Of a DNA stretch of 64,000 bases, positions 1 to 64,000 are shown in pieces. The notes beneath the pieces were generated by a model. It saw only the letters and a list, made by a program, of their open reading frames with translations. It ran no database searches and was not told where the DNA came from. The DNA is from Bacteroidia bacterium (GTDB lineage Bacteria > Bacteroidota > Bacteroidia > J057): positions 1 through 64,000 of the forward strand of contig JAIBAH010000014.1 of NCBI GenBank assembly GCA_019695295.1, in the 5' to 3' direction. The position numbers and the translations under genes were made by a program. The first letter of the stretch is position 1. Each line of letters begins with the position of its first letter.

Positions 1-726
1 GGATTTCAGGGATTATGTGCCGCTTTGCTTTTTTCTATTAGTATCAACAGCCGGATTCTTTTTATGGTCTTTGGAGCAATTACCATGATGGAATCTGCCG
101 TACAAAAACTCCTTGTACTGACCCTTATTTTCGGGCAAACCTGGTGGAAGGCATTAAACGCATGGACTGAAAGTGTTACTCAGCTTTTCGGGGTTTCTAC
201 CCAATCGGAAGGAAGTACTTATATAGTGGGGATATATCTTGGCTTATTTATAATTTGGGGGCTCATTCTGGGAAACTGGATGTTTTATTTACCGCATCAG
301 ATACGGGAAAGAGAACAAAAGTACGCTCACATTATTCCGGAGCCCTCCATCGAAGCCCCTCTCAAAACCGGAAAAAAAACAACCATAACAGCTTTCATTC
401 TGTTCATTTTTCTGGCTTCCGGCTTATGGCTGAGTACAGAAAAAGGCGCACTCAGTGCTTTTATGCTTCTGGTCCGTACTGTGGTGGTAGTGATATTATG
501 GATTTACCTTATCCTTCCTGTATGGCAAAAATTCATACAGCGGTGGCTCATTCAGCAGAAAGAAAAACATCAGGAAATCAGTCTTGTCCTGAATATAATT
601 CCTCATCTTTCCCGCTATGTAAAGCCGCTATATCAATCCATTGCGGCAAATCATAAGGGAGTCGGGAAATGGAAAGAGTTTATTCTCAGTTTAATCGTAC
701 TTTCTCTTAACGGCGAAAAGGAATGA
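1..726 (+). CDS. Integral membrane protein, 5' end missing
   Basis: The reading frame is open from base 1, so the true start lies before the window; a TTG at 25 is only an internal codon. The visible 241 residues contain about four hydrophobic stretches: around residues 17-45, 73-97, 122-140 and 150-175. The loop between the second and third is charged, and the C-terminal tail is basic. I do not recognise the family. Its stop codon overlaps the start of the next gene in an ATGA, so it is translationally coupled to the THEP1-like NTPase and then to mobA. That context suggests, but does not show, a role in uptake or handling of a metal, nucleotide or cofactor linked to the molybdoenzyme cluster. 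Confidence 0.6.
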   Translation, partial: GFQGLCAALLFSISINSRILFMVFGAITMMESAVQKLLVLTLIFGQTWWKALNAWTESVTQLFGVSTQSEGSTYIVGIYLGLFIIWGLILGNWMFYLPHQIREREQKYAHIIPEPSIEAPLKTGKKTTITAFILFIFLASGLWLSTEKGALSAFMLLVRTVVVVILWIYLILPVWQKFIQRWLIQQKEKHQEISLVLNIIPHLSRYVKPLYQSIAANHKGVGKWKEFILSLIVLSLNGEKE

Positions 727-1217
727 AACAGAATATTTTTATCCTTTCCGCTCCGGTTCAGTCCGGAAAAACCACTGCGCTTGCCACATGGACTCAGCAG
801 TATTCCGGCAAGGTAAACGGATTTCTGACACCGGATGTTCACGGACTGAGAGTGGTTCAGAATCTCTGCAACGGAGAAATTTTTCCTTTTGAGCGAATTA
901 CGCCTGAACCGGGAGATATTCAAATCGGAAGATTTACTTTTGCCAAATCCGGTTTTGACACAATGCACCGAATCCTGAACGAAAACTGCACTCTTTCAGC
1001 AACTCCGTTTATCATGGATGAAATCGGAAAACTGGAATTAAAAAATGAGGGACTGGAACCCGCACTGAGCCGGTTTTTGCACTTTCACAAAGAATCCGGT
1101 ACTCCCATTCTACTCGTAGTCAGAGACTATTTGCTCACAGAGGTTATACAAAAATATCACCAGCAAAATCCTGTAATTATCCCCTTTACCAAACCCCTTG
1201 AATGGAACCCGGTATGA
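723..1217 (+). CDS. THEP1-like nucleoside-triphosphatase
   Basis: A 164-residue P-loop NTPase. The Walker A motif APVQSGKTT is at residues 10-18, and the Walker B stretch IMDEIGKLEL, with the paired Asp-Glu expected of the THEP1 family (NTPase_1), is near residues 97-106. Family members hydrolyse a broad range of NTPs in vitro; the cellular substrate is not settled. The start ATG overlaps the stop of the upstream membrane protein (ATGA at 723-726), and the stop overlaps the mobA start in the same way (1214-1217). The three proteins are therefore probably made in fixed proportion. The link with mobA suggests a role in nucleotide or cofactor supply for the molybdoenzyme downstream; this is inference. 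Confidence 0.8.
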   Translation: MKQNIFILSAPVQSGKTTALATWTQQYSGKVNGFLTPDVHGLRVVQNLCNGEIFPFERITPEPGDIQIGRFTFAKSGFDTMHRILNENCTLSATPFIMDEIGKLELKNEGLEPALSRFLHFHKESGTPILLVVRDYLLTEVIQKYHQQNPVIIPFTKPLEWNPV

Positions 1218-1810
1218 CAGAAACAAAAATCCAGTACGCTGACCTGAACGGACTTGTGCTGGCAGGAGGAGAATCCAGCAGAATGAAAACAGACAAGGCA
1301 TCCCTGATTTACCATGAGAAGCCACAATATGAATTATTGTATGATTTATTAACGCCTCACTGCAATCAGGTATTCATCTCCTGTAAAAAAAACAAAGTGT
1401 ATCCCCTACCCTGCATTTTTGACCAAGAATCTGTCGAAGGCCCGGTTGCAGGCCTGTATTCCGCTTACGAAAATACCCTTTCCGCCTGGCTCGTGCTTGC
1501 TGTGGATTACCCCTTTTTTACAGAAAGGGAGTTAAATCAATTGCTCATCAATAGAAATCCAGACAAGTCCGCTTCCGTTTTTTATAATCCGGAAAGCGGA
1601 TATTTTGAGCCCTTTCTGGGAATATATGAACCTTCTTTTGCAGTTATACTGAAATCTGCACTTGCATTGGGAAATGATTCCATGCAAAAAATACTAAAGC
1701 AGAATTCCGTACAAAAAATCATTCCTGAAAATCTGCAGGCCCTTACAAGCATAGATACCTTTCAGGATTATCTTTTGCTGAAAAAAAGAGGTTCTCCTTT
1801 TGATTCCTGA
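1214..1810 (+). CDS. mobA: MobA-like molybdenum cofactor guanylyltransferase
   Basis: MobA transfers GMP from GTP to molybdopterin, making the bis-MGD cofactor used by DMSO-reductase-family enzymes. The nucleotidyltransferase signature LAGGESSRMKTDKA is near the N-terminus, and the metal-binding region appears as VLAVDYPF, where many MobA proteins have DMP (here Asp-Tyr-Pro). About 198 residues is normal for the family. I chose ATG 1214 because it forms an ATGA overlap with the NTPase stop; ATG 1202 is possible and adds four residues. The presence of fdhD and a YdeP-type oxidoreductase within 4 kb supports the cofactor role. A related NTP-transferase such as MocA is the main alternative. Confidence 0.82.
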   Translation: MTETKIQYADLNGLVLAGGESSRMKTDKASLIYHEKPQYELLYDLLTPHCNQVFISCKKNKVYPLPCIFDQESVEGPVAGLYSAYENTLSAWLVLAVDYPFFTERELNQLLINRNPDKSASVFYNPESGYFEPFLGIYEPSFAVILKSALALGNDSMQKILKQNSVQKIIPENLQALTSIDTFQDYLLLKKRGSPFDS

Positions 1811-1821
1811 TGTGCATTCCG

Positions 1822-4326
1822 CTATTCTTTAATCCATTGGATGACTTCATTCTCAATCTGAATAAAATAAACTCCGGGAGAGATATCCGAAACCGGAATC
1901 TGAATGTTTTTGTCTGCTGCGTTTTGGGATAGAATCACCTTACCCGTATTGTCCAATACATTTACTGTAAAAGACTTGCCATTTCTCTCTTTGAGCATAT
2001 CCACAAAAAGAATATGACTGGCGGGATTGGGATAAATCAAAAAAGAAGAAGCAGTTTCAGTATCCGGAAATTCTATTCCGGTAGCAGTCATACTGCCTGT
2101 TTTCATGCCGTTTCCAAAACTCGTAACCCATATTTTATCCATATCAAAAGGATTAAAGAACACCCGCTCAGGCTGACGGAAAGGATAACTTGCCACCTGA
2201 TTCCATACAGGTAAAGCGTTATTCGTGGTATTGCTTACCCATAAACCCTGAGTTTCGGTGGTAAGAAATGCCTGTGTGTTTTGTAAAGGATTAAAGGAAA
2301 GAGAGGTCACTCTGTCAAACTGAATACCGGTGAGTTTACTCCATGAGCTCCCCCTGTTGGTAGTTTTGTACAGCCCTCCCAATCCATTGGGTGCACCTCC
2401 CCAGCCACTGAAAACGCAGGCATACCAGGTATTCTGGGAAGGGTCCGAGGGGTCAATGACCAAATCTTTTGTCCAGTATTGCATCCCCGAATGAGAAACA
2501 TCGGCCCAGGAATTGTTGTCGTAAATAAACACTCCTGAGCTAGCGGTAAATCCGGATGTGGCTCTTCTTCCTGAATAGGTACACACTACCTTCCCGTCGT
2601 TGAGTACCACAATACTGGCCGGGTGCCCTTCTGTCCTGGGGGGATTGGGCAACTTAGTCCAGGTAGACGAGCTCAGATTGTTAAGGTCTGTCGTTTTCCA
2701 TATCCCTCCGTCCCCTGTACCTCCTCCATAATGAATTACACTGGCGTAAGCGGTATTGGGATTATTGGGGTCAACCACTACCCAGAAAACAGGGTGATTG
2801 AATACTTTCAGATTTTGCCACGTTTTCCCTTTATCGGAAGAATAAATTATTTTCCCGTTGGAATCACTGGCATCCAGATATGCGTCTGTTAAACGGGTGC
2901 TCTGATAGATATCGTGAATATTGGAAGTGCCTGCAATGAGCGTTCCGTCTGGGAGTTCCGCTATTCTGTACATAGAGTTTGCACTATGACCTGTATAATC
3001 AAAACTCCACGTAAGCCCTGCGTCCACCGAACGGATTCCCTGAATATCAGAAAAGCAGCCAAACATTGTATTTGCATCGCTCCAGTGAACCTGCCAGCAA
3101 GTGGTATTTTCCAATCCGATGCTGTGATAACTTTGATACTTAGGGGTAGAAGCCCCCTGAGGATGCTGGTCCATTGCAGAAACATAGGCTTGTTTCCATG
3201 TGTCCCCTCCATTATCGGTTACGTGCACAAACCCAAAGTCCCCGAATATTACTTTATCAGAGTTGAGAGGAGCAACCGCAACGCCAAAGCAGGTTTCTCC
3301 GTAGCCCCAGGTTCTGTCTCCCTGAAATCCGCTCCAGCCTGTAGTGATATTCTGATTATTATCCGCAAGAAAAACCCTGCTCCAGTCTGAACCTGCATTC
3401 GTTGTTTTGAGAATATTGGGAGAGTTATTGTCATTATTGGTACCAGCCAGATAGACGGTATTGATATCGTTCCAGGCCATCCCTACGTACATACAGAAAT
3501 CGGAGGATACATCAATCCCGCTCATTTTTGGCACCCATTGATTTGTACTCAGGTCCAGCGAATAGACATTCTTCAGAAGATTCCAGTAATCCCAGGGATA
3601 AAGTCCGTTGTAAACATCTGACACATCTGCCGCTATGCAAAAAAATCGGGTAATATTCCCCTGCTTTGCACCGGCAAAACCCAGAATCACCTCATTCGCA
3701 TTCATCCCGGTAACAGGAAGCAGGGAAAAGGAAGCGCCTCCGTTGGAAGAGTAGATAATTCCCTCATTGGTGCCAATATAAATATTGTCACCTTCAAAAA
3801 AAACGCCTGCAATTCTCAAACCGGCTCCCATATTTGAGGCCGTTCTCACAAGGGAAAATGTATTCCCCTGATTATCTGAAAAATAAATCATTCCATAATA
3901 CCCCATAACAATTCTTCCGGGGTGATAAAAGTCTGCCTTCAGCGTATAAACACTCTCAGTCGGATCGGGATTGCCGGGAAGCGGCTGCCATGAATTGCCA
4001 GCGTCAAGGGTACGTACCGGATAGCCTGTATTTCCATCATTAAAAGTGCAATAGGCGATATTGGCATCATTGGTAAACTCATAGGTAGAATTATTAAAAA
4101 CCTGAAGTTTTGAAAAATGTACCTGTTCATAATTTAAGCCAAAATCCGTGGAATGAAACAACTCACTCATGTCACAGGTAATATAAAACTCATTATCATT
4201 GGCAGGGTTCACAGTGGGGAAAAACAATGCCCCCCCTCCCCCGACTCCTCTCGTTTGCCAGGAAACCGGTTGGGCGAAGGAGATGAAACTAAACAGCAGG
4301 CAAGTTAGAAAATAAAAGTATCTCAT
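1822..4326 (-). CDS. Secreted Asp-box (BNR/VPS10-like) beta-propeller protein with T9SS sorting domain
   Basis: An exported protein of about 834 residues. A signal peptide follows ATG 4326 (MRYFYFLTCLLFSFISFAQ). The longer frame from 4368 would start inside the promoter -7 box, so it is rejected. At least seven Asp-box motifs of the SxDxGxTW type can be read, such as SSDKGKTW, TDNGGDTW, SVDAGLTW and TTNRGSSW, spread along the chain as in sortilin/VPS10 or GH74-like propellers. The last 75 residues, with YPNPAS and an ending that runs SPGVYFIQ, form a type A T9SS sorting domain, so it should be displayed or released at the cell surface. No sialidase catalytic set was identified, so the activity is unknown. 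It lies antisense between mobA and fdhD and splits the molybdoenzyme genes. Confidence 0.8.
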   Translation of the reverse strand: MRYFYFLTCLLFSFISFAQPVSWQTRGVGGGGALFFPTVNPANDNEFYITCDMSELFHSTDFGLNYEQVHFSKLQVFNNSTYEFTNDANIAYCTFNDGNTGYPVRTLDAGNSWQPLPGNPDPTESVYTLKADFYHPGRIVMGYYGMIYFSDNQGNTFSLVRTASNMGAGLRIAGVFFEGDNIYIGTNEGIIYSSNGGASFSLLPVTGMNANEVILGFAGAKQGNITRFFCIAADVSDVYNGLYPWDYWNLLKNVYSLDLSTNQWVPKMSGIDVSSDFCMYVGMAWNDINTVYLAGTNNDNNSPNILKTTNAGSDWSRVFLADNNQNITTGWSGFQGDRTWGYGETCFGVAVAPLNSDKVIFGDFGFVHVTDNGGDTWKQAYVSAMDQHPQGASTPKYQSYHSIGLENTTCWQVHWSDANTMFGCFSDIQGIRSVDAGLTWSFDYTGHSANSMYRIAELPDGTLIAGTSNIHDIYQSTRLTDAYLDASDSNGKIIYSSDKGKTWQNLKVFNHPVFWVVVDPNNPNTAYASVIHYGGGTGDGGIWKTTDLNNLSSSTWTKLPNPPRTEGHPASIVVLNDGKVVCTYSGRRATSGFTASSGVFIYDNNSWADVSHSGMQYWTKDLVIDPSDPSQNTWYACVFSGWGGAPNGLGGLYKTTNRGSSWSKLTGIQFDRVTSLSFNPLQNTQAFLTTETQGLWVSNTTNNALPVWNQVASYPFRQPERVFFNPFDMDKIWVTSFGNGMKTGSMTATGIEFPDTETASSFLIYPNPASHILFVDMLKERNGKSFTVNVLDNTGKVILSQNAADKNIQIPVSDISPGVYFIQIENEVIQWIKE

Positions 4327-4365
4327 GGTTTTATCTTTTAGGTAAAAAATGATTATATACACCGG

Positions 4366-4396
4366 CAAATATACTCAATTTCTTTTAATAATCAAA
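4366..4396 (-). promoter_or_regulatory. Bacteroidota-type promoter for the Asp-box protein
   Basis: On the minus strand a TTTG (-33 box, 4393-4396) is followed after 19 bp by TATATTTG (-7 box, 4366-4373), matching the TTTG-N19-TAnnTTTG promoter of Bacteroidota. Transcription would begin near 4360, giving a short leader before ATG 4326. Confidence 0.6.
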
Positions 4397-4564
4397 TACA
4401 CGGAATAGTAAAAGTCTGGTTTTTCAGGAAGACATCCAACCTTTTTATACCGCCATTTAGTTGTTAATAAAACCGGTAAATATAAACCGTTATCCATGCG
4501 TTTTTACCTGAGTTCGGTTAAATCTTATTAAATTAGCGCTTATTCTAAGTGTAAAAAACTCCTT

Positions 4565-5377
4565 ATGCAAACCATTTCCCACACTGTTTTTCGTCTGAAA
4601 GAGAATTGCCTTACATCGGTACAGGATATTCTTGCAATAGAAGAACCTTTGGAAATCAGTATTTTATACTACAATCAGGATATCCCGGTAGTCAAAAATA
4701 TTTCCATTACGATGAGAACGCCCGGGAATGATATCTGGCTTGCCATCGGTTTTTTATATACGGAAGGCATTGTTTCTTCTCCCGAAAGTATAGAAAATAT
4801 TATTCAGAAAAGTGAAAATGAGGTACTTGTTTCCCTAAAAAAAGAGTATTCCTTTGACCTTTCCGGTTTAGAAAGACATTTTTATACTTCCAGTAGTTGC
4901 GGAGTTTGCGGAAAAACTTCTGTTGAAGCAATTCGTACCCTCAAAAAAGACTATCGCTCCGACACGCATTTTATCCTGAAAAAAGAAATCATCACCCGCC
5001 TCAACGATACCGTCAGGGAAAGTCAGTCTGTTTTTGAAGCTACGGGCGGGTTGCATGCTTCTGCATTATTTACGCCGGAAGGGAAACTGGAAGCACTCGC
5101 AGAAGATGTGGGAAGACATAATGCACTGGATAAACTCATTGGCAGACAATTTTTACAAAAAGATTTGCCATTAAAAGATAAAGTCTTATTTTTGAGCGGG
5201 AGAGCAAGTTTTGAGTTGATTCAGAAAGCGGCTATGGCTGAAATTCCGGTTATTTGCGCGCTGGGAGCTCCTTCATCCCTTGCCGTTGCACTCGCTGAAA
5301 AGGCTAATATGACCCTTGTGGGTTTTGTTAAACCTCATTCTTTCAACATCTATTGCGGTAAAGAAAGAATTGAATAA
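4565..5377 (+). CDS. fdhD: FdhD, sulfurtransferase for formate dehydrogenase-type molybdoenzymes
   Basis: FdhD passes sulfur from a cysteine desulfurase to the molybdenum cofactor and is needed for activity of formate dehydrogenases and relatives. The 270-residue length is typical. The conserved redox pair is present as SSSCGVCGK with Cys112 and Cys115, and the conserved EDVGRHNALDK-like stretch and LSGRASFEL motif follow. It is in the same direction as, and just upstream of, a small conserved protein and a YdeP-type oxidoreductase, its likely client. A 240 bp AT-rich gap separates it from the divergent Asp-box gene, so it probably has its own promoter, although I could not find both boxes. 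Confidence 0.92.
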   Translation: MQTISHTVFRLKENCLTSVQDILAIEEPLEISILYYNQDIPVVKNISITMRTPGNDIWLAIGFLYTEGIVSSPESIENIIQKSENEVLVSLKKEYSFDLSGLERHFYTSSSCGVCGKTSVEAIRTLKKDYRSDTHFILKKEIITRLNDTVRESQSVFEATGGLHASALFTPEGKLEALAEDVGRHNALDKLIGRQFLQKDLPLKDKVLFLSGRASFELIQKAAMAEIPVICALGAPSSLAVALAEKANMTLVGFVKPHSFNIYCGKERIE

Positions 5378-5451
5378 CCGGAAAAGTGCTTCCCGTCAGG
5401 AGTTAAAAACTTTCTTTTTTTTAAAATCATTTTGTATATATCGCTAAATTT

Positions 5452-5820
5452 ATGAAAATACGTATCAAAGGCAATTCGGTAAGATACAGGCTGACAAAAT
5501 CAGAAGTAGCCAAACTTTGTAATGAAGGATACCTTGAGGAAACCACCCATTTTCCGGCTCAGAATCTTATTTACGCTTTGGCGGTAAAGCCGGGCAGTAC
5601 CCACCTTTCTGCCGGATTTGAAGGAAATAAAATCACTGTATTTTTTCCCGAATCTGAACAAAAGACCTGGGACGAAAGCAATGTCGTAGGCTACGAGCAC
5701 CACTTCGAATTGCCTGACGGCGGCAAGCTGTTTTTGCTGGTAGAGAAAGATTTTGTCTGTCTGGACAATACACTCGAAGATCAGTCCGACAATTATGAAA
5801 ACCCGAATGCTGTTTGTTAA
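5452..5820 (+). CDS. Small conserved protein between fdhD and the YdeP-type oxidoreductase
   Basis: A 122-residue soluble protein with no signal peptide or membrane segment. It starts MKIRIKGNSVRYRLTKSEV and continues with alternating hydrophobic and charged residues that suggest a small beta-rich fold; the tail is acidic. From memory it resembles short proteins filed as DUF7009 that sit beside formate dehydrogenase genes in Bacteroidota; I cannot verify the family name here. It ends 16 bp before the oxidoreductase start, so they are almost certainly co-transcribed. A role as a dedicated chaperone or maturation factor for that enzyme is a reasonable inference, not a demonstrated function. Confidence 0.75.
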   Translation: MKIRIKGNSVRYRLTKSEVAKLCNEGYLEETTHFPAQNLIYALAVKPGSTHLSAGFEGNKITVFFPESEQKTWDESNVVGYEHHFELPDGGKLFLLVEKDFVCLDNTLEDQSDNYENPNAVC

Positions 5821-5836
5821 ATAAAGGAGTAAGAAT

Positions 5837-8143
5837 ATGAAAAATAACGAAACGCCTCCTGTGCCTCAGGCAGAACCGCCAAAGAAATTCACAGGAATCC
5901 GCTTGTCAAAACCGGAAGAAAAAGCCGCAGGCCTTCCCGCTGTGTTTATTGCAATGCAGCAGGTGTACAAAGAAGCCGGAATAAAGCGGGGCCTGACTGC
6001 CTTGTCCAGACTGAATCAGAAAGGAGGCACTGACTGTCCTTCCTGTGCATGGCCGGATCCGGATGATGAGCGCAGCAGACTGGGAGAGTTTTGTGAAAAC
6101 GGGGCAAAAGCCATCGCTGAGGAGGCAACTGCCAAAAGACTTACGCCTGATTTTTTCAGGGAAAACTCCATCTGTGACCTTTCCCTCCTCAATGATTTTG
6201 AAATCGGACGAAAAGGAAGGATTGCACAACCGATGTATCTGCCCAAGGGAGGTACGCATTATCAGGAAATCAGCTGGCAAAACGCCTTTGAAAAGATTGC
6301 CGAATCCCTGAATCAACTCAATAGCCCTGACGAAGCGATTTTTTACACTTCAGGCCGAACCAGTAATGAAGCTGCTTTTTTATATCAGTTATTCATCCGG
6401 GAATTTGGCACCAATAATATGCCAGACTGTTCCAATATGTGCCACGAATCCAGTGGTGTAGCCCTGATAGAAACGGTGGGTATCGGCAAAGGCTCTGTAA
6501 AACTGGAAGATTTTTATGAAACGGAAGTAATCCTCATCATTGGTCAGAACCCCGGCACCAATCATCCCCGTATGCTCAGTGCTTTGCAGAAAGCCAAAAA
6601 GAACGGAGCCACCATTATCAGTATCAACCCCCTGAAAGAAGCCGGACTTGTGGCATTTGCGAATCCTCAGCAGGTTGTTGGACTACTGGGAAGCGCTACT
6701 TCACTTACGGATGTGTATTTGCAGGTAAAAATCAATGGGGATATGGCTTTGCTGAAAGCGATTTTGCTGCTTCTCCTGGATAAAGAAGAGAAAAATCCGG
6801 GAAGTGTTTTTGACTTGGATTTTATCAGAGAAAAAACGGTTGAGTATGAAAGTTTTATTCAAAACCTCCGGAAAGAAAACTATGAAGACTTATTGATTCT
6901 CTCCGGAATCCGGGATGAAGAAGTCAGAAAAGTGGCGGAAATCCTTGCCACCCGAAAAAAAATCATTTCATGCTGGGCAATGGGACTGACACAACACAAA
7001 AACGCAGTGGCAACCATTCAGGAAATAATCAATCTGCTTCTGTTGAAGGGAAGTATCGGAAAACCCGGAGCGGGAACCTGCCCTGTAAGGGGTCACAGCA
7101 ATGTACAGGGAGACCGGACGATGGGCATCAATGAAAGACCTTCCCAGGCTTTTCTGGATAATATTGAACGGGCGTTTGGGTTTAGTCCCCCTCAGGCACA
7201 CGGATACAATACAGTAGAAGCAATTGAAGCAATGTATCACCAAAAAGCCCATGTATTTATTGCAATGGGGGGAAATTTCCTTTCCGCTACTCCCGATACT
7301 CAATATACTGCCAAAGCTTTGCAAAACTGCCGGCTTACGGTACAGATTTCTACTAAACTCAACCGATCCCATCTGATTGTTGGACAGGAAGCCCTGATTC
7401 TTCCCTGTCTTGGCCGTACTGACAAGGAGTTCATCGGAGGAGAATTACAGTTTGTTTCAGTGGAAAATTCCATGGGAGTAGTTCATTCCAGCCGGGGCAG
7501 TCTGACTCCGGTTTCGGATAAACTCATGAGCGAAGCCCATATTGTGTGCAATCTCGCCAAAGCCACGCTCGGAAAACAATCCGTTGTAAACTGGGATCAA
7601 TACCTTCAGCATTACGATTTCATACGGGAAAGTATCGCTCAGACTATCCCGGGATTTAAGGATTACAATGAAAAAATCCGGATCAGAGAGGGGTTTTATC
7701 TTCCCAATTGCGCAAGGGAGAATGAATACAATACAATTTCCGGCAAAGCCCGGTTTACCGTTTCGGATATTGAACCCATCCGGCTTCAGCCTCATGAATT
7801 CCTGATGATGACCATCCGCAGTCACGACCAGTTCAACACTACCCTTTACGGACTCGATGACCGCTACCGGGGTATCAAAAATGAAAGGAGAGTAGTCCTG
7901 ATGAATCCAGAAGACATCGCCGCCGCAGGCCTGAAATCAGGAGAAGTAGTGAATCTGTATAATTACTACGGGGGAAAAGAACGGGTTGCCCAGCATTTTA
8001 TGATTATTCCCTATGATATTCCGGCTCAGTGTATCGCAACCTATTTCCCGGAAGCGAATGTGCTCGTACCCGTGGATTCCATCGCTGACAAAAGCCATAC
8101 TCCTACTTCCAAATCGGTGGTGGTGGAGATTAAAAAGGACTGA
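5837..8143 (+). CDS. FdhF/YdeP-family molybdopterin oxidoreductase
   Basis: A 768-residue cytoplasmic member of the DMSO-reductase superfamily, YdeP branch (formate dehydrogenase H-like). The N-terminal region has cysteines in CPSCAWPDP near residues 67-70. The segment NMCHESSGVAL aligns with the molybdenum-ligand loop of FdhF, with Cys202 in place of selenocysteine. Bis-MGD contact motifs follow (GQNPGTNHPRM; GHSNVQGDRTMGI). The C-terminal dinucleotide-binding domain is present, so the gene is full length. An A-rich leader with AAAGGAG precedes ATG 5837. YdeP in E. coli is linked to acid resistance, but the substrate of the family is uncertain, so calling this a formate dehydrogenase would go beyond the sequence. 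It converges on the next gene with only 10 bp between stops. Confidence 0.85.
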   Translation: MKNNETPPVPQAEPPKKFTGIRLSKPEEKAAGLPAVFIAMQQVYKEAGIKRGLTALSRLNQKGGTDCPSCAWPDPDDERSRLGEFCENGAKAIAEEATAKRLTPDFFRENSICDLSLLNDFEIGRKGRIAQPMYLPKGGTHYQEISWQNAFEKIAESLNQLNSPDEAIFYTSGRTSNEAAFLYQLFIREFGTNNMPDCSNMCHESSGVALIETVGIGKGSVKLEDFYETEVILIIGQNPGTNHPRMLSALQKAKKNGATIISINPLKEAGLVAFANPQQVVGLLGSATSLTDVYLQVKINGDMALLKAILLLLLDKEEKNPGSVFDLDFIREKTVEYESFIQNLRKENYEDLLILSGIRDEEVRKVAEILATRKKIISCWAMGLTQHKNAVATIQEIINLLLLKGSIGKPGAGTCPVRGHSNVQGDRTMGINERPSQAFLDNIERAFGFSPPQAHGYNTVEAIEAMYHQKAHVFIAMGGNFLSATPDTQYTAKALQNCRLTVQISTKLNRSHLIVGQEALILPCLGRTDKEFIGGELQFVSVENSMGVVHSSRGSLTPVSDKLMSEAHIVCNLAKATLGKQSVVNWDQYLQHYDFIRESIAQTIPGFKDYNEKIRIREGFYLPNCARENEYNTISGKARFTVSDIEPIRLQPHEFLMMTIRSHDQFNTTLYGLDDRYRGIKNERRVVLMNPEDIAAAGLKSGEVVNLYNYYGGKERVAQHFMIIPYDIPAQCIATYFPEANVLVPVDSIADKSHTPTSKSVVVEIKKD

Positions 8144-8153
8144 TTTTCTTCCA

Positions 8154-9617
8154 TCAACCTTTCCCGTCTGACTTCCATTTTTCAAATGCAATGATGCCGC
8201 TCAGACAGGCTCCCGGAATTCCCTGACCGGGGTAAGTACTGTCTCCGCAGAGATAGGCTTTGTTTTTCACCATCCTGGCACTGATCATCTGCCAGGGCTT
8301 AATGGCTTTATACTGAGGATATCCGCCTACGAATCCCCATTTACGGGAAGTCCATTTTGCCCATGATTTTGGGGTAGAAGCATGATAAAATATCAAGTCC
8401 TCTTTAAGGAACATTCCTTTCTCTTCCAGCACGCTGAAAATTTCTGCTACTACTTCTTCTTTATCTTCTACCCAAGTTTTTTCCGGATCAGGAATATGGG
8501 TGGAAATATTAATCACGACTTCATCAGGTTTGCATCTCATCGTATCTTCATGATGACTGATACTCACAAAAATACTGGAAGAACCGGTAAATGACAAAGG
8601 TTTGGAAAGATGAATCTGATGATGCAGGCTCTCAAAATTTTTCTTTCTTTTAAAAACAGCACCGATGGTAAATGCGCTGTTTAGTTTTTCAGACGGAAGC
8701 AAACGGGGGGAATATCGCTGTAGGATTTCCGGTTCATCCCAGATTTCCAGTACATTATTGACAGGAATGGCAAAAACTACCTGAGGAGTATGAAACACCT
8801 GCTGAGAGGTATGAATTTCAAAGTAATCCTGATTTCGCCTGACTTTTTCCACTCCTGTTCTGAGCAATATTTCTCCGCCTCTATCCTGAATATAATTCAT
8901 AATGGGGTTGACCATCTCTATCATCCCTCCGTTCAGGTAATAATTTCCAAAATTCGTGTAGCACAAAGCTGTGGCACCGAAAAGCATGTTTACTTCCTCC
9001 ATGGTATTCTGAGCGGTTATCATCAATTGTTCATTGACGAAGTCCACAAGATCCGTGTTGGTATCCAGCTCATATTTTTTCAGAAACTCCGCTACAGTAG
9101 TGAATGCAAAGGGCAAACTCCGGAGTTGATTCCAGCGAAACCCTTTTACCATCATGAACAAGTCCCGGATATCCGAAGGCGGGAAATGGAGTTGCTGCAA
9201 AGAGGTTTCCCACACCGCTTTGCTGATTTGAAAGCATTTCTCCCAGAATACTTTTTGATTTTTTTTCCCGAATACTCTTTCGGCTTCCTGTATCCACGCT
9301 TCAAGGGATTGGAAACGGTGAATACACTGTCCGTTTTTCAAATATACCTGCATGGGAAGAGAAAGTGGAATTGCCGGAATTTTTATTCCCGTTTTCCGCA
9401 ACAGATAATCCAGCGGCATATTTTCATCCAGCCCGACGAGGGTTGTAGCACCGGACTCAAAGACAAAATGTTTTCGGGGATAGGAAGAAGAGCACCCTCC
9501 GGGAAGCCAGTTTTTTTCAAGTATTTTTACTTTTTTCCCTTCCCCTGCAATCAACGCAGCCACTGTAAGCCCTGCTATACCTGAACCAATTACGATTACC
9601 TCTGCATCCATACTCAT
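8154..9617 (-). CDS. FAD-dependent phytoene desaturase/RetSat-like oxidoreductase
   Basis: A protein of about 487 residues with an N-terminal dinucleotide-binding fold (VIVIGSGIAGLTVAALIAGEG). After it comes the LPGGCSSSY segment typical of CrtI/CrtISO/retinol saturase relatives. The C-terminal FAD motif reads AYLCGDSTYPGQGIPGACLSG. The frame is open back to 9689, but the FAD motif lies right after ATG 9617 or 9611, so the longer start is unlikely. The family isomerises, desaturates or saturates polyene chains. No phytoene synthase or other carotenoid gene is in the window, so the substrate is open. It is the second gene of a minus-strand pair with the alpha/beta hydrolase. Confidence 0.75.
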   Translation of the reverse strand: MSMDAEVIVIGSGIAGLTVAALIAGEGKKVKILEKNWLPGGCSSSYPRKHFVFESGATTLVGLDENMPLDYLLRKTGIKIPAIPLSLPMQVYLKNGQCIHRFQSLEAWIQEAERVFGKKNQKVFWEKCFQISKAVWETSLQQLHFPPSDIRDLFMMVKGFRWNQLRSLPFAFTTVAEFLKKYELDTNTDLVDFVNEQLMITAQNTMEEVNMLFGATALCYTNFGNYYLNGGMIEMVNPIMNYIQDRGGEILLRTGVEKVRRNQDYFEIHTSQQVFHTPQVVFAIPVNNVLEIWDEPEILQRYSPRLLPSEKLNSAFTIGAVFKRKKNFESLHHQIHLSKPLSFTGSSSIFVSISHHEDTMRCKPDEVVINISTHIPDPEKTWVEDKEEVVAEIFSVLEEKGMFLKEDLIFYHASTPKSWAKWTSRKWGFVGGYPQYKAIKPWQMISARMVKNKAYLCGDSTYPGQGIPGACLSGIIAFEKWKSDGKG

Positions 9618-9700
9618 TTCTTTTTGTTTCACTGACAGCAAACGGCGGGAAAAAGAATTTGTTTTAAACTTCTCTTTCAGATGATACAACCTCTCAGAGC

Positions 9701-10366
9701 TTAAGACTCCGGATAAATGATTTTTTTTATCAGGGGAAATACTTCCTCCGGATGGGTGTAGAGCGCAAAATGATCTCCGTTTACCTGATGAAAAGGCTCT
9801 TCCGGCCGGCGGATAATGGGGTCATAATGAGTATGTATCCGTGCGTCAGGGTGTATATTTAGCGGAGGAACCGGGGTAAGAATTACCCGCATCTGATTCG
9901 TTACGTTATGGCGGTTTCCTTTCCGTAACCGGCGGAAGGTTTCCTGAAAGACCTCTTTTGAGGGTTTATCCCGGTATCCTTTTCGCACAAAATACCATTC
10001 AGTAAGCCGGTTGAGGTATAAACCGTATTTCAGAAAAGCAAAGATGATTTTATGATTCCGGATGGGCAAAGCGACTCTGGAAGGATGTGTCCAGGAAGCA
10101 ATCTGTATGGTTTTACATCCGGTAATTTGTTTGAGATGTATGCCAATCCAGCCTCCCATGGAATGCCCTACTACTATATCGTTTTCTGTCAGATTGTAAT
10201 GAGCCGCGATTTCCTCTGCAAGCAGGATTACATTCAGCTCAGGGCGGGGGCGGTTTCCGGTAAATTCCCATAAATCCGGCAGGATTTTTTCCCCCGGAAT
10301 TTCATTCACGATTTTATCAAATATACCGGGCTTTTCCCCGAAACCATGCAGAAAGAAGATACGCAT
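9701..10366 (-). CDS. Alpha/beta hydrolase
   Basis: A 221-residue small alpha/beta hydrolase. The chain starts MRIFFLHGFGEKPG, providing the HGFG oxyanion region. The nucleophile elbow is GHSMGG with Ser69. His199 in NGDHFALYTHPEEV is the likely catalytic histidine, with Asp182 a candidate third member. It lacks a signal peptide and is probably cytoplasmic. The substrate cannot be told from the sequence. It lies just upstream of the polyene-type oxidoreductase on the same strand (84 bp to the preferred start), so the two are likely co-transcribed and may act on the same lipid or pigment. Confidence 0.78.
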   Translation of the reverse strand: MRIFFLHGFGEKPGIFDKIVNEIPGEKILPDLWEFTGNRPRPELNVILLAEEIAAHYNLTENDIVVGHSMGGWIGIHLKQITGCKTIQIASWTHPSRVALPIRNHKIIFAFLKYGLYLNRLTEWYFVRKGYRDKPSKEVFQETFRRLRKGNRHNVTNQMRVILTPVPPLNIHPDARIHTHYDPIIRRPEEPFHQVNGDHFALYTHPEEVFPLIKKIIYPES

Positions 10367-10510
10367 CCCTGATTTGTATAGATTTTAGATTAACAGACAA
10401 AAACAGCCTTTTTATCCCTTTACTTTACAGTGATTTTTCCTGTAAATTATTGTTAGATTTCTTTTATGCGCAGGAGATTCAGCTAAGCCCTGATGACCGC
10501 ATCTGAAAAA

Positions 10511-10547
10511 CGAAAGCAGGTTTTCTTCTCTGAAAAGCCTGCTTTCG
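10511..10547 (-). terminator. Rho-independent terminator downstream of the copper monooxygenase gene
   Basis: An inverted repeat, CGAAAGCAGG with TTTTC against GAAAAG with CCTGCTTTCG, forms a strong stem with one bulge. It lies ten bases past the stop of the minus-strand gene. The A-run just before it gives a T-run on the minus strand. Confidence 0.75.
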
Positions 10548-10556
10548 TAAATTATT

Positions 10557-12101
10557 TTATTCTGATTTTATCCATTTCTGATATCCGTAATGATTTCCGG
10601 AGCGAAGAATAATCAGGTATTCTCCGGAAGGCAGTTTTTCGGACGGAATCTGCACTTTTATTCCGGGGTTTTCGTCCTTCAGAGTGAGAACCTCATTTCC
10701 TCTAATGTCATAAACAGAAATGCTCAGTAAGTCCGGTATTTCCTTTCCGGTTTCAATCCATAATTCCTGTGCGGAAGGATTGGGAAAGCAACTGAACATC
10801 AAATCCGGAATTGCGGGAGTACTTCCTGTATTGGGCGAACTGTCAATGACGATATTTTCATCCCCGGGAAAATAATAAGTGTAGGTAAAATAAACCAGCA
10901 TCATCTCGTCCGTTGTAGCCTCGCCCGCCGTTACCAGTTGGGGAGGATTACTGGGATTATATGGATTATTGAGGGTATTGTCGTAGGTGGCTTCAGCCCT
11001 GAGTTTGGTACCTGCCGGTATTTTGGTTACATTTTTGAATTCATAGCCTCCCTGCCAGTGAAAATTCCAGTCATTGATGCGAATCAGTGGTATCGTATCT
11101 CCGGGGGTTACTACTCCATACACTTTGATTTTTCTGCCAATCAAATGCATGTGAGGGCCTACACTGATGGTAGAAATATTGATAGGAACGGTATATTCTG
11201 CATTAAAGGTTTTTACGGTATTCGCAGGAATAATCAGAGGGCCATTCGTAAGCGCGTTACCATGATTCAATGGAGGTGCAATAAATAACTGCCTTACGGG
11301 TCCGTTGGTAAGCTTAAACCGTACCTGAGTATTATCAGACTGCCCGTTGCTTCCCTGAGGATAATGTATCTGAACGACAATATTGGTATTCGCAGGAAGG
11401 CGGATTCCCATTCCCTGAGGATATTTGGTGGGGCGTGAACCTGGTACCCAGGTACCAATGAGAGAAGAACTGTTGGAGCCGGTCCCTCCAAATGAACTAT
11501 AACCCGGAAGCGGGTCTCCATTATCTAATTGCACACAGGTATTCGTACTATCCTGAAATACAAGCACATGATGTACAATTTCGGGATTACCCGGGATAAC
11601 CTCCATTTCAGTAATATATTTAGTACCGGTAAGTCCGGAAGGAATCACAAAACAGCGATAGATATCTCCGTTGGTTGCAGTGGAAGTATAGGTTGGAATC
11701 GTAACTAACAAATCAGGGCTGACAATCGTGGGAACATTGTTGTAAACGGGCGGAGCGGGTGCAAGTGCCGGATTCCCCTCCGGACTTCCTCCCTGTACCC
11801 AGGATTGAATGGTGTTGATTTCATCCTGTGACAGTATCCTTTCAAAAGCAAGATGTCTGTACTCAGGGTCCGGCGGCCAGGGTGGCATTGTTTTATTACC
11901 CACTGCATCATGAACACTAAAAGCATTGGCAGAGGCATCGGAGTAAGTCATCAGGGAAAAAGGAGCAAGTCCTCCCGGATGATGACAGGGCGTACAGTTT
12001 TCAAACATTAAAGGAGAAACATGCTCCGCCCAATTGGGAGTTTGTGCATACAGCATCAAACCGGAGAGGTTAATAAAAACCACTGTAAATAAGTATCTCA
12101 T
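10557..12101 (-). CDS. Secreted haem-c/copper type II monooxygenase (PHM-like) with T9SS sorting domain
   Basis: A 514-residue exported protein. After the signal peptide, CTPCHH (Cys36, Cys39, His40) is a haem c attachment site, and TMPPW supplies a possible axial Met72. The rest resembles the two beta-sandwich domains of peptidylglycine alpha-hydroxylating monooxygenase. All copper ligands can be assigned: His177/His178 in VHHVLVF and His246 in QIHYPQ for one site; His317, His319 in GPHMHLIG and Met400 or 401 for the other. The C-terminus (FPNPSAQ ... LPSGEYLIIL) is a type A T9SS sorting domain. A tethered cytochrome could feed electrons in place of ascorbate; this is inference. The substrate is unknown. 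Confidence 0.83.
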   Translation of the reverse strand: MRYLFTVVFINLSGLMLYAQTPNWAEHVSPLMFENCTPCHHPGGLAPFSLMTYSDASANAFSVHDAVGNKTMPPWPPDPEYRHLAFERILSQDEINTIQSWVQGGSPEGNPALAPAPPVYNNVPTIVSPDLLVTIPTYTSTATNGDIYRCFVIPSGLTGTKYITEMEVIPGNPEIVHHVLVFQDSTNTCVQLDNGDPLPGYSSFGGTGSNSSSLIGTWVPGSRPTKYPQGMGIRLPANTNIVVQIHYPQGSNGQSDNTQVRFKLTNGPVRQLFIAPPLNHGNALTNGPLIIPANTVKTFNAEYTVPINISTISVGPHMHLIGRKIKVYGVVTPGDTIPLIRINDWNFHWQGGYEFKNVTKIPAGTKLRAEATYDNTLNNPYNPSNPPQLVTAGEATTDEMMLVYFTYTYYFPGDENIVIDSSPNTGSTPAIPDLMFSCFPNPSAQELWIETGKEIPDLLSISVYDIRGNEVLTLKDENPGIKVQIPSEKLPSGEYLIILRSGNHYGYQKWIKSE

Positions 12102-12402
12102 TTCTTATCTTGATTTTATGGGTGAATTCTTTATAAAACAAATAATCAGACAATATTACGAAAAAAAAGTTTAATGTACCTCATTTCACTGATAAAAATC
12201 GTACAGGATTGAAGCAATTTTTTGTTTTGGATTGCATTTCCCTTCTGAACAATAAATCTTCTCTATTACAATACCGCTTTTTCCCAACCCTCTGATTGGA
12301 AAATATTTTCTTTCGCTCCCCAATATTTTCAATAAAAAAACTCCCCAAAATCCTTCGGGGAGTTCTGATAAAGGCAGTCGGGTTAATCGAAAAAAACAGT
12401 AT
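12102..12402. other. Gene-free stretch between two minus-strand secreted-protein genes
   Basis: About 300 bp of AT-rich sequence. It contains the terminator at 12339-12362 and should contain the promoter of the copper monooxygenase gene, but I found no clear TTTG/TAnnTTTG pair. Short open frames here have no recognisable coding features. Confidence 0.5.
12339..12362 (-). terminator. Rho-independent terminator of the three-repeat secreted protein gene
   Basis: AACTCCCC and GGGGAGTT form an 8 bp stem with a ten-base loop. On the minus strand it is followed by a run of seven T. It lies 40 bases past the stop of the gene at 12403-13776. Confidence 0.8.
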
Positions 12403-13776
12403 TTACCGGTTAAGGGGTTTCTCCATTAATATTGTACCCTCTTCATTGACAAGCCGCACGGTAAAGGTTGCTTGGGGCCCGTCATAATGCCTGAAAGTAT
12501 AACTATATTGTTTATTTCCGGGGGCTAAACGGCTTTTCTGATAAAAAAGCATCATGGTTTCTCCGTTTTCATTGACAATCATCAGGCTTACTCCGTTCAA
12601 TTCCTTTTCTACGGGAAATGTAATGATTCCTTTTTGGGTCATGGGTTCAAATTTCGGACGGGCCTTGTCTTCCATTCCGATGGGTTTTTCCTGTAGTACC
12701 TTTCCGCCCTCTGTGACAATCCGGAGATAATATTGTTTGTCTTTGGGCAGATTTTTGCCGATTACAAAAGTTTTATTGTGAAAGCCCTGAGGCAAGTCCA
12801 TTCCATAAGTAAGCGGCATAAACAAATCCCCTTTTTCGTCGGTCAGGATTACATTTACTTTTTCGGGCTGCTCTGCCAGAAAGTGAAACTCTTTTTCTGA
12901 GTTATAATAATTCAGGGGCAGAGGTTCATCCTGAGGAGTAATTTCCTTTTCTGCAATCAGGCTTCCGTTATTTTTGAGCCTGACAAAAAAATGTTTGGTA
13001 GAATCCGTATCGGTATGATAAAATCCGAAAGCATGCTGCTGAAAACCCGCCCTGTATTTTCTCCCGGAAAAATAGGTGCGCATGAGTTTGCCGTCTTCAT
13101 CCCATATTTCCAGACTTGCATTTTCAAGCGCATATTCGGTGCGCCACTCAAGACTGCTGTTGATGTCTGTAATATGATGGGGAATCGCAGTGGTTTTAAA
13201 TTCATGTACGGGGATTTTCAGTAATTCGCTCAGGGTATAGGCAAGAATTTTCATTTCTTTGGGATTATTTCCATAAATATCTGCCACAGGGTCACCGTTG
13301 GCTACGGCCCATACAGCAGATTGGGCGGTAGAACTACTTATATTATTGGCAGAAAGACAAAGTGCCAGCGTCAGCAGATTTCCGGAAGCCATTTCTCCTA
13401 TGTTAAAAACCTCAGATTTTCCCGGAGAACGGTTGAAGGATTGCGTGCACATCGTAGGAACTGCGGTATAAATTGCCTGCTGAGGCGCAATCTCGACCCA
13501 AATCGTATCGGTTACGATTAAATCCTGAACGGTAGTATCTTTACTCACAAAAATCTGACCGGCATTGATTCTCACCTTTAGCGGCTTTGCCGTAAGGTTT
13601 TTCACTCCGATTTCCAGCGTTTTCCCAAGGTACCCCCCCCGGGCTTTAATATTCATCGCAACCTGTTTGTTTTTTAACCCTTCAGAGAGTTCGAGCCCTC
13701 CTTCAGCAAACAAAAACCCATAGAGACATACGGTCAATACAAAGATTAACCCTTTCTGAAAAGTGATTCGTTTCAT
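12403..13776 (-). CDS. Secreted protein of unknown function with three C-terminal repeats
   Basis: A 457-residue protein with a signal peptide (first 24 residues) and no lipobox. Residues 35-180 look like a beta-rich domain followed by a helical segment. Residues 210-281, 294-368 and 383-457 are three diverged copies of one unit. Each has a strand ending in (D/N)E(D/K/N)G, a middle part rich in aromatics, and a closing (V/L)RL or LRI strand before a (L/I)xxEK ending: AEKEI, QEKPI, MEKPL. The last repeat reaches the C-terminus, where T9SS cargo would carry its sorting domain, but the usual YPNP motif is absent. I do not recognise the family. It is a single gene with its own terminator. Confidence 0.75.
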   Translation of the reverse strand: MKRITFQKGLIFVLTVCLYGFLFAEGGLELSEGLKNKQVAMNIKARGGYLGKTLEIGVKNLTAKPLKVRINAGQIFVSKDTTVQDLIVTDTIWVEIAPQQAIYTAVPTMCTQSFNRSPGKSEVFNIGEMASGNLLTLALCLSANNISSSTAQSAVWAVANGDPVADIYGNNPKEMKILAYTLSELLKIPVHEFKTTAIPHHITDINSSLEWRTEYALENASLEIWDEDGKLMRTYFSGRKYRAGFQQHAFGFYHTDTDSTKHFFVRLKNNGSLIAEKEITPQDEPLPLNYYNSEKEFHFLAEQPEKVNVILTDEKGDLFMPLTYGMDLPQGFHNKTFVIGKNLPKDKQYYLRIVTEGGKVLQEKPIGMEDKARPKFEPMTQKGIITFPVEKELNGVSLMIVNENGETMMLFYQKSRLAPGNKQYSYTFRHYDGPQATFTVRLVNEEGTILMEKPLNR

Positions 13777-13876
13777 ATTACATCTGATTTTATACAGGTA
13801 TAATACAAACGTATTTAAAAAGATACATATTTTTTGGGGAAAATTGGATACAATTGTTCTGCACCCGCCCTTCTTC

Positions 13877-14788
13877 TTAACTATATTCTTTCAGTTGTCT
13901 GTCCAGAATAGCAAGGCCTTCCTCCAGAGAGTGAGGCTGATAATCCAGCTCTTTCCGGGCTTTACCGAGATGAAAAGCCGTCTGAGGGGGACGTTTCGCC
14001 CTTTGTTTTAAGGAAACACTGTCTGTTTCCCCGATCAGGGATTTATCTAATTGCCAGAAATCCGCTACCCTGAAAGCCAGTTCAAGGATATTCAGTTTTT
14101 CGGGACCACAAATATGAAAAATACCTTTGGCTTTTTTCATTGCCGCCGAGACACAGGCCTCCGCCAAATCCTCTGCAAGCGTAGGACAACGGGACTGATC
14201 ATTGACCACGGTTATTTTTTTTCCCTGCTCAAGCGAGCCCTTAATCCACAGAACAATATTGGAACGGGACAGGCCATACACGACTCCGTACAGAAGAATT
14301 GTCCTCAGAATAGCCCAGTTACACTGACTGTTCCGGATAACTTCTTCTGCCTTCAGTTTTGACAAACCATAATAATTTACCGGATCAGGGGTATCCTCTT
14401 CGTTGTAATATCCATCTTCCCTACTCCCGTCAAAAATAAAATCGGTTGAAATATGAATCAGATGAGAACCATGAATTTCACATAACCTGACAATTTCCCT
14501 CACCGCTTCCACATTAACCCTGTCACACATTTCGCGTTCATCTTCACAGATGTCCACCTGAGTCATTGCCCCTCCGTGAATGACAACTTCAGGCTTATGG
14601 GTATTAAAAATTTCTTCCATACGCACGAAATCCGTAAGGTCCGACTCTTCATAAATAAATTTATTGCTGAGTGGGTGACGTGAAGCCCCTTTTGCAGTCG
14701 CAATTAAGTAAATTTCAGGTTTTTGAATTAGAATGTCAATAATTTTCTGGCCTAAAAGTCCGTTACTGCCCGTAAGTAATAATTTCAT
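13877..14788 (-). CDS. RmlD-like NAD(P)-dependent sugar reductase (extended SDR)
   Basis: From ATG 14788 the 303-residue protein begins with the Rossmann motif TGSNGLLGQKI. The frame is open to 14836, but the glycine motif would then be displaced. The catalytic set reads Thr115 in HISTDFIFDG, and Tyr140 and Lys144 in YYGLSK. The closest well-known family is dTDP-4-dehydrorhamnose reductase (RmlD), which makes dTDP-L-rhamnose. No rmlA, rmlB or rmlC gene is nearby, so it could instead be another NDP-sugar reductase of the same family. The gene stands alone between a secreted protein gene and the divergent BON-LysM gene. Confidence 0.8.
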   Translation of the reverse strand: MKLLLTGSNGLLGQKIIDILIQKPEIYLIATAKGASRHPLSNKFIYEESDLTDFVRMEEIFNTHKPEVVIHGGAMTQVDICEDEREMCDRVNVEAVREIVRLCEIHGSHLIHISTDFIFDGSREDGYYNEEDTPDPVNYYGLSKLKAEEVIRNSQCNWAILRTILLYGVVYGLSRSNIVLWIKGSLEQGKKITVVNDQSRCPTLAEDLAEACVSAAMKKAKGIFHICGPEKLNILELAFRVADFWQLDKSLIGETDSVSLKQRAKRPPQTAFHLGKARKELDYQPHSLEEGLAILDRQLKEYS

Positions 14789-14875
14789 TGTTGAGATTTT
14801 TAAAAATAATGGGCAAAAGTCAGAAAAAAATTTCATTCTGTTTAAAAAATTTAAGCAATATCCAAAAAATAATCT

Positions 14876-14883
14876 TAAATTTG
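14876..14883 (+). promoter_or_regulatory. Possible -7 box for the BON-LysM gene
   Basis: TAAATTTG matches the Bacteroidota TAnnTTTG -7 element and lies about 50 bp before the start codon. No clear TTTG was found at the expected distance upstream. Confidence 0.35.
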
Positions 14884-14931
14884 TACCTGAATTTGTAATA
14901 ATTTTTTTTATAATCTTTAATCGAGAAAAAA

Positions 14932-15399
14932 ATGGGAGTATTTAGTTTTTTAAAAAACGCAGGTGCTAAATTATTTGGTGGTAAAGAAGAAGCACCTATC
15001 AATGAAGTAGAACCGGTAAAAGTACAGGACGCATTAAAAGACCTGGTAAGCAGAATGGATTTAGGTATTGACGCTTTCGACGTAAGTTTTTCAAACGGAA
15101 CCGCTACTGTATTTGGAGTAGCTCACAGTCAGTCTGATAAAGAAAAAGCAATCCTTACAGTAGGAAACGTAGAAGGCGTTGAGTCTGTAAATGACCAGAT
15201 TACTCTTGTTGAAACTGCTCCTGCAGCTACAGAAGCAGATTTCTACACAGTGGAAAGCGGAGACACTCTTGGAAAAATCGCAAAACATTTCTATGGAGAC
15301 TCCAGCAGATATATGGTAATTTTTGAAGAAAACAAACCCATGTTGGGTCATCCTGACAAAATCTATCCGGGTCAGGTGTTAAGAATTCCAAAAATGTAA
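14932..15399 (+). CDS. kbp: BON-LysM domain protein (Kbp/YgaU-like)
   Basis: A 155-residue protein with a BON domain at about residues 25-93 and a LysM domain at about 103-154 (YTVESGDTLGKIAKHFYGD ... IYPGQVLRIP). This is the same architecture and length as E. coli Kbp (YgaU), a cytoplasmic potassium-binding protein. It also begins MGVFSFLKNAGAKLFGGKEE with no cleavable signal peptide, like Kbp. Potassium binding is a family inference. Its codon choice is simpler and more A/T-ending than its neighbours, which may indicate high expression. It has its own promoter-like box and a strong terminator, so it is monocistronic. Confidence 0.85.
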   Translation: MGVFSFLKNAGAKLFGGKEEAPINEVEPVKVQDALKDLVSRMDLGIDAFDVSFSNGTATVFGVAHSQSDKEKAILTVGNVEGVESVNDQITLVETAPAATEADFYTVESGDTLGKIAKHFYGDSSRYMVIFEENKPMLGHPDKIYPGQVLRIPKM

Positions 15400-15414
15400 T
15401 TCAGATACAATCAG

Positions 15415-15441
15415 AAAGGGGACGCATTGCGTTCCCTTTTT
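15415..15441 (+). terminator. Rho-independent terminator after the BON-LysM gene
   Basis: AAAGGGGACGC and GCGTTCCCTTT form an 11 bp stem with one G-U pair and a three-base loop (ATT), followed by a T-run. Confidence 0.85.
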
Positions 15442-15463
15442 CGTTTATCCTTAAACTAAAAGT

Positions 15464-16096
15464 ATGCATATCGCAATTGCAGGTAATATTGGTGCAGGAA
15501 AAACAACCCTCGCCTATCTTTTATCCAAATACTTTGGAATTGAAGCCATGTATGAAGACAATGAGCAAAATCCGTATCTCATGGATTTCTATAAGGATAT
15601 GCAACATTGGTCATTTCATCTTCAGATTCACTTTTTACACTCCCGCCTCAGAAAAATCATGGAAATCCGAAAGGAGAAAAGAAGCGTGATTCAGGATAGA
15701 ACAATCTATGAAGACGCCCAGATTTTTGCCCCCAATCTCCATGCAATGGGCCTCATGAGCCTGAAAGACTATGAAAACTACAAAGCCCTTTTTGATACAA
15801 TCGCGGAACTGATTCAGCCGCCGGATATGATAATCTACCTGAATTGCCCTATTGGTGCTTTGGTAGAACAAATCCAGCAAAGAAACCGCAAATACGAAGA
15901 CTCTATCCGTCTGGATTACCTTAAACGACTGAACGACCGGTACGAAGAATGGTACGCTCAGTACAACTACGGCAAAAAAATGGAAGTAAGGGTTGATGAA
16001 CTTAACTTTCGGGACAATCCGGAGCACCTCGGAGAAATCATTAACCACCTCAAAGCAGAAATGTACGGACTCTTCAATCAGAATCCCCCTGTCTGA
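15464..16096 (+). CDS. Deoxynucleoside kinase (dGK/dAK-type)
   Basis: A 210-residue kinase that phosphorylates deoxynucleosides in the salvage pathway. The P-loop GNIGAGKTT is at residues 7-15. The DRTIYED motif, which holds the catalytic and sugar-contacting residues of the dNK family, is near residue 79. An arginine-rich lid follows (RNRKYEDSIRLDYLKRLNDRYEEW, split here across residues 145-168). The length fits the bacterial dGK/dAK group. Which base it prefers cannot be read from sequence alone. It starts 23 bases after the preceding terminator and stands alone. Confidence 0.87.
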   Translation: MHIAIAGNIGAGKTTLAYLLSKYFGIEAMYEDNEQNPYLMDFYKDMQHWSFHLQIHFLHSRLRKIMEIRKEKRSVIQDRTIYEDAQIFAPNLHAMGLMSLKDYENYKALFDTIAELIQPPDMIIYLNCPIGALVEQIQQRNRKYEDSIRLDYLKRLNDRYEEWYAQYNYGKKMEVRVDELNFRDNPEHLGEIINHLKAEMYGLFNQNPPV

Positions 16097-16214
16097 CATT
16101 CTCATTTCGCTGCTGCTTCAGCCTCCGGAAGCGGAAACGCCCCTCTGTAATAATCCCATCCCCCTCCACGACCTATCCCAAAATAAAATCCGGATTCGAA
16201 TCTTCTCAATGCAC

Positions 16215-16246
16215 TTTTGCAGAGAATAGAAAATCCTTTATCTTTG
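16215..16246 (+). promoter_or_regulatory. Bacteroidota-type promoter for the S46 peptidase
   Basis: TTTTG at 16215-16219, a 19 bp spacer, and TATCTTTG at 16239-16246 match the TTTG-N19-TAnnTTTG consensus. The start codon follows 44 bases later. Confidence 0.65.
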
Positions 16247-16290
16247 CCGGATATTTAAAAAACAAGTAAATCCAATATTTTAATTAATAT

Positions 16291-18423
16291 ATGAAAAAAA
16301 TTCTGTGTTTTCTCCTGATTTTGCCCGGTTTAATCCTTACCGCACGTTCTGATGAAGGGATGTGGCTCCCGATATTGCTTAAAAGTATAGAAGGCGATAT
16401 GCAAAAAAACGGATTTAAACTGACTGCCGAAGATATATACAGTGTCAATAAATCCAGTATGAAAGACGCTGTTGTCTTATTCGGAGGGGGCTGCACCGGT
16501 GAATTAATCTCCAATGAAGGACTTATGCTCACCAATCATCACTGCGGATTCGGGCAGATTCAGTCACACAGTACCGTAGAGAAAGACTATCTCACCGAAG
16601 GATTCTGGGCTATGAATAAAAAAGAAGAACTTCAGAATCCGGGATTATCTGTAACTTTTATCATCCGGATGGAAGACGTTACCCAAAAGGTTTTATCCGG
16701 CATCAAGGATAAACTGACTGAAACCGAAAGGGCAGATATGATAAAAGCCAATATCGCCAAAGTATCCGGAGAACTCTCCAAAGAAAGCTATCAGAGTGTG
16801 GCTATACGTCCGTTCTATAATGGAAATGAATTTTACGCCTTCGTAACCGAAACCTACAAAGACGTAAGACTCGTAGGGGCTCCACCCCAGTCTATCGGAA
16901 ACTTCGGAGGAGATACCGACAACTGGGTATGGCCAAGACACAACGCCGATTTTTGTATTTTCCGTATCTATTCCGGACCTGACGGCAAGCCCGCAGAATA
17001 TTCCGAGAACAATATCCCCTACAAACCCAAATACTTTTTTCCGGTCTCTATGAAAGGGGTGGACGAAGACGATTTTACAATGGTATATGGATTTCCCGGT
17101 CGTACACAGGAATACATCAGCTCTTACGCTGTAGACTTCACCATGAACTACGAAGACCCCACAAGAATCAAAATCCGTGACGCAAGACTGGGACTTATGC
17201 TCGAAGATATGCGCAAAAACGATACTATCCGGATTCAGTACGCTTCCAAATATGCGGGCGTGGCAAACGGATGGAAAAAGTGGAAAGGAGAAGTAAAGGG
17301 ACTGAAAAAAACCAATGCCCTCGAAAAAAAGAAAATCTACGAATCTGATTTCAAGAAAAGAGTGGGAATGAAAGGAAAAAAAGAAGGTGAAATTCTGACT
17401 AAACTGGGAGAAATTTATCAGAAATATACCCCATTGAAGGCAGAAGAAGTTTATTTTTCGGAAGTTTACAACGGAATAGAACATCTGGCCTTAGCCAATA
17501 AAACAGCCGCCCTTCTGACAATTCCGGACGAAGCCCTCCTGAAAGCGGAAGCACTGAAACTGATACCCGGTGCTGAAGGCTTTTTCAAAAATTATACCGC
17601 TTCAGTGGATCATAAAATCATGGCTGCTTTATTGAAAATATATGCTGAAGATTTAGGTGAAAACCGGCTCCCGCCTTATCTTCTGACACTCAAAAAACAG
17701 TACAATAATAACTGGCAGGAATTTGCAGACGCTTATTTCAAAACCTCCGTATTTACAGATTTTGGCCGCTTCAAGGCTGCAATGGAGAATCCCAATCTGA
17801 AAACGCTTTCCGCTGACCCTGCAATTTTGCTTGCCAATGGAATGAGTTTATGGTATAATTCAGAAATTCTGCCTCCCGTGGGACGAATGATAACCTCTAT
17901 TGACTCCCTCAACCGGTTGTATATGACCGCTCAAAGAACCTATATGACAGAAAAGAAATTTTACCCGGACGCCAACAGCACCCTCAGGGTAACCTACGGA
18001 AGGGTAGAAGGGTTTTCTCCTGATGACGGCATTACATACAGTGCTTTTACTACGCTGGACGGTTTGTTTGAAAAAAATATGGCTCAACCCGAAAACCCGG
18101 ATTATACTTACAACAAAAAACTGCATACGCTCTATATAAAGAAGGATTACGGAAAATATGCCGCCAAAGACGGAAAAATCCATACTTGTTTTATCGCTTC
18201 CAATCATACCTCCGGCGGAAATTCCGGAAGCCCCGTTCTCAATGACAAAGGAGAACTGATTGGAATTAATTTTGACCGTTGCTGGGAAGGGACCATGAGC
18301 GATATTAATTATGATGTAAGCCTTTGCAGAAATATCTCTGCCGATATCCGTTTTGTACTCTTTGTAGTGGACAAAGTGGCCGGTGCCGGATATTTACTCA
18401 ATGAAATGAAACTCATAAAATAA
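16291..18423 (+). CDS. S46 family dipeptidyl peptidase, DPP11-type (Asp/Glu-specific)
   Basis: A 710-residue periplasmic serine peptidase that removes dipeptides from peptide N-termini. The signal peptide covers about residues 1-20, and the mature protein starts DEGMWLP as S46 enzymes do. The catalytic histidine lies in LTNHHCGF (His83/84), the aspartate in the DTDNWVWPRH motif, and the serine is Ser645 in GGNSGSPV. Arg663, in INFDRCWEG and exactly 18 residues after the serine, corresponds to Arg673 of Porphyromonas DPP11, which sets preference for acidic P1 residues; DPP7 has glycine there. The assignment to DPP11 rests on that residue and spacing. It has a good promoter and precedes a GtrA gene by 22 bp. 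Confidence 0.9.
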   Translation: MKKILCFLLILPGLILTARSDEGMWLPILLKSIEGDMQKNGFKLTAEDIYSVNKSSMKDAVVLFGGGCTGELISNEGLMLTNHHCGFGQIQSHSTVEKDYLTEGFWAMNKKEELQNPGLSVTFIIRMEDVTQKVLSGIKDKLTETERADMIKANIAKVSGELSKESYQSVAIRPFYNGNEFYAFVTETYKDVRLVGAPPQSIGNFGGDTDNWVWPRHNADFCIFRIYSGPDGKPAEYSENNIPYKPKYFFPVSMKGVDEDDFTMVYGFPGRTQEYISSYAVDFTMNYEDPTRIKIRDARLGLMLEDMRKNDTIRIQYASKYAGVANGWKKWKGEVKGLKKTNALEKKKIYESDFKKRVGMKGKKEGEILTKLGEIYQKYTPLKAEEVYFSEVYNGIEHLALANKTAALLTIPDEALLKAEALKLIPGAEGFFKNYTASVDHKIMAALLKIYAEDLGENRLPPYLLTLKKQYNNNWQEFADAYFKTSVFTDFGRFKAAMENPNLKTLSADPAILLANGMSLWYNSEILPPVGRMITSIDSLNRLYMTAQRTYMTEKKFYPDANSTLRVTYGRVEGFSPDDGITYSAFTTLDGLFEKNMAQPENPDYTYNKKLHTLYIKKDYGKYAAKDGKIHTCFIASNHTSGGNSGSPVLNDKGELIGINFDRCWEGTMSDINYDVSLCRNISADIRFVLFVVDKVAGAGYLLNEMKLIK

Positions 18424-18445
18424 ACCGATTCCCGGCAACCAACCA

Positions 18446-18895
18446 ATGATAGTAAAATATATCTCATTCGCATTTCTGGCATTTCTGGTAAATACGGGTG
18501 TATTCCATACTGCGGATTTGCTCCTTCAGGGAATTATCAATTCTGACAACTTCAGTATTCTCATTTTCAAGGGAGATGATATCCGTTTCTGGCTGGCTTA
18601 CGGCATGGGGCTGTTCGCCGGGTTTGTGTTAAAATACTTTCTGGACAAGAAATTTGTATTCTCTGACCAAAGAGAGACCCGGAAAAAAGAAGTTAAAAAA
18701 GTACTTCTTTACGCACTCATGTCCATCATAACCACCATTATCCTGACGCTGGTAGTGGCAGGATTTAAAGCGTATGTAAGCAGAGAAAGAGCCAAAGACG
18801 TAGGGCTTATTATCGGGTTGCTGATTGGTTATACCACCAAGTTTTTTCTGGATAAAAAATTTGTATTTACCCAGAAGAAAGAAGTACCTGCGTAA
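18446..18895 (+). CDS. GtrA-family membrane protein
   Basis: A 149-residue protein with four predicted membrane segments (about residues 3-20, 48-66, 85-107 and 118-136). The signature K(Y/F)FLDKKFVF occurs twice, at residues 63-72 and 132-141, each time right after a membrane segment; this suits the two-fold repeat of GtrA/DPMS folds. GtrA proteins are thought to help move or present polyprenyl-linked sugars across the inner membrane during glycosylation of surface polymers. No glycosyltransferase partner is adjacent. The gene lies 22 bp downstream of the S46 peptidase and ends at a strong terminator, so it is probably read from the peptidase promoter. Confidence 0.75.
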   Translation: MIVKYISFAFLAFLVNTGVFHTADLLLQGIINSDNFSILIFKGDDIRFWLAYGMGLFAGFVLKYFLDKKFVFSDQRETRKKEVKKVLLYALMSIITTIILTLVVAGFKAYVSRERAKDVGLIIGLLIGYTTKFFLDKKFVFTQKKEVPA

Positions 18896-18929
18896 AAAGC
18901 CTGTATTTTATCTTCCGGAAATCCAAAAC

Positions 18930-18965
18930 AGAAGACCTCAATCCGGCAGGTCTTCTTTTTTTTTT
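18930..18965 (+). terminator. Rho-independent terminator after the GtrA gene
   Basis: AGAAGACCT and AGGTCTTCT form a 9 bp stem followed by a run of about ten T. Confidence 0.88.
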
Positions 18966-19036
18966 GTAAAGCAACCCTGTTTTCTCTCCCCTCGTTTATG
19001 TTACAATATATTACCCCACTTAAAACAGTATTTGAC

Positions 19037-20887
19037 ATGAGAAACAGAAGGTACAGTATTTTTTATTCTTTCATTTACGGAGGACTTTGCCTGATTCTTT
19101 TCAATGGCAATGATTGTATTGCACAACCCTGTGTAAATGAATATACCCAAACGATTAACCCCGGTCAGCCTGCAAACCCTGTACAAAAACCGGGATGGAA
19201 CCTGATATTTCAGGATGAATTTACCGGAAAAGGCCTGAATATGGCGAAGTGGGACAGAACAGATTTAACCCTGCCCGGGAATCAGAATGCCTATACCATG
19301 AATCCAGGAATGGTATCCGTGGCCAGTGATGTTTGCGAAATAAAAATTGCTGGTACTCCTTACAACGGAGGTTCCATTTCTGTAGGAGAAATCAAAACCA
19401 TGAGTGCTACCAACCCCAATTTCATTCCCTATGATTTCCATTCCGGCCTGTATCTTGAAATAAGAGCCAAACTTCCGGCCTTTCATGAAGGAATAGGCTC
19501 TGCCGCATGGCTTTATAATTGTGCGGGACCAAGGTATAATGAAATTGTATTGTGGGAAACCGATGGCTATAATGAAAACAGACAGTACGCTTCCTATATC
19601 TGGCAAAATGGCCCGGGAAATCTGTGTGGTCAGGTGCTTCATATTGGCTGCTCCTGCGAGGATGTAAATAATAATGCGGTATTCAATCAGGGAAGAATCA
19701 AGCTAAAGGATTATCAGAATAATCCGGTTAATCTGAGTGCGCAGTTTGTAAACTATGGGCTGAAGATTACGCAGGATTCTATCATCTGGAGCGTAAATGG
19801 AGTGGTAACCAAAAAGATAAACGTAAACACCAATCCTCCCGGAAATTGTATTACGTATGACAAGCCGCTGAATGAATATACCCTGAGGATAAATACAGGA
19901 ATCCCGCTTACACCCGGCAACAGTCATCTGCCTTCCGCTGCTGATTTACCCCAAAGCCTGCTGATTGATTATGTAAGGGTATATCAGAAAAGCGGAACCA
20001 AAGCCATAAAACTCTACAATCCTCCTGCGGAAGTCTGTAAAAACACTTCGGGAAGCTTTGAATTGCACCACAGTTACTATCCGGGGGCTACTTACAGCTG
20101 GTCGTCTCCGGACTTTACCTTCTCCACCCTGTATCAACCCAATGCAAACAATTATGTATGTACTGTAACGCCCCTTGCGCAAACAGCGAATTCATCTAAC
20201 CCCTATACCATAAATCTGACGGCGGCTTTTCCGGGTGGTTATACTGAAAATCAGGACATCAAAGTATGTGTAGTAAATGCTTCCCCTCCCAGTCCTTCCG
20301 GCAATATCACCTCCAGCCGGATAGGAACAACCTGTTATTATGAAGCAAAATTACAGACCACTCAGTGCGAAGAAATAGAATGGAGCGAGGACAATGGTAT
20401 CAGCTGGACCAAAGGAAATACAGTACTCATTTCCGGACAATATTACAGTAAATACGGGTTCTTTGATCCCAACACCACTTATACGCTAAAAGTACGGAAG
20501 TCTAATGCCTGCGGTAAATCCTCAGCCATAAATAAAACCTTTACTACCGGTAGTGTGCCTTCCAACTGTGCATTCCGATTGGCAGGAAGTCCGGAAGATT
20601 CTGTTTCCCAACCGGAAGAAACGCCTTTCGTAAGAGGCGAAATCCGGGATATTTCTCATCACGAAGGCATTATTTCCCTGCCTGCATGGATTTATCCTGA
20701 AGGAAAAGAGACGTCTTTGACATATCGTATTTTTGATTTATCCGGAAGGCTTTTGCTTAATGGAATCACTTCCCATGCTGAAATCAGGATAAATAAAGCG
20801 GATTTGCCGGAAGGCATTCTGATTTGTCAGGTTTTCTCAGAGTCAGGTTTACTTATTTTCACACAAAAAATCATTCATATTCAATAA
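19037..20887 (+). CDS. Secreted GH16-like protein with altered active-site motif and T9SS-like C-terminus
   Basis: From ATG 19037 the protein has 616 residues with a signal peptide; the longer frame from 18998 adds residues before it. Residues 50-320 have the GH16 (laminarinase/agarase) layout: LIFQDEFTG near the start, then the active-site strand, then LLIDYVRVYQK at the end. The active site reads NEIVLWETDG. Glu169 and Glu174 are in the positions of nucleophile and acid/base, but the Asp normally between them in ExDxxE is Val171. Ig-like sequence follows, and the last 80 residues (IFDLSGRLLLNG ... LPEGILICQVF) resemble a T9SS sorting domain. Activity may be reduced or lost. It is followed after 4 bp by an outer-membrane protein gene. 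Confidence 0.75.
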   Translation: MRNRRYSIFYSFIYGGLCLILFNGNDCIAQPCVNEYTQTINPGQPANPVQKPGWNLIFQDEFTGKGLNMAKWDRTDLTLPGNQNAYTMNPGMVSVASDVCEIKIAGTPYNGGSISVGEIKTMSATNPNFIPYDFHSGLYLEIRAKLPAFHEGIGSAAWLYNCAGPRYNEIVLWETDGYNENRQYASYIWQNGPGNLCGQVLHIGCSCEDVNNNAVFNQGRIKLKDYQNNPVNLSAQFVNYGLKITQDSIIWSVNGVVTKKINVNTNPPGNCITYDKPLNEYTLRINTGIPLTPGNSHLPSAADLPQSLLIDYVRVYQKSGTKAIKLYNPPAEVCKNTSGSFELHHSYYPGATYSWSSPDFTFSTLYQPNANNYVCTVTPLAQTANSSNPYTINLTAAFPGGYTENQDIKVCVVNASPPSPSGNITSSRIGTTCYYEAKLQTTQCEEIEWSEDNGISWTKGNTVLISGQYYSKYGFFDPNTTYTLKVRKSNACGKSSAINKTFTTGSVPSNCAFRLAGSPEDSVSQPEETPFVRGEIRDISHHEGIISLPAWIYPEGKETSLTYRIFDLSGRLLLNGITSHAEIRINKADLPEGILICQVFSESGLLIFTQKIIHIQ

Positions 20888-20891
20888 AATC

Positions 20892-21473
20892 ATGAAAAAG
20901 CTACTCATTGTTTTTCTGTTTGCTTCTGTTTCAGTATTCGGGCAAGGGTCGGCAAAATCCATCGAAAACTACCGTCATGCGGTAATGGCGGAAGGGCTTG
21001 GGAGTGGATTTGTCTATTCCATTCAGTATGAATACTTGTGGTTAAAAAAGTCAGAGAAATGGGATTTCTCTACCGGAACAGGTTTTCGGTTTTATGCGGA
21101 CAATTACAATCGTGTTTTTATCCTGACACCAAGGGCTTCTGTTTTATACGGCAGGAAAAAATGGCAGGGCGAAGCGGGAATTACCCTCGTAGAGGGACTG
21201 CGTCAGTATCAGGACAGCAAGTACAACAGTTGGTACAATGAAAACAATCTGTCGCTAATCCCTTTATTTTCGGTTCGTTACAATCACAACCGGCTGCTGC
21301 TTCGCCTCACTGCCTACCCGCTGATAAAGTGGAATAATCAAAGCGGTTACAACCACTTCAACTTTACTCATTACATTCCTTATATGTTTAATCGTAGTGG
21401 GGATTTAAGAAATAAGCCTTTCATCGTTTGGCCCGGTTTCTCTGTGGGATACCGGTTTGGGAAGGGGAAATGA
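20892..21473 (+). CDS. Small outer-membrane beta-barrel-like protein
   Basis: A 193-residue protein with a signal peptide (MKKLLIVFLFASVSVFGQG) and alternating aromatic and polar residues along the mature chain, such as WDFSTGTGFRFYADNY and LLLRLTAYPLIKW. The chain ends VGYRFGKGK, close to the aromatic C-terminal strand expected of an outer-membrane barrel. No specific family recognised. It begins 4 bp after the GH16-like gene, so the two are co-transcribed and may work together at the surface. Confidence 0.65.
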   Translation: MKKLLIVFLFASVSVFGQGSAKSIENYRHAVMAEGLGSGFVYSIQYEYLWLKKSEKWDFSTGTGFRFYADNYNRVFILTPRASVLYGRKKWQGEAGITLVEGLRQYQDSKYNSWYNENNLSLIPLFSVRYNHNRLLLRLTAYPLIKWNNQSGYNHFNFTHYIPYMFNRSGDLRNKPFIVWPGFSVGYRFGKGK

Positions 21474-21552
21474 TTTCCTGAAAACAAAACAGAATCCCCT
21501 CGTTTTCAATTTTCTGAAAACTCCTCTTTTCCGGAAAAAGAAAAAACCGTAT

Positions 21553-22989
21553 TTATCTCACCCATACTTCTACCCTTCTGTTTTTTTCTCTTCCCTGAGG
21601 CGTAAGATTGGTGGAAACCGGCATGATTTCTCCCAGTCCTTTTACCAGTACATTGGAAATTCCATGGGATTTCAGTTCCCCTGCGACTGCACTGGCGCGG
21701 CTTTCAGCAAGTTTCTGATTACTCGCATGTGAGCCCTGATCATCCGTAAAACCCAGCAAAATTACTTGTTTTCCTTTATATTCCGGTTTATTCCAGTGGT
21801 CTGCCAGCCTTTCAATATCATCCATTGCCTTATTATCAAGCGTAGCAGAGCCTGTGATAAAATGTACATTAAAATTTTCCCGGCTTGCAGCGGCTATAGT
21901 TTTGCTGTACTCTGCCGGAACATTGGATATATCGGAGATGACAGTTTTGGAATCCACAGTTTTTAATTCCGTGGAGATAAATCCGCTCTTTTCCACTATT
22001 TTTTCGCCTTCATCCGAGAGTGCAAAATGAATAAATTCCGTTGCGATATTTCCGGAAGCAGGGTTTTTGTAAAGATACAACCTGCGGGAAAGCGGATAAT
22101 CCTCAGTAGCAATTGTAAAAGCATTGGGATAAAGAGGTGTGAGTTTTTCTTCTTCTGAAACCGCAAGCGCCTTATTATTTCCTACCGAATTGAGGGAAAC
22201 ATATCCTATTCCGTTGGGGTCTTCGGATATCGCTTTTGCCATTTCCTCGTTGCTTTTATATTCTCTTATTCCGGGCGCGAAACTGTTTCCATTCAGTACG
22301 GATGACTGAAAAAAACCATAAGTACCGGATTTACTGTCTCTGCCGTACAGATTGATAGTACCGGATTTTTCACCGGAAATCTGACTCCAGTTATTTACAG
22401 CTCCGCTAAAAATTGCCTGTAACTGTGGTTTGGATATATTCTTCAGCGGATTGCTCCCGGATACGATTACCGCAAGCCCGTCAAGCCCCAGAATATGTTC
22501 ATTCAGATGAGAACGGATATCTCCCTTAGCCATCAGCTTTGCAGCCTCCGTATCATTTACCGGTCTGGAAGACATCCCGATAGCAGCAGAATTATTTTCT
22601 ATATCCTTAAAGGCATTTTCAGAATCTTCTGAGTGAATGGTAATAAATCCGGCTTCTTCATGGGAATCATGTGAATTTTTCAGCTTCCTGTTTTCTCCGG
22701 AAACCCTGATTTCTTTAGAATCCAGCTCCGTTATCCTGAGATTTTCATACCCGTGACTTTCCATAAAAGCCTTTACCAAATCAGGCATGAGCTTAGCCCC
22801 AATCGTATTGGAACCCGAAATCCTGAATAGTTCCTTGCCTTCCGGAGCTTCTGCCTCTGAATGAGAATTTCCAGGCCGTCCGTAAGGTTTAATAATCGTT
22901 TTCCATAAGAAAAAACAAATCACAAGGCCAATCAGTGACCCCCCAATAAACATGAGCGTAGCACTATTATTTCTGTTTTGTTCGGCCAT
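21553..22989 (-). CDS. PstS-like substrate-binding domain fused to an OmpA peptidoglycan-binding domain
   Basis: A 478-residue inner-membrane-anchored protein. Residues 12-32 form one transmembrane segment. Residues 50-340 resemble a phosphate-binding PBP-like domain (ELFRISGSNTIGAKLMPDLV; GRDSKSGTYGFF; NGIGYVSLNSVG). Residues 370-478 are an OmpA C-terminal domain, ending with LGFTDDQGSHASNQKLAESRA and GREKNRRVEVW, that binds peptidoglycan. No pstCAB transport genes are present, so this is not a classical ABC transporter subunit. A sensor, scaffold or stress role at the cell wall is possible. A -7-like box (TACTTTTG on the minus strand, 23018-23025) precedes the start, next to the dnaJ terminator. 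Confidence 0.82.
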   Translation of the reverse strand: MAEQNRNNSATLMFIGGSLIGLVICFFLWKTIIKPYGRPGNSHSEAEAPEGKELFRISGSNTIGAKLMPDLVKAFMESHGYENLRITELDSKEIRVSGENRKLKNSHDSHEEAGFITIHSEDSENAFKDIENNSAAIGMSSRPVNDTEAAKLMAKGDIRSHLNEHILGLDGLAVIVSGSNPLKNISKPQLQAIFSGAVNNWSQISGEKSGTINLYGRDSKSGTYGFFQSSVLNGNSFAPGIREYKSNEEMAKAISEDPNGIGYVSLNSVGNNKALAVSEEEKLTPLYPNAFTIATEDYPLSRRLYLYKNPASGNIATEFIHFALSDEGEKIVEKSGFISTELKTVDSKTVISDISNVPAEYSKTIAAASRENFNVHFITGSATLDNKAMDDIERLADHWNKPEYKGKQVILLGFTDDQGSHASNQKLAESRASAVAGELKSHGISNVLVKGLGEIMPVSTNLTPQGREKNRRVEVWVR

Positions 22990-23030
22990 AAGATGAATTC
23001 AAAAAGGTTTATCTCTGCAAAAGTAAAAAA

Positions 23031-23053
23031 AAACGGGCTGATTCAGCCCGTTT
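23031..23053 (-). terminator. Rho-independent terminator of grpE-dnaJ
   Basis: AAACGGGCTG and CAGCCCGTTT form a perfect 10 bp stem with a three-base loop, followed on the minus strand by a T-run. It lies 15 bases past the dnaJ stop. Confidence 0.9.
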
Positions 23054-23067
23054 CTCATAAATATTTT

Positions 23068-24237
23068 TTAAGGTTTTGAAAAGAACTCCCGCATTCGCCT
23101 GAAAAATCCCTTGTCTTCCTTTTTGGGGTTCGGTTGAAAGTTGGAAGAGACCTTCATTTTGTTCAGCATTTCCTTTTCCTGCGAACTTATCTCCTGCGGC
23201 ACCCATACATTGATATGAACCAGCATATCACCCGTTCCGTACCCGTTGATGTTGGGTAAGCCTTTACCTCTTAATCTGACAATTTTGCCGGGAATTGTAC
23301 CGGGTTTTACGTCAAAACGAACCTTTGTTCCATCAATTGTAGGCACATCGGCTTTTACCCCCAGTACAGCATCAGGGAAAGTGATAAACAAAATATAATG
23401 AAGGGTATCTCCGTCTCTTTCAAAAATCTCATGGGGTTTTTCCGAAATCTGAATGATCAAATCGCCGTACTCCCCTCCCCTGAGGCCGGAATTTCCTTTT
23501 CCTCTCACAGAAATTGCCATTCCTTCCTGAACACCCGCCGGAATTTTCACAGAGAACGTTTCCTCTTTCGGAGTTCTTCCTTTTCCTTCACAGGATTTAC
23601 AGCTTTTTTCAATGATTTTTCCCTCACCGTTACAGGTTGGGCATGCGCTCACCATAATTTGCTGAAAAAAGCCGCCACCGGCAACCTGACGATATTCCCC
23701 GGAACCATTACAGGTAGGACAGGTTCTGAAGGCAGTGCCACTTTCAGCTCCGGTAGAACTACAATCATTACAACCTGCAAAACGGTTGAGTTTGATTTTC
23801 TTTTCTACTCCTGAATTGATTTCCTCAAGGTCCAGTGCCATCTCAATCCGTAAATCAGCGCCTCTTTGTCCTCTTCTTCTTTTTTGTCCTCCTCGGCCAC
23901 CTCCGCCGCCGCCAAAGAAACTACCAAATCCGCCATCTCCGAAGATATCCCCGAAATTAGAGAAGATATCGTCCATATTCATTCCGCCTCCACCGAAACC
24001 TCCGCTTCCGTTTTCAAAAGCTCTGTGTCCCATTTGGTCATAACGGGCGCGCTTCTGAGGGTCGCTCAGAACATCGTATGCTTCTGCAGCTTCCTTGAAC
24101 TTATCTTCAGCGGTTGGGTCATCCGGATTTCGGTCAGGATGATATTTCAATGCCATTTTTTTATAGGCTTTTTTTATTTCTTCGTCTTTAGCGGTTTTTG
24201 TTATTCCCAAAACCTCATAATAATCGCGCTTTGCCAT
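23068..24237 (-). CDS. dnaJ: Chaperone DnaJ
   Basis: A full-length 389-residue DnaJ, the co-chaperone that stimulates DnaK ATPase. The J domain with HPD (KYHPDRN) is at residues 1-70, followed by a Gly/Phe-rich linker with GGGGG runs. The zinc-binding domain has four cysteine motifs: [24 protein letters not shown] and CKSCEGKG. The first has Ser where CxxCxGxG has Gly. The C-terminal substrate-binding domains are intact. It lies 24 bp downstream of grpE and the pair ends at a strong terminator. No dnaK gene is in the window. Confidence 0.97.
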
Positions 24238-24261
24238 TGATTCAAAATTTTAATGGTAATA

Positions 24262-24861
24262 TTATTCTCCTATCACTACTTTCGCAGGACGTATGACTTT
24301 TTCTCTCAGGGTATATCCCTTTTCAATTTCATCAAAAATCAACCCTTTTTTCTCCTCTTCTTCTACAGAAATTGCAGTAATTGCCTCATGAAATGCAGGA
24401 TTAAATACTTTTCCGATAGAATCCACAGACTCAAGTCCCGCTTTTTGAAAAGCGTTTCTCATATTTTTGGCCACCATGTCTATTCCTTCCTTAATTGCTG
24501 TCAGATTGTCAGATTTTTCGATGGCTTTCAGGGTTCTGTCAAAATCATCGAGAACCGGTAAAAGTTGTTTAATCAGTCCTTCATTGGCAAAAACCACGGT
24601 TTCAGAGGCTTCCTTTTCCTTGCGTTTACGGAAGTTCACAAAATCTGCCTGTAAGCGCAGGTTTTGCTCTTTCATGGAAGCATTTTCTGATTCCAGGGCA
24701 AGTATTTTTTTATTCAGCGCAGAGATTATCTCCAATTCCTCTTCGATAAGCTGATTTTCATTTATTTCTGACTCATTAAAATCCATTGTTTGATTTTCGG
24801 AAACAGGCACTTCCTGTATTTCCTTTTCGTCATTGGGATGTATTAAATTTTCGTCCTGCAT
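24262..24861 (-). CDS. grpE: Nucleotide exchange factor GrpE
   Basis: About 199 residues from ATG 24861. An acidic, disordered N-terminus is followed by a long coiled coil (residues 45-95) and the GrpE signature region (GLESVDSIGKVFNPAFHEAI; GYTLREKVIRPAKVVIG, each in one stretch). GrpE releases ADP from DnaK. The frame is open to 24894, but that start would add a run of lysines encoded by the A-rich leader, so the later ATG is preferred. It is the first gene of the grpE-dnaJ operon. I did not find a CIRCE or other heat-shock operator upstream. Confidence 0.95.
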   Translation of the reverse strand: MQDENLIHPNDEKEIQEVPVSENQTMDFNESEINENQLIEEELEIISALNKKILALESENASMKEQNLRLQADFVNFRKRKEKEASETVVFANEGLIKQLLPVLDDFDRTLKAIEKSDNLTAIKEGIDMVAKNMRNAFQKAGLESVDSIGKVFNPAFHEAITAISVEEEEKKGLIFDEIEKGYTLREKVIRPAKVVIGE

Positions 24862-24999
24862 ATTTTTCTTTTTCTTTTTAAAAAAATTGTACATGAAACT
24901 TTTGGTCTGATAGATTTGCTTTTTACCCTGAAAAACCGGATAAACAGTATTCCTTTACATATAATATGCCAATACAAAGAAATTTGCCAGAATGTCAGT

Positions 25000-26466
25000 T
25001 TATTTGTCAGTCATTTCGGGGAAAGTGGTCTTCAGGTAATGATTCAGCAAAGGAGCAAAAGTAAACGTAAGGTCTTTTTTATGATAGTGTGCAATCGAAT
25101 CCGGTGTATAAACCGCATGAAATACCTGACTTGCCTGTTCAGGATGTGCGGTTTTCAGTCCGTAATAATTCACCCGGAACCCATGATCTCCGGTAAGGAT
25201 GATGACCGCCGGGCGGGAACTGTTTTTCTGTATCGAACCGGCAAGATGAAGCCCCGTATCAAAGGCGTAAAGACACTGTTGAAGATACAAATCCGTAAGC
25301 GAAAGGCTTTTCATTTCTTCCTCACTGTACATCGTCCCGTCTTTTTTCAACCCAAACGGAGGGTGGGGAATCATAAAATGTGCATATATGAAACGGGGGG
25401 AGCCGGAAGGGCTTTTACTCACCGATTTCACCTCCTCCAGCAACTCAGAATGTACCTCCTCTCTTTGATTTTCTGCTTTGTTTTTCTTCATTTTTTTTAG
25501 CCATGTACCCGAGTACAAAAACGCCGGGAATCCATTGATTCTGTCAAAATAATCTATCTGAAATGATTTTACCTCCTGATTCAGCAAAGGGAAAATGGAA
25601 TAGTTAAAAAACTGATATCCCGCTTTTTCAAGGGTTTGAAAGACAATGGAATACTGAATCCCGTTTCTCATTTTATACAATGAAAAAGGATATTCCACTG
25701 TATCCATATTCATCACGGAATGAACCGATTCCAGTGTTTCTATAAACCGGGATGTGGCTGAATCCGAGAGAAAAAAATCATGGGCATGAAGGCTGTCTTT
25801 CCATGTTTTGGCTTCCTCCAGCTGATAGTTTTGAATCAGGGCAGAAGGCGACATCATCTCATCAAAAAGTAAAAAATAAATATCCGGGAGGGTTTCTTTC
25901 TGAGGAAATTTTTCCGGTAAATATTGATTGTATGATTGCGCCGTTTCCGGAAAATCGGGAGAACTGCCAAAGGTTTGAAAAGCCAGAAAAAGGGTTTCGG
26001 CTGTAACTATCCAGGAAATCAGGGAAAGGAAACCCGCTGATTTTGAAGGATTACGCTTGCTTTGATGATAGAATAAAACAATTCCCCCCAAAAACAAAAC
26101 CCCGCTGAGGATGAATAAGATAATGGAGGTATTTTCTGGTAAAACTTTAAAATGATATCCGGAAAGTGCGCTGATTTTTTGAAAAAGGAGTTCGGCAAAA
26201 GTAGCACCCAGAAAATAAAAAATCAGGCTCAGGCCAGCAGTCAATCCGGAAAAAATCAAATTACGACTGACTCCCCATAAACCCGCTGCCAATGCGGCTC
26301 CAATGCCTGCTACCATCAAAAAAGACAGGAGTAAATCCCCGGTTTTCCATAACCCTGCACTCTGAGCCGCCCGGTACAGAACGATACAGGCGGAAGCAAT
26401 GGAGATAAAGATTATAACTTTCAGAAGCGGAGAGCCGGGAATCCCGGCAGAAGCACGATTCGTCAT
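25000..26466 (-). CDS. Membrane-anchored sulfatase/phosphoglycerol-transferase-like enzyme
   Basis: A 488-residue protein with about five N-terminal membrane segments (residues 15-33, 45-66, 70-98, 113-134, 146-166). An alkaline-phosphatase-superfamily domain follows, facing the periplasm. The metal-binding start reads PDIYFLLFDEM (Asp202 probable ligand), YAHFMIPHPPF provides the family's HxPHxPF-like segment, and ILTGDHGFR carries the conserved Asp-His pair. This layout is that of LtaS/OpgB-type and other envelope polymer-modifying enzymes rather than soluble sulfatases. Its start is one base after the stop of the upstream methyltransferase (TAA-T-ATG), so translation is coupled. The substrate is unknown; a glycan or lipid head group is likely. 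Confidence 0.78.
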   Translation of the reverse strand: MTNRASAGIPGSPLLKVIIFISIASACIVLYRAAQSAGLWKTGDLLLSFLMVAGIGAALAAGLWGVSRNLIFSGLTAGLSLIFYFLGATFAELLFQKISALSGYHFKVLPENTSIILFILSGVLFLGGIVLFYHQSKRNPSKSAGFLSLISWIVTAETLFLAFQTFGSSPDFPETAQSYNQYLPEKFPQKETLPDIYFLLFDEMMSPSALIQNYQLEEAKTWKDSLHAHDFFLSDSATSRFIETLESVHSVMNMDTVEYPFSLYKMRNGIQYSIVFQTLEKAGYQFFNYSIFPLLNQEVKSFQIDYFDRINGFPAFLYSGTWLKKMKKNKAENQREEVHSELLEEVKSVSKSPSGSPRFIYAHFMIPHPPFGLKKDGTMYSEEEMKSLSLTDLYLQQCLYAFDTGLHLAGSIQKNSSRPAVIILTGDHGFRVNYYGLKTAHPEQASQVFHAVYTPDSIAHYHKKDLTFTFAPLLNHYLKTTFPEMTDK

Positions 26467-26467
26467 A

Positions 26468-27853
26468 TTATTTTTCTGACCATAAGTAAAGGGTTCTTTC
26501 AGAATCCGGAATCCGGACTTTGTTTTTCAGATGAAAATACTGACCGAATGTTTTTTCAAAATCGGCTTCGTTATAATAATCAAATATATCTTTTCGGGTA
26601 GCCAGTAATTTTTGTACCTGAGAGTCAGTTTTTGGGACAAACTCTATAATCAGATGAGGGGCAATCGAAGCGAACCACTTTGCCGTGTGGGAAAAAGGCA
26701 GATTATTACTGATACTGAGATGATGAATCAGCGCAAGCGCCATTACTACATCCGGTTTTCCCCTTTCTGTCATGGATTGTCTTTCTGTATTGGCCCATCC
26801 TATAGAAGGAGAAGGCTGAGTCAGGTCCATCACGAGGGGAAGGATGTGTTTTTCTTTTTGTTTTTTCACTTCGGCATAATTCACTTCCACTGCTGCAGGA
26901 TCAATGTCAAAACATACAGTAAAAATCCCTTTTCCGGACGCAATCCTGCTAAAAAAGCCTGTATTTCCTCCCAGGTCCCATACAGAACCGGGTTTTATCG
27001 CTTCAATCCACTCGCTGATGGTATTTTTTTTGGAGAGAAAGGCTGCAGACTGATAGTTATTCTGATTGGCTTCATAGTAATTTTTCCAGGTGCCTTCAGG
27101 ATTCCATGATAAATTCCGGATAAAACGAATCATTCCATCAATCATTCCTTTCAGATTCATCAGGGGCATTTTTACAGTTGAAGCCCTTTTCCCCTCTTCT
27201 GAATGTTCATATCGTTTCTGGCTTTTTGCATGCAGATGGATATTCATCAGGATAAAAGGAGAAAACCAAGTGCTGAAAGGGAGCAGTTTGCTCGTAAGCG
27301 GTAGCGGAATCCCGTCTATGAAGGTCTGCATGAAACGGTGGGTCTCAATGCCGGCCCTGGACATAAGCAGCAACGGAGCCAGAAAATGCCGGCAAAACTG
27401 CCCGTAAGCAATCCACGGAGTATCCTGTTCATAGATTTCGAAGGAAGAAATATCGATGAGTACTGCCTTATGATGATAAAACTGAATATTATAAGCGGAA
27501 GCGTCCTTGAGAATCAACCCCTTTTCCAGGGCTTCCATTTGTATCGCAAGGGTTGTCAGCGCAGCGTCTTTGTACTGACTAAAACTCCACTCATAAGGAT
27601 AAGAGATATAAGGAATGATTTCAGGTCTGAGGACTACCGGATAGTCTGTTACCGCAGCCTTTGGAAGTTGTACCGCTGTGGCGGGAAGCAGTTTTCCGGA
27701 CTTCACAAGGGAATCATAGAGTCCGGAATTCATTAGTTTTTCGTAATGTACAAGGTACTGAGGGGAAAGTCCCCGGTATAATTGCCCTTCTACTGAAAAA
27801 ACCCTTCCGTCTTTATCCCTGAAAGAAGCAGGATGAAAATTATATTTTTCCAT
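26468..27853 (-). CDS. Kinase-like domain fused to a class I SAM methyltransferase (NoeA-like)
   Basis: A 461-residue, probably cytoplasmic protein. The C-terminal half is a Rossmann methyltransferase: VWDLGGNTGFFSRI (motif I, residues 291-303), FDIDPAAVEVNY (motif II) and ALIHHLSI. The N-terminal half contains LKDASAYNIQF followed by VLIDISSFE. Asp117, Asn122 and Asp134 have the order and 5- and 12-residue spacing of the catalytic loop and metal-binding Asp in protein-kinase-like and aminoglycoside phosphotransferase folds. The whole resembles proteins annotated as NoeA-related methyltransferases. Whether the kinase-like part is active is not known. It sits between a 56-residue membrane protein (5 bp gap) and a membrane sulfatase-like enzyme (1 bp gap). 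Confidence 0.75.
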   Translation of the reverse strand: MEKYNFHPASFRDKDGRVFSVEGQLYRGLSPQYLVHYEKLMNSGLYDSLVKSGKLLPATAVQLPKAAVTDYPVVLRPEIIPYISYPYEWSFSQYKDAALTTLAIQMEALEKGLILKDASAYNIQFYHHKAVLIDISSFEIYEQDTPWIAYGQFCRHFLAPLLLMSRAGIETHRFMQTFIDGIPLPLTSKLLPFSTWFSPFILMNIHLHAKSQKRYEHSEEGKRASTVKMPLMNLKGMIDGMIRFIRNLSWNPEGTWKNYYEANQNNYQSAAFLSKKNTISEWIEAIKPGSVWDLGGNTGFFSRIASGKGIFTVCFDIDPAAVEVNYAEVKKQKEKHILPLVMDLTQPSPSIGWANTERQSMTERGKPDVVMALALIHHLSISNNLPFSHTAKWFASIAPHLIIEFVPKTDSQVQKLLATRKDIFDYYNEADFEKTFGQYFHLKNKVRIPDSERTLYLWSEK

Positions 27854-27858
27854 GATTA

Positions 27859-28029
27859 TCAGGAGTTTTCAGATTCTGAATCCTCATTTTCCTTTTTTCC
27901 TCCGCTGAACCAGCTTTTAAGTCTGTACCAGTTAAGCCTGATGAAAAAAGCAGCACCTGCAGCAAGCCCTATAATAGCCTGAACAATGATACTCCCTGAA
28001 CCCGGATCTATATATAAAAGACACTTCAT
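27859..28029 (-). CDS. 56-residue YIDPGSGS single-pass membrane protein
   Basis: A short gene below usual length cut-offs. It reads MKCLLYIDPGSGS, then a hydrophobic helix of about 19 residues (IIVQAIIGLAAGAAFFI), a basic patch (RLNWYRLKSW) and an acidic tail. The YIDPG(S/T)GS motif before one helix is, from memory, a recurring small-protein family found beside envelope polysaccharide and methyltransferase genes. The stop is five bases before the methyltransferase start, and a good promoter lies 18 bases upstream, so it is the first gene of the operon. The fold and placement suggest a membrane partner or anchor for the two enzymes downstream. Confidence 0.8.
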   Translation of the reverse strand: MKCLLYIDPGSGSIIVQAIIGLAAGAAFFIRLNWYRLKSWFSGGKKENEDSESENS

Positions 28030-28046
28030 ATCCCTTTATTTTTTTG

Positions 28047-28077
28047 CAAAATTAAGTATTTTTCCGGTATCAGCAAA
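28047..28077 (-). promoter_or_regulatory. Bacteroidota-type promoter of the three-gene envelope operon
   Basis: On the minus strand TTTG (28074-28077), a 19 bp spacer and TAATTTTG (28047-28054) match the consensus. The start codon of the 56-residue protein follows directly, giving a very short leader. Confidence 0.65.
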
Positions 28078-28326
28078 AAACATAATAAGGGGGGGTTGGT
28101 GTTTTTACCCGGAGGCTGAATTTGGAGCGGGATAAATATTGAATATCAAAAACTTTGAGCGAAGCGGGCTGACAGAGAGAGAAGTTCTATGATTTAGCTT
28201 CGTTTCGGAAAAACGCTTCGTTTTGGAAAGTGTTAAGCGCAGCGTTACTTCCCGAAGATTATAAGGTGAAATCTCATGACTTCAGCCCCCCATCGTTTTA
28301 CAAATACAAAAAAAGAAGAAAACCCC
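28078..28326. other. Gene-free stretch with short repeats
   Basis: No convincing gene. A 15-base direct repeat, GCTTCGTTTCGGAAA at 28197-28211 and GCTTCGTTTTGGAAA at 28215-28229, differs at one position. CGAAGCG at 28160-28166 can pair with CGCTTCG at 28214-28220. The stretch lies past the stop of the M15D dipeptidase gene and before the promoter of the envelope operon, both on the minus strand. Confidence 0.45.
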
Positions 28327-29247
28327 TTACGGTATCTTCTTAAAATTTGCGAGTACATAAGAATCCGGGAAGGCATTAAAATGCCACCATTCTCTTTTCA
28401 GCACCTTAAATCCCTCTTTCTCCATTGCTTCTCTTAAAATAAGGCGGTTATCCAGTTGTTTTTGAGTGATTTTCCCCTGTTTCAGTAAATCCGCTTCGAT
28501 ATCGGTACGGGCTTCAGTACCCAGGTGGTCAAAAGCTGTACCCATATCCAGCGGAACCCCCTTATCATCCACCACACTTAAATCCACTGCACAGCCATAA
28601 TTATGCATAGAGCCTTTGGCATCCGGTTTAGCTACATAATGTGCTTTATCCGTTCCCTTTACAATATCCCACATTTTTTTCTGAACCGTAAAAGGACGCG
28701 CGCCATCATACACAATAAAATGATAGCCTTTGTGTTTTTCCTGTAAGTTCTTCTGCGCTCTTTTCAGCATTTCTGCAACGTCTTTCTGAAGGTAACAGTC
28801 CGTTAAGTCTCCGTAAGCGTCCTTCCCCATAAAATTATCCGTAGTAGTATATTTCAAATCCGTTTTGATAGTGGGCTCAACCGTCCGGATGTTTACCAAT
28901 CCCATAGACTGCATCGTTTCCTCTAATGATTTAACCGGTTTTGGAGCAACTTCCTTTGAGGGATTAGGAGCATTTTTAGGAGCAGCCTCTCCCGGAGTGA
29001 CCTCTTTTTTGGGAAGAGCAGGTTCCGGAGATTGTGCCGTAATAACAGATGAATCAGGTGCTTCCCTCTGAACCATCACCGTATCCCGTTTAGTTTCTGC
29101 CGGAAAAACCGAATCCACTTTCGTTTGGGAATTTTCAGTATTTTCCGCACCGGAACAGCCCGCTATCCAAATTCCCATTATTATGACACAATAATACAAC
29201 CCTGATTTTATGTTAAGTCCCGTCATTGTACAAATTCTCTGATTCAT
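28327..29247 (-). CDS. D-Ala-D-Ala dipeptidase-like lipoprotein (peptidase M15D)
   Basis: A 306-residue lipoprotein: the lipobox IAGC follows a hydrophobic segment, then a Pro/Lys/Glu-rich linker (about residues 36-110) that could span the periplasm. The catalytic domain is of the VanX/DdpX type. Zinc ligands are His215 and Asp222 in SMHNYGCAVDLS and His289 in EWWHFN, with Glu286 as the base. VanX-type enzymes cleave free D-Ala-D-Ala; chromosomal versions usually serve in cell-wall turnover. No other vancomycin resistance gene is nearby, so resistance should not be inferred. A start at 29226 (residue 8) is equally plausible. Confidence 0.85.
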   Translation of the reverse strand: MNQRICTMTGLNIKSGLYYCVIIMGIWIAGCSGAENTENSQTKVDSVFPAETKRDTVMVQREAPDSSVITAQSPEPALPKKEVTPGEAAPKNAPNPSKEVAPKPVKSLEETMQSMGLVNIRTVEPTIKTDLKYTTTDNFMGKDAYGDLTDCYLQKDVAEMLKRAQKNLQEKHKGYHFIVYDGARPFTVQKKMWDIVKGTDKAHYVAKPDAKGSMHNYGCAVDLSVVDDKGVPLDMGTAFDHLGTEARTDIEADLLKQGKITQKQLDNRLILREAMEKEGFKVLKREWWHFNAFPDSYVLANFKKIP

Positions 29248-29370
29248 TTTTTAATCCCTTGTTTATCCTTGATTCCAATAAAAACTCAAAATAACATACT
29301 TTTGCTACAAATTCCTAATCTGACAATTGTAAGTCCCTCTCTTTTTTCCTCAAAATTCAAAAAAACAACG

Positions 29371-29378
29371 TAGATTTG
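29371..29378 (+). promoter_or_regulatory. Possible -7 box for the exonuclease gene
   Basis: TAGATTTG matches TAnnTTTG, 37 bases before the start codon. No matching TTTG at the expected upstream distance. Confidence 0.35.
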
Positions 29379-29415
29379 CATTGAATATATTAATTATCAA
29401 ACAAACAGCGTAAGA

Positions 29416-30036
29416 ATGCCATACCTTGTATTAGATTTGGAAATGTCAGGACCCGAACCGGGCTGGAATGAAATTATTCAGATAGGAGCCGTTTTGCTGG
29501 ATGATAACTGGAAACAACTCGGGACTTATCTGACCAATGTATATCCCGAAAACGAAGAAGCTTTTTCTATCCCTTCAGAAGAAGTTCACGGGCTTACCCT
29601 CGACGAGCTGGAAGACGCTCCTGCGGTGTATGAAGTACTCCCGGAATTTGAAAACTGGATGAGAAAATTGCTGAACCGAAAACTCATGAAAGAAAACGAC
29701 CCGGTTTCACCCAACAACCTGAAAGACATTGTTTTATGCGGACAAAGCATTATCAATGACATCAACTTTCTGCGTTTTGCCTATAAAGACCAGCATCTGG
29801 ACTGGCCGTTTTCCTATAAACAAATGGATTTATTTACTATTTCCATGATATTCAGTCAGATATACGAAACCAATAAAAAACCTTTTCCCAAAAAGCTCAG
29901 CCTCACTTCCATTGCAGGGTTTTTCGGGCTGGAAAGAGAAACCGATACCCATAATGCCCTGGAAGACGCAGAATTGACTACTCATTGCTTCAAAGCCTAT
30001 TTTGAAGTGATTAAAAAACTAAGTATAAAAGAATAA
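29416..30036 (+). CDS. DEDDh-family 3'-5' exonuclease
   Basis: A 206-residue nuclease domain of the DnaQ type. The first metal-binding strand is VLDLEMSG with Asp7 and Glu9. A conserved Asp lies in SIINDINFLR, and the last motif is HNALEDAELT with His and Asp, the DEDDh set. It carries no other domain, so it could be a stand-alone proofreading subunit for the DnaE polymerase encoded 13 kb away, an oligoribonuclease-like enzyme or a tRNA-processing exonuclease; the sequence alone does not decide. Single gene. Confidence 0.83.
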   Translation: MPYLVLDLEMSGPEPGWNEIIQIGAVLLDDNWKQLGTYLTNVYPENEEAFSIPSEEVHGLTLDELEDAPAVYEVLPEFENWMRKLLNRKLMKENDPVSPNNLKDIVLCGQSIINDINFLRFAYKDQHLDWPFSYKQMDLFTISMIFSQIYETNKKPFPKKLSLTSIAGFFGLERETDTHNALEDAELTTHCFKAYFEVIKKLSIKE

Positions 30037-30254
30037 TTCCGGGCAGATCTTCCGGCTTAATTCTATTTTTGATTGAAGAGGATTCCCATTTTCAGGTGAC
30101 CATCATTGCCGGAAGCGGGAGTCTCGTGCGTACTTTGTCTGAAAAATCAACACATAATACTTTCTGTTACCCCGAGATTCCACCTTAAAAGAATCCGTAA
30201 GAGAAAAACATTCATTTATTTTAGACATCCTCTATTTATTTCAGGAAAATACCG

Positions 30255-30262
30255 TATATTTG
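30255..30262 (+). promoter_or_regulatory. Possible -7 box for ruvC
   Basis: TATATTTG matches TAnnTTTG and lies 20 bases before the ruvC start; the -33 element is not clear. Confidence 0.35.
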
Positions 30263-30281
30263 CCCAATATTTTTTGCAAAA

Positions 30282-30839
30282 ATGAAAGAAAAAATCATTT
30301 TGGGGGTTGACCCCGGAACAACCATTACGGGTTACGGCCTTATATCCTGTAAAGGGAAAAAACTGGAATTGATTACTTACGGAGTAATTAAGCTGGGAAA
30401 GCTCACTGAAGCATCTCACCCACAGAAACTCAAGAAGATATACGACAGAATCACGAGTATTGTACTTGAGTACAAACCCGATGAATTTGCCATTGAATCC
30501 CCCTTTCATGGCAAAAATATTCAGGCAATGCTGAAACTCGGCCGTGCTCAGGGAGTAGCAATTGCAGCGGCACTGGCTGTGGACATCCCTGTATTTGAGT
30601 ATGCCCCCAAAAAAGTAAAAATGGCAGTAACCGGCAACGGGAATGCCTCCAAGGAGAAAGTATCCGGAATGCTGGAGTATATATTAAATTTCAAGTATGA
30701 AGAAGCGCTGATGGACGCTTCGGATGCGCTGGCGATTGCCGTTTGTCACTCTTATCAGAATGAGGCTACCGTTACGGGCGGAAAAGGGAAAGGCTGGGCC
30801 TCCTTTCTTGCCGCAAACCCCGACAGGATAAAGAAGTAA
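30282..30839 (+). CDS. ruvC: Holliday junction resolvase RuvC
   Basis: A 185-residue endonuclease that cuts Holliday junctions with RuvAB. The four metal-binding acidic residues can be seen: Asp10 in GVDPGTT, Glu72 in FAIESPFHG, and Asp145 and Asp148 in MDASDALAIAVCH. Length and motifs are standard. ruvA and ruvB are not in the window, which is common in Bacteroidota. It converges with the giant surface protein gene and shares a terminator with it. Confidence 0.96.
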   Translation: MKEKIILGVDPGTTITGYGLISCKGKKLELITYGVIKLGKLTEASHPQKLKKIYDRITSIVLEYKPDEFAIESPFHGKNIQAMLKLGRAQGVAIAAALAVDIPVFEYAPKKVKMAVTGNGNASKEKVSGMLEYILNFKYEEALMDASDALAIAVCHSYQNEATVTGGKGKGWASFLAANPDRIKK

Positions 30840-30918
30840 AGTCTATCCCCCGAAATCTTTATCTTCGGATTACTCCGGTTTATTTCAAGTACAAATCTGT
30901 AACTATTATAATCAAAAA

Positions 30919-30942
30919 AGAGGCAGCCCGAAAGCTGCCTCT
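30919..30942. terminator. Bidirectional terminator between ruvC and the giant surface protein
   Basis: AGAGGCAGC and GCTGCCTCT form a perfect 9 bp stem with a six-base loop. An A-run on the left and a T-rich stretch on the right allow use in both directions. Confidence 0.85.
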
Positions 30943-30970
30943 GATTTTATGTACTTCTGAGAAGGGAAGA

Positions 30971-33900
30971 TTATTGTTTTGATTTCACAAATCTTCTGCT
31001 AACCTCAAAGTTTTCGGTTTTGCTTCTTACTCTCAGGCTGTAAGTACCTGTAGCAAGGTCTGATACATCGTAAGTAAATACTTCTGAACCCCCTTTGGTT
31101 GTAATATCCTTACGGTACACCATTTTACCGGTTACATCAAAAATCTCAGTAATGAATTCATGCTCAAACGGGCTGCTGATTTCAATATTAAGCTCTTTTA
31201 CTGTAGGGTTAGGATAAACCTCAGCAACCTGGAACATATCGTTCACCAAACGTAACTCAATCGTATTGGAGAAAGAAGAACGGCTATCCAGATCAACCTG
31301 ATTCAGGCGGTAATAAGCAATACCAGAAAGCGGCTTACTATCTACAAAAGCATAATCCAGTTTAGTATTGCTGTTTCCGTCTTTGGCAAGAGAAGCAACC
31401 TGACCTACTTTTTCAAAAGTAACTCCGTCTTTACTTCTCAATACTTCAAAGTGAGAGTTGTTCATTTCAGTAGCGGTAACCCATTGCAGATAATTTTGAC
31501 CATTGGAAGAGTATCCGCTTAATCTCAGATCTTCAACAGGGAGAGGTCCGCCGTTTCCGCTTCCACCTCCACCACCGGAGAAGGAAGAAACCATGTATTC
31601 GCTCATATGCTCAGTAGCCGTATTCGACGGATAAGGCTGAGCAGTATGATGCCACAGTCCCAGAGAGTTAGGGTTAACCATTGTAGTATGATAATAAACA
31701 TCAATATCACTGATTGTCACACCGGCATGACCTAATGAAGGAAGCGGGTTAAATCCTGTATGAAGTTTATAGTAAGTAATATCCTCAATTGTAGCCGTAA
31801 GAGGAGAAGAAGCATTAATCTGAGTGAAATCCTGAGTAGTGAAGTAAGTACGGATACTCATGTTGGAAGCAGGCTGAGTACCTCCATTAGCGGTATTTAT
31901 TCCTACCTCCCAGATTCTGTTCATGATATACCAATCCGGAGACTGAGGATAAGTCATATTTCCTGTAGAAGTATTGGTAATATGTGCAGCAGGACCTGTT
32001 ACATAATTCGGCTCAACTTCTACTTTCACATTGAATCCATTCGCACCCCATGTAGAACCAAAAGTACCTAAAGAAAGTGGATTTCCACCCTGATTCAGCG
32101 AAAGAATCAGATAATCGTTGGTAGTTACTGGATCATCATAATAGTAGTGTACCCAGTTTCCATCAACACAATATCCATTTGCAAAGAATGAACCAGCAAC
32201 ATCCGGAACCTTACCAATAGCAGGTCCGCCAGGGCAGCAGGGATAAGCAATCACTGTAACCTGATTTCTTGGAGCAGGACAAGCAGTAGAAAGGTTGGTA
32301 TTCATTCTTCCCAATGTCATTAAAGGAGAGCCGGTATTGGCAACAACCCAGTCAGCAGCCACATTATTATCATCTATATTTCTGATTACCCCAGCTCTAC
32401 CTGTAGAAGAAGGAATTGTACCAGACCAGTGAGCTGCAGTTACGCCGGATGCCGCAAGGAAAGTATAATTATTCATTGCTACTGCATCCAGAATTGTAGT
32501 ACCATTTTTGAGGATGAAGCCCGTAACTGTAGCGGATCCCAGAGGATTGTTTGTACCGCCAGTATGGAAATAAAGGTTTGCAGCGTTATTGGTACCTGTT
32601 CCAACGTGAATCAGCACAGATTGGCTTGCACCTACCATAATCGGAGTACCTGTCGGTAAGGTATAAACCCTTGCTCCTGTACCCACCAATTCCAGAGTAT
32701 ATCCCTGAATATCCACAGGGTTACTTCCGAGGTTAGTAATTTCCACGATATCATCATCAGTAGCGGCTACGTATGTCGGATAAGGGAAAGTAGCCCCAAG
32801 CCCTGTCTTGAATGCCTGAACCTCAGTAATTTTCAGAGAGGAATTCCGCTCAATCCAGTAGGTATAGGTAGTTCCGCTATTGGGAGCAGAAGTAAGGGAT
32901 GGTGTAGTAAAGGTATTTCCTGTTCCCAGTAAAGTACCACCGGTAGCAGCATCGTACCAGTAAGTGGCTCCTGTTGTACCACCCAATGCAGGAGTTGCAG
33001 TAAGGGTAGCAGCATTTCCGGAACAAACCGTAGTACTCACTGCTGTAGGAGAAGGCAATGAAGCATAATTTTGAACAGAGAACCCTGCACTGTTGTTGGT
33101 TGCATTTGCATCACCTGGCAGATTTGTAGTAGCCAAAAGGGTATATGTACCGTCAGCAGATAAATTCAGTGTAGCAGGAAGAGTAAATGTGGCAGACCCT
33201 AAGGCCGGAATAGTGCCGGTAAAAGTACCTGAAATGGATGCAGGAACCCCGCCTGTAACCGTTACAGGAATATTTGTGGCAGGAGAACACCCATAGTTAG
33301 TGATAGTAACCTCTACAGGTTGAGTAGCAGAAAGGTCACAGCCTCCGGCAATAGGGGTAATCGCTGAAACGCCCACATCACTTGCCGGAACAAGAATCTG
33401 AATATTGTCAATTCCTACTCCCTCAAACTCAACACTTGTATCCGCATGGAATCTGATTCTGAAACGTACACCAGATAACCCGATAACAGGAGTTAATGGA
33501 TGGGTAGCGGTACGCCATGGAGTATAGACTCCGTTAGACCATCCATTTTGATTGGCAACAGGGAAAGAACCGTTGAAGTTCCCTACATAGTTGTACCAGT
33601 TCAGTACGCCAACTCCCGTAGAGGTAGTAGTCCCTAAAGTAGTCCAGGTCGAGCCATTCGTACTATATTCTACCCAGAAACCATCCCATCCTGTTTCTGT
33701 GATGAAAGCCTGAGAGAAACTCAGAATAGGATCACATCCCGGAGGAATTGCGCTAAAGTCGAAACAGGGAGAAGCAAGCCAGGATTCTTCACTGGGGTTG
33801 TGATTTCCGGTAAGATTGGTAACCCAGGCTTTTGTACCTCCGGGTCCTGCACTATTGATGTTTATACCGGCAGGAGTTCCCCAGGCCCAGGAACTTGCTG

Positions 33901-36900
33901 TTCCGCCGGGTATCCATCCACCATTATTTGTTTCAAAATCCACAGAATACGGGAATGTATTAATAGCAGTTTGACCCGTGAACGAACCAGTTGCTGTATT
34001 ATTAGTAGCATTTGCGTCAGAAGCAAGCGTTACCGTTGCACTAAAGTTGGTTAAACCCGGATTGGAAGTATTTACCCCTGTAAAAGTAAGCGTTGTAGCG
34101 GCATACGATGCAATCAAGGACGGGTTTGTAATAGTATATGTACCTGTATTAGCACCCGATAAAGTCAATACCACACTTGCTGCATTGGCAGGAATCGCAT
34201 TGGTACCAAGGTTATTCAGAGAGATAGTTACGCTAGAATTGGCAGATAGTGCACATGGATTATTAGGAACTACCATATTGCTAAGTCCTGCATCCCAAGC
34301 TACAGGAGCAACAACCGTAATCACATAATCTTCGGTTTCTCCAGAACCCATATTCAAACAAGCATCTCCTGCCCCATTTTGATTTAGCGCACCTCTGGAA
34401 CGAACACGCATTCCGGTCTGACCTAAAGGAGCAGCAACCGGCACAGTAATATTCACCGTTGTAGGCGTTCCGCCAGGTATATTAGTTCCAGGTTGAGTCC
34501 ATTCTGTTGCCTCATATAGCCCATTTTGATTCCAGTCAACCCATACAGAAACAATTGCCCCTGTATAAACAGCTGGAGGATCAATGGTAACGGTAAACGG
34601 ATAGGTTGCACCTTGAACTAAAAACGGACCGGTAGGGAATGCAGAGTAGAATGGAGCTACAGTCGGATTAGTGGCCGCAGTATTATTGATATAAGTACCA
34701 AAACTTATCTCATTCATCATAGATCCCGCTCCACCTGCATTTGTCGTTGCACAATAACAGTTCACAAAAGAACTCAGCGTTACTTTCACAATTGCGGTTG
34801 AAGTCTGACCTCCACAAGTTACGATACAACGATACCAGGTATTTACGGTTACCCCACCCACTACCGTGTAAGAAGTGTTGGTAGCTGCTGCAATAGGAGT
34901 CCAAACCACACTGTCAGTAGAAGATTCCCACTGATAAGTCTGCCCTAATCCAAAAGTATTTCCGGTAAGAGAAACGGTAAAGTTAGTAGAAGGACAAGGA
35001 AGTGCAGGAGAAAGCGTAGCAGTACCCGCAACAGGAGGTGCAATACAAGGCGCAGCGGCAACAATATTCACCGTATAATCTTCAGTCTCTCCCCAGGTGA
35101 AAGTTCCACAAGGCGGCTGAGTTGCCGTTCCAAATTCAACCAATACCACCCGCATTCTTGTAAGTCCCGTCAAAGAAGTAACCGGAACCTGAAGTGAGCC
35201 AACTGCCGGATTAGGATTTGTAACCGTATTTGCAGAAGAAAGAGGGCCATTAAAGGCTCTTTCTGTAACAGGGTCGAATACCCCGTTTTGGTTATAGTCT
35301 ATAAATACGCTTACATGACAATTGTAAGAACCCAATGAATTAAACTGATAGATAGAAACCGGATAAGTTACCAACTGACTCAGGTTTACGGGACCTAATG
35401 CAGTATAATTTGTATAAGTTGCATTTGCCTGAGCGTTATTCGTCCAAGTAGAAGGAGTCGCAGCCACAAAACCGGGAGAAGTATTGGTAAAAGCACCCAC
35501 AGTTACCTGTCCAATGTCATCATCTATCGTACTTGTCGCAGCAGATGCACAATAACAGGATAAGAAAGAGTTCAGGTTTACTTTTACTATCGCAGTAGCA
35601 GACTGACCGCTACAGGTAGTAATGCAACGATACCATGTAGCCACGGTAATCCCTCCGGTTACAGTATAAGCCGAGTTAGTTGCAGCAGCAATCGGAGTCC
35701 ACGTAATACTGTCAGTAGAGGATTCCCACTGGAAAGTCTGTCCGGTTCCGATGGAGTTTCCGTTAAGACTTACAGAGAATGTGGTACTCGGACAAATCGG
35801 GTTTGGAGATGCTACAGCAGTACCGGCAATAGGAGGAGCGGTACAAGGAGCAGCAGCCACGATATTTACTAAATAATCTTCTGTTTCACCCCAGCCATAA
35901 GTACCACATGGGTTAATAGTGGCAGGAGTTCCGGTTTCTACATTCACTACCCTCATTACAGTATTGCCAGGAACCGCTGTAAGCGGGATGGTAATATTTC
36001 CGGTTTCTGTATGTGCCCCATTAGTAGCAGCAGGAGAGACATAGACCTCTTCCCCTGCCCCCGTAAATAAGCCATCCTGATTGTAATCTATAAATATCTT
36101 CACTGCATTATTGAGGTTTCCATTACAAGTTCCAATTTGAACAGAGAATGGATTTACAGAGGTCTGCATTAAGTTTGCAGCAGGAACTGAAGTTTTATAG
36201 TTTGAATATTGGTTCAGAATTGAACCGGGTCCGGGAGCAAGCGTTGTACAAGTTGAGGAGTTATTAATAGAACCCAGAGTTACATTAAATATCTCTTCAT
36301 CAAATGTACTTGTTGCATTGGAATTACAATAGCAGTTCATGAAAGTATTCAGATTTACCAATACTGAAGCCATCGCAGTCTGACCACCACAAGTAACGAT
36401 ACAACGATACCAGGTTGCGACAGTAATACCACCGGTTACAGTATATGAAGTATTTGTAGCCGCTGCTATAGGAGTCCATGTAATATTATCCGGAGAAGAT
36501 TCCCACTGATAAGTTTGTCCTGTACCGAAAGAGTTTCCGGTAAGAGAAACCGTAAAATTAGTACTTGGACATACCGGGTTAGGCGTTGCGCTCGCAGTAC
36601 CCGCAACCGGAGGAGCAGTACAGGGAGCTGCAGCAATGATGTTAATCATATAATCTTCCGTTTCCCCCCAGGTATAAGTACCACAAGGGTTTACTCCTGT
36701 AGCTACCGTAGTTTCTGTCAATACTACCCTCATTTTGGTTTGGCCCGGAATAGAAGTTACCGGAATCTGAACATTTCCTGTAGCAGGATTAAAATTGGGA
36801 GAGATATTGGAAGATGAAATAGCAGAGCTAAATACCATCTCAGCTACAGGGTCAAACTGCCCGTCGTGATTATAATCAATATATACTTTGGTCCAGCAGT

Positions 36901-38017
36901 TATAGGAGCCAAACTGATTGTACTGCCATATAGAGATGGGATACGTAACCAATTGGTTAAATGCCTGGGGAGCGAGTGCGCTAAAGTCGGTGTAAGTATT
37001 AATCGCTTGCGGATTATTAACCCAGGTAGCGGTATTGGCTGCGTCGAACCCTGCGGAAATATTCGTAAGCGGCCCGAATGTAATCTGCCCTATATCGTCA
37101 TCTGCAGTGGATGTAGCATTGGAAGCACAATAACAGTTTAAATAGGGATTCATCGTTACAAAGAGCGAGCTTGTAGGAGTAGTCTGTCCACCGCAGGTAA
37201 CCAAACAACGGTAATAAGTTGCCGTTGTTTGAGTGATATTCAAAACGCTGTTGTTTGCAAGCGGAATATTAGACCAGGTTGAGTTATTCGGGGAAGATTG
37301 CCACTGATAGGTTTGTCCTGTACCGAAAGCCACACCGTTAATGGAGAGCATAAAATTCGTATTGGGACAAACAGGATTGGCAGTACTTGCAACCACGCCG
37401 GCAGCAGGAGGAGCGGTACAGGGTACGGCAGGAATAAAGGTAATAGCCCCGATAAATCCGCGGGGAGTATTGGGCAGATTTGTAATTGTTCCGCCGTAAC
37501 CGATATTGGTACCGGTAATCAGGTTACAACCTCCACCCGGGAAAGTGTATGTACCTGCAGTCAGTGTACTATATCTTTGTCCGGTTACTCCGAAACAAAG
37601 GCCATAGGTTTGTCCGGCTGGAATGATAAGCGTAAGCCCGGTCAGCATCGATTGAGCAGTTGCACCCGAGCCTGTGGTGTTGGCAACCCCTGCTACTGAT
37701 GCGGTGGCGGCCTGAGTCCACCCGTTGGCTACAGAAATAGCACCCGGAGCACCGTTTACTGCGGTAGTTTTATACCACAATTCTGCAGTTACTGTTCCTG
37801 TAGTTCCGGTTACACCATTAACCCCCTGAATGATTACGTCAAAGGCGTTGGTATTTTGAAAGTTAAAGGTAATGTACTGCGAGGCATTATTATTGGCAAA
37901 GTTGGTTGTAATGGTAGTCTGCGCAAATGCAGAATTACTCATAAACAGCCATAATGCCAACGATAGCAGTAATCCAGACACCTGAGCAAGCATACTTTTT
38001 CGTATAGATCCTGTCAT
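30971..38017 (-). CDS. Giant T9SS-exported surface protein with Ig-like, GEVED, CARDB and lamin-tail domains
   Basis: About 2,348 residues from ATG 38017. The frame is open to 38083, but that start lies inside the promoter -7 box. A signal peptide is followed by a unique N-terminal domain and then four tandem units of an Ig-like domain plus a GEVED domain (IDYNxDGxF ... GETEDY). Next come a CARDB-like domain (DVGV...TITNYG), a jelly-roll segment (EESWLASPCFDFSA), a second CARDB-like domain, an Ig-like domain interrupted by a lamin-tail domain (KITEVQAF ... VEITNLG), and a type A T9SS sorting domain (YPNPTVKELNIEI ... LATGTYSLRV). No enzyme domain is visible. Adhesion, biofilm or matrix function is inferred from architecture. 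Confidence 0.88.
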   Translation of the reverse strand: MTGSIRKSMLAQVSGLLLSLALWLFMSNSAFAQTTITTNFANNNASQYITFNFQNTNAFDVIIQGVNGVTGTTGTVTAELWYKTTAVNGAPGAISVANGWTQAATASVAGVANTTGSGATAQSMLTGLTLIIPAGQTYGLCFGVTGQRYSTLTAGTYTFPGGGCNLITGTNIGYGGTITNLPNTPRGFIGAITFIPAVPCTAPPAAGVVASTANPVCPNTNFMLSINGVAFGTGQTYQWQSSPNNSTWSNIPLANNSVLNITQTTATYYRCLVTCGGQTTPTSSLFVTMNPYLNCYCASNATSTADDDIGQITFGPLTNISAGFDAANTATWVNNPQAINTYTDFSALAPQAFNQLVTYPISIWQYNQFGSYNCWTKVYIDYNHDGQFDPVAEMVFSSAISSSNISPNFNPATGNVQIPVTSIPGQTKMRVVLTETTVATGVNPCGTYTWGETEDYMINIIAAAPCTAPPVAGTASATPNPVCPSTNFTVSLTGNSFGTGQTYQWESSPDNITWTPIAAATNTSYTVTGGITVATWYRCIVTCGGQTAMASVLVNLNTFMNCYCNSNATSTFDEEIFNVTLGSINNSSTCTTLAPGPGSILNQYSNYKTSVPAANLMQTSVNPFSVQIGTCNGNLNNAVKIFIDYNQDGLFTGAGEEVYVSPAATNGAHTETGNITIPLTAVPGNTVMRVVNVETGTPATINPCGTYGWGETEDYLVNIVAAAPCTAPPIAGTAVASPNPICPSTTFSVSLNGNSIGTGQTFQWESSTDSITWTPIAAATNSAYTVTGGITVATWYRCITTCSGQSATAIVKVNLNSFLSCYCASAATSTIDDDIGQVTVGAFTNTSPGFVAATPSTWTNNAQANATYTNYTALGPVNLSQLVTYPVSIYQFNSLGSYNCHVSVFIDYNQNGVFDPVTERAFNGPLSSANTVTNPNPAVGSLQVPVTSLTGLTRMRVVLVEFGTATQPPCGTFTWGETEDYTVNIVAAAPCIAPPVAGTATLSPALPCPSTNFTVSLTGNTFGLGQTYQWESSTDSVVWTPIAAATNTSYTVVGGVTVNTWYRCIVTCGGQTSTAIVKVTLSSFVNCYCATTNAGGAGSMMNEISFGTYINNTAATNPTVAPFYSAFPTGPFLVQGATYPFTVTIDPPAVYTGAIVSVWVDWNQNGLYEATEWTQPGTNIPGGTPTTVNITVPVAAPLGQTGMRVRSRGALNQNGAGDACLNMGSGETEDYVITVVAPVAWDAGLSNMVVPNNPCALSANSSVTISLNNLGTNAIPANAASVVLTLSGANTGTYTITNPSLIASYAATTLTFTGVNTSNPGLTNFSATVTLASDANATNNTATGSFTGQTAINTFPYSVDFETNNGGWIPGGTASSWAWGTPAGININSAGPGGTKAWVTNLTGNHNPSEESWLASPCFDFSAIPPGCDPILSFSQAFITETGWDGFWVEYSTNGSTWTTLGTTTSTGVGVLNWYNYVGNFNGSFPVANQNGWSNGVYTPWRTATHPLTPVIGLSGVRFRIRFHADTSVEFEGVGIDNIQILVPASDVGVSAITPIAGGCDLSATQPVEVTITNYGCSPATNIPVTVTGGVPASISGTFTGTIPALGSATFTLPATLNLSADGTYTLLATTNLPGDANATNNSAGFSVQNYASLPSPTAVSTTVCSGNAATLTATPALGGTTGATYWYDAATGGTLLGTGNTFTTPSLTSAPNSGTTYTYWIERNSSLKITEVQAFKTGLGATFPYPTYVAATDDDIVEITNLGSNPVDIQGYTLELVGTGARVYTLPTGTPIMVGASQSVLIHVGTGTNNAANLYFHTGGTNNPLGSATVTGFILKNGTTILDAVAMNNYTFLAASGVTAAHWSGTIPSSTGRAGVIRNIDDNNVAADWVVANTGSPLMTLGRMNTNLSTACPAPRNQVTVIAYPCCPGGPAIGKVPDVAGSFFANGYCVDGNWVHYYYDDPVTTNDYLILSLNQGGNPLSLGTFGSTWGANGFNVKVEVEPNYVTGPAAHITNTSTGNMTYPQSPDWYIMNRIWEVGINTANGGTQPASNMSIRTYFTTQDFTQINASSPLTATIEDITYYKLHTGFNPLPSLGHAGVTISDIDVYYHTTMVNPNSLGLWHHTAQPYPSNTATEHMSEYMVSSFSGGGGGSGNGGPLPVEDLRLSGYSSNGQNYLQWVTATEMNNSHFEVLRSKDGVTFEKVGQVASLAKDGNSNTKLDYAFVDSKPLSGIAYYRLNQVDLDSRSSFSNTIELRLVNDMFQVAEVYPNPTVKELNIEISSPFEHEFITEIFDVTGKMVYRKDITTKGGSEVFTYDVSDLATGTYSLRVRSKTENFEVSRRFVKSKQ
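34306..37420 (-). repeat. Four tandem Ig+GEVED coding repeats
   Basis: Units of about 250-266 residues at roughly 37420-36623, 36622-35846, 35845-35051 and 35050-34306. Each begins C(T/I)APP(A/V/I)AG and includes QT(Y/F)QW(Q/E)SS, a TxYRC-type strand and CGGQ. Each ends in a GEVED domain with GETEDY. Units 2-4 are very similar over the Ig part (WTPIAAATN in all three), whereas unit 4 has a different GEVED first half. This indicates duplication with later divergence or gene conversion. Confidence 0.85.
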
Positions 38018-38080
38018 AGTAAAATTATTGAATTGAATAAAAATTATTATTAAAAATTTTAAAAGTTTAAAATCAAGTCC

Positions 38081-38112
38081 CAAAGGTAATATTTTGTTTA
38101 ATATTATCCAAA
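38081..38112 (-). promoter_or_regulatory. Bacteroidota-type promoter of the giant surface protein
   Basis: On the minus strand TTTG (38109-38112), a 20 bp spacer and TACCTTTG (38081-38088). Transcription would start near 38075 and leave a leader of about 58 bases before ATG 38017. Confidence 0.6.
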
Positions 38113-38217
38113 AATTTATAATTAATTTTTAAATAAAATACTCTTTTATGTAAACAAACTCCTTTAAAATGAAAAAATTATCCTGATGGTTTTTAGTATT
38201 TAATTTATAGAAATCAA

Positions 38218-39369
38218 TCATTCACTGAGAATATACATAGCAACATCCTCGCCTATCTGATTTCCAATCGCTACCCCCATTCCCCCCATTCTTACCGCAA
38301 GCCAGATTTTATCCGAATATTTTTTTACAATCGGGGTTTTGCTTTCGCCTACCCCCATAATCCCGCTCCACTTCATTTCCGGTTTCAATATATTGCCTGG
38401 GAGTATCACATTGTCCAGCAAGTCCCTCAGCGCTGACTGAATCAATAACGATTCTCCGAAAGCATCGGTTGTCTCTGCTTCTTTTGAAAGATTACGCCCG
38501 CCTCCCAGTAAAACCCGGTTCCCTACATTTCTGAAATAAAAATACCCGCTCTGATAATGAAAAGCTCCTTTCCAGGGTAGTCCTTCTACCGGTTCCGTAA
38601 TCCAGACCTGATTTCTTGCAGGAAGTACGTCCGCCTCTTTCAGAATATTCCGGGTAAATCCATTGGTCGTTATCAATATTTTTCCGGTTTTGATTTCCCA
38701 TCCGTTTGTACAAAAAAGAGTAACTCCGTTTTCGGACTCTTCAAGCCGGCTTACCTCCGCTCCGGTAATCATTTCTACCCCGGTCTCCTGCGCCAGTTTT
38801 AACAGAGAATGCATCATTTTTCCGGTATCCAGCTGTCCTTCGAGTTGATTTTTTATGATGTATTTTACCTGACCGAACCGATAACCGGATACTGTATTGG
38901 GGCTAAGTTCATTGTAGGTATCTTTAATTTTCGTCAGCGAAAACAATAATTGATTATAAGCAGATTGTTTATTCAGGCATTGAAGATAGGTTTGCTCTTC
39001 TTCCCGGGTAAAAATTTCATATCCTCCTAAAGCTTCATATCCGAGATTTTTATCCCCGATTAATTTTCTTAATTTAATTAATCCATTGAAACGTTTTTCC
39101 AGCAGTGCATATATTTCTGATTCTGAATGCTTTTTCTCATCCTCAATCAACTCCGAAAGGCTTCCGAAACAAGCAAAACCCGCATTCCTCGTACTTGCAC
39201 CATAAGGCAGAATTCCTCTTTCCAGCAACAGTACTTTTAAAGAAGGGGAATATTTTTTCAGATAAATGCCGGCACTCAGCCCTACGATTCCTCCTCCGAT
39301 TATAACAATGTCAAAACCAGATAAAAAAGTATTTCTTTCCCAAAAACTTAATTCGTGTTTTTGCTGCAT
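38218..39369 (-). CDS. FAD-dependent oxidoreductase, DAO family
   Basis: A 383-residue flavoprotein of the D-amino-acid oxidase/glycine oxidase group. The FAD-binding motif DIVIIGGGIVGLSAG is at residues 20-34 and is followed by the acidic LLLERG. Later landmarks are ASTRNAGFACFGS, a substrate-domain sheet, and the closing WLAVRMGGMGVAIGNQIG, the usual second FAD contact. Members oxidise amines or amino acids. The substrate cannot be chosen from sequence. It is a single gene, separated by 100 bp from the membrane coiled-coil gene upstream. Confidence 0.8.
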   Translation of the reverse strand: MQQKHELSFWERNTFLSGFDIVIIGGGIVGLSAGIYLKKYSPSLKVLLLERGILPYGASTRNAGFACFGSLSELIEDEKKHSESEIYALLEKRFNGLIKLRKLIGDKNLGYEALGGYEIFTREEEQTYLQCLNKQSAYNQLLFSLTKIKDTYNELSPNTVSGYRFGQVKYIIKNQLEGQLDTGKMMHSLLKLAQETGVEMITGAEVSRLEESENGVTLFCTNGWEIKTGKILITTNGFTRNILKEADVLPARNQVWITEPVEGLPWKGAFHYQSGYFYFRNVGNRVLLGGGRNLSKEAETTDAFGESLLIQSALRDLLDNVILPGNILKPEMKWSGIMGVGESKTPIVKKYSDKIWLAVRMGGMGVAIGNQIGEDVAMYILSE

Positions 39370-39479
39370 ATTCTCTTTTGATTCTGAAGTATTTATGAGC
39401 GGAGGTCGAGGAAAACCCGGTATTTATTTCAAAAAAAATCCGGACTCTTTTAAAAAGTTCGGAGTAAAAATTCAGGATT

Positions 39480-40364
39480 TTATTCTTTTATTTTATTGGT
39501 GGGATTGCTGTCATAGCCCCCTGAGTCGTCAGAATTATAGGAGAACTCTGATTGCATCATACTTTCAATTTCGGCGAGGGATTCCTGTGTTTGCTCTGCG
39601 TCAAAAAGGATATTATCTATCATAATGTCATCCTTATCGCTTTGCATCATGGTCATAGGCTGATCCTTGATATATTCCACCATATCCTCGATTGTCTGAA
39701 GTCTTTCTTCTATAATTTCCTTATTCTCACGGATTTTATAGAAATTTTCCATTTTCAGTTCCAGCAGTCTCAGCCTTTTGGCTTTAATATCTTTAAGCCT
39801 TCCGCTTACCACTTTCATTTCCTGATTGAGGGTATCCATTTCCCTTTGGGTTTCATATAAAATTGAGTCGTTGGCCAATTCAGGGAATTTATCTTTAAAG
39901 AAAATCAACCGGATGTAAGTAGTTTCTATTGCTTCAATTTTTTTCAGAAATCCATCTACGAGCGACTGAGAGTTTACGCCTACTTTTTTGTAACGGTCTC
40001 TTACTTCTTTCAGAATTCCCCTGAGTTTATCAAAACGTTTCTGAGCATTGGAAGAAAGTTTATTGTAATAATCAGCGAGGTTCATGGTCTTGTAGTACTC
40101 ATCAATTTTTTCTTTATATTTTGCATTGATTGCCCTTACAAACCGGTCGCTTCGAGTCATTGCTCCCAGTAGGGTCAGCTCTGCTCCTGCACCCAGCATC
40201 AGAAAAACCGCCGGGTCAAAAGGAGTATTTGCCTGCCACGCCAATAAAGTGCCTACTACTGAAACCGCAGAAATTACTCCAAAAAGTGCCAGATGAAAAG
40301 GAGTTTTAAAAGCCTCTTTTACATAATTGATAAACTTTTCTCTGCGTACATTATTAGTTGCCAT
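39480..40364 (-). CDS. Membrane protein with long coiled coil, unknown function
   Basis: A 294-residue protein. Residues 23-42 and about 50-68 are two membrane segments joined by a short loop, so both ends face the same side. Residues 75-235 are strongly charged and heptad-like (for example QREMDTLNQEMKVVSGRLKDIKAK), predicting a long coiled coil, and the tail is acidic and disordered. There is no signal peptide and no recognisable catalytic motif. The family is unknown to me. A structural or tethering role at the inner membrane is plausible. It lies 44 bp downstream of a small lipoprotein gene on the same strand, and the two may be co-transcribed. Confidence 0.7.
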   Translation of the reverse strand: MATNNVRREKFINYVKEAFKTPFHLALFGVISAVSVVGTLLAWQANTPFDPAVFLMLGAGAELTLLGAMTRSDRFVRAINAKYKEKIDEYYKTMNLADYYNKLSSNAQKRFDKLRGILKEVRDRYKKVGVNSQSLVDGFLKKIEAIETTYIRLIFFKDKFPELANDSILYETQREMDTLNQEMKVVSGRLKDIKAKRLRLLELKMENFYKIRENKEIIEERLQTIEDMVEYIKDQPMTMMQSDKDDIMIDNILFDAEQTQESLAEIESMMQSEFSYNSDDSGGYDSNPTNKIKE

Positions 40365-40408
40365 GATTTTTTATATTTAATAAAATAAAACCTGCTTTTA
40401 CGAATTAA

Positions 40409-40804
40409 TTATTGTAAAGGTTTGAATTTTAACAAGGTTCCGTTTCTGTCCAGCAGGTTCAGTTCTGAGTCGGTGAGCTTATCAATTGTAAACATCTCGT
40501 TTGCCGGGCCTGCCTGAATCTGCAGGGTCTGATGATTGAGAATTTCGAAAACTCCGGACTGTGGTCCGTTGGAAAGCACTACTTCGCACCTGCCGTCTTT
40601 CATAAAATTATAAATCAGATTTTGAGGATTGTCCTCACCCATCAGTATTTGTCCGTTAATTGAGGTCTCATACTGCTTCCATTTTTTTTCAATGAGGGAA
40701 TAATCATCTTTCTCTTCTGTACATGCCTGAAACAAAAACAGGCAGCAAAGCAATAAAGGGGAGAGAAAAAAGCGGGAATTTATCTGTTTTATGAGTATTT
40801 TCAT
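40409..40804 (-). CDS. Small lipoprotein, lipocalin-like
   Basis: A 131-residue lipoprotein with the lipobox LFQAC at residues 24-28, followed by an acidic linker (TEEKDDYS). The mature part has the pattern of a short lipocalin-like or META-type beta domain: EKKWKQYE, then YNFMKDGRCEV, GVFEILNHQTLQIQ and LDRNGTLLKFKPL. Such proteins are common in Bacteroidota and mostly uncharacterised. It is followed on the same strand by the membrane coiled-coil gene. Confidence 0.68.
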   Translation of the reverse strand: MKILIKQINSRFFLSPLLLCCLFLFQACTEEKDDYSLIEKKWKQYETSINGQILMGEDNPQNLIYNFMKDGRCEVVLSNGPQSGVFEILNHQTLQIQAGPANEMFTIDKLTDSELNLLDRNGTLLKFKPLQ

Positions 40805-40968
40805 TTAAAAAGCTGTTAGAGAATTAATCATTTTTTATTATTAAAAAACTCAGTAATGAACTGTAATCTGTCTGGTTAATACAATTTACAGATTTTCAAT
40901 ATTCCTGAGATTATTCAAAACCCGGCTCAAATTTACTGTTTTTTTTGAAATTCAAAAAATCTGAACGT

Positions 40969-42486
40969 TTATTGGGCAATTAGACGCTCAAATCTTGAAA
41001 TTGTTTCGGACTTGCCCAATAAATCTGCAATTTCGATACTGTCAGGGCCTCCGGAAACGCCGGTAAGGGCTAATCTTAGCTGAGGCATCAGAAATTTATT
41101 GGCAATGGAATTTGTCGTCATCCATTCATGCATGGTATCATGCAGTCTTTGGGTATTCCATTCTTCCGAGTTTAATCTACTCCATACGTTACTGAGTGCG
41201 ATGAGGTTATTTTTACCGGTTTCATTCCATTGCTTTGCCATAAAAGCGGAATCATATTCCGGAGCCTGATAGAGATAAGTAGCCTTTAGTACAAAATCTT
41301 TCATGAGTACTGCCCTTTCCTTCATCAGATGGGCCACTTTCATCAGATATTCATCGGTAAAGTCAGTATTCATCCCCTGTTTGAGGAGGGTTTCTTTGAT
41401 ATAGGGCAGAAAATATTCGTTGGGTTTTTGTTTAATATAAGTCTGATTAAACCAGTGTAATTTATCTATATCAAATTTTGTCCCGGATTTTCCTACTTTT
41501 TCAATGCTGAATAACTCAATCATTCTTTCTACGGACATTACTTCTTCGTTTCCTTCGGGATGCCAGCCTAATAAAGCCATGAAATTTACCAGCGCATCGG
41601 GAAGATAGCCCGACTCCTTGAAACCGTTGGTTTTTTCACCGGTATCAGGGTCAGTCCAGTCCAGCGGGAAGACAGGAACTCCCAGACGGTCTCCATCTCT
41701 TTTGCTGAGTTTACCGTTCCCGTCAGGGCGCAAAATCAGCGGAAGATGGGCAAAAGAAGGCGGATTCCAGCCAAATGCCTGATACAATAAAAGGTGTAAA
41801 GGCGCAGAAGGCAGCCACTCTTCTCCCCGGATTACATGGGTAACCTTCATCAGGTGATCATCTATAATATTGGCCAGATGATAGGTTGGCAGGCCATCGC
41901 TTTTCATCAGTACTTTATCATCAATCTGACTTGTATGAACGACTACTTCTCCTCTGATTTCGTCTTTAAAATGTACTTCCTGGTCTTCGGGGACTTTCAG
42001 CCGGATGACATAGGGCTCTCCGCTTTCGGTACGCTGTTTTACCGCTGCTTCGGAAAGCGTAAGGCTGTTGATCATTCCTTTACGGGTGAGATAGTTATAT
42101 TGCCAGCCGGGATTGCCGGACTTTTCGGCCTGAGTCCGCATTTCCGTTAATTCGCCGGGAGTATCAAACGCAATGTAAGCCTTCCCCTCGCTGAGGAGCT
42201 GCTGAGTATATTGCTGATAGATTACCCCTCTTTCGCTTTGGCGGTAAGGTGCATCGGGTCCTCCTTCCCGGACTCCATAGTCTATTTCGATTCCACACCA
42301 CCGGAGTGCTTCCATAATGTACTCCTCTGCCCCGGGCACAAACCGTACCTGATCGGTATCTTCTATTCTCAGAATAAATTTTCCTCCCAGTTTTTTTGCT
42401 AATAAATAATTATAAAAAGCGGTACGTATCCCCCCAATATGCAGGGGTCCCGTCGGAGAAGGCGCAAATCGAACTACTACTGACAT
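40969..42486 (-). CDS. gltX: Glutamyl-tRNA synthetase
   Basis: A 505-residue class I aminoacyl-tRNA synthetase that charges tRNA-Glu. The HIGH motif appears as HIGG at residues 16-19 within FAPSPTGPLHIGG, and the KMSKS motif as KLSKRDG. The RIEDTD segment that contacts substrate is present, and the anticodon-binding C-terminal half is complete. Whether it also charges tRNA-Gln cannot be told here. It is a single gene, and the divergent dnaE gene starts 300 bp away. Confidence 0.97.
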   Translation of the reverse strand: MSVVVRFAPSPTGPLHIGGIRTAFYNYLLAKKLGGKFILRIEDTDQVRFVPGAEEYIMEALRWCGIEIDYGVREGGPDAPYRQSERGVIYQQYTQQLLSEGKAYIAFDTPGELTEMRTQAEKSGNPGWQYNYLTRKGMINSLTLSEAAVKQRTESGEPYVIRLKVPEDQEVHFKDEIRGEVVVHTSQIDDKVLMKSDGLPTYHLANIIDDHLMKVTHVIRGEEWLPSAPLHLLLYQAFGWNPPSFAHLPLILRPDGNGKLSKRDGDRLGVPVFPLDWTDPDTGEKTNGFKESGYLPDALVNFMALLGWHPEGNEEVMSVERMIELFSIEKVGKSGTKFDIDKLHWFNQTYIKQKPNEYFLPYIKETLLKQGMNTDFTDEYLMKVAHLMKERAVLMKDFVLKATYLYQAPEYDSAFMAKQWNETGKNNLIALSNVWSRLNSEEWNTQRLHDTMHEWMTTNSIANKFLMPQLRLALTGVSGGPDSIEIADLLGKSETISRFERLIAQ

Positions 42487-42786
42487 TATTTTTTGGTTAA
42501 TTTACTTTATTTTGACAATTCAGGCACGAAATTACAACTTTTTTTTAAAATAAGAAAATCCGGAGGAAATATCCCATGAAGGAATTTTCTGCATCAGAAT
42601 AAGAAAATCAAAGGAAATAGAGTTATCGCTTAATGTGGATAAATCTGCAGTAATTCCAACAGGCTGAATTTTAGCGGCTACAGGATTTGCCGGAAATAAA
42701 TTCAAAAATAATCCTTGATATATTGCCCGTAAAGCGTTAATTTAGCAGACAATTTCGGAATCACTTCCAACAATATTTTTCACAAA
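42487..42786. other. Gene-free stretch between gltX and dnaE
   Basis: About 300 bp of AT-rich DNA that must carry the divergent promoters of gltX and dnaE. I found no full TTTG/TAnnTTTG pair; TAATTTAG near 42738 is a near match for dnaE. A minus-strand frame open from 42741 to 42532 lacks an initial ATG and is not called. Confidence 0.45.
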
Positions 42787-45700
42787 ATGATATTCAACCA
42801 TTTACACAGTCACACTCAGTTTTCGTTGCTGGACGGAGCGGCAGATATTAAAAAAATGCTCAAAAAGGCGCATGCCGACGGAATGCGTGCAGCAGCAATC
42901 ACTGACCACGGAAATATGTTCGGGGTGTTTAAGTTCGTATCTGAGGCTGCCAAAATCGGGATTAAACCGATTGTAGGGTGTGAGTTTTATCTGGTTGAAA
43001 ACCGGCACAAAAGAAGTTTTATCCGGGGTGAAAAAGATGTTCGGTATCATCAGCTGATGCTGGCAAAAAACGAAACCGGATACAAAAACCTGATTAAACT
43101 TTGCTCACTGGGATTCATTGAAGGATTGTATGGAAAATATCCCCGGATTGACAAGGAGCTGATACTGAAATACCACGAAGGACTGATTGCCACAACCTGT
43201 TGTTTAGGGGCGGAAGTTCCCCGTACTATTCTGAGAAAAGGGGAAGAAGAGGCGGAAAAAGTATTCAAATGGTGGCTTGATATTTTTGGGGAAGATTATT
43301 ATATCGAACTTCAGCGGCATAAAATCCCGGATCAGGAAATCGTAAATCAGGTACTGATGAAGTTTGCCGTAAAATACAACGTCAAGGTAATCGCCTCCAA
43401 TGATTCCCATTATGTGGAAAGAACGGATGCCAATGCCCATGATATTTTGTTGTGTATCAATACGGGAGAAAAACAAAGTACTCCCACCATGAAGGATTTC
43501 GGGGATGACGATGATGTTTCTTCCAAGGGAAAACGGTTTGCATTTTATAATGATGAGTTTTTCTTTAAAAATACCGCAGAAATGACGGCCTTATTTAAAG
43601 ATATCCCTCAGGCAATCGACAATACCAATGAAATCGTGGATAAATGTGTGGAGTTGAAGTTAAAAAAAGATATTTTGCTTCCCAACTTTCCCCTCCCTGC
43701 GGACTTCCTGAATCAGGATGATTATCTGAGACACCTCACGATGGAAGGGGCCCGAAACCGGTACAGGGAAATCACCCCCGAAATAGAAGAACGACTGAAT
43801 TTTGAGCTGAATGTAATCCGGACGATGGGTTTTGCGGGATACTTCCTCATTGTACAGGATTATATTAATGCAGGCAGAGACTTAGGCGTATTTGTAGGAC
43901 CGGGCAGGGGTAGTGCTGCGGGTTCGGCGGTAGCTTACTGTATCGGAATCACCAACATCGACCCCATTAAATACGATTTACTCTTTGAGCGTTTTCTGAA
44001 TCCCGACCGGAAAAGCATGCCGGATATCGATACGGACTTCGACGATGAAGGCCGGCAGAAAGTGATTGATTATGTGGTGGATAAATATGGGAAAAATCAG
44101 GTAGCCCAGATTATCACCTATGGTACAATGGCCGCCAAAATGAGTATCAAGGACGTAGCAAGGGTAATGGATTTACCTTTGGCGGAGTCGAATATGCTCG
44201 CCAAACTGGTCCCTGACAAACCCGGTACTGACCTGAACCGTGTACTAAAAGCCCCCCTCACCGGAGCGGACAGTCTGGAAGAAAAAGAACAGTTAAGTCC
44301 GGATGATTTACAAAATGCAAAAAAACTAAGGGAAATCCTCAGTCAGAAAGGCACACTGCAAAGTCAGGTGCTGGAAGAGGCGCTGAAACTGGAAGGCTCC
44401 GTGAGAAATACCGGAATTCATGCGGCAGGTATTATAATTGCCCCTACGGATTTAACGGATTTGATTCCGGTATCTACCGCCAAAGACTCAGACCTGCTCG
44501 TTACTCAGTTCGAAGGTAAAATCATCGAGGATGCAGGCGTAATCAAAATGGACTTTCTCGGACTGAAAAACCTGACCATTATCCGGGACGCACTCAAACT
44601 CATAGAGCAGAATCATGGGAAAAAAATAGATATAGATGAAATCTCCCTCACTGATGCAAAGACCTTTGAACTGTATCAGAAAGGAAGAACCAACGGAACG
44701 TTTCAGTTTGAATCCACGGGAATGCAAAAGTATCTCAAGGAATTAAAACCCGACAAGTTTGAAGACCTCATCGCAATGAACGCTTTGTATCGTCCGGGCC
44801 CGCTGGCTTATATCCCTAACTACATCAACCGTAAGCACGGAAGAGAACCCATTACCTACGACCTGGCCGCAATGGAAGAATACCTGAAAGACACCTACGG
44901 GATTACGGTATATCAGGAACAGGTGATGTTGCTTTCCCAGAAACTGGCCGGCTTTACCAAAGGACAGGCCGATACGCTCCGAAAAGCGATGGGAAAAAAG
45001 GATATCAAGGTGCTCAACGGACTAAAGGAAACTTTCCTGAACGGAGCTGAAGAGAAAGGACATGACCGGAAAGTTCTGGAAAAAATCTGGTCAGACTGGG
45101 AAGCATTTGCTTCCTATGCCTTCAATAAATCCCACTCAACCTGCTATGCCTTCGTGGCTTTTCAGACGGCTTATCTGAAATCCCATTATCCGGCGGAATA
45201 TCTGGCAGCTATCCTTACCAATAATGCGAGTAATATCACAAAGATTACCTTTTTTATGGAGGAGTGTAAAGCCATGGGAATTCCGGTGCTTTCTCCGGAT
45301 GTGAATGAGTCTGCAGTATTATTCGGGGTAAACAAAAAAGGAGAAATCCGCTTTGGAATGGGCGCAATCAAGGGCGTAGGCTCCGCAGTAGTAGAGAAAA
45401 TCATAGAGGAAAGAAACACAAACGGACCGTTTAAATCGGTATTTGACTTACTGAAGCGGATGCCTCCCAGAACGGTCAATAAAAAAGTACTGGAATCACT
45501 GGTACTTGCCGGCGCATTGGATTGTTTCGGAGTGGAGCGATTCCGGTATTTCATGCAGGCAAATCAGAAAGAAGAAGCCAATGTACTCGAAAAGGCATTG
45601 TCATGGGCTTCCAAAATGCAGGACGGCAAAAATTCAGCTCAGGCAAGTCTTTTTGGGGGAGAAAATACAGAAGAAATTGCCGAAACGGAGCCTTCTTTTC

Positions 45701-46395
45701 CTCCTTACAGTCCGGACCACGCATGGACTCAGATGGAAACCCTCAATAAAGAAAAGGAAGTAATTGGATTTTATCTTTCCGGACATCCACTGGATAAATT
45801 CCGCTGGCAACTCGACGCTTTTCCTCAAATCCAGAAACTGGGTATTCTGAACGATGCAGAGAACGACCGTAAACCCATCGGAACGGAAATCCGTGTGGCA
45901 GGAATTGTATCGGGTTTTCAGGAAAAAATGACAGGTTCAGGCAAAAAATTCCTGACTTTCAGTATAGAGGATTTTACCGGTTCTATGGAAATGAGTGTAT
46001 TTTCATGGGGAAAAGAAGACGCTGTAGCCAAATTCAGGCCTTTGGTTCAGAACAACAGTCTGGTGATTATAACGGGAGTATATCAGGCAAGATATAATGA
46101 CCCTACTGCTTTTGAGTTTAAAATAAGGGAAATTATTCCTATCACCGAAGAACTGATAGAAGGAATGATGAAGCAATTTACCATCATTCTGAATAATGCG
46201 GAAATCACCAAAGAAACAATTCAATCCATTGATAAGTATTGTAAAAAAAATCAGGGGAAAATCTTCCTGAATTTTCGGGTTTTTGATATAGAAACCCAGA
46301 ATCAACTGGAGCTTGCAAGTGCATTCAGGGTACAGATTGATAATGCATTCGTTGAAAATCTAAAAAAACTGGGAATTGAATACGTAATAAATTGA
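42787..46395 (+). CDS. dnaE: DNA polymerase III subunit alpha
   Basis: A 1,202-residue replicative polymerase. The N-terminal PHP domain starts HLHSHTQFSLLDGAADI and keeps AITDHGNMFG. The polymerase core has the GPGRGSAAGS motif and the catalytic acidic strand PDIDTDFDD. Further on are the fingers and beta-binding regions, a helix-hairpin-helix, and an OB domain (IRVAGIVSGFQEKMT) near the C-terminus. Many Bacteroidota PHP domains keep metal ligands; whether this one is active was not assessed. It has no built-in DnaQ-type proofreading domain. Confidence 0.97.
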   Translation: MIFNHLHSHTQFSLLDGAADIKKMLKKAHADGMRAAAITDHGNMFGVFKFVSEAAKIGIKPIVGCEFYLVENRHKRSFIRGEKDVRYHQLMLAKNETGYKNLIKLCSLGFIEGLYGKYPRIDKELILKYHEGLIATTCCLGAEVPRTILRKGEEEAEKVFKWWLDIFGEDYYIELQRHKIPDQEIVNQVLMKFAVKYNVKVIASNDSHYVERTDANAHDILLCINTGEKQSTPTMKDFGDDDDVSSKGKRFAFYNDEFFFKNTAEMTALFKDIPQAIDNTNEIVDKCVELKLKKDILLPNFPLPADFLNQDDYLRHLTMEGARNRYREITPEIEERLNFELNVIRTMGFAGYFLIVQDYINAGRDLGVFVGPGRGSAAGSAVAYCIGITNIDPIKYDLLFERFLNPDRKSMPDIDTDFDDEGRQKVIDYVVDKYGKNQVAQIITYGTMAAKMSIKDVARVMDLPLAESNMLAKLVPDKPGTDLNRVLKAPLTGADSLEEKEQLSPDDLQNAKKLREILSQKGTLQSQVLEEALKLEGSVRNTGIHAAGIIIAPTDLTDLIPVSTAKDSDLLVTQFEGKIIEDAGVIKMDFLGLKNLTIIRDALKLIEQNHGKKIDIDEISLTDAKTFELYQKGRTNGTFQFESTGMQKYLKELKPDKFEDLIAMNALYRPGPLAYIPNYINRKHGREPITYDLAAMEEYLKDTYGITVYQEQVMLLSQKLAGFTKGQADTLRKAMGKKDIKVLNGLKETFLNGAEEKGHDRKVLEKIWSDWEAFASYAFNKSHSTCYAFVAFQTAYLKSHYPAEYLAAILTNNASNITKITFFMEECKAMGIPVLSPDVNESAVLFGVNKKGEIRFGMGAIKGVGSAVVEKIIEERNTNGPFKSVFDLLKRMPPRTVNKKVLESLVLAGALDCFGVERFRYFMQANQKEEANVLEKALSWASKMQDGKNSAQASLFGGENTEEIAETEPSFPPYSPDHAWTQMETLNKEKEVIGFYLSGHPLDKFRWQLDAFPQIQKLGILNDAENDRKPIGTEIRVAGIVSGFQEKMTGSGKKFLTFSIEDFTGSMEMSVFSWGKEDAVAKFRPLVQNNSLVIITGVYQARYNDPTAFEFKIREIIPITEELIEGMMKQFTIILNNAEITKETIQSIDKYCKKNQGKIFLNFRVFDIETQNQLELASAFRVQIDNAFVENLKKLGIEYVIN

Positions 46396-46463
46396 TGCTT
46401 TTTCAAACGATACTGTAAAAATATAGTTATACCCTGAGAATTAAAATTTAACAATCAATCTTT

Positions 46464-47009
46464 ATGAGTCATAAAATTCATTCCACTACGGTTTTAGGGG
46501 TAATCCACAACGGAAAAGTAGCATTGGGAGCTGATGGACAGGCTACCCTTGGCAATACCGTAATGAAAGGCAATGTAAAAAAGGTAAGAAAAATTGCAGA
46601 TGGAAAAATTCTGGTAGGGTTTGCCGGTTCTACGTCTGACGCATTTACTTTACTGGAAAGATTTGAGGAAAAACTGAATATGTACAGAGGTAATCTGAAA
46701 CGCTCCGCAATAGAACTTGCAAAAGACTGGCGCACAGACCGATACCTCCGCAGACTGGAGTCTATGCTCATTGTCATGAATCAAGAGGAAGCCCTGATTA
46801 TTTCCGGTTCCGGGGATGTAATGGATACCGAAGACGGCGTTTTTGCCATCGGAAGCGGCTCTATGTTTGCAAGGGCTGCCGCAATCGCCCTCAAAAAGCA
46901 CGCGCCTCATCTTACTGCAAAGGAAATGGTTCAGGAAGGCTTAAACATTGCGGCTGATATCTGCATTTATACTAATCATAATATTGAAATCATGGAAATC
47001 ACCGATTGA
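46464..47009 (+). CDS. hslV: ATP-dependent protease subunit HslV
   Basis: A 181-residue proteasome-like peptidase subunit. The sequence [13 protein letters not shown] indicates a seven-residue propeptide before catalytic Thr8. The following [14 protein letters not shown] and [12 protein letters not shown] stretches are classic HslV. HslV normally works with the ATPase HslU; no hslU gene is adjacent, so it must be elsewhere. It is followed after 29 bp by an aldo/keto reductase gene. Confidence 0.96.
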
Positions 47010-47038
47010 TTTCCTACTCCCAAGCAAGTAAAAAAAAT

Positions 47039-48019
47039 ATGGAATACAGAAAACTCGGAAAATCAGGATTATGGGTAAGTGCGCTTTCCCTCGGTTCGTG
47101 GCTTACTTTTGGAAAACAGGTAGAGGACAGAACGGCAGAAGCGCTTATGCGCACAGCCTATGAAAAAGGCGTTAACTTCTTTGATAATGCAGAGATTTAC
47201 TCCAAAGGACAGTCCGAAGTTGTGATGGGACAGATACTGAAGCGGATGAACTGGGACAGAAGTACTTACATGGTTTCCAGCAAGGTATTCTGGGGTGGGG
47301 ACAAACCCAATCAGACGGGATTAATGCGCAAACATATTATCGAAGGCTGTGAGGCTGCCCTCAAAAGATTTCAACTGGATTATCTGGATATGTTTTTCTG
47401 CCACCGGTATGATCAGCGTACCCCGATTGAAGAAACTGTAAGAGCCATGGAAACCCTCATTCAGCAGGGAAAAGTCTTATATTGGGGCACATCTGAATGG
47501 AGTGGAGCAGAAATCATGGAAGCGAATATGCACGCCCGCCTCCTGAATATGACTCCGCCTTCTATGGAACAACCGCATTATAATATGTTTACCCGAAATG
47601 CAGTTGAGCTGGATTACCTCAGACCTTATCACTATGGAATGGGAACTACCATCTGGTCTCCGCTTGCTTCGGGCTTGCTTACCGGAAAATACAATGACGG
47701 AAAAATCCCCGGTGACACAAGGCTTGCAATGGAAGGATTGGAATGGCTCAGGGATAGCACGCTGCTGGAAGAGCGCATCGAAAAGGTAAAAAAACTGACA
47801 GAATTTGCGCTCGATACCGGAATGACGATGTCGCAGATGGCCATTGCATGGTGTCTGAAAAATCCGAATGTAAGTACGGTCATTCTTGGAGCCTCCAAAG
47901 TTTCTCAACTGGAAGAAAACCTGAAAGCCCTGGAGGTAGTCCCTTTGTTAACCGATGAAGTAATGGCAAAAATCGAAGAAATTCTTCAAAACAAGCCATC
48001 AAGAACCTGGTATGTTTAA
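47039..48019 (+). CDS. Aldo/keto reductase, potassium-channel beta-subunit-like
   Basis: A 326-residue NADPH-dependent reductase starting at ATG 47039; the TTG at 47006 inside the hslV stop region is less likely. The catalytic tetrad can be read as Asp49, Tyr54 (DNAEIYSKG), Lys82 (SSKVFWGG) and His122 (FCHRYD). The sequence is closest to the Kv-beta/AKR6 and YghZ-like group, which reduce aldehydes such as methylglyoxal. Cofactor-binding residues ILGASKVSQLEEN near the C-terminus are conserved. It is probably read with hslV and the two genes downstream. Confidence 0.88.
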   Translation: MEYRKLGKSGLWVSALSLGSWLTFGKQVEDRTAEALMRTAYEKGVNFFDNAEIYSKGQSEVVMGQILKRMNWDRSTYMVSSKVFWGGDKPNQTGLMRKHIIEGCEAALKRFQLDYLDMFFCHRYDQRTPIEETVRAMETLIQQGKVLYWGTSEWSGAEIMEANMHARLLNMTPPSMEQPHYNMFTRNAVELDYLRPYHYGMGTTIWSPLASGLLTGKYNDGKIPGDTRLAMEGLEWLRDSTLLEERIEKVKKLTEFALDTGMTMSQMAIAWCLKNPNVSTVILGASKVSQLEENLKALEVVPLLTDEVMAKIEEILQNKPSRTWYV

Positions 48020-48023
48020 TGGT

Positions 48024-48530
48024 ATGAAGCTGTGGGCTTTTCTCATTATTTTTCTTTCATTCTGGCCATCTCTTCGGGCCTGCGATTGCTGTAAAGACTC
48101 TCTGACCTCCGCAGCATTAATTGAGAAAGCTTCTGTTATTTTCAGGGGAAAAGCAACGGAAGAAAACAATAACTGGATGTCCGGAGGCAAAAAATATACC
48201 TTCGTAGTGCAGGAAAGCTGGAAAGAGCAGGCCAATAAAGTCATGTATGTAAATACCCCTTTTGAAAACAATTGCGGAATGCGTTTTGAAGTAGGAAAAA
48301 CCTATGTCGTTTTTGTCAGAAAAGAGAGAAGAAAATTCGTAACGGACTGCTGTATGGGTAGCTTTGGGGTAGAAGAAGAGAAAATATCAGAAGCCGCATT
48401 AGGGTCAAAAATGGGGGTAAAAACAACCAATCCCATGTCACTTATGATTGGTATATCGGTAACGCTTATTATCGTTTTAGGAACATTTGTCGTATTTCTT
48501 TTTAGCAGAAGGGCAAAATCTCCAGAATAA
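48024..48530 (+). CDS. Exported, membrane-anchored TIMP/NTR-like protein
   Basis: A protein of about 168 residues from ATG 48024; the ATG at 48012 overlaps the upstream stop and adds four residues. The signal peptide ends LRA, and the mature chain begins CDCC. A cysteine at the mature N-terminus followed by Cys-x-Cys is the hallmark of tissue-inhibitor-of-metalloproteinase (NTR) folds, and NNCGMRFEVGKTYVVFVRKE fits their later strands. A C-terminal membrane helix (MIGISVTLIIVLGTFVVFLF) holds it in the membrane, with a short basic tail. The function is unknown. The gap to the aldo/keto reductase is 4 bp, so it is in the same operon. Confidence 0.68.
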   Translation: MKLWAFLIIFLSFWPSLRACDCCKDSLTSAALIEKASVIFRGKATEENNNWMSGGKKYTFVVQESWKEQANKVMYVNTPFENNCGMRFEVGKTYVVFVRKERRKFVTDCCMGSFGVEEEKISEAALGSKMGVKTTNPMSLMIGISVTLIIVLGTFVVFLFSRRAKSPE

Positions 48531-48577
48531 ATTCCTCTGTCAATCCAATGTTTTACCAATAAAAGTACTCAAGTCTC

Positions 48578-49273
48578 ATGAATTTACCCCCTGTAAACCC
48601 GGAATCCGTCAAAATGGAGGCAAGCTGGAAAAATGCGCTGCTGAATGAGTTTGGTCTTCCATATTTTGCAACGCTCAGAGAATTTCTGAAACAGGAAAAA
48701 GAAGCCGGTAAAGTGATTTATCCTCCGGGCAACCTGATTTTTCATGCCTTTGAAAAAACCCCTTTTGATGCCGTAAAAATCGTCATTATCGGGCAAGACC
48801 CTTATCATGGAGACGGTCAGGCCCACGGGCTTTCCTTTTCTGTACCCAACGGTGTCGCAATTCCTCCTTCTCTCCGAAATATTTACAAAGAGCTGGCTGT
48901 TGATATTCCGGGCTTTGTCATACCCAAGCACGGAAATCTGGAAAAATGGACTGAGCAAGGAGTCCTTTTGCTAAACGCAACCCTTACCGTCAGAGCCAAA
49001 GAAGCGGGCTCACATCAGAAAAAGGGTTGGGAACAATTTACCGATGCGGTAATCCGGGAATTAAACGAACAGAAAACAGGACTCATTTTCTTGCTTTGGG
49101 GAAAATATGCTCAGGAGAAAGGAAAAATCATTGATACGGAAAAACACTTTGCATTAAAAGCCGCACATCCGTCTCCACTTGCAGGTAATGCGTTTATGGG
49201 TTGCAGGCATTTTTCTCAGTCCAATGAGATTCTCCGGAATGCAGGAAAAACCCCGGTAAACTGGCAGGTATAA
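48578..49273 (+). CDS. ung: Uracil-DNA glycosylase
   Basis: A 231-residue family 1 UDG that removes uracil from DNA. The water-activating motif GQDPYHG has Asp74 and His77, the minor-groove loop HPSPLAGNAF has His197, and the uracil-specificity region SFSVPNG is present. Length is normal. It starts 47 bp after the TIMP-like gene and closes the run of genes that begins at hslV. Confidence 0.97.
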   Translation: MNLPPVNPESVKMEASWKNALLNEFGLPYFATLREFLKQEKEAGKVIYPPGNLIFHAFEKTPFDAVKIVIIGQDPYHGDGQAHGLSFSVPNGVAIPPSLRNIYKELAVDIPGFVIPKHGNLEKWTEQGVLLLNATLTVRAKEAGSHQKKGWEQFTDAVIRELNEQKTGLIFLLWGKYAQEKGKIIDTEKHFALKAAHPSPLAGNAFMGCRHFSQSNEILRNAGKTPVNWQV

Positions 49274-49464
49274 AAAATATATTTTACTGTTTTTCAGTAA
49301 TTTAAAAATATTTCTGTTTTTTTTTATCAAAATTTAAAGTAAAAGACTGGCGTACTTCGTCTTCCCTTATGAAAGCAAACTCCTGAGAACTGTCTTTTCC
49401 CTTTCAGGATTTATCAGAGTGAGGAATTTGCCGGATTTTTCAATCTTTAATTTTTTTAAAAACT

Positions 49465-49740
49465 ATGTTCCGATTAATTTTCAGGTCTCTCCTTGCAGGA
49501 GCGGCAGTAGGTTTCTTTCTTTTTATTCTTCCGTTTTTGCTTCTGAAAGCAATAATCTTTATGGTAATTATTGTGGGAATTCTGCGCCTGACAGGCAAAG
49601 CAAGATTCCGGAGACGTTTTTATTCCGATTCTTATCAGCACCATTATTCAGGTCCGGTAAGCGGATTGTATGATCCGTACTCTCAGCCTCCCTATTACCG
49701 TGGAGAAGAAGGAAAAGTAATTCACATTGATATTCAATAA
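49465..49740 (+). CDS. Small membrane protein upstream of Hsp20
   Basis: A 91-residue protein with two closely spaced hydrophobic segments (about residues 4-27 and 27-43) and a hydrophilic tail rich in Tyr, Arg, His and Pro, such as RRRFYSDSYQHHYSGP. No family recognised. It is the first gene of a set of three ending in Hsp20, with 17 bp to the next gene. The His/Arg/Gly-rich composition is shared with the next two proteins. Confidence 0.55.
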   Translation: MFRLIFRSLLAGAAVGFFLFILPFLLLKAIIFMVIIVGILRLTGKARFRRRFYSDSYQHHYSGPVSGLYDPYSQPPYYRGEEGKVIHIDIQ

Positions 49741-49757
49741 TTTAAATCATTCCAATC

Positions 49758-49985
49758 ATGAAAAGAAATATTCAGTTTGGGGTTGCCCTCCTTGCGGGAA
49801 TTGTAACCTATGCAGCACTGAGCTTCGGGGGCGCACCTCGATTCAGGCATCATCATGAGGTAAAAAATCATGAATCCCATGGCCGGTTTTTTCATAATCG
49901 ATGTTCCGGTTTTTCAGAAAACCCACACAGAGAACATTGTAAAAGGTTTCAGCAAAAACCGGGTTCAGGCCATCAGACACAGTAA
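49758..49985 (+). CDS. Small His-rich exported or membrane protein
   Basis: A 75-residue protein with an N-terminal hydrophobic segment (GVALLAGIVTYAALSFGG) that could be a signal or anchor. The tail is very rich in His, Arg and Phe, with HHH at residues 31-33 and nine or more histidines in all. Metal or nucleic-acid binding is possible but unproven. It lies 17 bp after the membrane protein gene and 114 bp before the hsp20 start. Confidence 0.5.
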   Translation: MKRNIQFGVALLAGIVTYAALSFGGAPRFRHHHEVKNHESHGRFFHNRCSGFSENPHREHCKRFQQKPGSGHQTQ

Positions 49986-50035
49986 AATTTATCTATTATT
50001 TAATCATACCGTATTTTTCTTTTTCTCTGGTAAGC

Positions 50036-50054
50036 CTCATTTGTACAAAATGAG
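50036..50054 (+). promoter_or_regulatory. Hairpin in the leader of hsp20
   Basis: CTCATTT and AAATGAG form a 7 bp stem with loop GTACA, about 45 bases before the hsp20 start. There is no T-run, so it is not a terminator. It might be an operator or temperature-sensitive structure. Confidence 0.3.
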
Positions 50055-50099
50055 AGGGCAAAGGATTGATACTCAATTTCAACATTTTTTTAATATTTA

Positions 50100-50546
50100 A
50101 TGTATCACTATTGTAACACAGCAGGTAGTGCAAGAGATTGCGGCCCTGCATTTGGACAGGAAAGAGGACATCATTTCTCTTTTCAAAGGTTTGGAGGGAA
50201 TTCTCATGGAAGAAGACCCAAATATAATGTACCGGTCAACATCGTTGACAAAGGCGAGGCATTCGAGATTCATGTATATGCAACGGGATTTGACAAATCA
50301 GATATTTCCCTGACTGTAGCCAGTGATTTGCTGCTCATACGGGGAGAAAAAAACCTCAGCCCGGAAGATACCCCGGAATTTACCCGTCAGGAATTTCCGG
50401 TTAAGACTTTCGAACGGCAGATTGCCCTCAACGGGATGACAGACACCACAGCCATCAGCGCAAAACAGGAGGGCGGAGTTCTGATAATTTCCCTTCCCAA
50501 ATCGCCTAAAGCAAAATCAGAGAATCAAAAAATTGATATTGACTAA
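50100..50546 (+). CDS. Small heat shock protein, Hsp20/alpha-crystallin family
   Basis: A 148-residue ATP-independent holdase. The alpha-crystallin domain spans about residues 40-140: VPVNIVDKGEAFEIHVYATGF, then EFTRQEFPVKTFERQI and the closing GVLIISLPK, each a conserved strand. The first 40 residues are rich in Gly, Arg, Phe and His and are probably disordered. The start ATG at 50100 has no Shine-Dalgarno site, only an AT-rich leader. Two small His/Arg-rich protein genes precede it and a strong terminator follows. Confidence 0.9.
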   Translation: MYHYCNTAGSARDCGPAFGQERGHHFSFQRFGGNSHGRRPKYNVPVNIVDKGEAFEIHVYATGFDKSDISLTVASDLLLIRGEKNLSPEDTPEFTRQEFPVKTFERQIALNGMTDTTAISAKQEGGVLIISLPKSPKAKSENQKIDID

Positions 50547-50570
50547 CCCGTATTTTCAACGGTCATGAAA

Positions 50571-50605
50571 AATCCCCCCTGAGTTCAAGCGAATCAGGGG
50601 GGATT
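50571..50605. terminator. Bidirectional terminator between hsp20 and the subtilase
   Basis: AATCCCCCCTG and CAGGGGGGATT form a perfect 11 bp stem with a 13-base loop, between two convergent genes. Confidence 0.85.
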
Positions 50606-50627
50606 ATCTATTGAGAAAAATCTGGTT

Positions 50628-53573
50628 TTATTTTGCTTTCAGAATGGTTCTGGAAGTCACTTCTCCTGACGGCGTTTTTACTTTCACAAAATAAACGCCA
50701 TCCGGCAAATCGCCAAGGCTGATGCTGTTTTTTGCTTCAATGAGGCGAATATCATAAATGACTTTCCCCATAATATCCACCAGAATCAGATTCAGACCAT
50801 CTGGTATATTTCCGTCATAATCCAGAAACAGCTGATCATCCGTAGGATTAGGATAAATTTTCAGATTGGATTCCACAAAATGATTTTCCATATCAGAAAT
50901 TCCGAACACATGCATTGTAACCGTATCCATATCAGAGCAAGTCCCGTTGCCGGCCTGTAATACCACCGTATAATCTCCCGTAGCAGTATAAATATGGGCC
51001 GGGTTTTGCTGTGTATCCTGTACACCATCTCCAAAGTCCCATAACCAGGAATTGGCTCCCTGAGAGTTATCGCTGAAGGTTACATATCCGGTATTGGTTA
51101 AGTCAACCTGAGTAGTACTCGGGGTAAAATCAGCGACTACATTCCCCGGAACCACAGTGACAAGGGCTCCTCCCCTTCCGCAAGGCGTACCGTATTCAAT
51201 TTCCCAGTTGTAGATAGAATAATAACGGGTTGAGCCTATGTTGGAGGTTTTTATCGATAAAATATTGGGGACATTAATGGGATAACCCGCAAAATTATCG
51301 TTTCTGTATAAATTGGCAAGTGCCGAAGTACCCAACTGATAGTTTTGTCCGGGCATAATATCAAAGTCTATGGTAACTACGTTAGCGCCTGCATTCAGAC
51401 TCACAGGAACGGACTGAAGCACTACACCATCTGAACTTCTTAACTGAATCACCCCGGAAGCAGTATTCTCGGAGTAAACCGTAGCTTTTTTAAGGGTAAA
51501 GCGGTTAAAACAATCAAAAACCAGGTATCTGTCGCTGCTTACAATATCATACTGACCACTTCCGGAATTATTGGGTTTTCCGGTGGTAGTGGTTTGAACT
51601 ACATCTGCATAGTAATTGGTATTGGAAGTGAGCGGAGGAGTGACAAACACATTTCCGCTACCCACTGCTGTTCCGCCCTGTGCCTGAGTGTACCACTGAA
51701 TCGTACCAATCAGCGGATTCTGAGCCGTCAGGACTGCATTACTGTTTTCACAAACTGTAACGGAATTAACAAAAGGCGTATTGGAGGAAATCACCGTAAA
51801 ATTTGTAACGAACTGATTATCCTCCGGCCTGTCATCACTTGTATTGTTTACACTTGTAATCTGAACCGTCAGCGTGTAATTACCGGGAGAAAGACTCAAT
51901 GGGCCTATAACCTGAAGGGCTGTATTACCAGGCAGCAATGACCCTGTCCAGTTGATAGTATTCGTAATCCCGCCGGAAACTGCATAGGAGATTAAAGCTG
52001 AAGTAACCGTATCATTTCCGTTATTGGTCATATTGAGCAAAGGAAAAATAAATGAAGCACAGGAATTGGAAGACAGGTTGGAAATACTGCTTGCCGTAAG
52101 ATTGTTTTCATTTACAGGAATAGCCGGAGAAAATCCCTGTTGAATCAGATAATCGTATGCAGCCTTTACATCGATTAAACCCATTCCGTAGTCATTGTCC
52201 TCGCCGGGCACTCCCATATCAATTGCAGAATAATAGAGCGCCTCCTTAATCTGAATTCCGGTGAGGGCAGGGAAAGCCTCTTTTAGCAGAAGTACCGCTC
52301 CGGAAGTATGAGGAGCAGCCATGGAAGTTCCGGTAAAGGCAGCGTATCCTCCACCCGGAATACAGGAACGAACATTGGTACCGGGGGCAGCTACTTCCGG
52401 TTTTATCAGTAAAGACCCCGTACCACCACAGACAGAAGGGCCTCTGCTTGAGGAGGAATTAATCGGGTACTGAGGCGTATTTCCATTGAGATTAGCCACC
52501 GAAAACACATTGACAACGCTGGTATTGATATTTTTGGGAGGGGTAATCGTAGAAACTCCCGGCCCGTTGTTTCCGGCAGAAAATACAATTGCAATTCCTG
52601 CGGCTTCTACTGCGTCAAAAATATTTTTATAGTAATTGGAAGTACATTCCGTCGTAGCTACATTATCATACCATGAATTATTAATCACATCCGGCTGATC
52701 GGCAATCGTGGATGCATTATTGTCAGGGTCAACCGCCCACTGAAAAGCAAGATACTTATTGCTGTTACATAAACCCGGAGAACCAATCCATGAACCATTG
52801 AAGGCCACACCAATAGTATCATCCGTTGCCTGATTGAGCCCAACCATAGTACCCACCGTATGAGTTCCATGCTCATCACAATCAAAAGGAGTGGTATTGG
52901 AAGTATTGGATTCGTACCATGCCTGAGCAGCCGGCACATAATTTCCTCTGTATTGATTATCAATCGCAGGATGTGTAAAATCCACTCCGGTATCAATACT
53001 CATTGCAACTCTTCGGTAACCCGTATATCCTAAAGCCCACATTGCGGGAGCATTGATTGCGTCAAGTCCTTTTTCATGTCCTCCTACAGTTCTTTCTGGC
53101 TCTCCCCCCCTTGACTCAACCCTGTACGGCTCATTTTTAATATCCCCGTCCAGATCCAGCAACTGAATATCCTCTCTCCAGCTTAAATCCACCATCACTG
53201 AAACGGATACCTCAGCCACAATCATATTCGTTATCCATACCGGAGTTACGGAAGCCTGATTTACCTCGCTGCTGTGCATCAGAAAATCCAGTATATCCGG
53301 CTGAGTTGCTTCAGCTTTAGCCTTGAGAAGCGTAATTACTTCATATGTTCTCTCTTCAAGGGTTGCCTTTCTTGCAGTAAAACCCTCCTCCAGGGAAGCA
53401 ATATCCACCTGATCTGAAAGCAGGATTACGATTCTGTGTTTCTGGTCGGGATTTGCAAAAGCGGCCTCCGAAAGCCGGGGCAAAACTTTGTCCCAATTAT
53501 AAAGCATTTGTGCGTAAACAGGGGAAAAAATCAAGGGTAATAATAACCCTAAAAACAACCATACTTTTCTCAT
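50628..53573 (-). CDS. Secreted subtilisin-like protease (S8) with PKD and T9SS sorting domains
   Basis: A 981-residue exported protease. A signal peptide (to about residue 21) and an inhibitor-like propeptide (about 45-150) precede the S8 domain. Its catalytic triad is Asp194 in SIDTGVDFTHP, His235 in DEHGTHTVGT and Ser417 in GTSMAAPH; Asn335 in SAGNNGPG is the oxyanion residue. A CARDB-like region, an Ig-like region, a PKD domain (SNSWLWDFGDG-like, here ANSWLWDFGDG, near residue 850) and a type A sorting domain (YPNPTDDQLFLDYDG ... LPDGVYFVKV) follow. It should be surface-attached or released through T9SS and degrade extracellular protein. A TAATTTTG -7-like box lies at 53611-53618. Confidence 0.92.
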   Translation of the reverse strand: MRKVWLFLGLLLPLIFSPVYAQMLYNWDKVLPRLSEAAFANPDQKHRIVILLSDQVDIASLEEGFTARKATLEERTYEVITLLKAKAEATQPDILDFLMHSSEVNQASVTPVWITNMIVAEVSVSVMVDLSWREDIQLLDLDGDIKNEPYRVESRGGEPERTVGGHEKGLDAINAPAMWALGYTGYRRVAMSIDTGVDFTHPAIDNQYRGNYVPAAQAWYESNTSNTTPFDCDEHGTHTVGTMVGLNQATDDTIGVAFNGSWIGSPGLCNSNKYLAFQWAVDPDNNASTIADQPDVINNSWYDNVATTECTSNYYKNIFDAVEAAGIAIVFSAGNNGPGVSTITPPKNINTSVVNVFSVANLNGNTPQYPINSSSSRGPSVCGGTGSLLIKPEVAAPGTNVRSCIPGGGYAAFTGTSMAAPHTSGAVLLLKEAFPALTGIQIKEALYYSAIDMGVPGEDNDYGMGLIDVKAAYDYLIQQGFSPAIPVNENNLTASSISNLSSNSCASFIFPLLNMTNNGNDTVTSALISYAVSGGITNTINWTGSLLPGNTALQVIGPLSLSPGNYTLTVQITSVNNTSDDRPEDNQFVTNFTVISSNTPFVNSVTVCENSNAVLTAQNPLIGTIQWYTQAQGGTAVGSGNVFVTPPLTSNTNYYADVVQTTTTGKPNNSGSGQYDIVSSDRYLVFDCFNRFTLKKATVYSENTASGVIQLRSSDGVVLQSVPVSLNAGANVVTIDFDIMPGQNYQLGTSALANLYRNDNFAGYPINVPNILSIKTSNIGSTRYYSIYNWEIEYGTPCGRGGALVTVVPGNVVADFTPSTTQVDLTNTGYVTFSDNSQGANSWLWDFGDGVQDTQQNPAHIYTATGDYTVVLQAGNGTCSDMDTVTMHVFGISDMENHFVESNLKIYPNPTDDQLFLDYDGNIPDGLNLILVDIMGKVIYDIRLIEAKNSISLGDLPDGVYFVKVKTPSGEVTSRTILKAK

Positions 53574-53816
53574 AAATTTTATCTCAAATTTTTAACAGCC
53601 ATATCATTCGCAAAATTAATGTAAAATTTGGGATATTTCTATTTATCCTTCAAAGAAGGGGGTAAAAATGGGGGGATTTCATGTAATAATTCGGAGGAAT
53701 ACGGATTTTTTCGGCAAAAAACACCGAAATAAAGGCTTCCGCCTGTTTTAAACAGACAAAGACAGCATTTCAGTTGTAGAAACATAAAAAGCGAAAATTA
53801 CCGGGAGGGATTATCC

Positions 53817-54602
53817 TTACCGGATTTCGGCAATATAATTATTGATTGCGTTGTAAATCATCCCCGCAATTTCTTCCTGACCTTTGGCAGATCCTAAGTA
53901 TTTGGCTTCGGATTCATGACTGATATATCCGGTTTCTACCAGTACAGCAGGAACGCCGGATTGCCATAATACGATAAACGGAGCTTGTTTTACTCCATAG
54001 GAATAACGCTGCATTTTGATATATTCAGTATTGATTTTACCGGCGAGATTAAGACTTTCATTTCGGAAAACGTTTTTCATAATGCTGTGAAAAATTTCTC
54101 CCTCAGGAGATTTCGGGTCAAATCCACAATACATATCCTTATAATTATCTTCAAAAATAACTACCTCATTTTCCCGGATATAAGCGTTGTACCTTTCCTG
54201 ACCTTTGTTTGTTCCCAAAATATAAAACGCACCTCCATGAGGGGATTTTACGCCTTTGGGTACAGAATTACAATGAATACTGATGAAAAAATCCGCTTTG
54301 CTATCCTGCGCAATTTCTCCCCTTTTGCTTAATTCTATAAATTTATCGGTATCTCTCGTCAGTACCACTTTGATCTGCGGTAATTTCTCATTCAGGATTT
54401 TTTTCAGTGCAAGCGCAATTTTAAGGGTAATATCTTTTTCCTTTAAGCCAAAACCCAGTGCACCGGGGTCTTTGCCTCCGTGCCCGGCATCTATTACGAT
54501 GGTTTTTATCGTTTGAGGATTGCTTCCAATGGGAAGCGGGCGGGAATATGCAGAGAAAATAAATACAACTAAAAAAAGCAGAGATTGAATTATGTATTTC
54601 AT
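53817..54602 (-). CDS. N-acetylmuramoyl-L-alanine amidase (Amidase_3)
   Basis: From ATG 54602 the protein has 261 residues with a signal peptide (MKYIIQSLLFLVVFIFSAYS). The frame is open to 54725, but the promoter at 54631-54662 lies inside that extension. Zinc ligands are His41 in IDAGHGGKDPGA, Glu55 in GLKEKD and His110 in FISIHCNS. Glu223 in VLVETGYISH is the catalytic base. The enzyme cuts the bond between MurNAc and the stem peptide during cell separation and wall turnover. No LysM or SPOR targeting domain is attached. Monocistronic. Confidence 0.92.
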   Translation of the reverse strand: MKYIIQSLLFLVVFIFSAYSRPLPIGSNPQTIKTIVIDAGHGGKDPGALGFGLKEKDITLKIALALKKILNEKLPQIKVVLTRDTDKFIELSKRGEIAQDSKADFFISIHCNSVPKGVKSPHGGAFYILGTNKGQERYNAYIRENEVVIFEDNYKDMYCGFDPKSPEGEIFHSIMKNVFRNESLNLAGKINTEYIKMQRYSYGVKQAPFIVLWQSGVPAVLVETGYISHESEAKYLGSAKGQEEIAGMIYNAINNYIAEIR

Positions 54603-54630
54603 ATTACAATAAAAATGGCTGTTTATAACG

Positions 54631-54662
54631 CAAAGATAGTCATGTTTGGTATTTTTTGCAAA
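54631..54662 (-). promoter_or_regulatory. Bacteroidota-type promoter of the amidase gene
   Basis: On the minus strand TTTG (54659-54662), a 20 bp spacer and TATCTTTG (54631-54638), about 28 bases before ATG 54602. Confidence 0.62.
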
Positions 54663-54822
54663 TTTTTTATGCTTTAAATATTTTACAGAGAGCGGAATAT
54701 TGTAACGGGAAAGTAATTTTAGCACCCCGGATTCACTCCTGGCTTCCCTTAAAATATTTTCTTTTTACACTATCGGGTAATTCCGGAATTGCTTTTCCAG
54801 GGTAAGTACGGACATAAAAAAA

Positions 54823-54849
54823 CCCTTCAAAATGAAACATTCTGAAGGG
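54823..54849 (-). terminator. Rho-independent terminator of the DUF1573-OmpA gene
   Basis: CCCTTCAAAATG and CATTCTGAAGGG form a 12 bp stem with one mismatch and a three-base loop, followed by a T-run on the minus strand. Confidence 0.85.
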
Positions 54850-54882
54850 CTAAACTATAAAAACAATGAAAAAGGACGAACA

Positions 54883-55719
54883 TTATTGCATGAGCAACAC
54901 TTCTACCCGACGGTCACTTTCAGAGTTACCGGTAGCACCTGAGTCACCATAGGATTGAACGGAGATTCTTGAAGCATCCACTCCACCTTTGATTAATCTG
55001 GATTTTACTGCTTCGGCACGTTGCTCAGAAAGTTTTTTATTTACGGCAGCCTTACCGGTTTTGCTTGCATATCCATTGAGGATAACCTGAGCGTCTTTAT
55101 TGGTTTTCATTTCATTAATGATTCCTTCAAGGGCTTTTCCATCAGCGGCAGAAACGGTAGAAGAACCATTTCCAAATAAAATATTGATGGTTTTGCTTAC
55201 TTTTAAGGCACCAACTGAAGAAGACGAAGAAGCAACAGGAGCGGAAGATTGTACCACTTTTTCAGTTACAGGCTGAACTTTTGCAGGCTCAGCGGGAGTA
55301 TCAGTAGCCTTATTTTCATTGGCAACAACTTCCCCTTTGATGGTAAGTACTACAGGCTGCTCGCTTACATTGCTTGTAACAGTAATGGATTTATGAAAAA
55401 CACCCATACCGGCTGCGTTGTAGGTAGCCTTGATAAAGCCTTTTTTGCCGGGCTGAATCGGCTCTTTGGAGTAATCCGGAGTAGTACATCCGCAGGAAGC
55501 CTTTACATTGGAAAGAATCAACTCGGATTTACCGGTATTTTCAAACTCAAATGTAGTAGTTGCAGGAATTCCCTGAGGAATTTTACCGAATTCATGTTCA
55601 ATTGGGGTGGCCCATTTAAACTGAGGCAAATCACCACTCTGTAAACTTAAGCCCGTGTTTTGAGCAAAAGCAGAAAAAGCAGAAAAAACAATTAAGAATG
55701 CGAAGAATAATTTTTTCAT
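54883..55719 (-). CDS. DUF1573 domain fused to an OmpA peptidoglycan-binding domain
   Basis: A 278-residue exported protein: signal peptide to about residue 19, then a DUF1573 Ig-like domain (residues 35-135; HEFGKIPQG, FEFENTGKSELILSNVKASCGCT and IKATYNAAGMG). A Pro/Ala/Val/Ser linker (138-170) leads to an OmpA C-terminal domain with LNGYASKTGKAAVNKKLSEQRA and a closing SESDRRVEV. The conserved SCGCT pair of DUF1573 is intact. DUF1573 proteins are very common in Bacteroidota and have no firm function; here the OmpA part should fix it to peptidoglycan. Two -7-like boxes lie at 55803-55822. Monocistronic. Confidence 0.85.
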   Translation of the reverse strand: MKKLFFAFLIVFSAFSAFAQNTGLSLQSGDLPQFKWATPIEHEFGKIPQGIPATTTFEFENTGKSELILSNVKASCGCTTPDYSKEPIQPGKKGFIKATYNAAGMGVFHKSITVTSNVSEQPVVLTIKGEVVANENKATDTPAEPAKVQPVTEKVVQSSAPVASSSSSVGALKVSKTINILFGNGSSTVSAADGKALEGIINEMKTNKDAQVILNGYASKTGKAAVNKKLSEQRAEAVKSRLIKGGVDASRISVQSYGDSGATGNSESDRRVEVLLMQ

Positions 55720-55927
55720 ATCAAAATACTATAAAAATGTAAAAAAATAAGAACCTTTTGTCTGTAGAAGCCCTGAAGTTCGTCTAAAGGAAAACTACGG
55801 TACAAATATACGCACAAAAGTAAATTAAAAGTTGTTACTTGCAGTATAATATTTGTTAATGTTTCGTTAAACCCTGTAAACCGAATCAGGAATAGTTTAA
55901 TTTTGCTTTTGATAATTATTTCAATCC

Positions 55928-57196
55928 ATGAACACCCGTACGCTAAGAGTTGTTGCTTTACTGGCCATTATTTCCATTCTGGGAATTGTGACTATGCAGA
56001 TTTTCTGGTTTTCCAAAGCCTTTGATATGAAGGAAAAGGAATTCAGTCAGACGGTCAATATTGCGCTGCAATCCGTAGGGGAATACATCCTTGCGATAAA
56101 CGGACAACCCGTTCCGCTGGAATCTCTGGTAAACCAACTTTCCGGAAATTACTATGTAGTTCAGATTAATGGCCATGTGAATCCCCGGTCTCTTCAGTTT
56201 TTGCTGACCAAAGAATTTCAGAAAAAAAATATCCGGGAAGATTTTGAGTTTGGGGTTTATAACTGTGAAACCAAAAAAATGGTGTACGGAAATTATGTAG
56301 CCCTCGATTCTACCACTCAGAATATTGAAAATACAAAAGGGGAACTTCCTGTATGGCGAAACGACAATTTTTATTTCGGGGTTTTATTTCCCAAAAGGGA
56401 TGCTACCATCATCGGACAAATGAAAATCTGGCTTTTCTCCAGTCTTGTGATGTTGCTGGTATGTATTTTTTTTGGATTTACCCTCTTTTTCGTTTTCCGG
56501 CAAAAGCAGCTTTCCGAAATTCAAAAGGACTTCATCAACAATATTACCCATGAATTCAAAACGCCGCTCTCTACTATCGTGATTTCTACCGAATTACTCA
56601 AAAATCCCAATATCTATAAATCTGCTGAAAATGTAACCAAATATACCACAATTATTCAGGAAGAGGTAACGAGGCTGAAAAGTCAGGTGGAAAGCATTTT
56701 GCAGATTGCGGCAATTGATAAGGAAAAAATTCAGCTCAAATTTGAAACCTGTGACATTCACGAATGTATCCGGAAAGCCGTTGAGGGAAGCAAGGTTTTG
56801 CTACACCCAAAGACTGAGCAGATTAATCTTTACTTCGAAGCCCAGAAGTTTGAATTAAAAATTGACAGCCTGCATATTACCAATGTATTTTATAATTTGC
56901 TTGAAAATGCCATCAAATACTCGACCGATTCGCCCGTGATAAATATTACAACGATGTCCGACAAAAAAGGAATTACCATCAAAATTCAGGACAACGGAAT
57001 CGGAATCTCCCCGGAACACATTAAAAAAATCTTTGACCGGTTTTACAGAGTCCCTACGGGCAATCTGCATAATGTAAAAGGATTCGGGCTCGGACTTTAT
57101 TATGTAAAAAACATTATCGAAGTGCACAAAGGACGTGTCTCTGTTCAGAGTAAATCCGGAGAGGGCACAACTTTTACCGTATTTCTACCGTTTTAA
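55928..57196 (+). CDS. Two-component sensor histidine kinase
   Basis: A 422-residue kinase. Two membrane segments (about residues 8-28 and 165-190) flank a periplasmic sensor of about 135 residues with no family I can name. The HisKA domain has the phosphorylated His208 in NNITHEFKTPL. The ATPase domain has the N box (NLLENAIKYS), G1 (IQDNGIGIS), F box and G2 (GFGLGLYY). Its partner regulator starts 24 bp downstream. The pair resembles RprX/RprY of Bacteroides in layout, which is a comparison and not an assignment. The signal is unknown. A TAATTTTG -7-like box lies at 55898-55905. Confidence 0.92.
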   Translation: MNTRTLRVVALLAIISILGIVTMQIFWFSKAFDMKEKEFSQTVNIALQSVGEYILAINGQPVPLESLVNQLSGNYYVVQINGHVNPRSLQFLLTKEFQKKNIREDFEFGVYNCETKKMVYGNYVALDSTTQNIENTKGELPVWRNDNFYFGVLFPKRDATIIGQMKIWLFSSLVMLLVCIFFGFTLFFVFRQKQLSEIQKDFINNITHEFKTPLSTIVISTELLKNPNIYKSAENVTKYTTIIQEEVTRLKSQVESILQIAAIDKEKIQLKFETCDIHECIRKAVEGSKVLLHPKTEQINLYFEAQKFELKIDSLHITNVFYNLLENAIKYSTDSPVINITTMSDKKGITIKIQDNGIGISPEHIKKIFDRFYRVPTGNLHNVKGFGLGLYYVKNIIEVHKGRVSVQSKSGEGTTFTVFLPF

Positions 57197-57219
57197 CTTC
57201 CCTTTCATCTCCTAAAAAA

Positions 57220-57909
57220 ATGACAAATAAACCACTAATTCTACTTGCTGAAGACGACGAAAATCTGGGAAACGTAATTAAAGATTATCTGCAGATTTGC
57301 GGATATGAAATCATTCTTGCAGAAGAAGGAGAGGCTGCTTGGCGGTTATATCAGACTTACAAATTCGATTTGTGTATTCTGGATGTAATGATGCCTAAGA
57401 TGGACGGATTTACGCTGGCCGAAAAAATCAGGGAAAAAAACCAGCAGATTCCAATTCTTTTTCTTACGGCCAAATCCGATAAAACCGATAAACTGACAGG
57501 GTTCAAAACGGGGGCGGATGATTATATCACCAAACCTTTTAATATCGAAGAACTTGTACTGAGAATCGAAGTATTTCTCAAAAGAAGTAAACATATTTCG
57601 CCCAAAAGAAGTGTATTTGAAATCGGAAATTACGTATTCGATTACTCCAATCTTACCCTGAAAACCGGAGAAAGTACACAGTCGCTCACCCAAAAAGAGG
57701 CAGATGTACTCAAAATTTTATGCACCAATACAGGGAATATCATTAAAAGGGAAGAAATTTTACTCCCGATCTGGGGAAATGATGATTATTTTTCCGGAAG
57801 AAGTCTGGATGTATTTATTTCAAAATTAAGGAAGTATCTCAGGCAGGATAGTAAAATCGAAATTCAGAATGTACATGGAGTGGGCTTCAAACTACAACTT
57901 AAACACTGA
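57220..57909 (+). CDS. OmpR/PhoB-family response regulator
   Basis: A 229-residue regulator. The receiver domain has the acidic pocket AEDDE near residues 10-14, phospho-acceptor Asp55 in CILDVMMPKMDG, and the conserved Thr and Lys in FLTAK and ITKPF. The C-terminal half is a winged-helix DNA-binding domain (SLTQKEADVLKILC ... SLDVFISKLRKYL ... VHGVGFKL). It is co-transcribed with the kinase upstream. Its targets are unknown; no repeated operator was found in the window. Confidence 0.94.
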   Translation: MTNKPLILLAEDDENLGNVIKDYLQICGYEIILAEEGEAAWRLYQTYKFDLCILDVMMPKMDGFTLAEKIREKNQQIPILFLTAKSDKTDKLTGFKTGADDYITKPFNIEELVLRIEVFLKRSKHISPKRSVFEIGNYVFDYSNLTLKTGESTQSLTQKEADVLKILCTNTGNIIKREEILLPIWGNDDYFSGRSLDVFISKLRKYLRQDSKIEIQNVHGVGFKLQLKH

Positions 57910-57959
57910 TTGCAGGTTAATGAAACAAACCAATATGCAATGATTAGCGATATATTATA

Positions 57960-58754
57960 ATGTATAAAATAAATATTGATTTAGTAATCGGGATTGCAGA
58001 AGCCGCCGGACAAGCGATTCTTGAAGTTTATAATTCTCAACCGGGAGGTGAAACGGTGACGATAGCGTACAAGCCGGATGAATCTCCCCTTACAATGGCC
58101 GACAAAGCGGCACACACCGTTATCAGCAGCCGCCTGAATGCGCTTTTTCCGGAAATTCCGGTATTGTCGGAAGAAGGAAAGTCTGTACCTTATGTGACCC
58201 GCAAAAACTGGAAATCTTTCTGGATGGTTGACCCCCTTGACGGCACCAGGGAATTTATCAAAAGAAATGGGGAGTTTACCGTAAATATTGCCCTGATTGA
58301 GGAGGGGAAACCAGTACTCGGTGTCATTTATGTACCTGTTCTGAATCAGACTTTTTATGCCTCCCTGAATGAAGGGGCATTCATGAAAAATGCTTCCGGT
58401 CAGGTCATGCGTATGAAAGCAAATCCTTTTTCAGAAACCCTCGATAATCCGGTAATAGTAAGTTCCCGTTCTCATCTTTCTGCCGAAACAGAGGCATTTA
58501 TCGCCCGTTTCAACAATCCTGAACTGATTTCCATGGGGAGTTCTCTTAAATTCATGCTGGTCGCAAGCGGTAAAGCCGATGTCTATCCCCGTTTTGCCCC
58601 TACAATGGAATGGGATACAGCCGCTGCGCAGATTATTGTAGAAGAAGCCGGCGGAAAAGTCGTAATTGCGGATACTGATTTTCCCCTTACCTATAATAAA
58701 GAAAATCTCACCAATCCCTTTTTCTGTGTAACGGGTACTTCATCTGGTCAATAA
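57960..58754 (+). CDS. cysQ: CysQ-like 3'(2'),5'-bisphosphate nucleotidase
   Basis: A 264-residue metal-dependent phosphatase of the inositol monophosphatase superfamily. Metal ligands can be read in SEEG (Glu71, Glu72), DPLDGTREF (Asp91, Asp94) and the closing MEWDTAAAQII. The REF after DPLDGT is typical of CysQ, which removes 3'-phosphate from PAP, a by-product of sulfate assimilation and sulfotransfer. An inositol-phosphatase role is less likely. It starts 50 bp after the response regulator and ends 9 bp before the glycosyltransferase gene. Confidence 0.87.
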   Translation: MYKINIDLVIGIAEAAGQAILEVYNSQPGGETVTIAYKPDESPLTMADKAAHTVISSRLNALFPEIPVLSEEGKSVPYVTRKNWKSFWMVDPLDGTREFIKRNGEFTVNIALIEEGKPVLGVIYVPVLNQTFYASLNEGAFMKNASGQVMRMKANPFSETLDNPVIVSSRSHLSAETEAFIARFNNPELISMGSSLKFMLVASGKADVYPRFAPTMEWDTAAAQIIVEEAGGKVVIADTDFPLTYNKENLTNPFFCVTGTSSGQ

Positions 58755-58763
58755 TCCTAAGAA

Positions 58764-59771
58764 ATGCAAAAAATACTGGTCATTCGGTTTAGTTCTATCG
58801 GGGATATTGTCCTTACCGCCACAGCATTAAACCTGCTTGAGCAAGCACTTCCCGATGCCCGGATTCATTTTCTGACCAAAAAACCTTTCGTATCCCTGAT
58901 TGAAAATCATCCGGCAGTGAGTCAGATACATACGCTGACCAAAGATAATTTTCCGGATTTGCTCAGGGAGTTACAATCAGAAAACTTTGACTATATTCTG
59001 GACCTTCACAATAATTTCAGAAGCTGGAGAACCGTATTTACCCTGAGAAAACCTTTTGCTACTTTTCCTAAACCCAAAGCAAAACTCTTCCTGAAGCTTT
59101 CTTTAGGGATAAAAAAGGCAGAGATTCCCCATGTATGTGACCGGTATTATCAGACCGCCGTAAAATGTGTAAGATACTTCCATCCTGAGTGGAATCCGGG
59201 TTCATTTTCTCCTTCTCTCTCTTTTCATTTCCCAAAGGCTCTTTTAGTTCCCTCCGTAGTCAATGAAATTCCCCTTCGTGACGCTTACAGCATTGTGTTG
59301 GGGGCAACCGTGCCTACCAAAAAGTGGCCTTCTGCTTATTTTGTCTCTCTCATCAATGAAATCGGATTGCCTGTAATTTTGCTCGGGGGGGAATCAGAAA
59401 AAACAGAAGCGGAAGCCATCAGCGAAAAACTAAATGTCCCTTTTTATAATAGTACTGGTAAACATTCGCTTTCTGAATCCGCAGGCATTATGGCTCAGAC
59501 CCGGTTTGTAATTACCCATGATACCGGTTTTATGCATATTGCTTCCGCATTACAGATGAAAATCCTTTCTATATGGGGAAGCACCGCCCCGGAGCTCGGA
59601 TTTGGTCCGTTTCAGAACCTTCATCACCTCACGCTGGAAGCCGGAGAAGTGCCTTGTCACCCCTGTTCCGGAATCGGGAAAAAAGAATGCCCGAAAGTCC
59701 ATTTTGATTGTATGAACCGTCTTACTCCTGAAAGGGTTATGAAATTATTAAAAGCAGGTCATATCCTCTGA
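58764..59771 (+). CDS. Glycosyltransferase family 9 (heptosyltransferase-like)
   Basis: A 335-residue GT-B enzyme. The start ILVIRFSSIGDIVLTATAL is the classic GT9 N-terminus, with the family's nucleotide-binding signature FVITHDTGFMHIASA near residue 250 and LGGESEKTEAEA before it. GT9 enzymes add heptose or related sugars to the lipopolysaccharide core from the inner face of the membrane. A CxxC-x-CP cluster near the C-terminus (PCHPCSGIGKKECP) is also found in many GT9 proteins. Which sugar it adds is not clear. It lies 9 bp downstream of cysQ. Confidence 0.88.
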   Translation: MQKILVIRFSSIGDIVLTATALNLLEQALPDARIHFLTKKPFVSLIENHPAVSQIHTLTKDNFPDLLRELQSENFDYILDLHNNFRSWRTVFTLRKPFATFPKPKAKLFLKLSLGIKKAEIPHVCDRYYQTAVKCVRYFHPEWNPGSFSPSLSFHFPKALLVPSVVNEIPLRDAYSIVLGATVPTKKWPSAYFVSLINEIGLPVILLGGESEKTEAEAISEKLNVPFYNSTGKHSLSESAGIMAQTRFVITHDTGFMHIASALQMKILSIWGSTAPELGFGPFQNLHHLTLEAGEVPCHPCSGIGKKECPKVHFDCMNRLTPERVMKLLKAGHIL

Positions 59772-59957
59772 AAACCCCAAAAGATTTCCCCGGAACCTGT
59801 TCAGATATGCCTCAGAACCAAAGGAATATTATAGGATTTTCCCTTCCGGAGCAATGCCGGATATCCTTACGCAGAATTTCTTTTTTATGCCGGAAATTTT
59901 TCTGTAAAAAAAGTAAAAAAATGTATGCAAGCATAACATTTTTTATAAAAAATATCG

Positions 59958-59965
59958 TACCTTTG
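59958..59965 (+). promoter_or_regulatory. Probable -7 box of the beta-oxidation operon
   Basis: TACCTTTG matches TAnnTTTG, 60 bases before the start codon. A T-run at 59939-59944 is in the -33 position but lacks the G. Confidence 0.45.
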
Positions 59966-60025
59966 TTTCCGAAAAGTCAGCACTAAAACTGATAAAATAT
60001 ATAAATATTTAATTATCATATAATT

Positions 60026-62455
60026 ATGTTTAATCTATTTCAAACGGAAAGTACTGGTACCCAAACTACGAAACGCAGCATTCAGAAAGTAGCAGTTTTG
60101 GGCTCCGGCGTAATGGGTTCCCGTATTGCCTGTCATTTTGCCAACATTGGCGTAAAGGTATTGCTGTTAGACATTGTACCAAAGGATGCTCCTGCAAACG
60201 ACAAAGCAAAGCGCAATAAAATTGTCAATGATGCACTGACTGCTGCAATCAAAGGCAAACCGGCTCCTTTGTATGTAGAGGATTCCAAAAGATTGATTGA
60301 GACTGGAAATTTTGAGGATGACTTCTCCAAAATTGCGGATTGCGACTGGATTCTGGAAGCCGTAATCGAGCGGATTGATATCAAACATCAAATTTATGAC
60401 AAAGTAGAGCAATACCGTAAACCCGGCAGTCTCATTACTTCCAACACTTCTGGTATTCCGATGTGGATGCTTTGCAAGGGGAGAAGTGATGATTTCAGAA
60501 AGAATTTTGTTGGTACTCACTTTTTTAACCCTCCGAGATACCTCCGCCTGCTGGAAATCATCCCCGGACCGGAAACCGACCCTTCAATCGTAGATTTCCT
60601 GATGGAGTACGGAGACCTGTATCTTGGCAAGCAAATGGTGTTGTGTAAAGATACACCTGCCTTTATTGCCAACCGTGTAGGAATCTATACAATCGCCAAG
60701 ATTTTTCAGCTTGCCGTTGAACTGGATATGACTATCGAAGAAGTGGACAAACTCACAGGTCCTGCTATCGGCCGCCCGAATACCGGTACATTCCGTCTCG
60801 GGGATTTGGTGGGTCTGGATACTTCGGCTAAGGTTACTACCGGTATTGCAGAAAACTGCCCTGAGGATGAACAAAGAGGCGTATTCACCTACGTGCCTCC
60901 TTTTATGCCTAAATTATTGGAAAACAACTGGCTGGGAGATAAAACAGGACAAGGATTCTACAAAAAAATCAAAAACGAAAAGGGAGAATCCGAAATTCTT
61001 TCCTTAGACCTGAATACAATGGAGTATGTAGCCAAAAGAAGTGTAAAGTTTGCTTCTCTGGATGCTACCAAACAACTGGAAACCCTGAAAGAAAGAATGA
61101 ATTTCTTTTTTTATATGGGACAGGATAAAGCTGCTACTTTTGTACGTCGTTCTTTCCTCGGGTTATTCTCTTATGTATCTCACCGTATTCCGGAAATTTC
61201 GGATGAGTTATTCCGCCTGGATGACGGGCTTCGTTCCGGATTTGCCTGGGACAAAGGACCGTTTGAAATATGGGATATGGTGGGGATTGCCAAAGTAATC
61301 CCGATGATTGAAGCCGAAGGCCTGACCGTAGCACAATGGGTAAAAGATATGGTTGCCGCAGGACATACTTCTTTTTACAAAAACGAAAACGGACAACGCA
61401 AGTATTATGACCTGAAAAGTCAGTCCTATACCGTAATTCCGGGAACAGAATCCCTGATTATTCTGGACAGCTTAAAGGAAACCAAAGAAATATGGAATAA
61501 TGGAGATTCTGCGATTATTGATTTGGGAGACGGAGTCCTTGGATTTGAATTCCGTTCAAAAGCCAATACGTTGGGAGAAAGCGTTATCAGAGGGTTAAAC
61601 TATGCGATTGAATATACCGAGAAAAACGGATATCATGGTTTGGTGGTAGGGAATGAAGCCCCTAACTTCAGTCTGGGTGCAAACCTCGCACTGGTACAAA
61701 TGATGGTTTACGAAGGCGACTGGGATGAATTATATTTCGCAGTAAAATCGTTCCAGGATATGGCTATGCGTATCAGAACGGCTTCAGTACCGGTTGTTTT
61801 TGCGCCGCACGGTATGACACTCGGCGGGGGTTGTGAATATACAATGCACAGTGCAAGAGCAGTAGCCGCTGCGGAAACCTATATCGGCCTTGTAGAAGTG
61901 GGGGTGGGTATAATCCCTGCCGGTGGCGGAACCAAGGAATTCACCCTTCGTGCTGCTGATAAATACAGTAAGCCGGGGGTAGTGGAACTGCCGATTTTAC
62001 AGGAGTACTTTATGGCAATCGCAACCGCAAAAGTAGCCACTTCCGGAGAAGAAGCCAGAAAAATGAATATTTTAAGAGATACCGACAAAGTAGTGGTAAA
62101 TCTTAACCGCCGCTTGAAGGAAGCCAGGGAAACAGTTCTGGAACTCGTAGCGGATGGTTATACTCCTGTAGTTCCAAGAACCGATATCAAAGTACTCGGA
62201 AGAAGTGCGTTAAGTTCCCTTTATGCAGGAATCTACGGAATGTACAATGGCCGTTATGCTTCTGAGCATGATATGAAAATTGCCAAGAAAGCAGCTTATG
62301 TAATGTGTGGAGGAGACCTCTCAGGGGTAAACTATGTTTCTGAACAATATCTGCTGGATTTGGAAAGAGAAGCATTTTTAAGTCTTTTGGGAGAAGCCAA
62401 AACGATGGAAAGAATAGCACATACACTGAAAACGGGTAAACCTCTCAGAAATTAA
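60026..62455 (+). CDS. 3-hydroxyacyl-CoA dehydrogenase/enoyl-CoA hydratase fusion (FadN-type)
   Basis: An 809-residue bifunctional beta-oxidation enzyme. The NAD-binding dehydrogenase is N-terminal (VAVLGSGVMGSRIACHFANIG near residues 22-42) and has NTSGIPMW, FVGTHFFNPP and the helical dehydrogenase domain after it. The crotonase-fold hydratase is C-terminal (about residues 490-780): SLGANLALV provides the oxyanion hole, and GGGCEYTMHSARA and GLVEVGVGIIPAGGG carry the two catalytic Glu positions. This order is the reverse of E. coli FadB and matches B. subtilis FadN. A thiolase gene follows 0.45 kb downstream, so the two complete the last three steps of the cycle. Confidence 0.9.
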   Translation: MFNLFQTESTGTQTTKRSIQKVAVLGSGVMGSRIACHFANIGVKVLLLDIVPKDAPANDKAKRNKIVNDALTAAIKGKPAPLYVEDSKRLIETGNFEDDFSKIADCDWILEAVIERIDIKHQIYDKVEQYRKPGSLITSNTSGIPMWMLCKGRSDDFRKNFVGTHFFNPPRYLRLLEIIPGPETDPSIVDFLMEYGDLYLGKQMVLCKDTPAFIANRVGIYTIAKIFQLAVELDMTIEEVDKLTGPAIGRPNTGTFRLGDLVGLDTSAKVTTGIAENCPEDEQRGVFTYVPPFMPKLLENNWLGDKTGQGFYKKIKNEKGESEILSLDLNTMEYVAKRSVKFASLDATKQLETLKERMNFFFYMGQDKAATFVRRSFLGLFSYVSHRIPEISDELFRLDDGLRSGFAWDKGPFEIWDMVGIAKVIPMIEAEGLTVAQWVKDMVAAGHTSFYKNENGQRKYYDLKSQSYTVIPGTESLIILDSLKETKEIWNNGDSAIIDLGDGVLGFEFRSKANTLGESVIRGLNYAIEYTEKNGYHGLVVGNEAPNFSLGANLALVQMMVYEGDWDELYFAVKSFQDMAMRIRTASVPVVFAPHGMTLGGGCEYTMHSARAVAAAETYIGLVEVGVGIIPAGGGTKEFTLRAADKYSKPGVVELPILQEYFMAIATAKVATSGEEARKMNILRDTDKVVVNLNRRLKEARETVLELVADGYTPVVPRTDIKVLGRSALSSLYAGIYGMYNGRYASEHDMKIAKKAAYVMCGGDLSGVNYVSEQYLLDLEREAFLSLLGEAKTMERIAHTLKTGKPLRN

Positions 62456-62476
62456 TTTTTCACAATACGAAAAGAC

Positions 62477-62848
62477 ATGAAAAAGTATATCCTTTTAGGT
62501 TGTTGTTTAATGGGTTTTCTTCTGGGAGCAAATGCTCAGTCTGAACAGACTTTCAAAGGGAAAATCATCCAGAAAAGATGGTCTAAAACGCTGGACAGCT
62601 ATTGCTCCGGAGGAAGTGATTATTATGTATTGCAAGCCAAAGGCTCCGATGAAATCATTCTGGATTTAAGCCTGATTGAAGCAAAAACCTCTCTAAAGCC
62701 TTTTCTTACTGCCAGAAAAGTATGGATTAAAGGGAAAATGGAAACTTTTGTAAAGGAAGCCGGTGACCCGATGATGCAACAACCTGTTACGCCTCCTTCA
62801 TGTACTATGCTGAGGGTGAGTGATATTTCTTTCAAGTCTAAAAAATAA
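62477..62848 (+). CDS. Small secreted protein inside the beta-oxidation operon
   Basis: A 123-residue protein with a signal peptide (MKKYILLGCCLMGFLLGANAQ). The mature chain has four scattered residues of note: a Cys in LDSYCSGGSDYY and one in TPPSCTML, which could pair. Alternating strands (GKIIQKRWSKT; VWIKGKMETFV; LRVSDISFKSK) suggest an OB-like barrel. I do not recognise the family. It lies 21 bp after the FadN-type gene and 54 bp before the thiolase, on the same strand. Confidence 0.68.
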   Translation: MKKYILLGCCLMGFLLGANAQSEQTFKGKIIQKRWSKTLDSYCSGGSDYYVLQAKGSDEIILDLSLIEAKTSLKPFLTARKVWIKGKMETFVKEAGDPMMQQPVTPPSCTMLRVSDISFKSKK

Positions 62849-62902
62849 GTTTATTCTGACTATTTTATTATTTCAATCATTAATTAAAGCAAATTCATTA
62901 AA

Positions 62903-64000
62903 ATGGAAGCATATATTGTAGCCGGCTATCGTACCGCCGTCGGCAAAGCAAACAGAGGCGGTTTTAAGACCATGCGCTCCGACGATCTGGGTGCTGCGGT
63001 TATCAGTCATCTGGTAAAAAGTATCCCTCAGCTGGATCCCGAAAGAATCGACGACCTCATCGTAGGTTGTGCAGTTCCGGAAGCTGAACAAGGAATGCAA
63101 ATCGGGAGAATGGTGGCTTTACTTTCTCTTCCTCAATCGGTGTCCGGCGTTACCGTAAACCGTTATTGTGGTTCTGGTCTGGAAACAATTGCTATGGGAG
63201 TAGCCAAAATTAAAGCGGGAATGGCGGATTGTATCATCGCAGGCGGTATCGAGTCCATGTCTCTCGTGCCTACAATGGGACATAAAGTTTCCCTTAACTG
63301 GAAAATTGCAAGCGAGCATCCGGAGTGGTTTCTCGGAATGGGTGCTACTGCCGAAGAAATCGCTCAGGATTATAAAATATCCAGAGAAGACGCGGACTTG
63401 TTTTCCTATCATTCCCATCAAAAAGCAATCAGTGCCATTAAGTCCGGGAAATTTGCCGAGGAAATAGTTCCTGTGGCAGTGGAAGAAGTGGTCCTGGATG
63501 AAATGGGCAAAAAGCAAACCAACCGTTTTACCATTTCTATGGATGAAGGTCCCCGTGAAGATACAAGTGTGGAAGCCCTCGCAAAGCTAAAACCGGTATT
63601 CCGTCAGGGCGGAGTCGTTACTGCCGGAAATTCTTCTCAGACTTCAGATGGGGCTTCTTTCGTGATGATTATGTCAGAAGCTATGGTCAAAGAACTGGGT
63701 CTTAGTCCGATTGCCCGTCTTGTAACCTATGCTACCAAAGGAATTGACCCCCGTATTATGGGAATGGGACCGATTGCTTCTATCCCTAAAGCCCTTAAAC
63801 AAGCCGGTCTTTCCATCAATGACATTGACCAAATCGAGTTGAATGAAGCCTTTGCTGTTCAGTCTCTTGGTGTAATCCGTGAATTAGGCTTAAATCCTGA
63901 AATCATCAATGTAAACGGAGGTGCGATTGCGCTTGGTCATCCTTTGGGATGCTCCGGTGCCAAACTTTCCGTTCAGCTTTTCAATGAAATGCGTCGCCGT
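62903..64000 (+). CDS. fadA: Acetyl-CoA C-acyltransferase (thiolase), 3' end missing
   Basis: The frame is open from ATG 62903 to the last base, giving 366 residues without a stop; most of a thiolase of about 390 residues is present. Nucleophilic Cys89 is in VNRYCGSGLETI. The second active-site pair is in NVNGGAIALGHPLGCSGAK, with both His and Cys present, and NEAFAVQ supplies the Asn/Glu motif. It cleaves 3-ketoacyl-CoA to acetyl-CoA and is the expected partner of the FadN-type enzyme upstream. A biosynthetic acetoacetyl-CoA thiolase is less likely given the operon. Confidence 0.92.
   Translation, partial: MEAYIVAGYRTAVGKANRGGFKTMRSDDLGAAVISHLVKSIPQLDPERIDDLIVGCAVPEAEQGMQIGRMVALLSLPQSVSGVTVNRYCGSGLETIAMGVAKIKAGMADCIIAGGIESMSLVPTMGHKVSLNWKIASEHPEWFLGMGATAEEIAQDYKISREDADLFSYHSHQKAISAIKSGKFAEEIVPVAVEEVVLDEMGKKQTNRFTISMDEGPREDTSVEALAKLKPVFRQGGVVTAGNSSQTSDGASFVMIMSEAMVKELGLSPIARLVTYATKGIDPRIMGMGPIASIPKALKQAGLSINDIDQIELNEAFAVQSLGVIRELGLNPEIINVNGGAIALGHPLGCSGAKLSVQLFNEMRRR

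Follow-up and report, generated by a model that had tools for sequence, protein, structure and literature searches.

Three open reading frames packed almost without spacing on the minus strand of a 64,000-nucleotide stretch of Bacteroidia DNA (hereafter the window) raise the question of whether their products act in one pathway and, if so, on what. A first-pass annotation, made from the letters of the sequence, had proposed an operon with a single promoter, and ORF calling confirmed its layout: a gene for a 56-aa micro-protein (27859-28029) is followed after 5 bp by a gene of 461 codons (26468-27853), and after 1 bp more by a gene of 488 codons (25000-26466). A scan for sigma-70 promoters returned no site around the operon start, so this promoter type was dropped and the Bacteroidota consensus was used instead. 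A candidate promoter of this type, TTTG-N19-TAATTTTG, was identified by its match to the consensus at 28047-28077 on the minus strand, ending 17 bp ahead of the micro-protein ATG. Such sites occur eight times in the window against 2.1 expected from shuffled sequence, and a TTTG-N20-TAATTTTG site was read by eye at the equivalent position, upstream of the micro-protein gene, in a sister genome (G002). The operon is flanked upstream by an M15 D-Ala-D-Ala dipeptidase gene and downstream by grpE and dnaJ, with no glycan gene among these neighbors. The dipeptidase (28327-29247, minus strand) has a lipoprotein-like start, and a similar gene lies upstream of the G002 operon.

Using tblastn against plasmids, we found that the 461-aa protein aligns with NoeA of Sinorhizobium meliloti (34.8% identity, 97% coverage, E = 3e-70), and still nearer relatives occur on a deltaproteobacterial plasmid and on those of Singulisphaera and Gemmatirosa. 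By homology, this protein is a member of the NoeA family. It had been described as a two-domain enzyme, which agrees with the kinase-type residues seen in its sequence between positions 27 and 134 and with a class I SAM methyltransferase fold predicted for residues 253-461. Four residues of the first region (R27, D117, N122 and D134) remain unchanged in every row of two alignments, one of 29 and one of 75 members, and are spaced as in protein kinases, with an Arg replacing Lys72 and the other three equivalent to D166, N171 and D184 (PKA numbering, which rests on this spacing and on PMC9758233). Structure comparison of the AlphaFold model (pLDDT 90.3) gave Z-scores of up to 18.9 for the methyltransferase domain, and its matches include the phosphate-methylating enzymes MEPCE (Z 18.0) and WbdD (Z 16.6-16.7). 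Because many other methyltransferases tie with these two, the predicted fold matches do not fix the substrate of NoeA. When the whole-protein model was searched, the methyltransferase domain filled the list of matches and no kinase chain was among those listed; sequence searches of the PDB yielded nothing useful. The literature cited here contains no report of kinase or methyltransferase activity for any NoeA homologue.

WbdD, from the E. coli O9a O-antigen system (PDB 4azs), resembles NoeA in joining a kinase and a SAM methyltransferase in one chain, and it phosphorylates a terminal mannose and adds a methyl group to the resulting phosphate (PMC3482155). The domain order is reversed, however: the methyltransferase comes first in WbdD and the C-terminus is a coiled coil (PMC3482155), whereas in NoeA the kinase-type residues (27-134) precede a methyltransferase domain that extends to the C-terminus (253-461). 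In addition, no micro-protein has been reported for WbdD. We consider WbdD to be an analogue of NoeA and do not claim homology across the kinase domain.

The third protein matches the Pfam Sulfatase family (3.6e-9). Its direct similarity to S. meliloti NoeB is weak (BLASTP: 30% over 80 aa, E = 6e-5), and an iterative profile built from this protein and the third genes of related loci reaches S. meliloti NoeB with 258.8 bits. On the basis of this profile, the third gene is a relative of noeB. The expected architecture was recovered in the AlphaFold model, which presents five long N-terminal helices followed by an alkaline-phosphatase-fold domain; we take the helices to be membrane helices, which would anchor the protein in the inner membrane with its catalytic domain facing outside. 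T244, within the sequence TLESVHSV, occupies the nucleophile position and is near-invariant in 38 homologues, and H363 and D427 are invariant in the same alignment, with D427-H428 as the Asp-His metal ligands. Formylglycine (S1) sulfatases carry the nucleophile motif C/S-x-P-x-R. This motif is missing from NoeB and, because the nucleophile position is taken by T244 rather than by Cys or Ser, NoeB is not a formylglycine sulfatase; the earlier label of sulfatase-like enzyme holds at the level of the superfamily only. The catalytic domain was found structurally closest to phosphoethanolamine transferases (ICR-Mc, MCR-1 and EptC, Z about 20-21), with LtaS slightly behind, and full-length MCR-1 was the top Foldseek match. 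Indeed, the window protein combines a bundle of predicted membrane helices, the alkaline-phosphatase fold and a Thr nucleophile, as do EptA/MCR-1 and LtaS/GacH, and it also presents the Asp-His ligands of EptA, MCR and LtaS. Identity to EptA, MCR-1, LtaS and GacH is nevertheless just 10-14% over the catalytic domain, and no EptA-type Pfam family matched. NoeB thus appears more akin to a phospho-transferase than to a sulfatase; we do not claim that it belongs to the phosphoethanolamine/phosphoglycerol transferases, to which it has no close sequence family match.

The micro-protein begins with MKCLLYIDPGSGS... and has one hydrophobic segment, as anticipated for a single-pass protein. There is no Lys or Arg between the YIDP motif and this segment and there are five directly after it, which suggests that the N-terminus lies outside and the basic tail inside. 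No Pfam or NCBIfam family matched the micro-protein, and a text search of the open-access literature for the YIDPGSGS motif gave nothing relevant. In most loci its gene overlaps the start of the NoeA gene or sits a few bases away from it, an arrangement that would also fit a small leader that acts through its translation, coupling expression of the gene behind it, and that is not itself a partner of NoeA. We regard such a leader as very unlikely on several grounds. Eight columns, including Y6, D8, P9, G10, G12, S13 and Q17, are invariant across 18 divergent homologues, which indicates conservation at the level of the protein, and some variants carry an apparent cleavable signal peptide. Moreover, some loci (L103, L059 and L040) have the gene after NoeA or on the opposite strand, and in-frame fusions of the micro-protein to enzymes were found (see below). 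Judged from its conservation and linkage, the micro-protein is instead a conserved partner of NoeA that lacks a family entry of its own.

The same three genes are found in a rhizobium. The gene order in S. meliloti (CP140953) is nodL, a 71-aa hypothetical gene, noeA and noeB, and the window presents the last three in the same order. The hypothetical protein (MPIIMSVVGFLILSIVPAHAYLDPGTGSMLVQ..., with the motif YLDPGTGS) is a homologue of the micro-protein, and its gene overlaps the start of noeA. Because of the NoeA homology, the NoeB profile match and this homologous 71-aa gene in the same order, we identify the operon of the window, by sequence, as a noeA-noeB operon with its micro-protein. 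It differs from the rhizobial operon in lacking an adjacent nodL, in its non-rhizobial host and in its Bacteroidota-type candidate promoter, where the S. meliloti operon is under nod box n5. The joint function of the three genes had been presumed undescribed, but the set itself is known: noeA and noeB have been known as host-range nodulation genes since 1995 (Ardourel et al., as cited in PMC4053727 and PMC9048898), and a kinase-methyltransferase family with conserved neighbors, that of Lani_1194, was reported in 2022 (PMC9758233). Lani_1194 of this Legionella-based survey belongs to the NoeA family and shares the two-domain make-up and catalytic residue pattern of the window protein, its conserved neighbor Lani_1195 is a NoeB homologue, and two neighbors of the family are present in 65% and 38% of neighborhoods. 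The micro-protein may correspond to Lani_1193, the other neighbor in that survey. The effector role suggested there for Lani_1194 clashes with the wide distribution of the NoeA family. What was already established in these sources thus comprises noeA and noeB, the kinase-methyltransferase nature of NoeA and its conserved neighbors; the micro-protein is the less known component.

The distribution of the module was then analyzed across genomes. An alignment used as query recovered 586 NoeA relatives in genome contigs, while patterns based on single sequences were too specific and recovered none. Among 395 Bacteroidia genomes, NoeA was found in 26 and the micro-protein in 24, with both present in 22 (Fisher p = 6e-30, uncorrected for kinship); one genome (G148) possesses two NoeA genes with one micro-protein apiece. 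Of the four genomes with NoeA only, one (G229) is a weak partial match and the remaining three group together in the NoeA tree as a deep clade of their own. The two with the micro-protein only (G126 and G349) are weak matches with a GPGMG motif and no NoeA, and were set aside. Their 45-aa standalone proteins (L084 and L085, MELLYIGPGMG...), which have no NoeA in the vicinity, resemble a distant version of the micro-protein. In 80 named loci, drawn from Chloroflexota, Bacteroidota, Planctomycetota, Armatimonadota, Zixibacteria and others, NoeA is accompanied by the micro-protein in 71; of the nine that lack it, five start at a contig end or close to one. Among rhizobial plasmid records, 61 match NoeA and 61 match the micro-protein, with identical genus counts. 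The gene order is thus maintained across Bacteroidia and many phyla, which strongly supports the conservation that the first-pass annotation had proposed to check. In the NoeA tree, the window and its sister genome are placed among Chloroflexota and other phyla, apart from most Bacteroidia copies, with the forks left open; horizontal transfer of the window gene is plausible from this placement. Genes for nucleotide-sugar enzymes and glycosyltransferases are frequent next to NoeA loci, in a tally made without a control set.

NoeB follows this pattern less closely. A NoeB-family gene was detected in 52 of the 80 named loci and was missing from the stretch examined in the other 28. In the sister genome G002, the micro-protein and NoeA genes are followed directly by grpE, and the only NoeB relative elsewhere in that genome is 31% identical; in view of this arrangement, NoeB is not required at the locus. 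These observations, together with the unequal neighbor frequencies of the Lani_1194 family (65% and 38%, in PMC9758233), raise the alternative that the micro-protein and NoeA form the functional pair and that NoeB is a separate envelope enzyme sharing the neighborhood of glycan loci. We consider this alternative unlikely, since in most Bacteroidia loci NoeB starts a few bases from the NoeA stop, and since NoeB-type enzymes are linked to the micro-protein by a natural fusion and, in some gammaproteobacteria without NoeA, by adjacency. One genome (G145) carries a single 520-aa ORF in which the micro-protein is fused to a NoeB-type enzyme (L092:2822-4384). The predicted topology of this fusion, with the micro-protein running from outside to inside, then five helices and the catalytic domain outside, agrees with the way charges are distributed in each of the two parts. 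Apparent glycosyltransferase genes lie on either side of it. Among 229 gammaproteobacteria of the class of Wenzhouxiangella, all nine genomes with NoeA possess the micro-protein and six more possess it without NoeA, adjoining NoeB-like genes in three loci (L185, L186 and L190). Co-occurrence and fusions fit the proposal of a single pathway in which the micro-protein acts as a membrane partner; the absence of NoeB from the G002 locus counts against it.

The micro-protein was also associated with other enzymes. In the gammaproteobacteria without NoeA it also forms the N-terminus of two proteins resembling CDP-glycerol glycerophosphotransferases (L196:150-1451 and L197:1354-2727; PF04464 matches of 9e-15 and 7e-10) and adjoins a gene of the same type in L192. 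One Chloroflexota genome has a second, weaker match ahead of a PF01663 phosphodiesterase (L184). Other candidate fusions were rejected: the long ORFs of L103, L129 and L170 result from reading through from GTG or TTG starts further upstream and contain an internal ATG, and a micro-protein domain at the start of S. meliloti NoeB was unsupported (HMM E = 0.11). The common theme of these partners would be phospho-group chemistry on membrane-linked glycans. We tentatively suggest, as a possibility with somewhat less than an even chance, that the YIDPGSGS micro-protein serves generally as a membrane adaptor for several unrelated enzymes adding phospho-groups to membrane-linked glycans (NoeA, NoeB-type enzymes and CDP-glycerol transferases) and is an overlooked third component of the noeA-noeB nodulation operon.

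Our results indicate that the noeA-noeB module is widespread and probably modifies glycans. In the mechanism that we propose, NoeA would act in the cytoplasm on a membrane-linked glycan or glycolipid, phosphorylating one of its sugars and then methylating the phosphorylated sugar; the methyl group would most likely go to the phosphate just added, in the manner of WbdD. The micro-protein would hold NoeA at the membrane or couple it to the membrane-bound glycan machinery and, once the product is exported, NoeB would transfer or remove a phospho-group outside through its Thr nucleophile. This scheme builds directly on gene order and conservation, on the homology, catalytic-type residues and predicted folds of NoeA and NoeB, and on the linkage and fusions of the micro-protein; from these we infer the substrate, the order of phosphorylation and methylation, the topology and the adaptor role. 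Taken as a whole, we judge its chances of being correct to be balanced. Alternatively, the module could modify a small secreted signal or lipo-oligosaccharide, comparable to the Nod factor, and not a cell-surface polymer. Modification of the Nod factor has been hypothesized for noeA and noeB as host-range genes (PMC9048898; PMC4053727), and in S. meliloti both come after nodL, a Nod-factor acetyltransferase gene. The module is also present, however, in Chloroflexota, Bacteroidota, Planctomycetota, Zixibacteria and other groups without a known Nod factor, often beside polysaccharide genes, and we find a secreted signal improbable as its general target. It is possible that the rhizobial noeA-noeB genes represent the re-use of an older glycan module. 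If the module acts on membrane-linked glycans as we propose, its presence across phyla offers a concrete biochemical test for a host-range phenotype reported, according to the later papers cited above, in 1995: a membrane-linked glycan that bears a methyl-phosphate, and a complex of three components, one of them encoded by the gene left unnamed in the rhizobial operon.

Finally, two other minus-strand genes of the window were noted. A 478-aa protein (21553-22989) joins a PBP_like_2 domain of the phosphate-binding type to an OmpA domain at its C-terminus, and a repetitive protein of 2370 aa (30971-38083), encoded beside ruvC, is probably secreted and presents an apparent C-terminal sorting domain.
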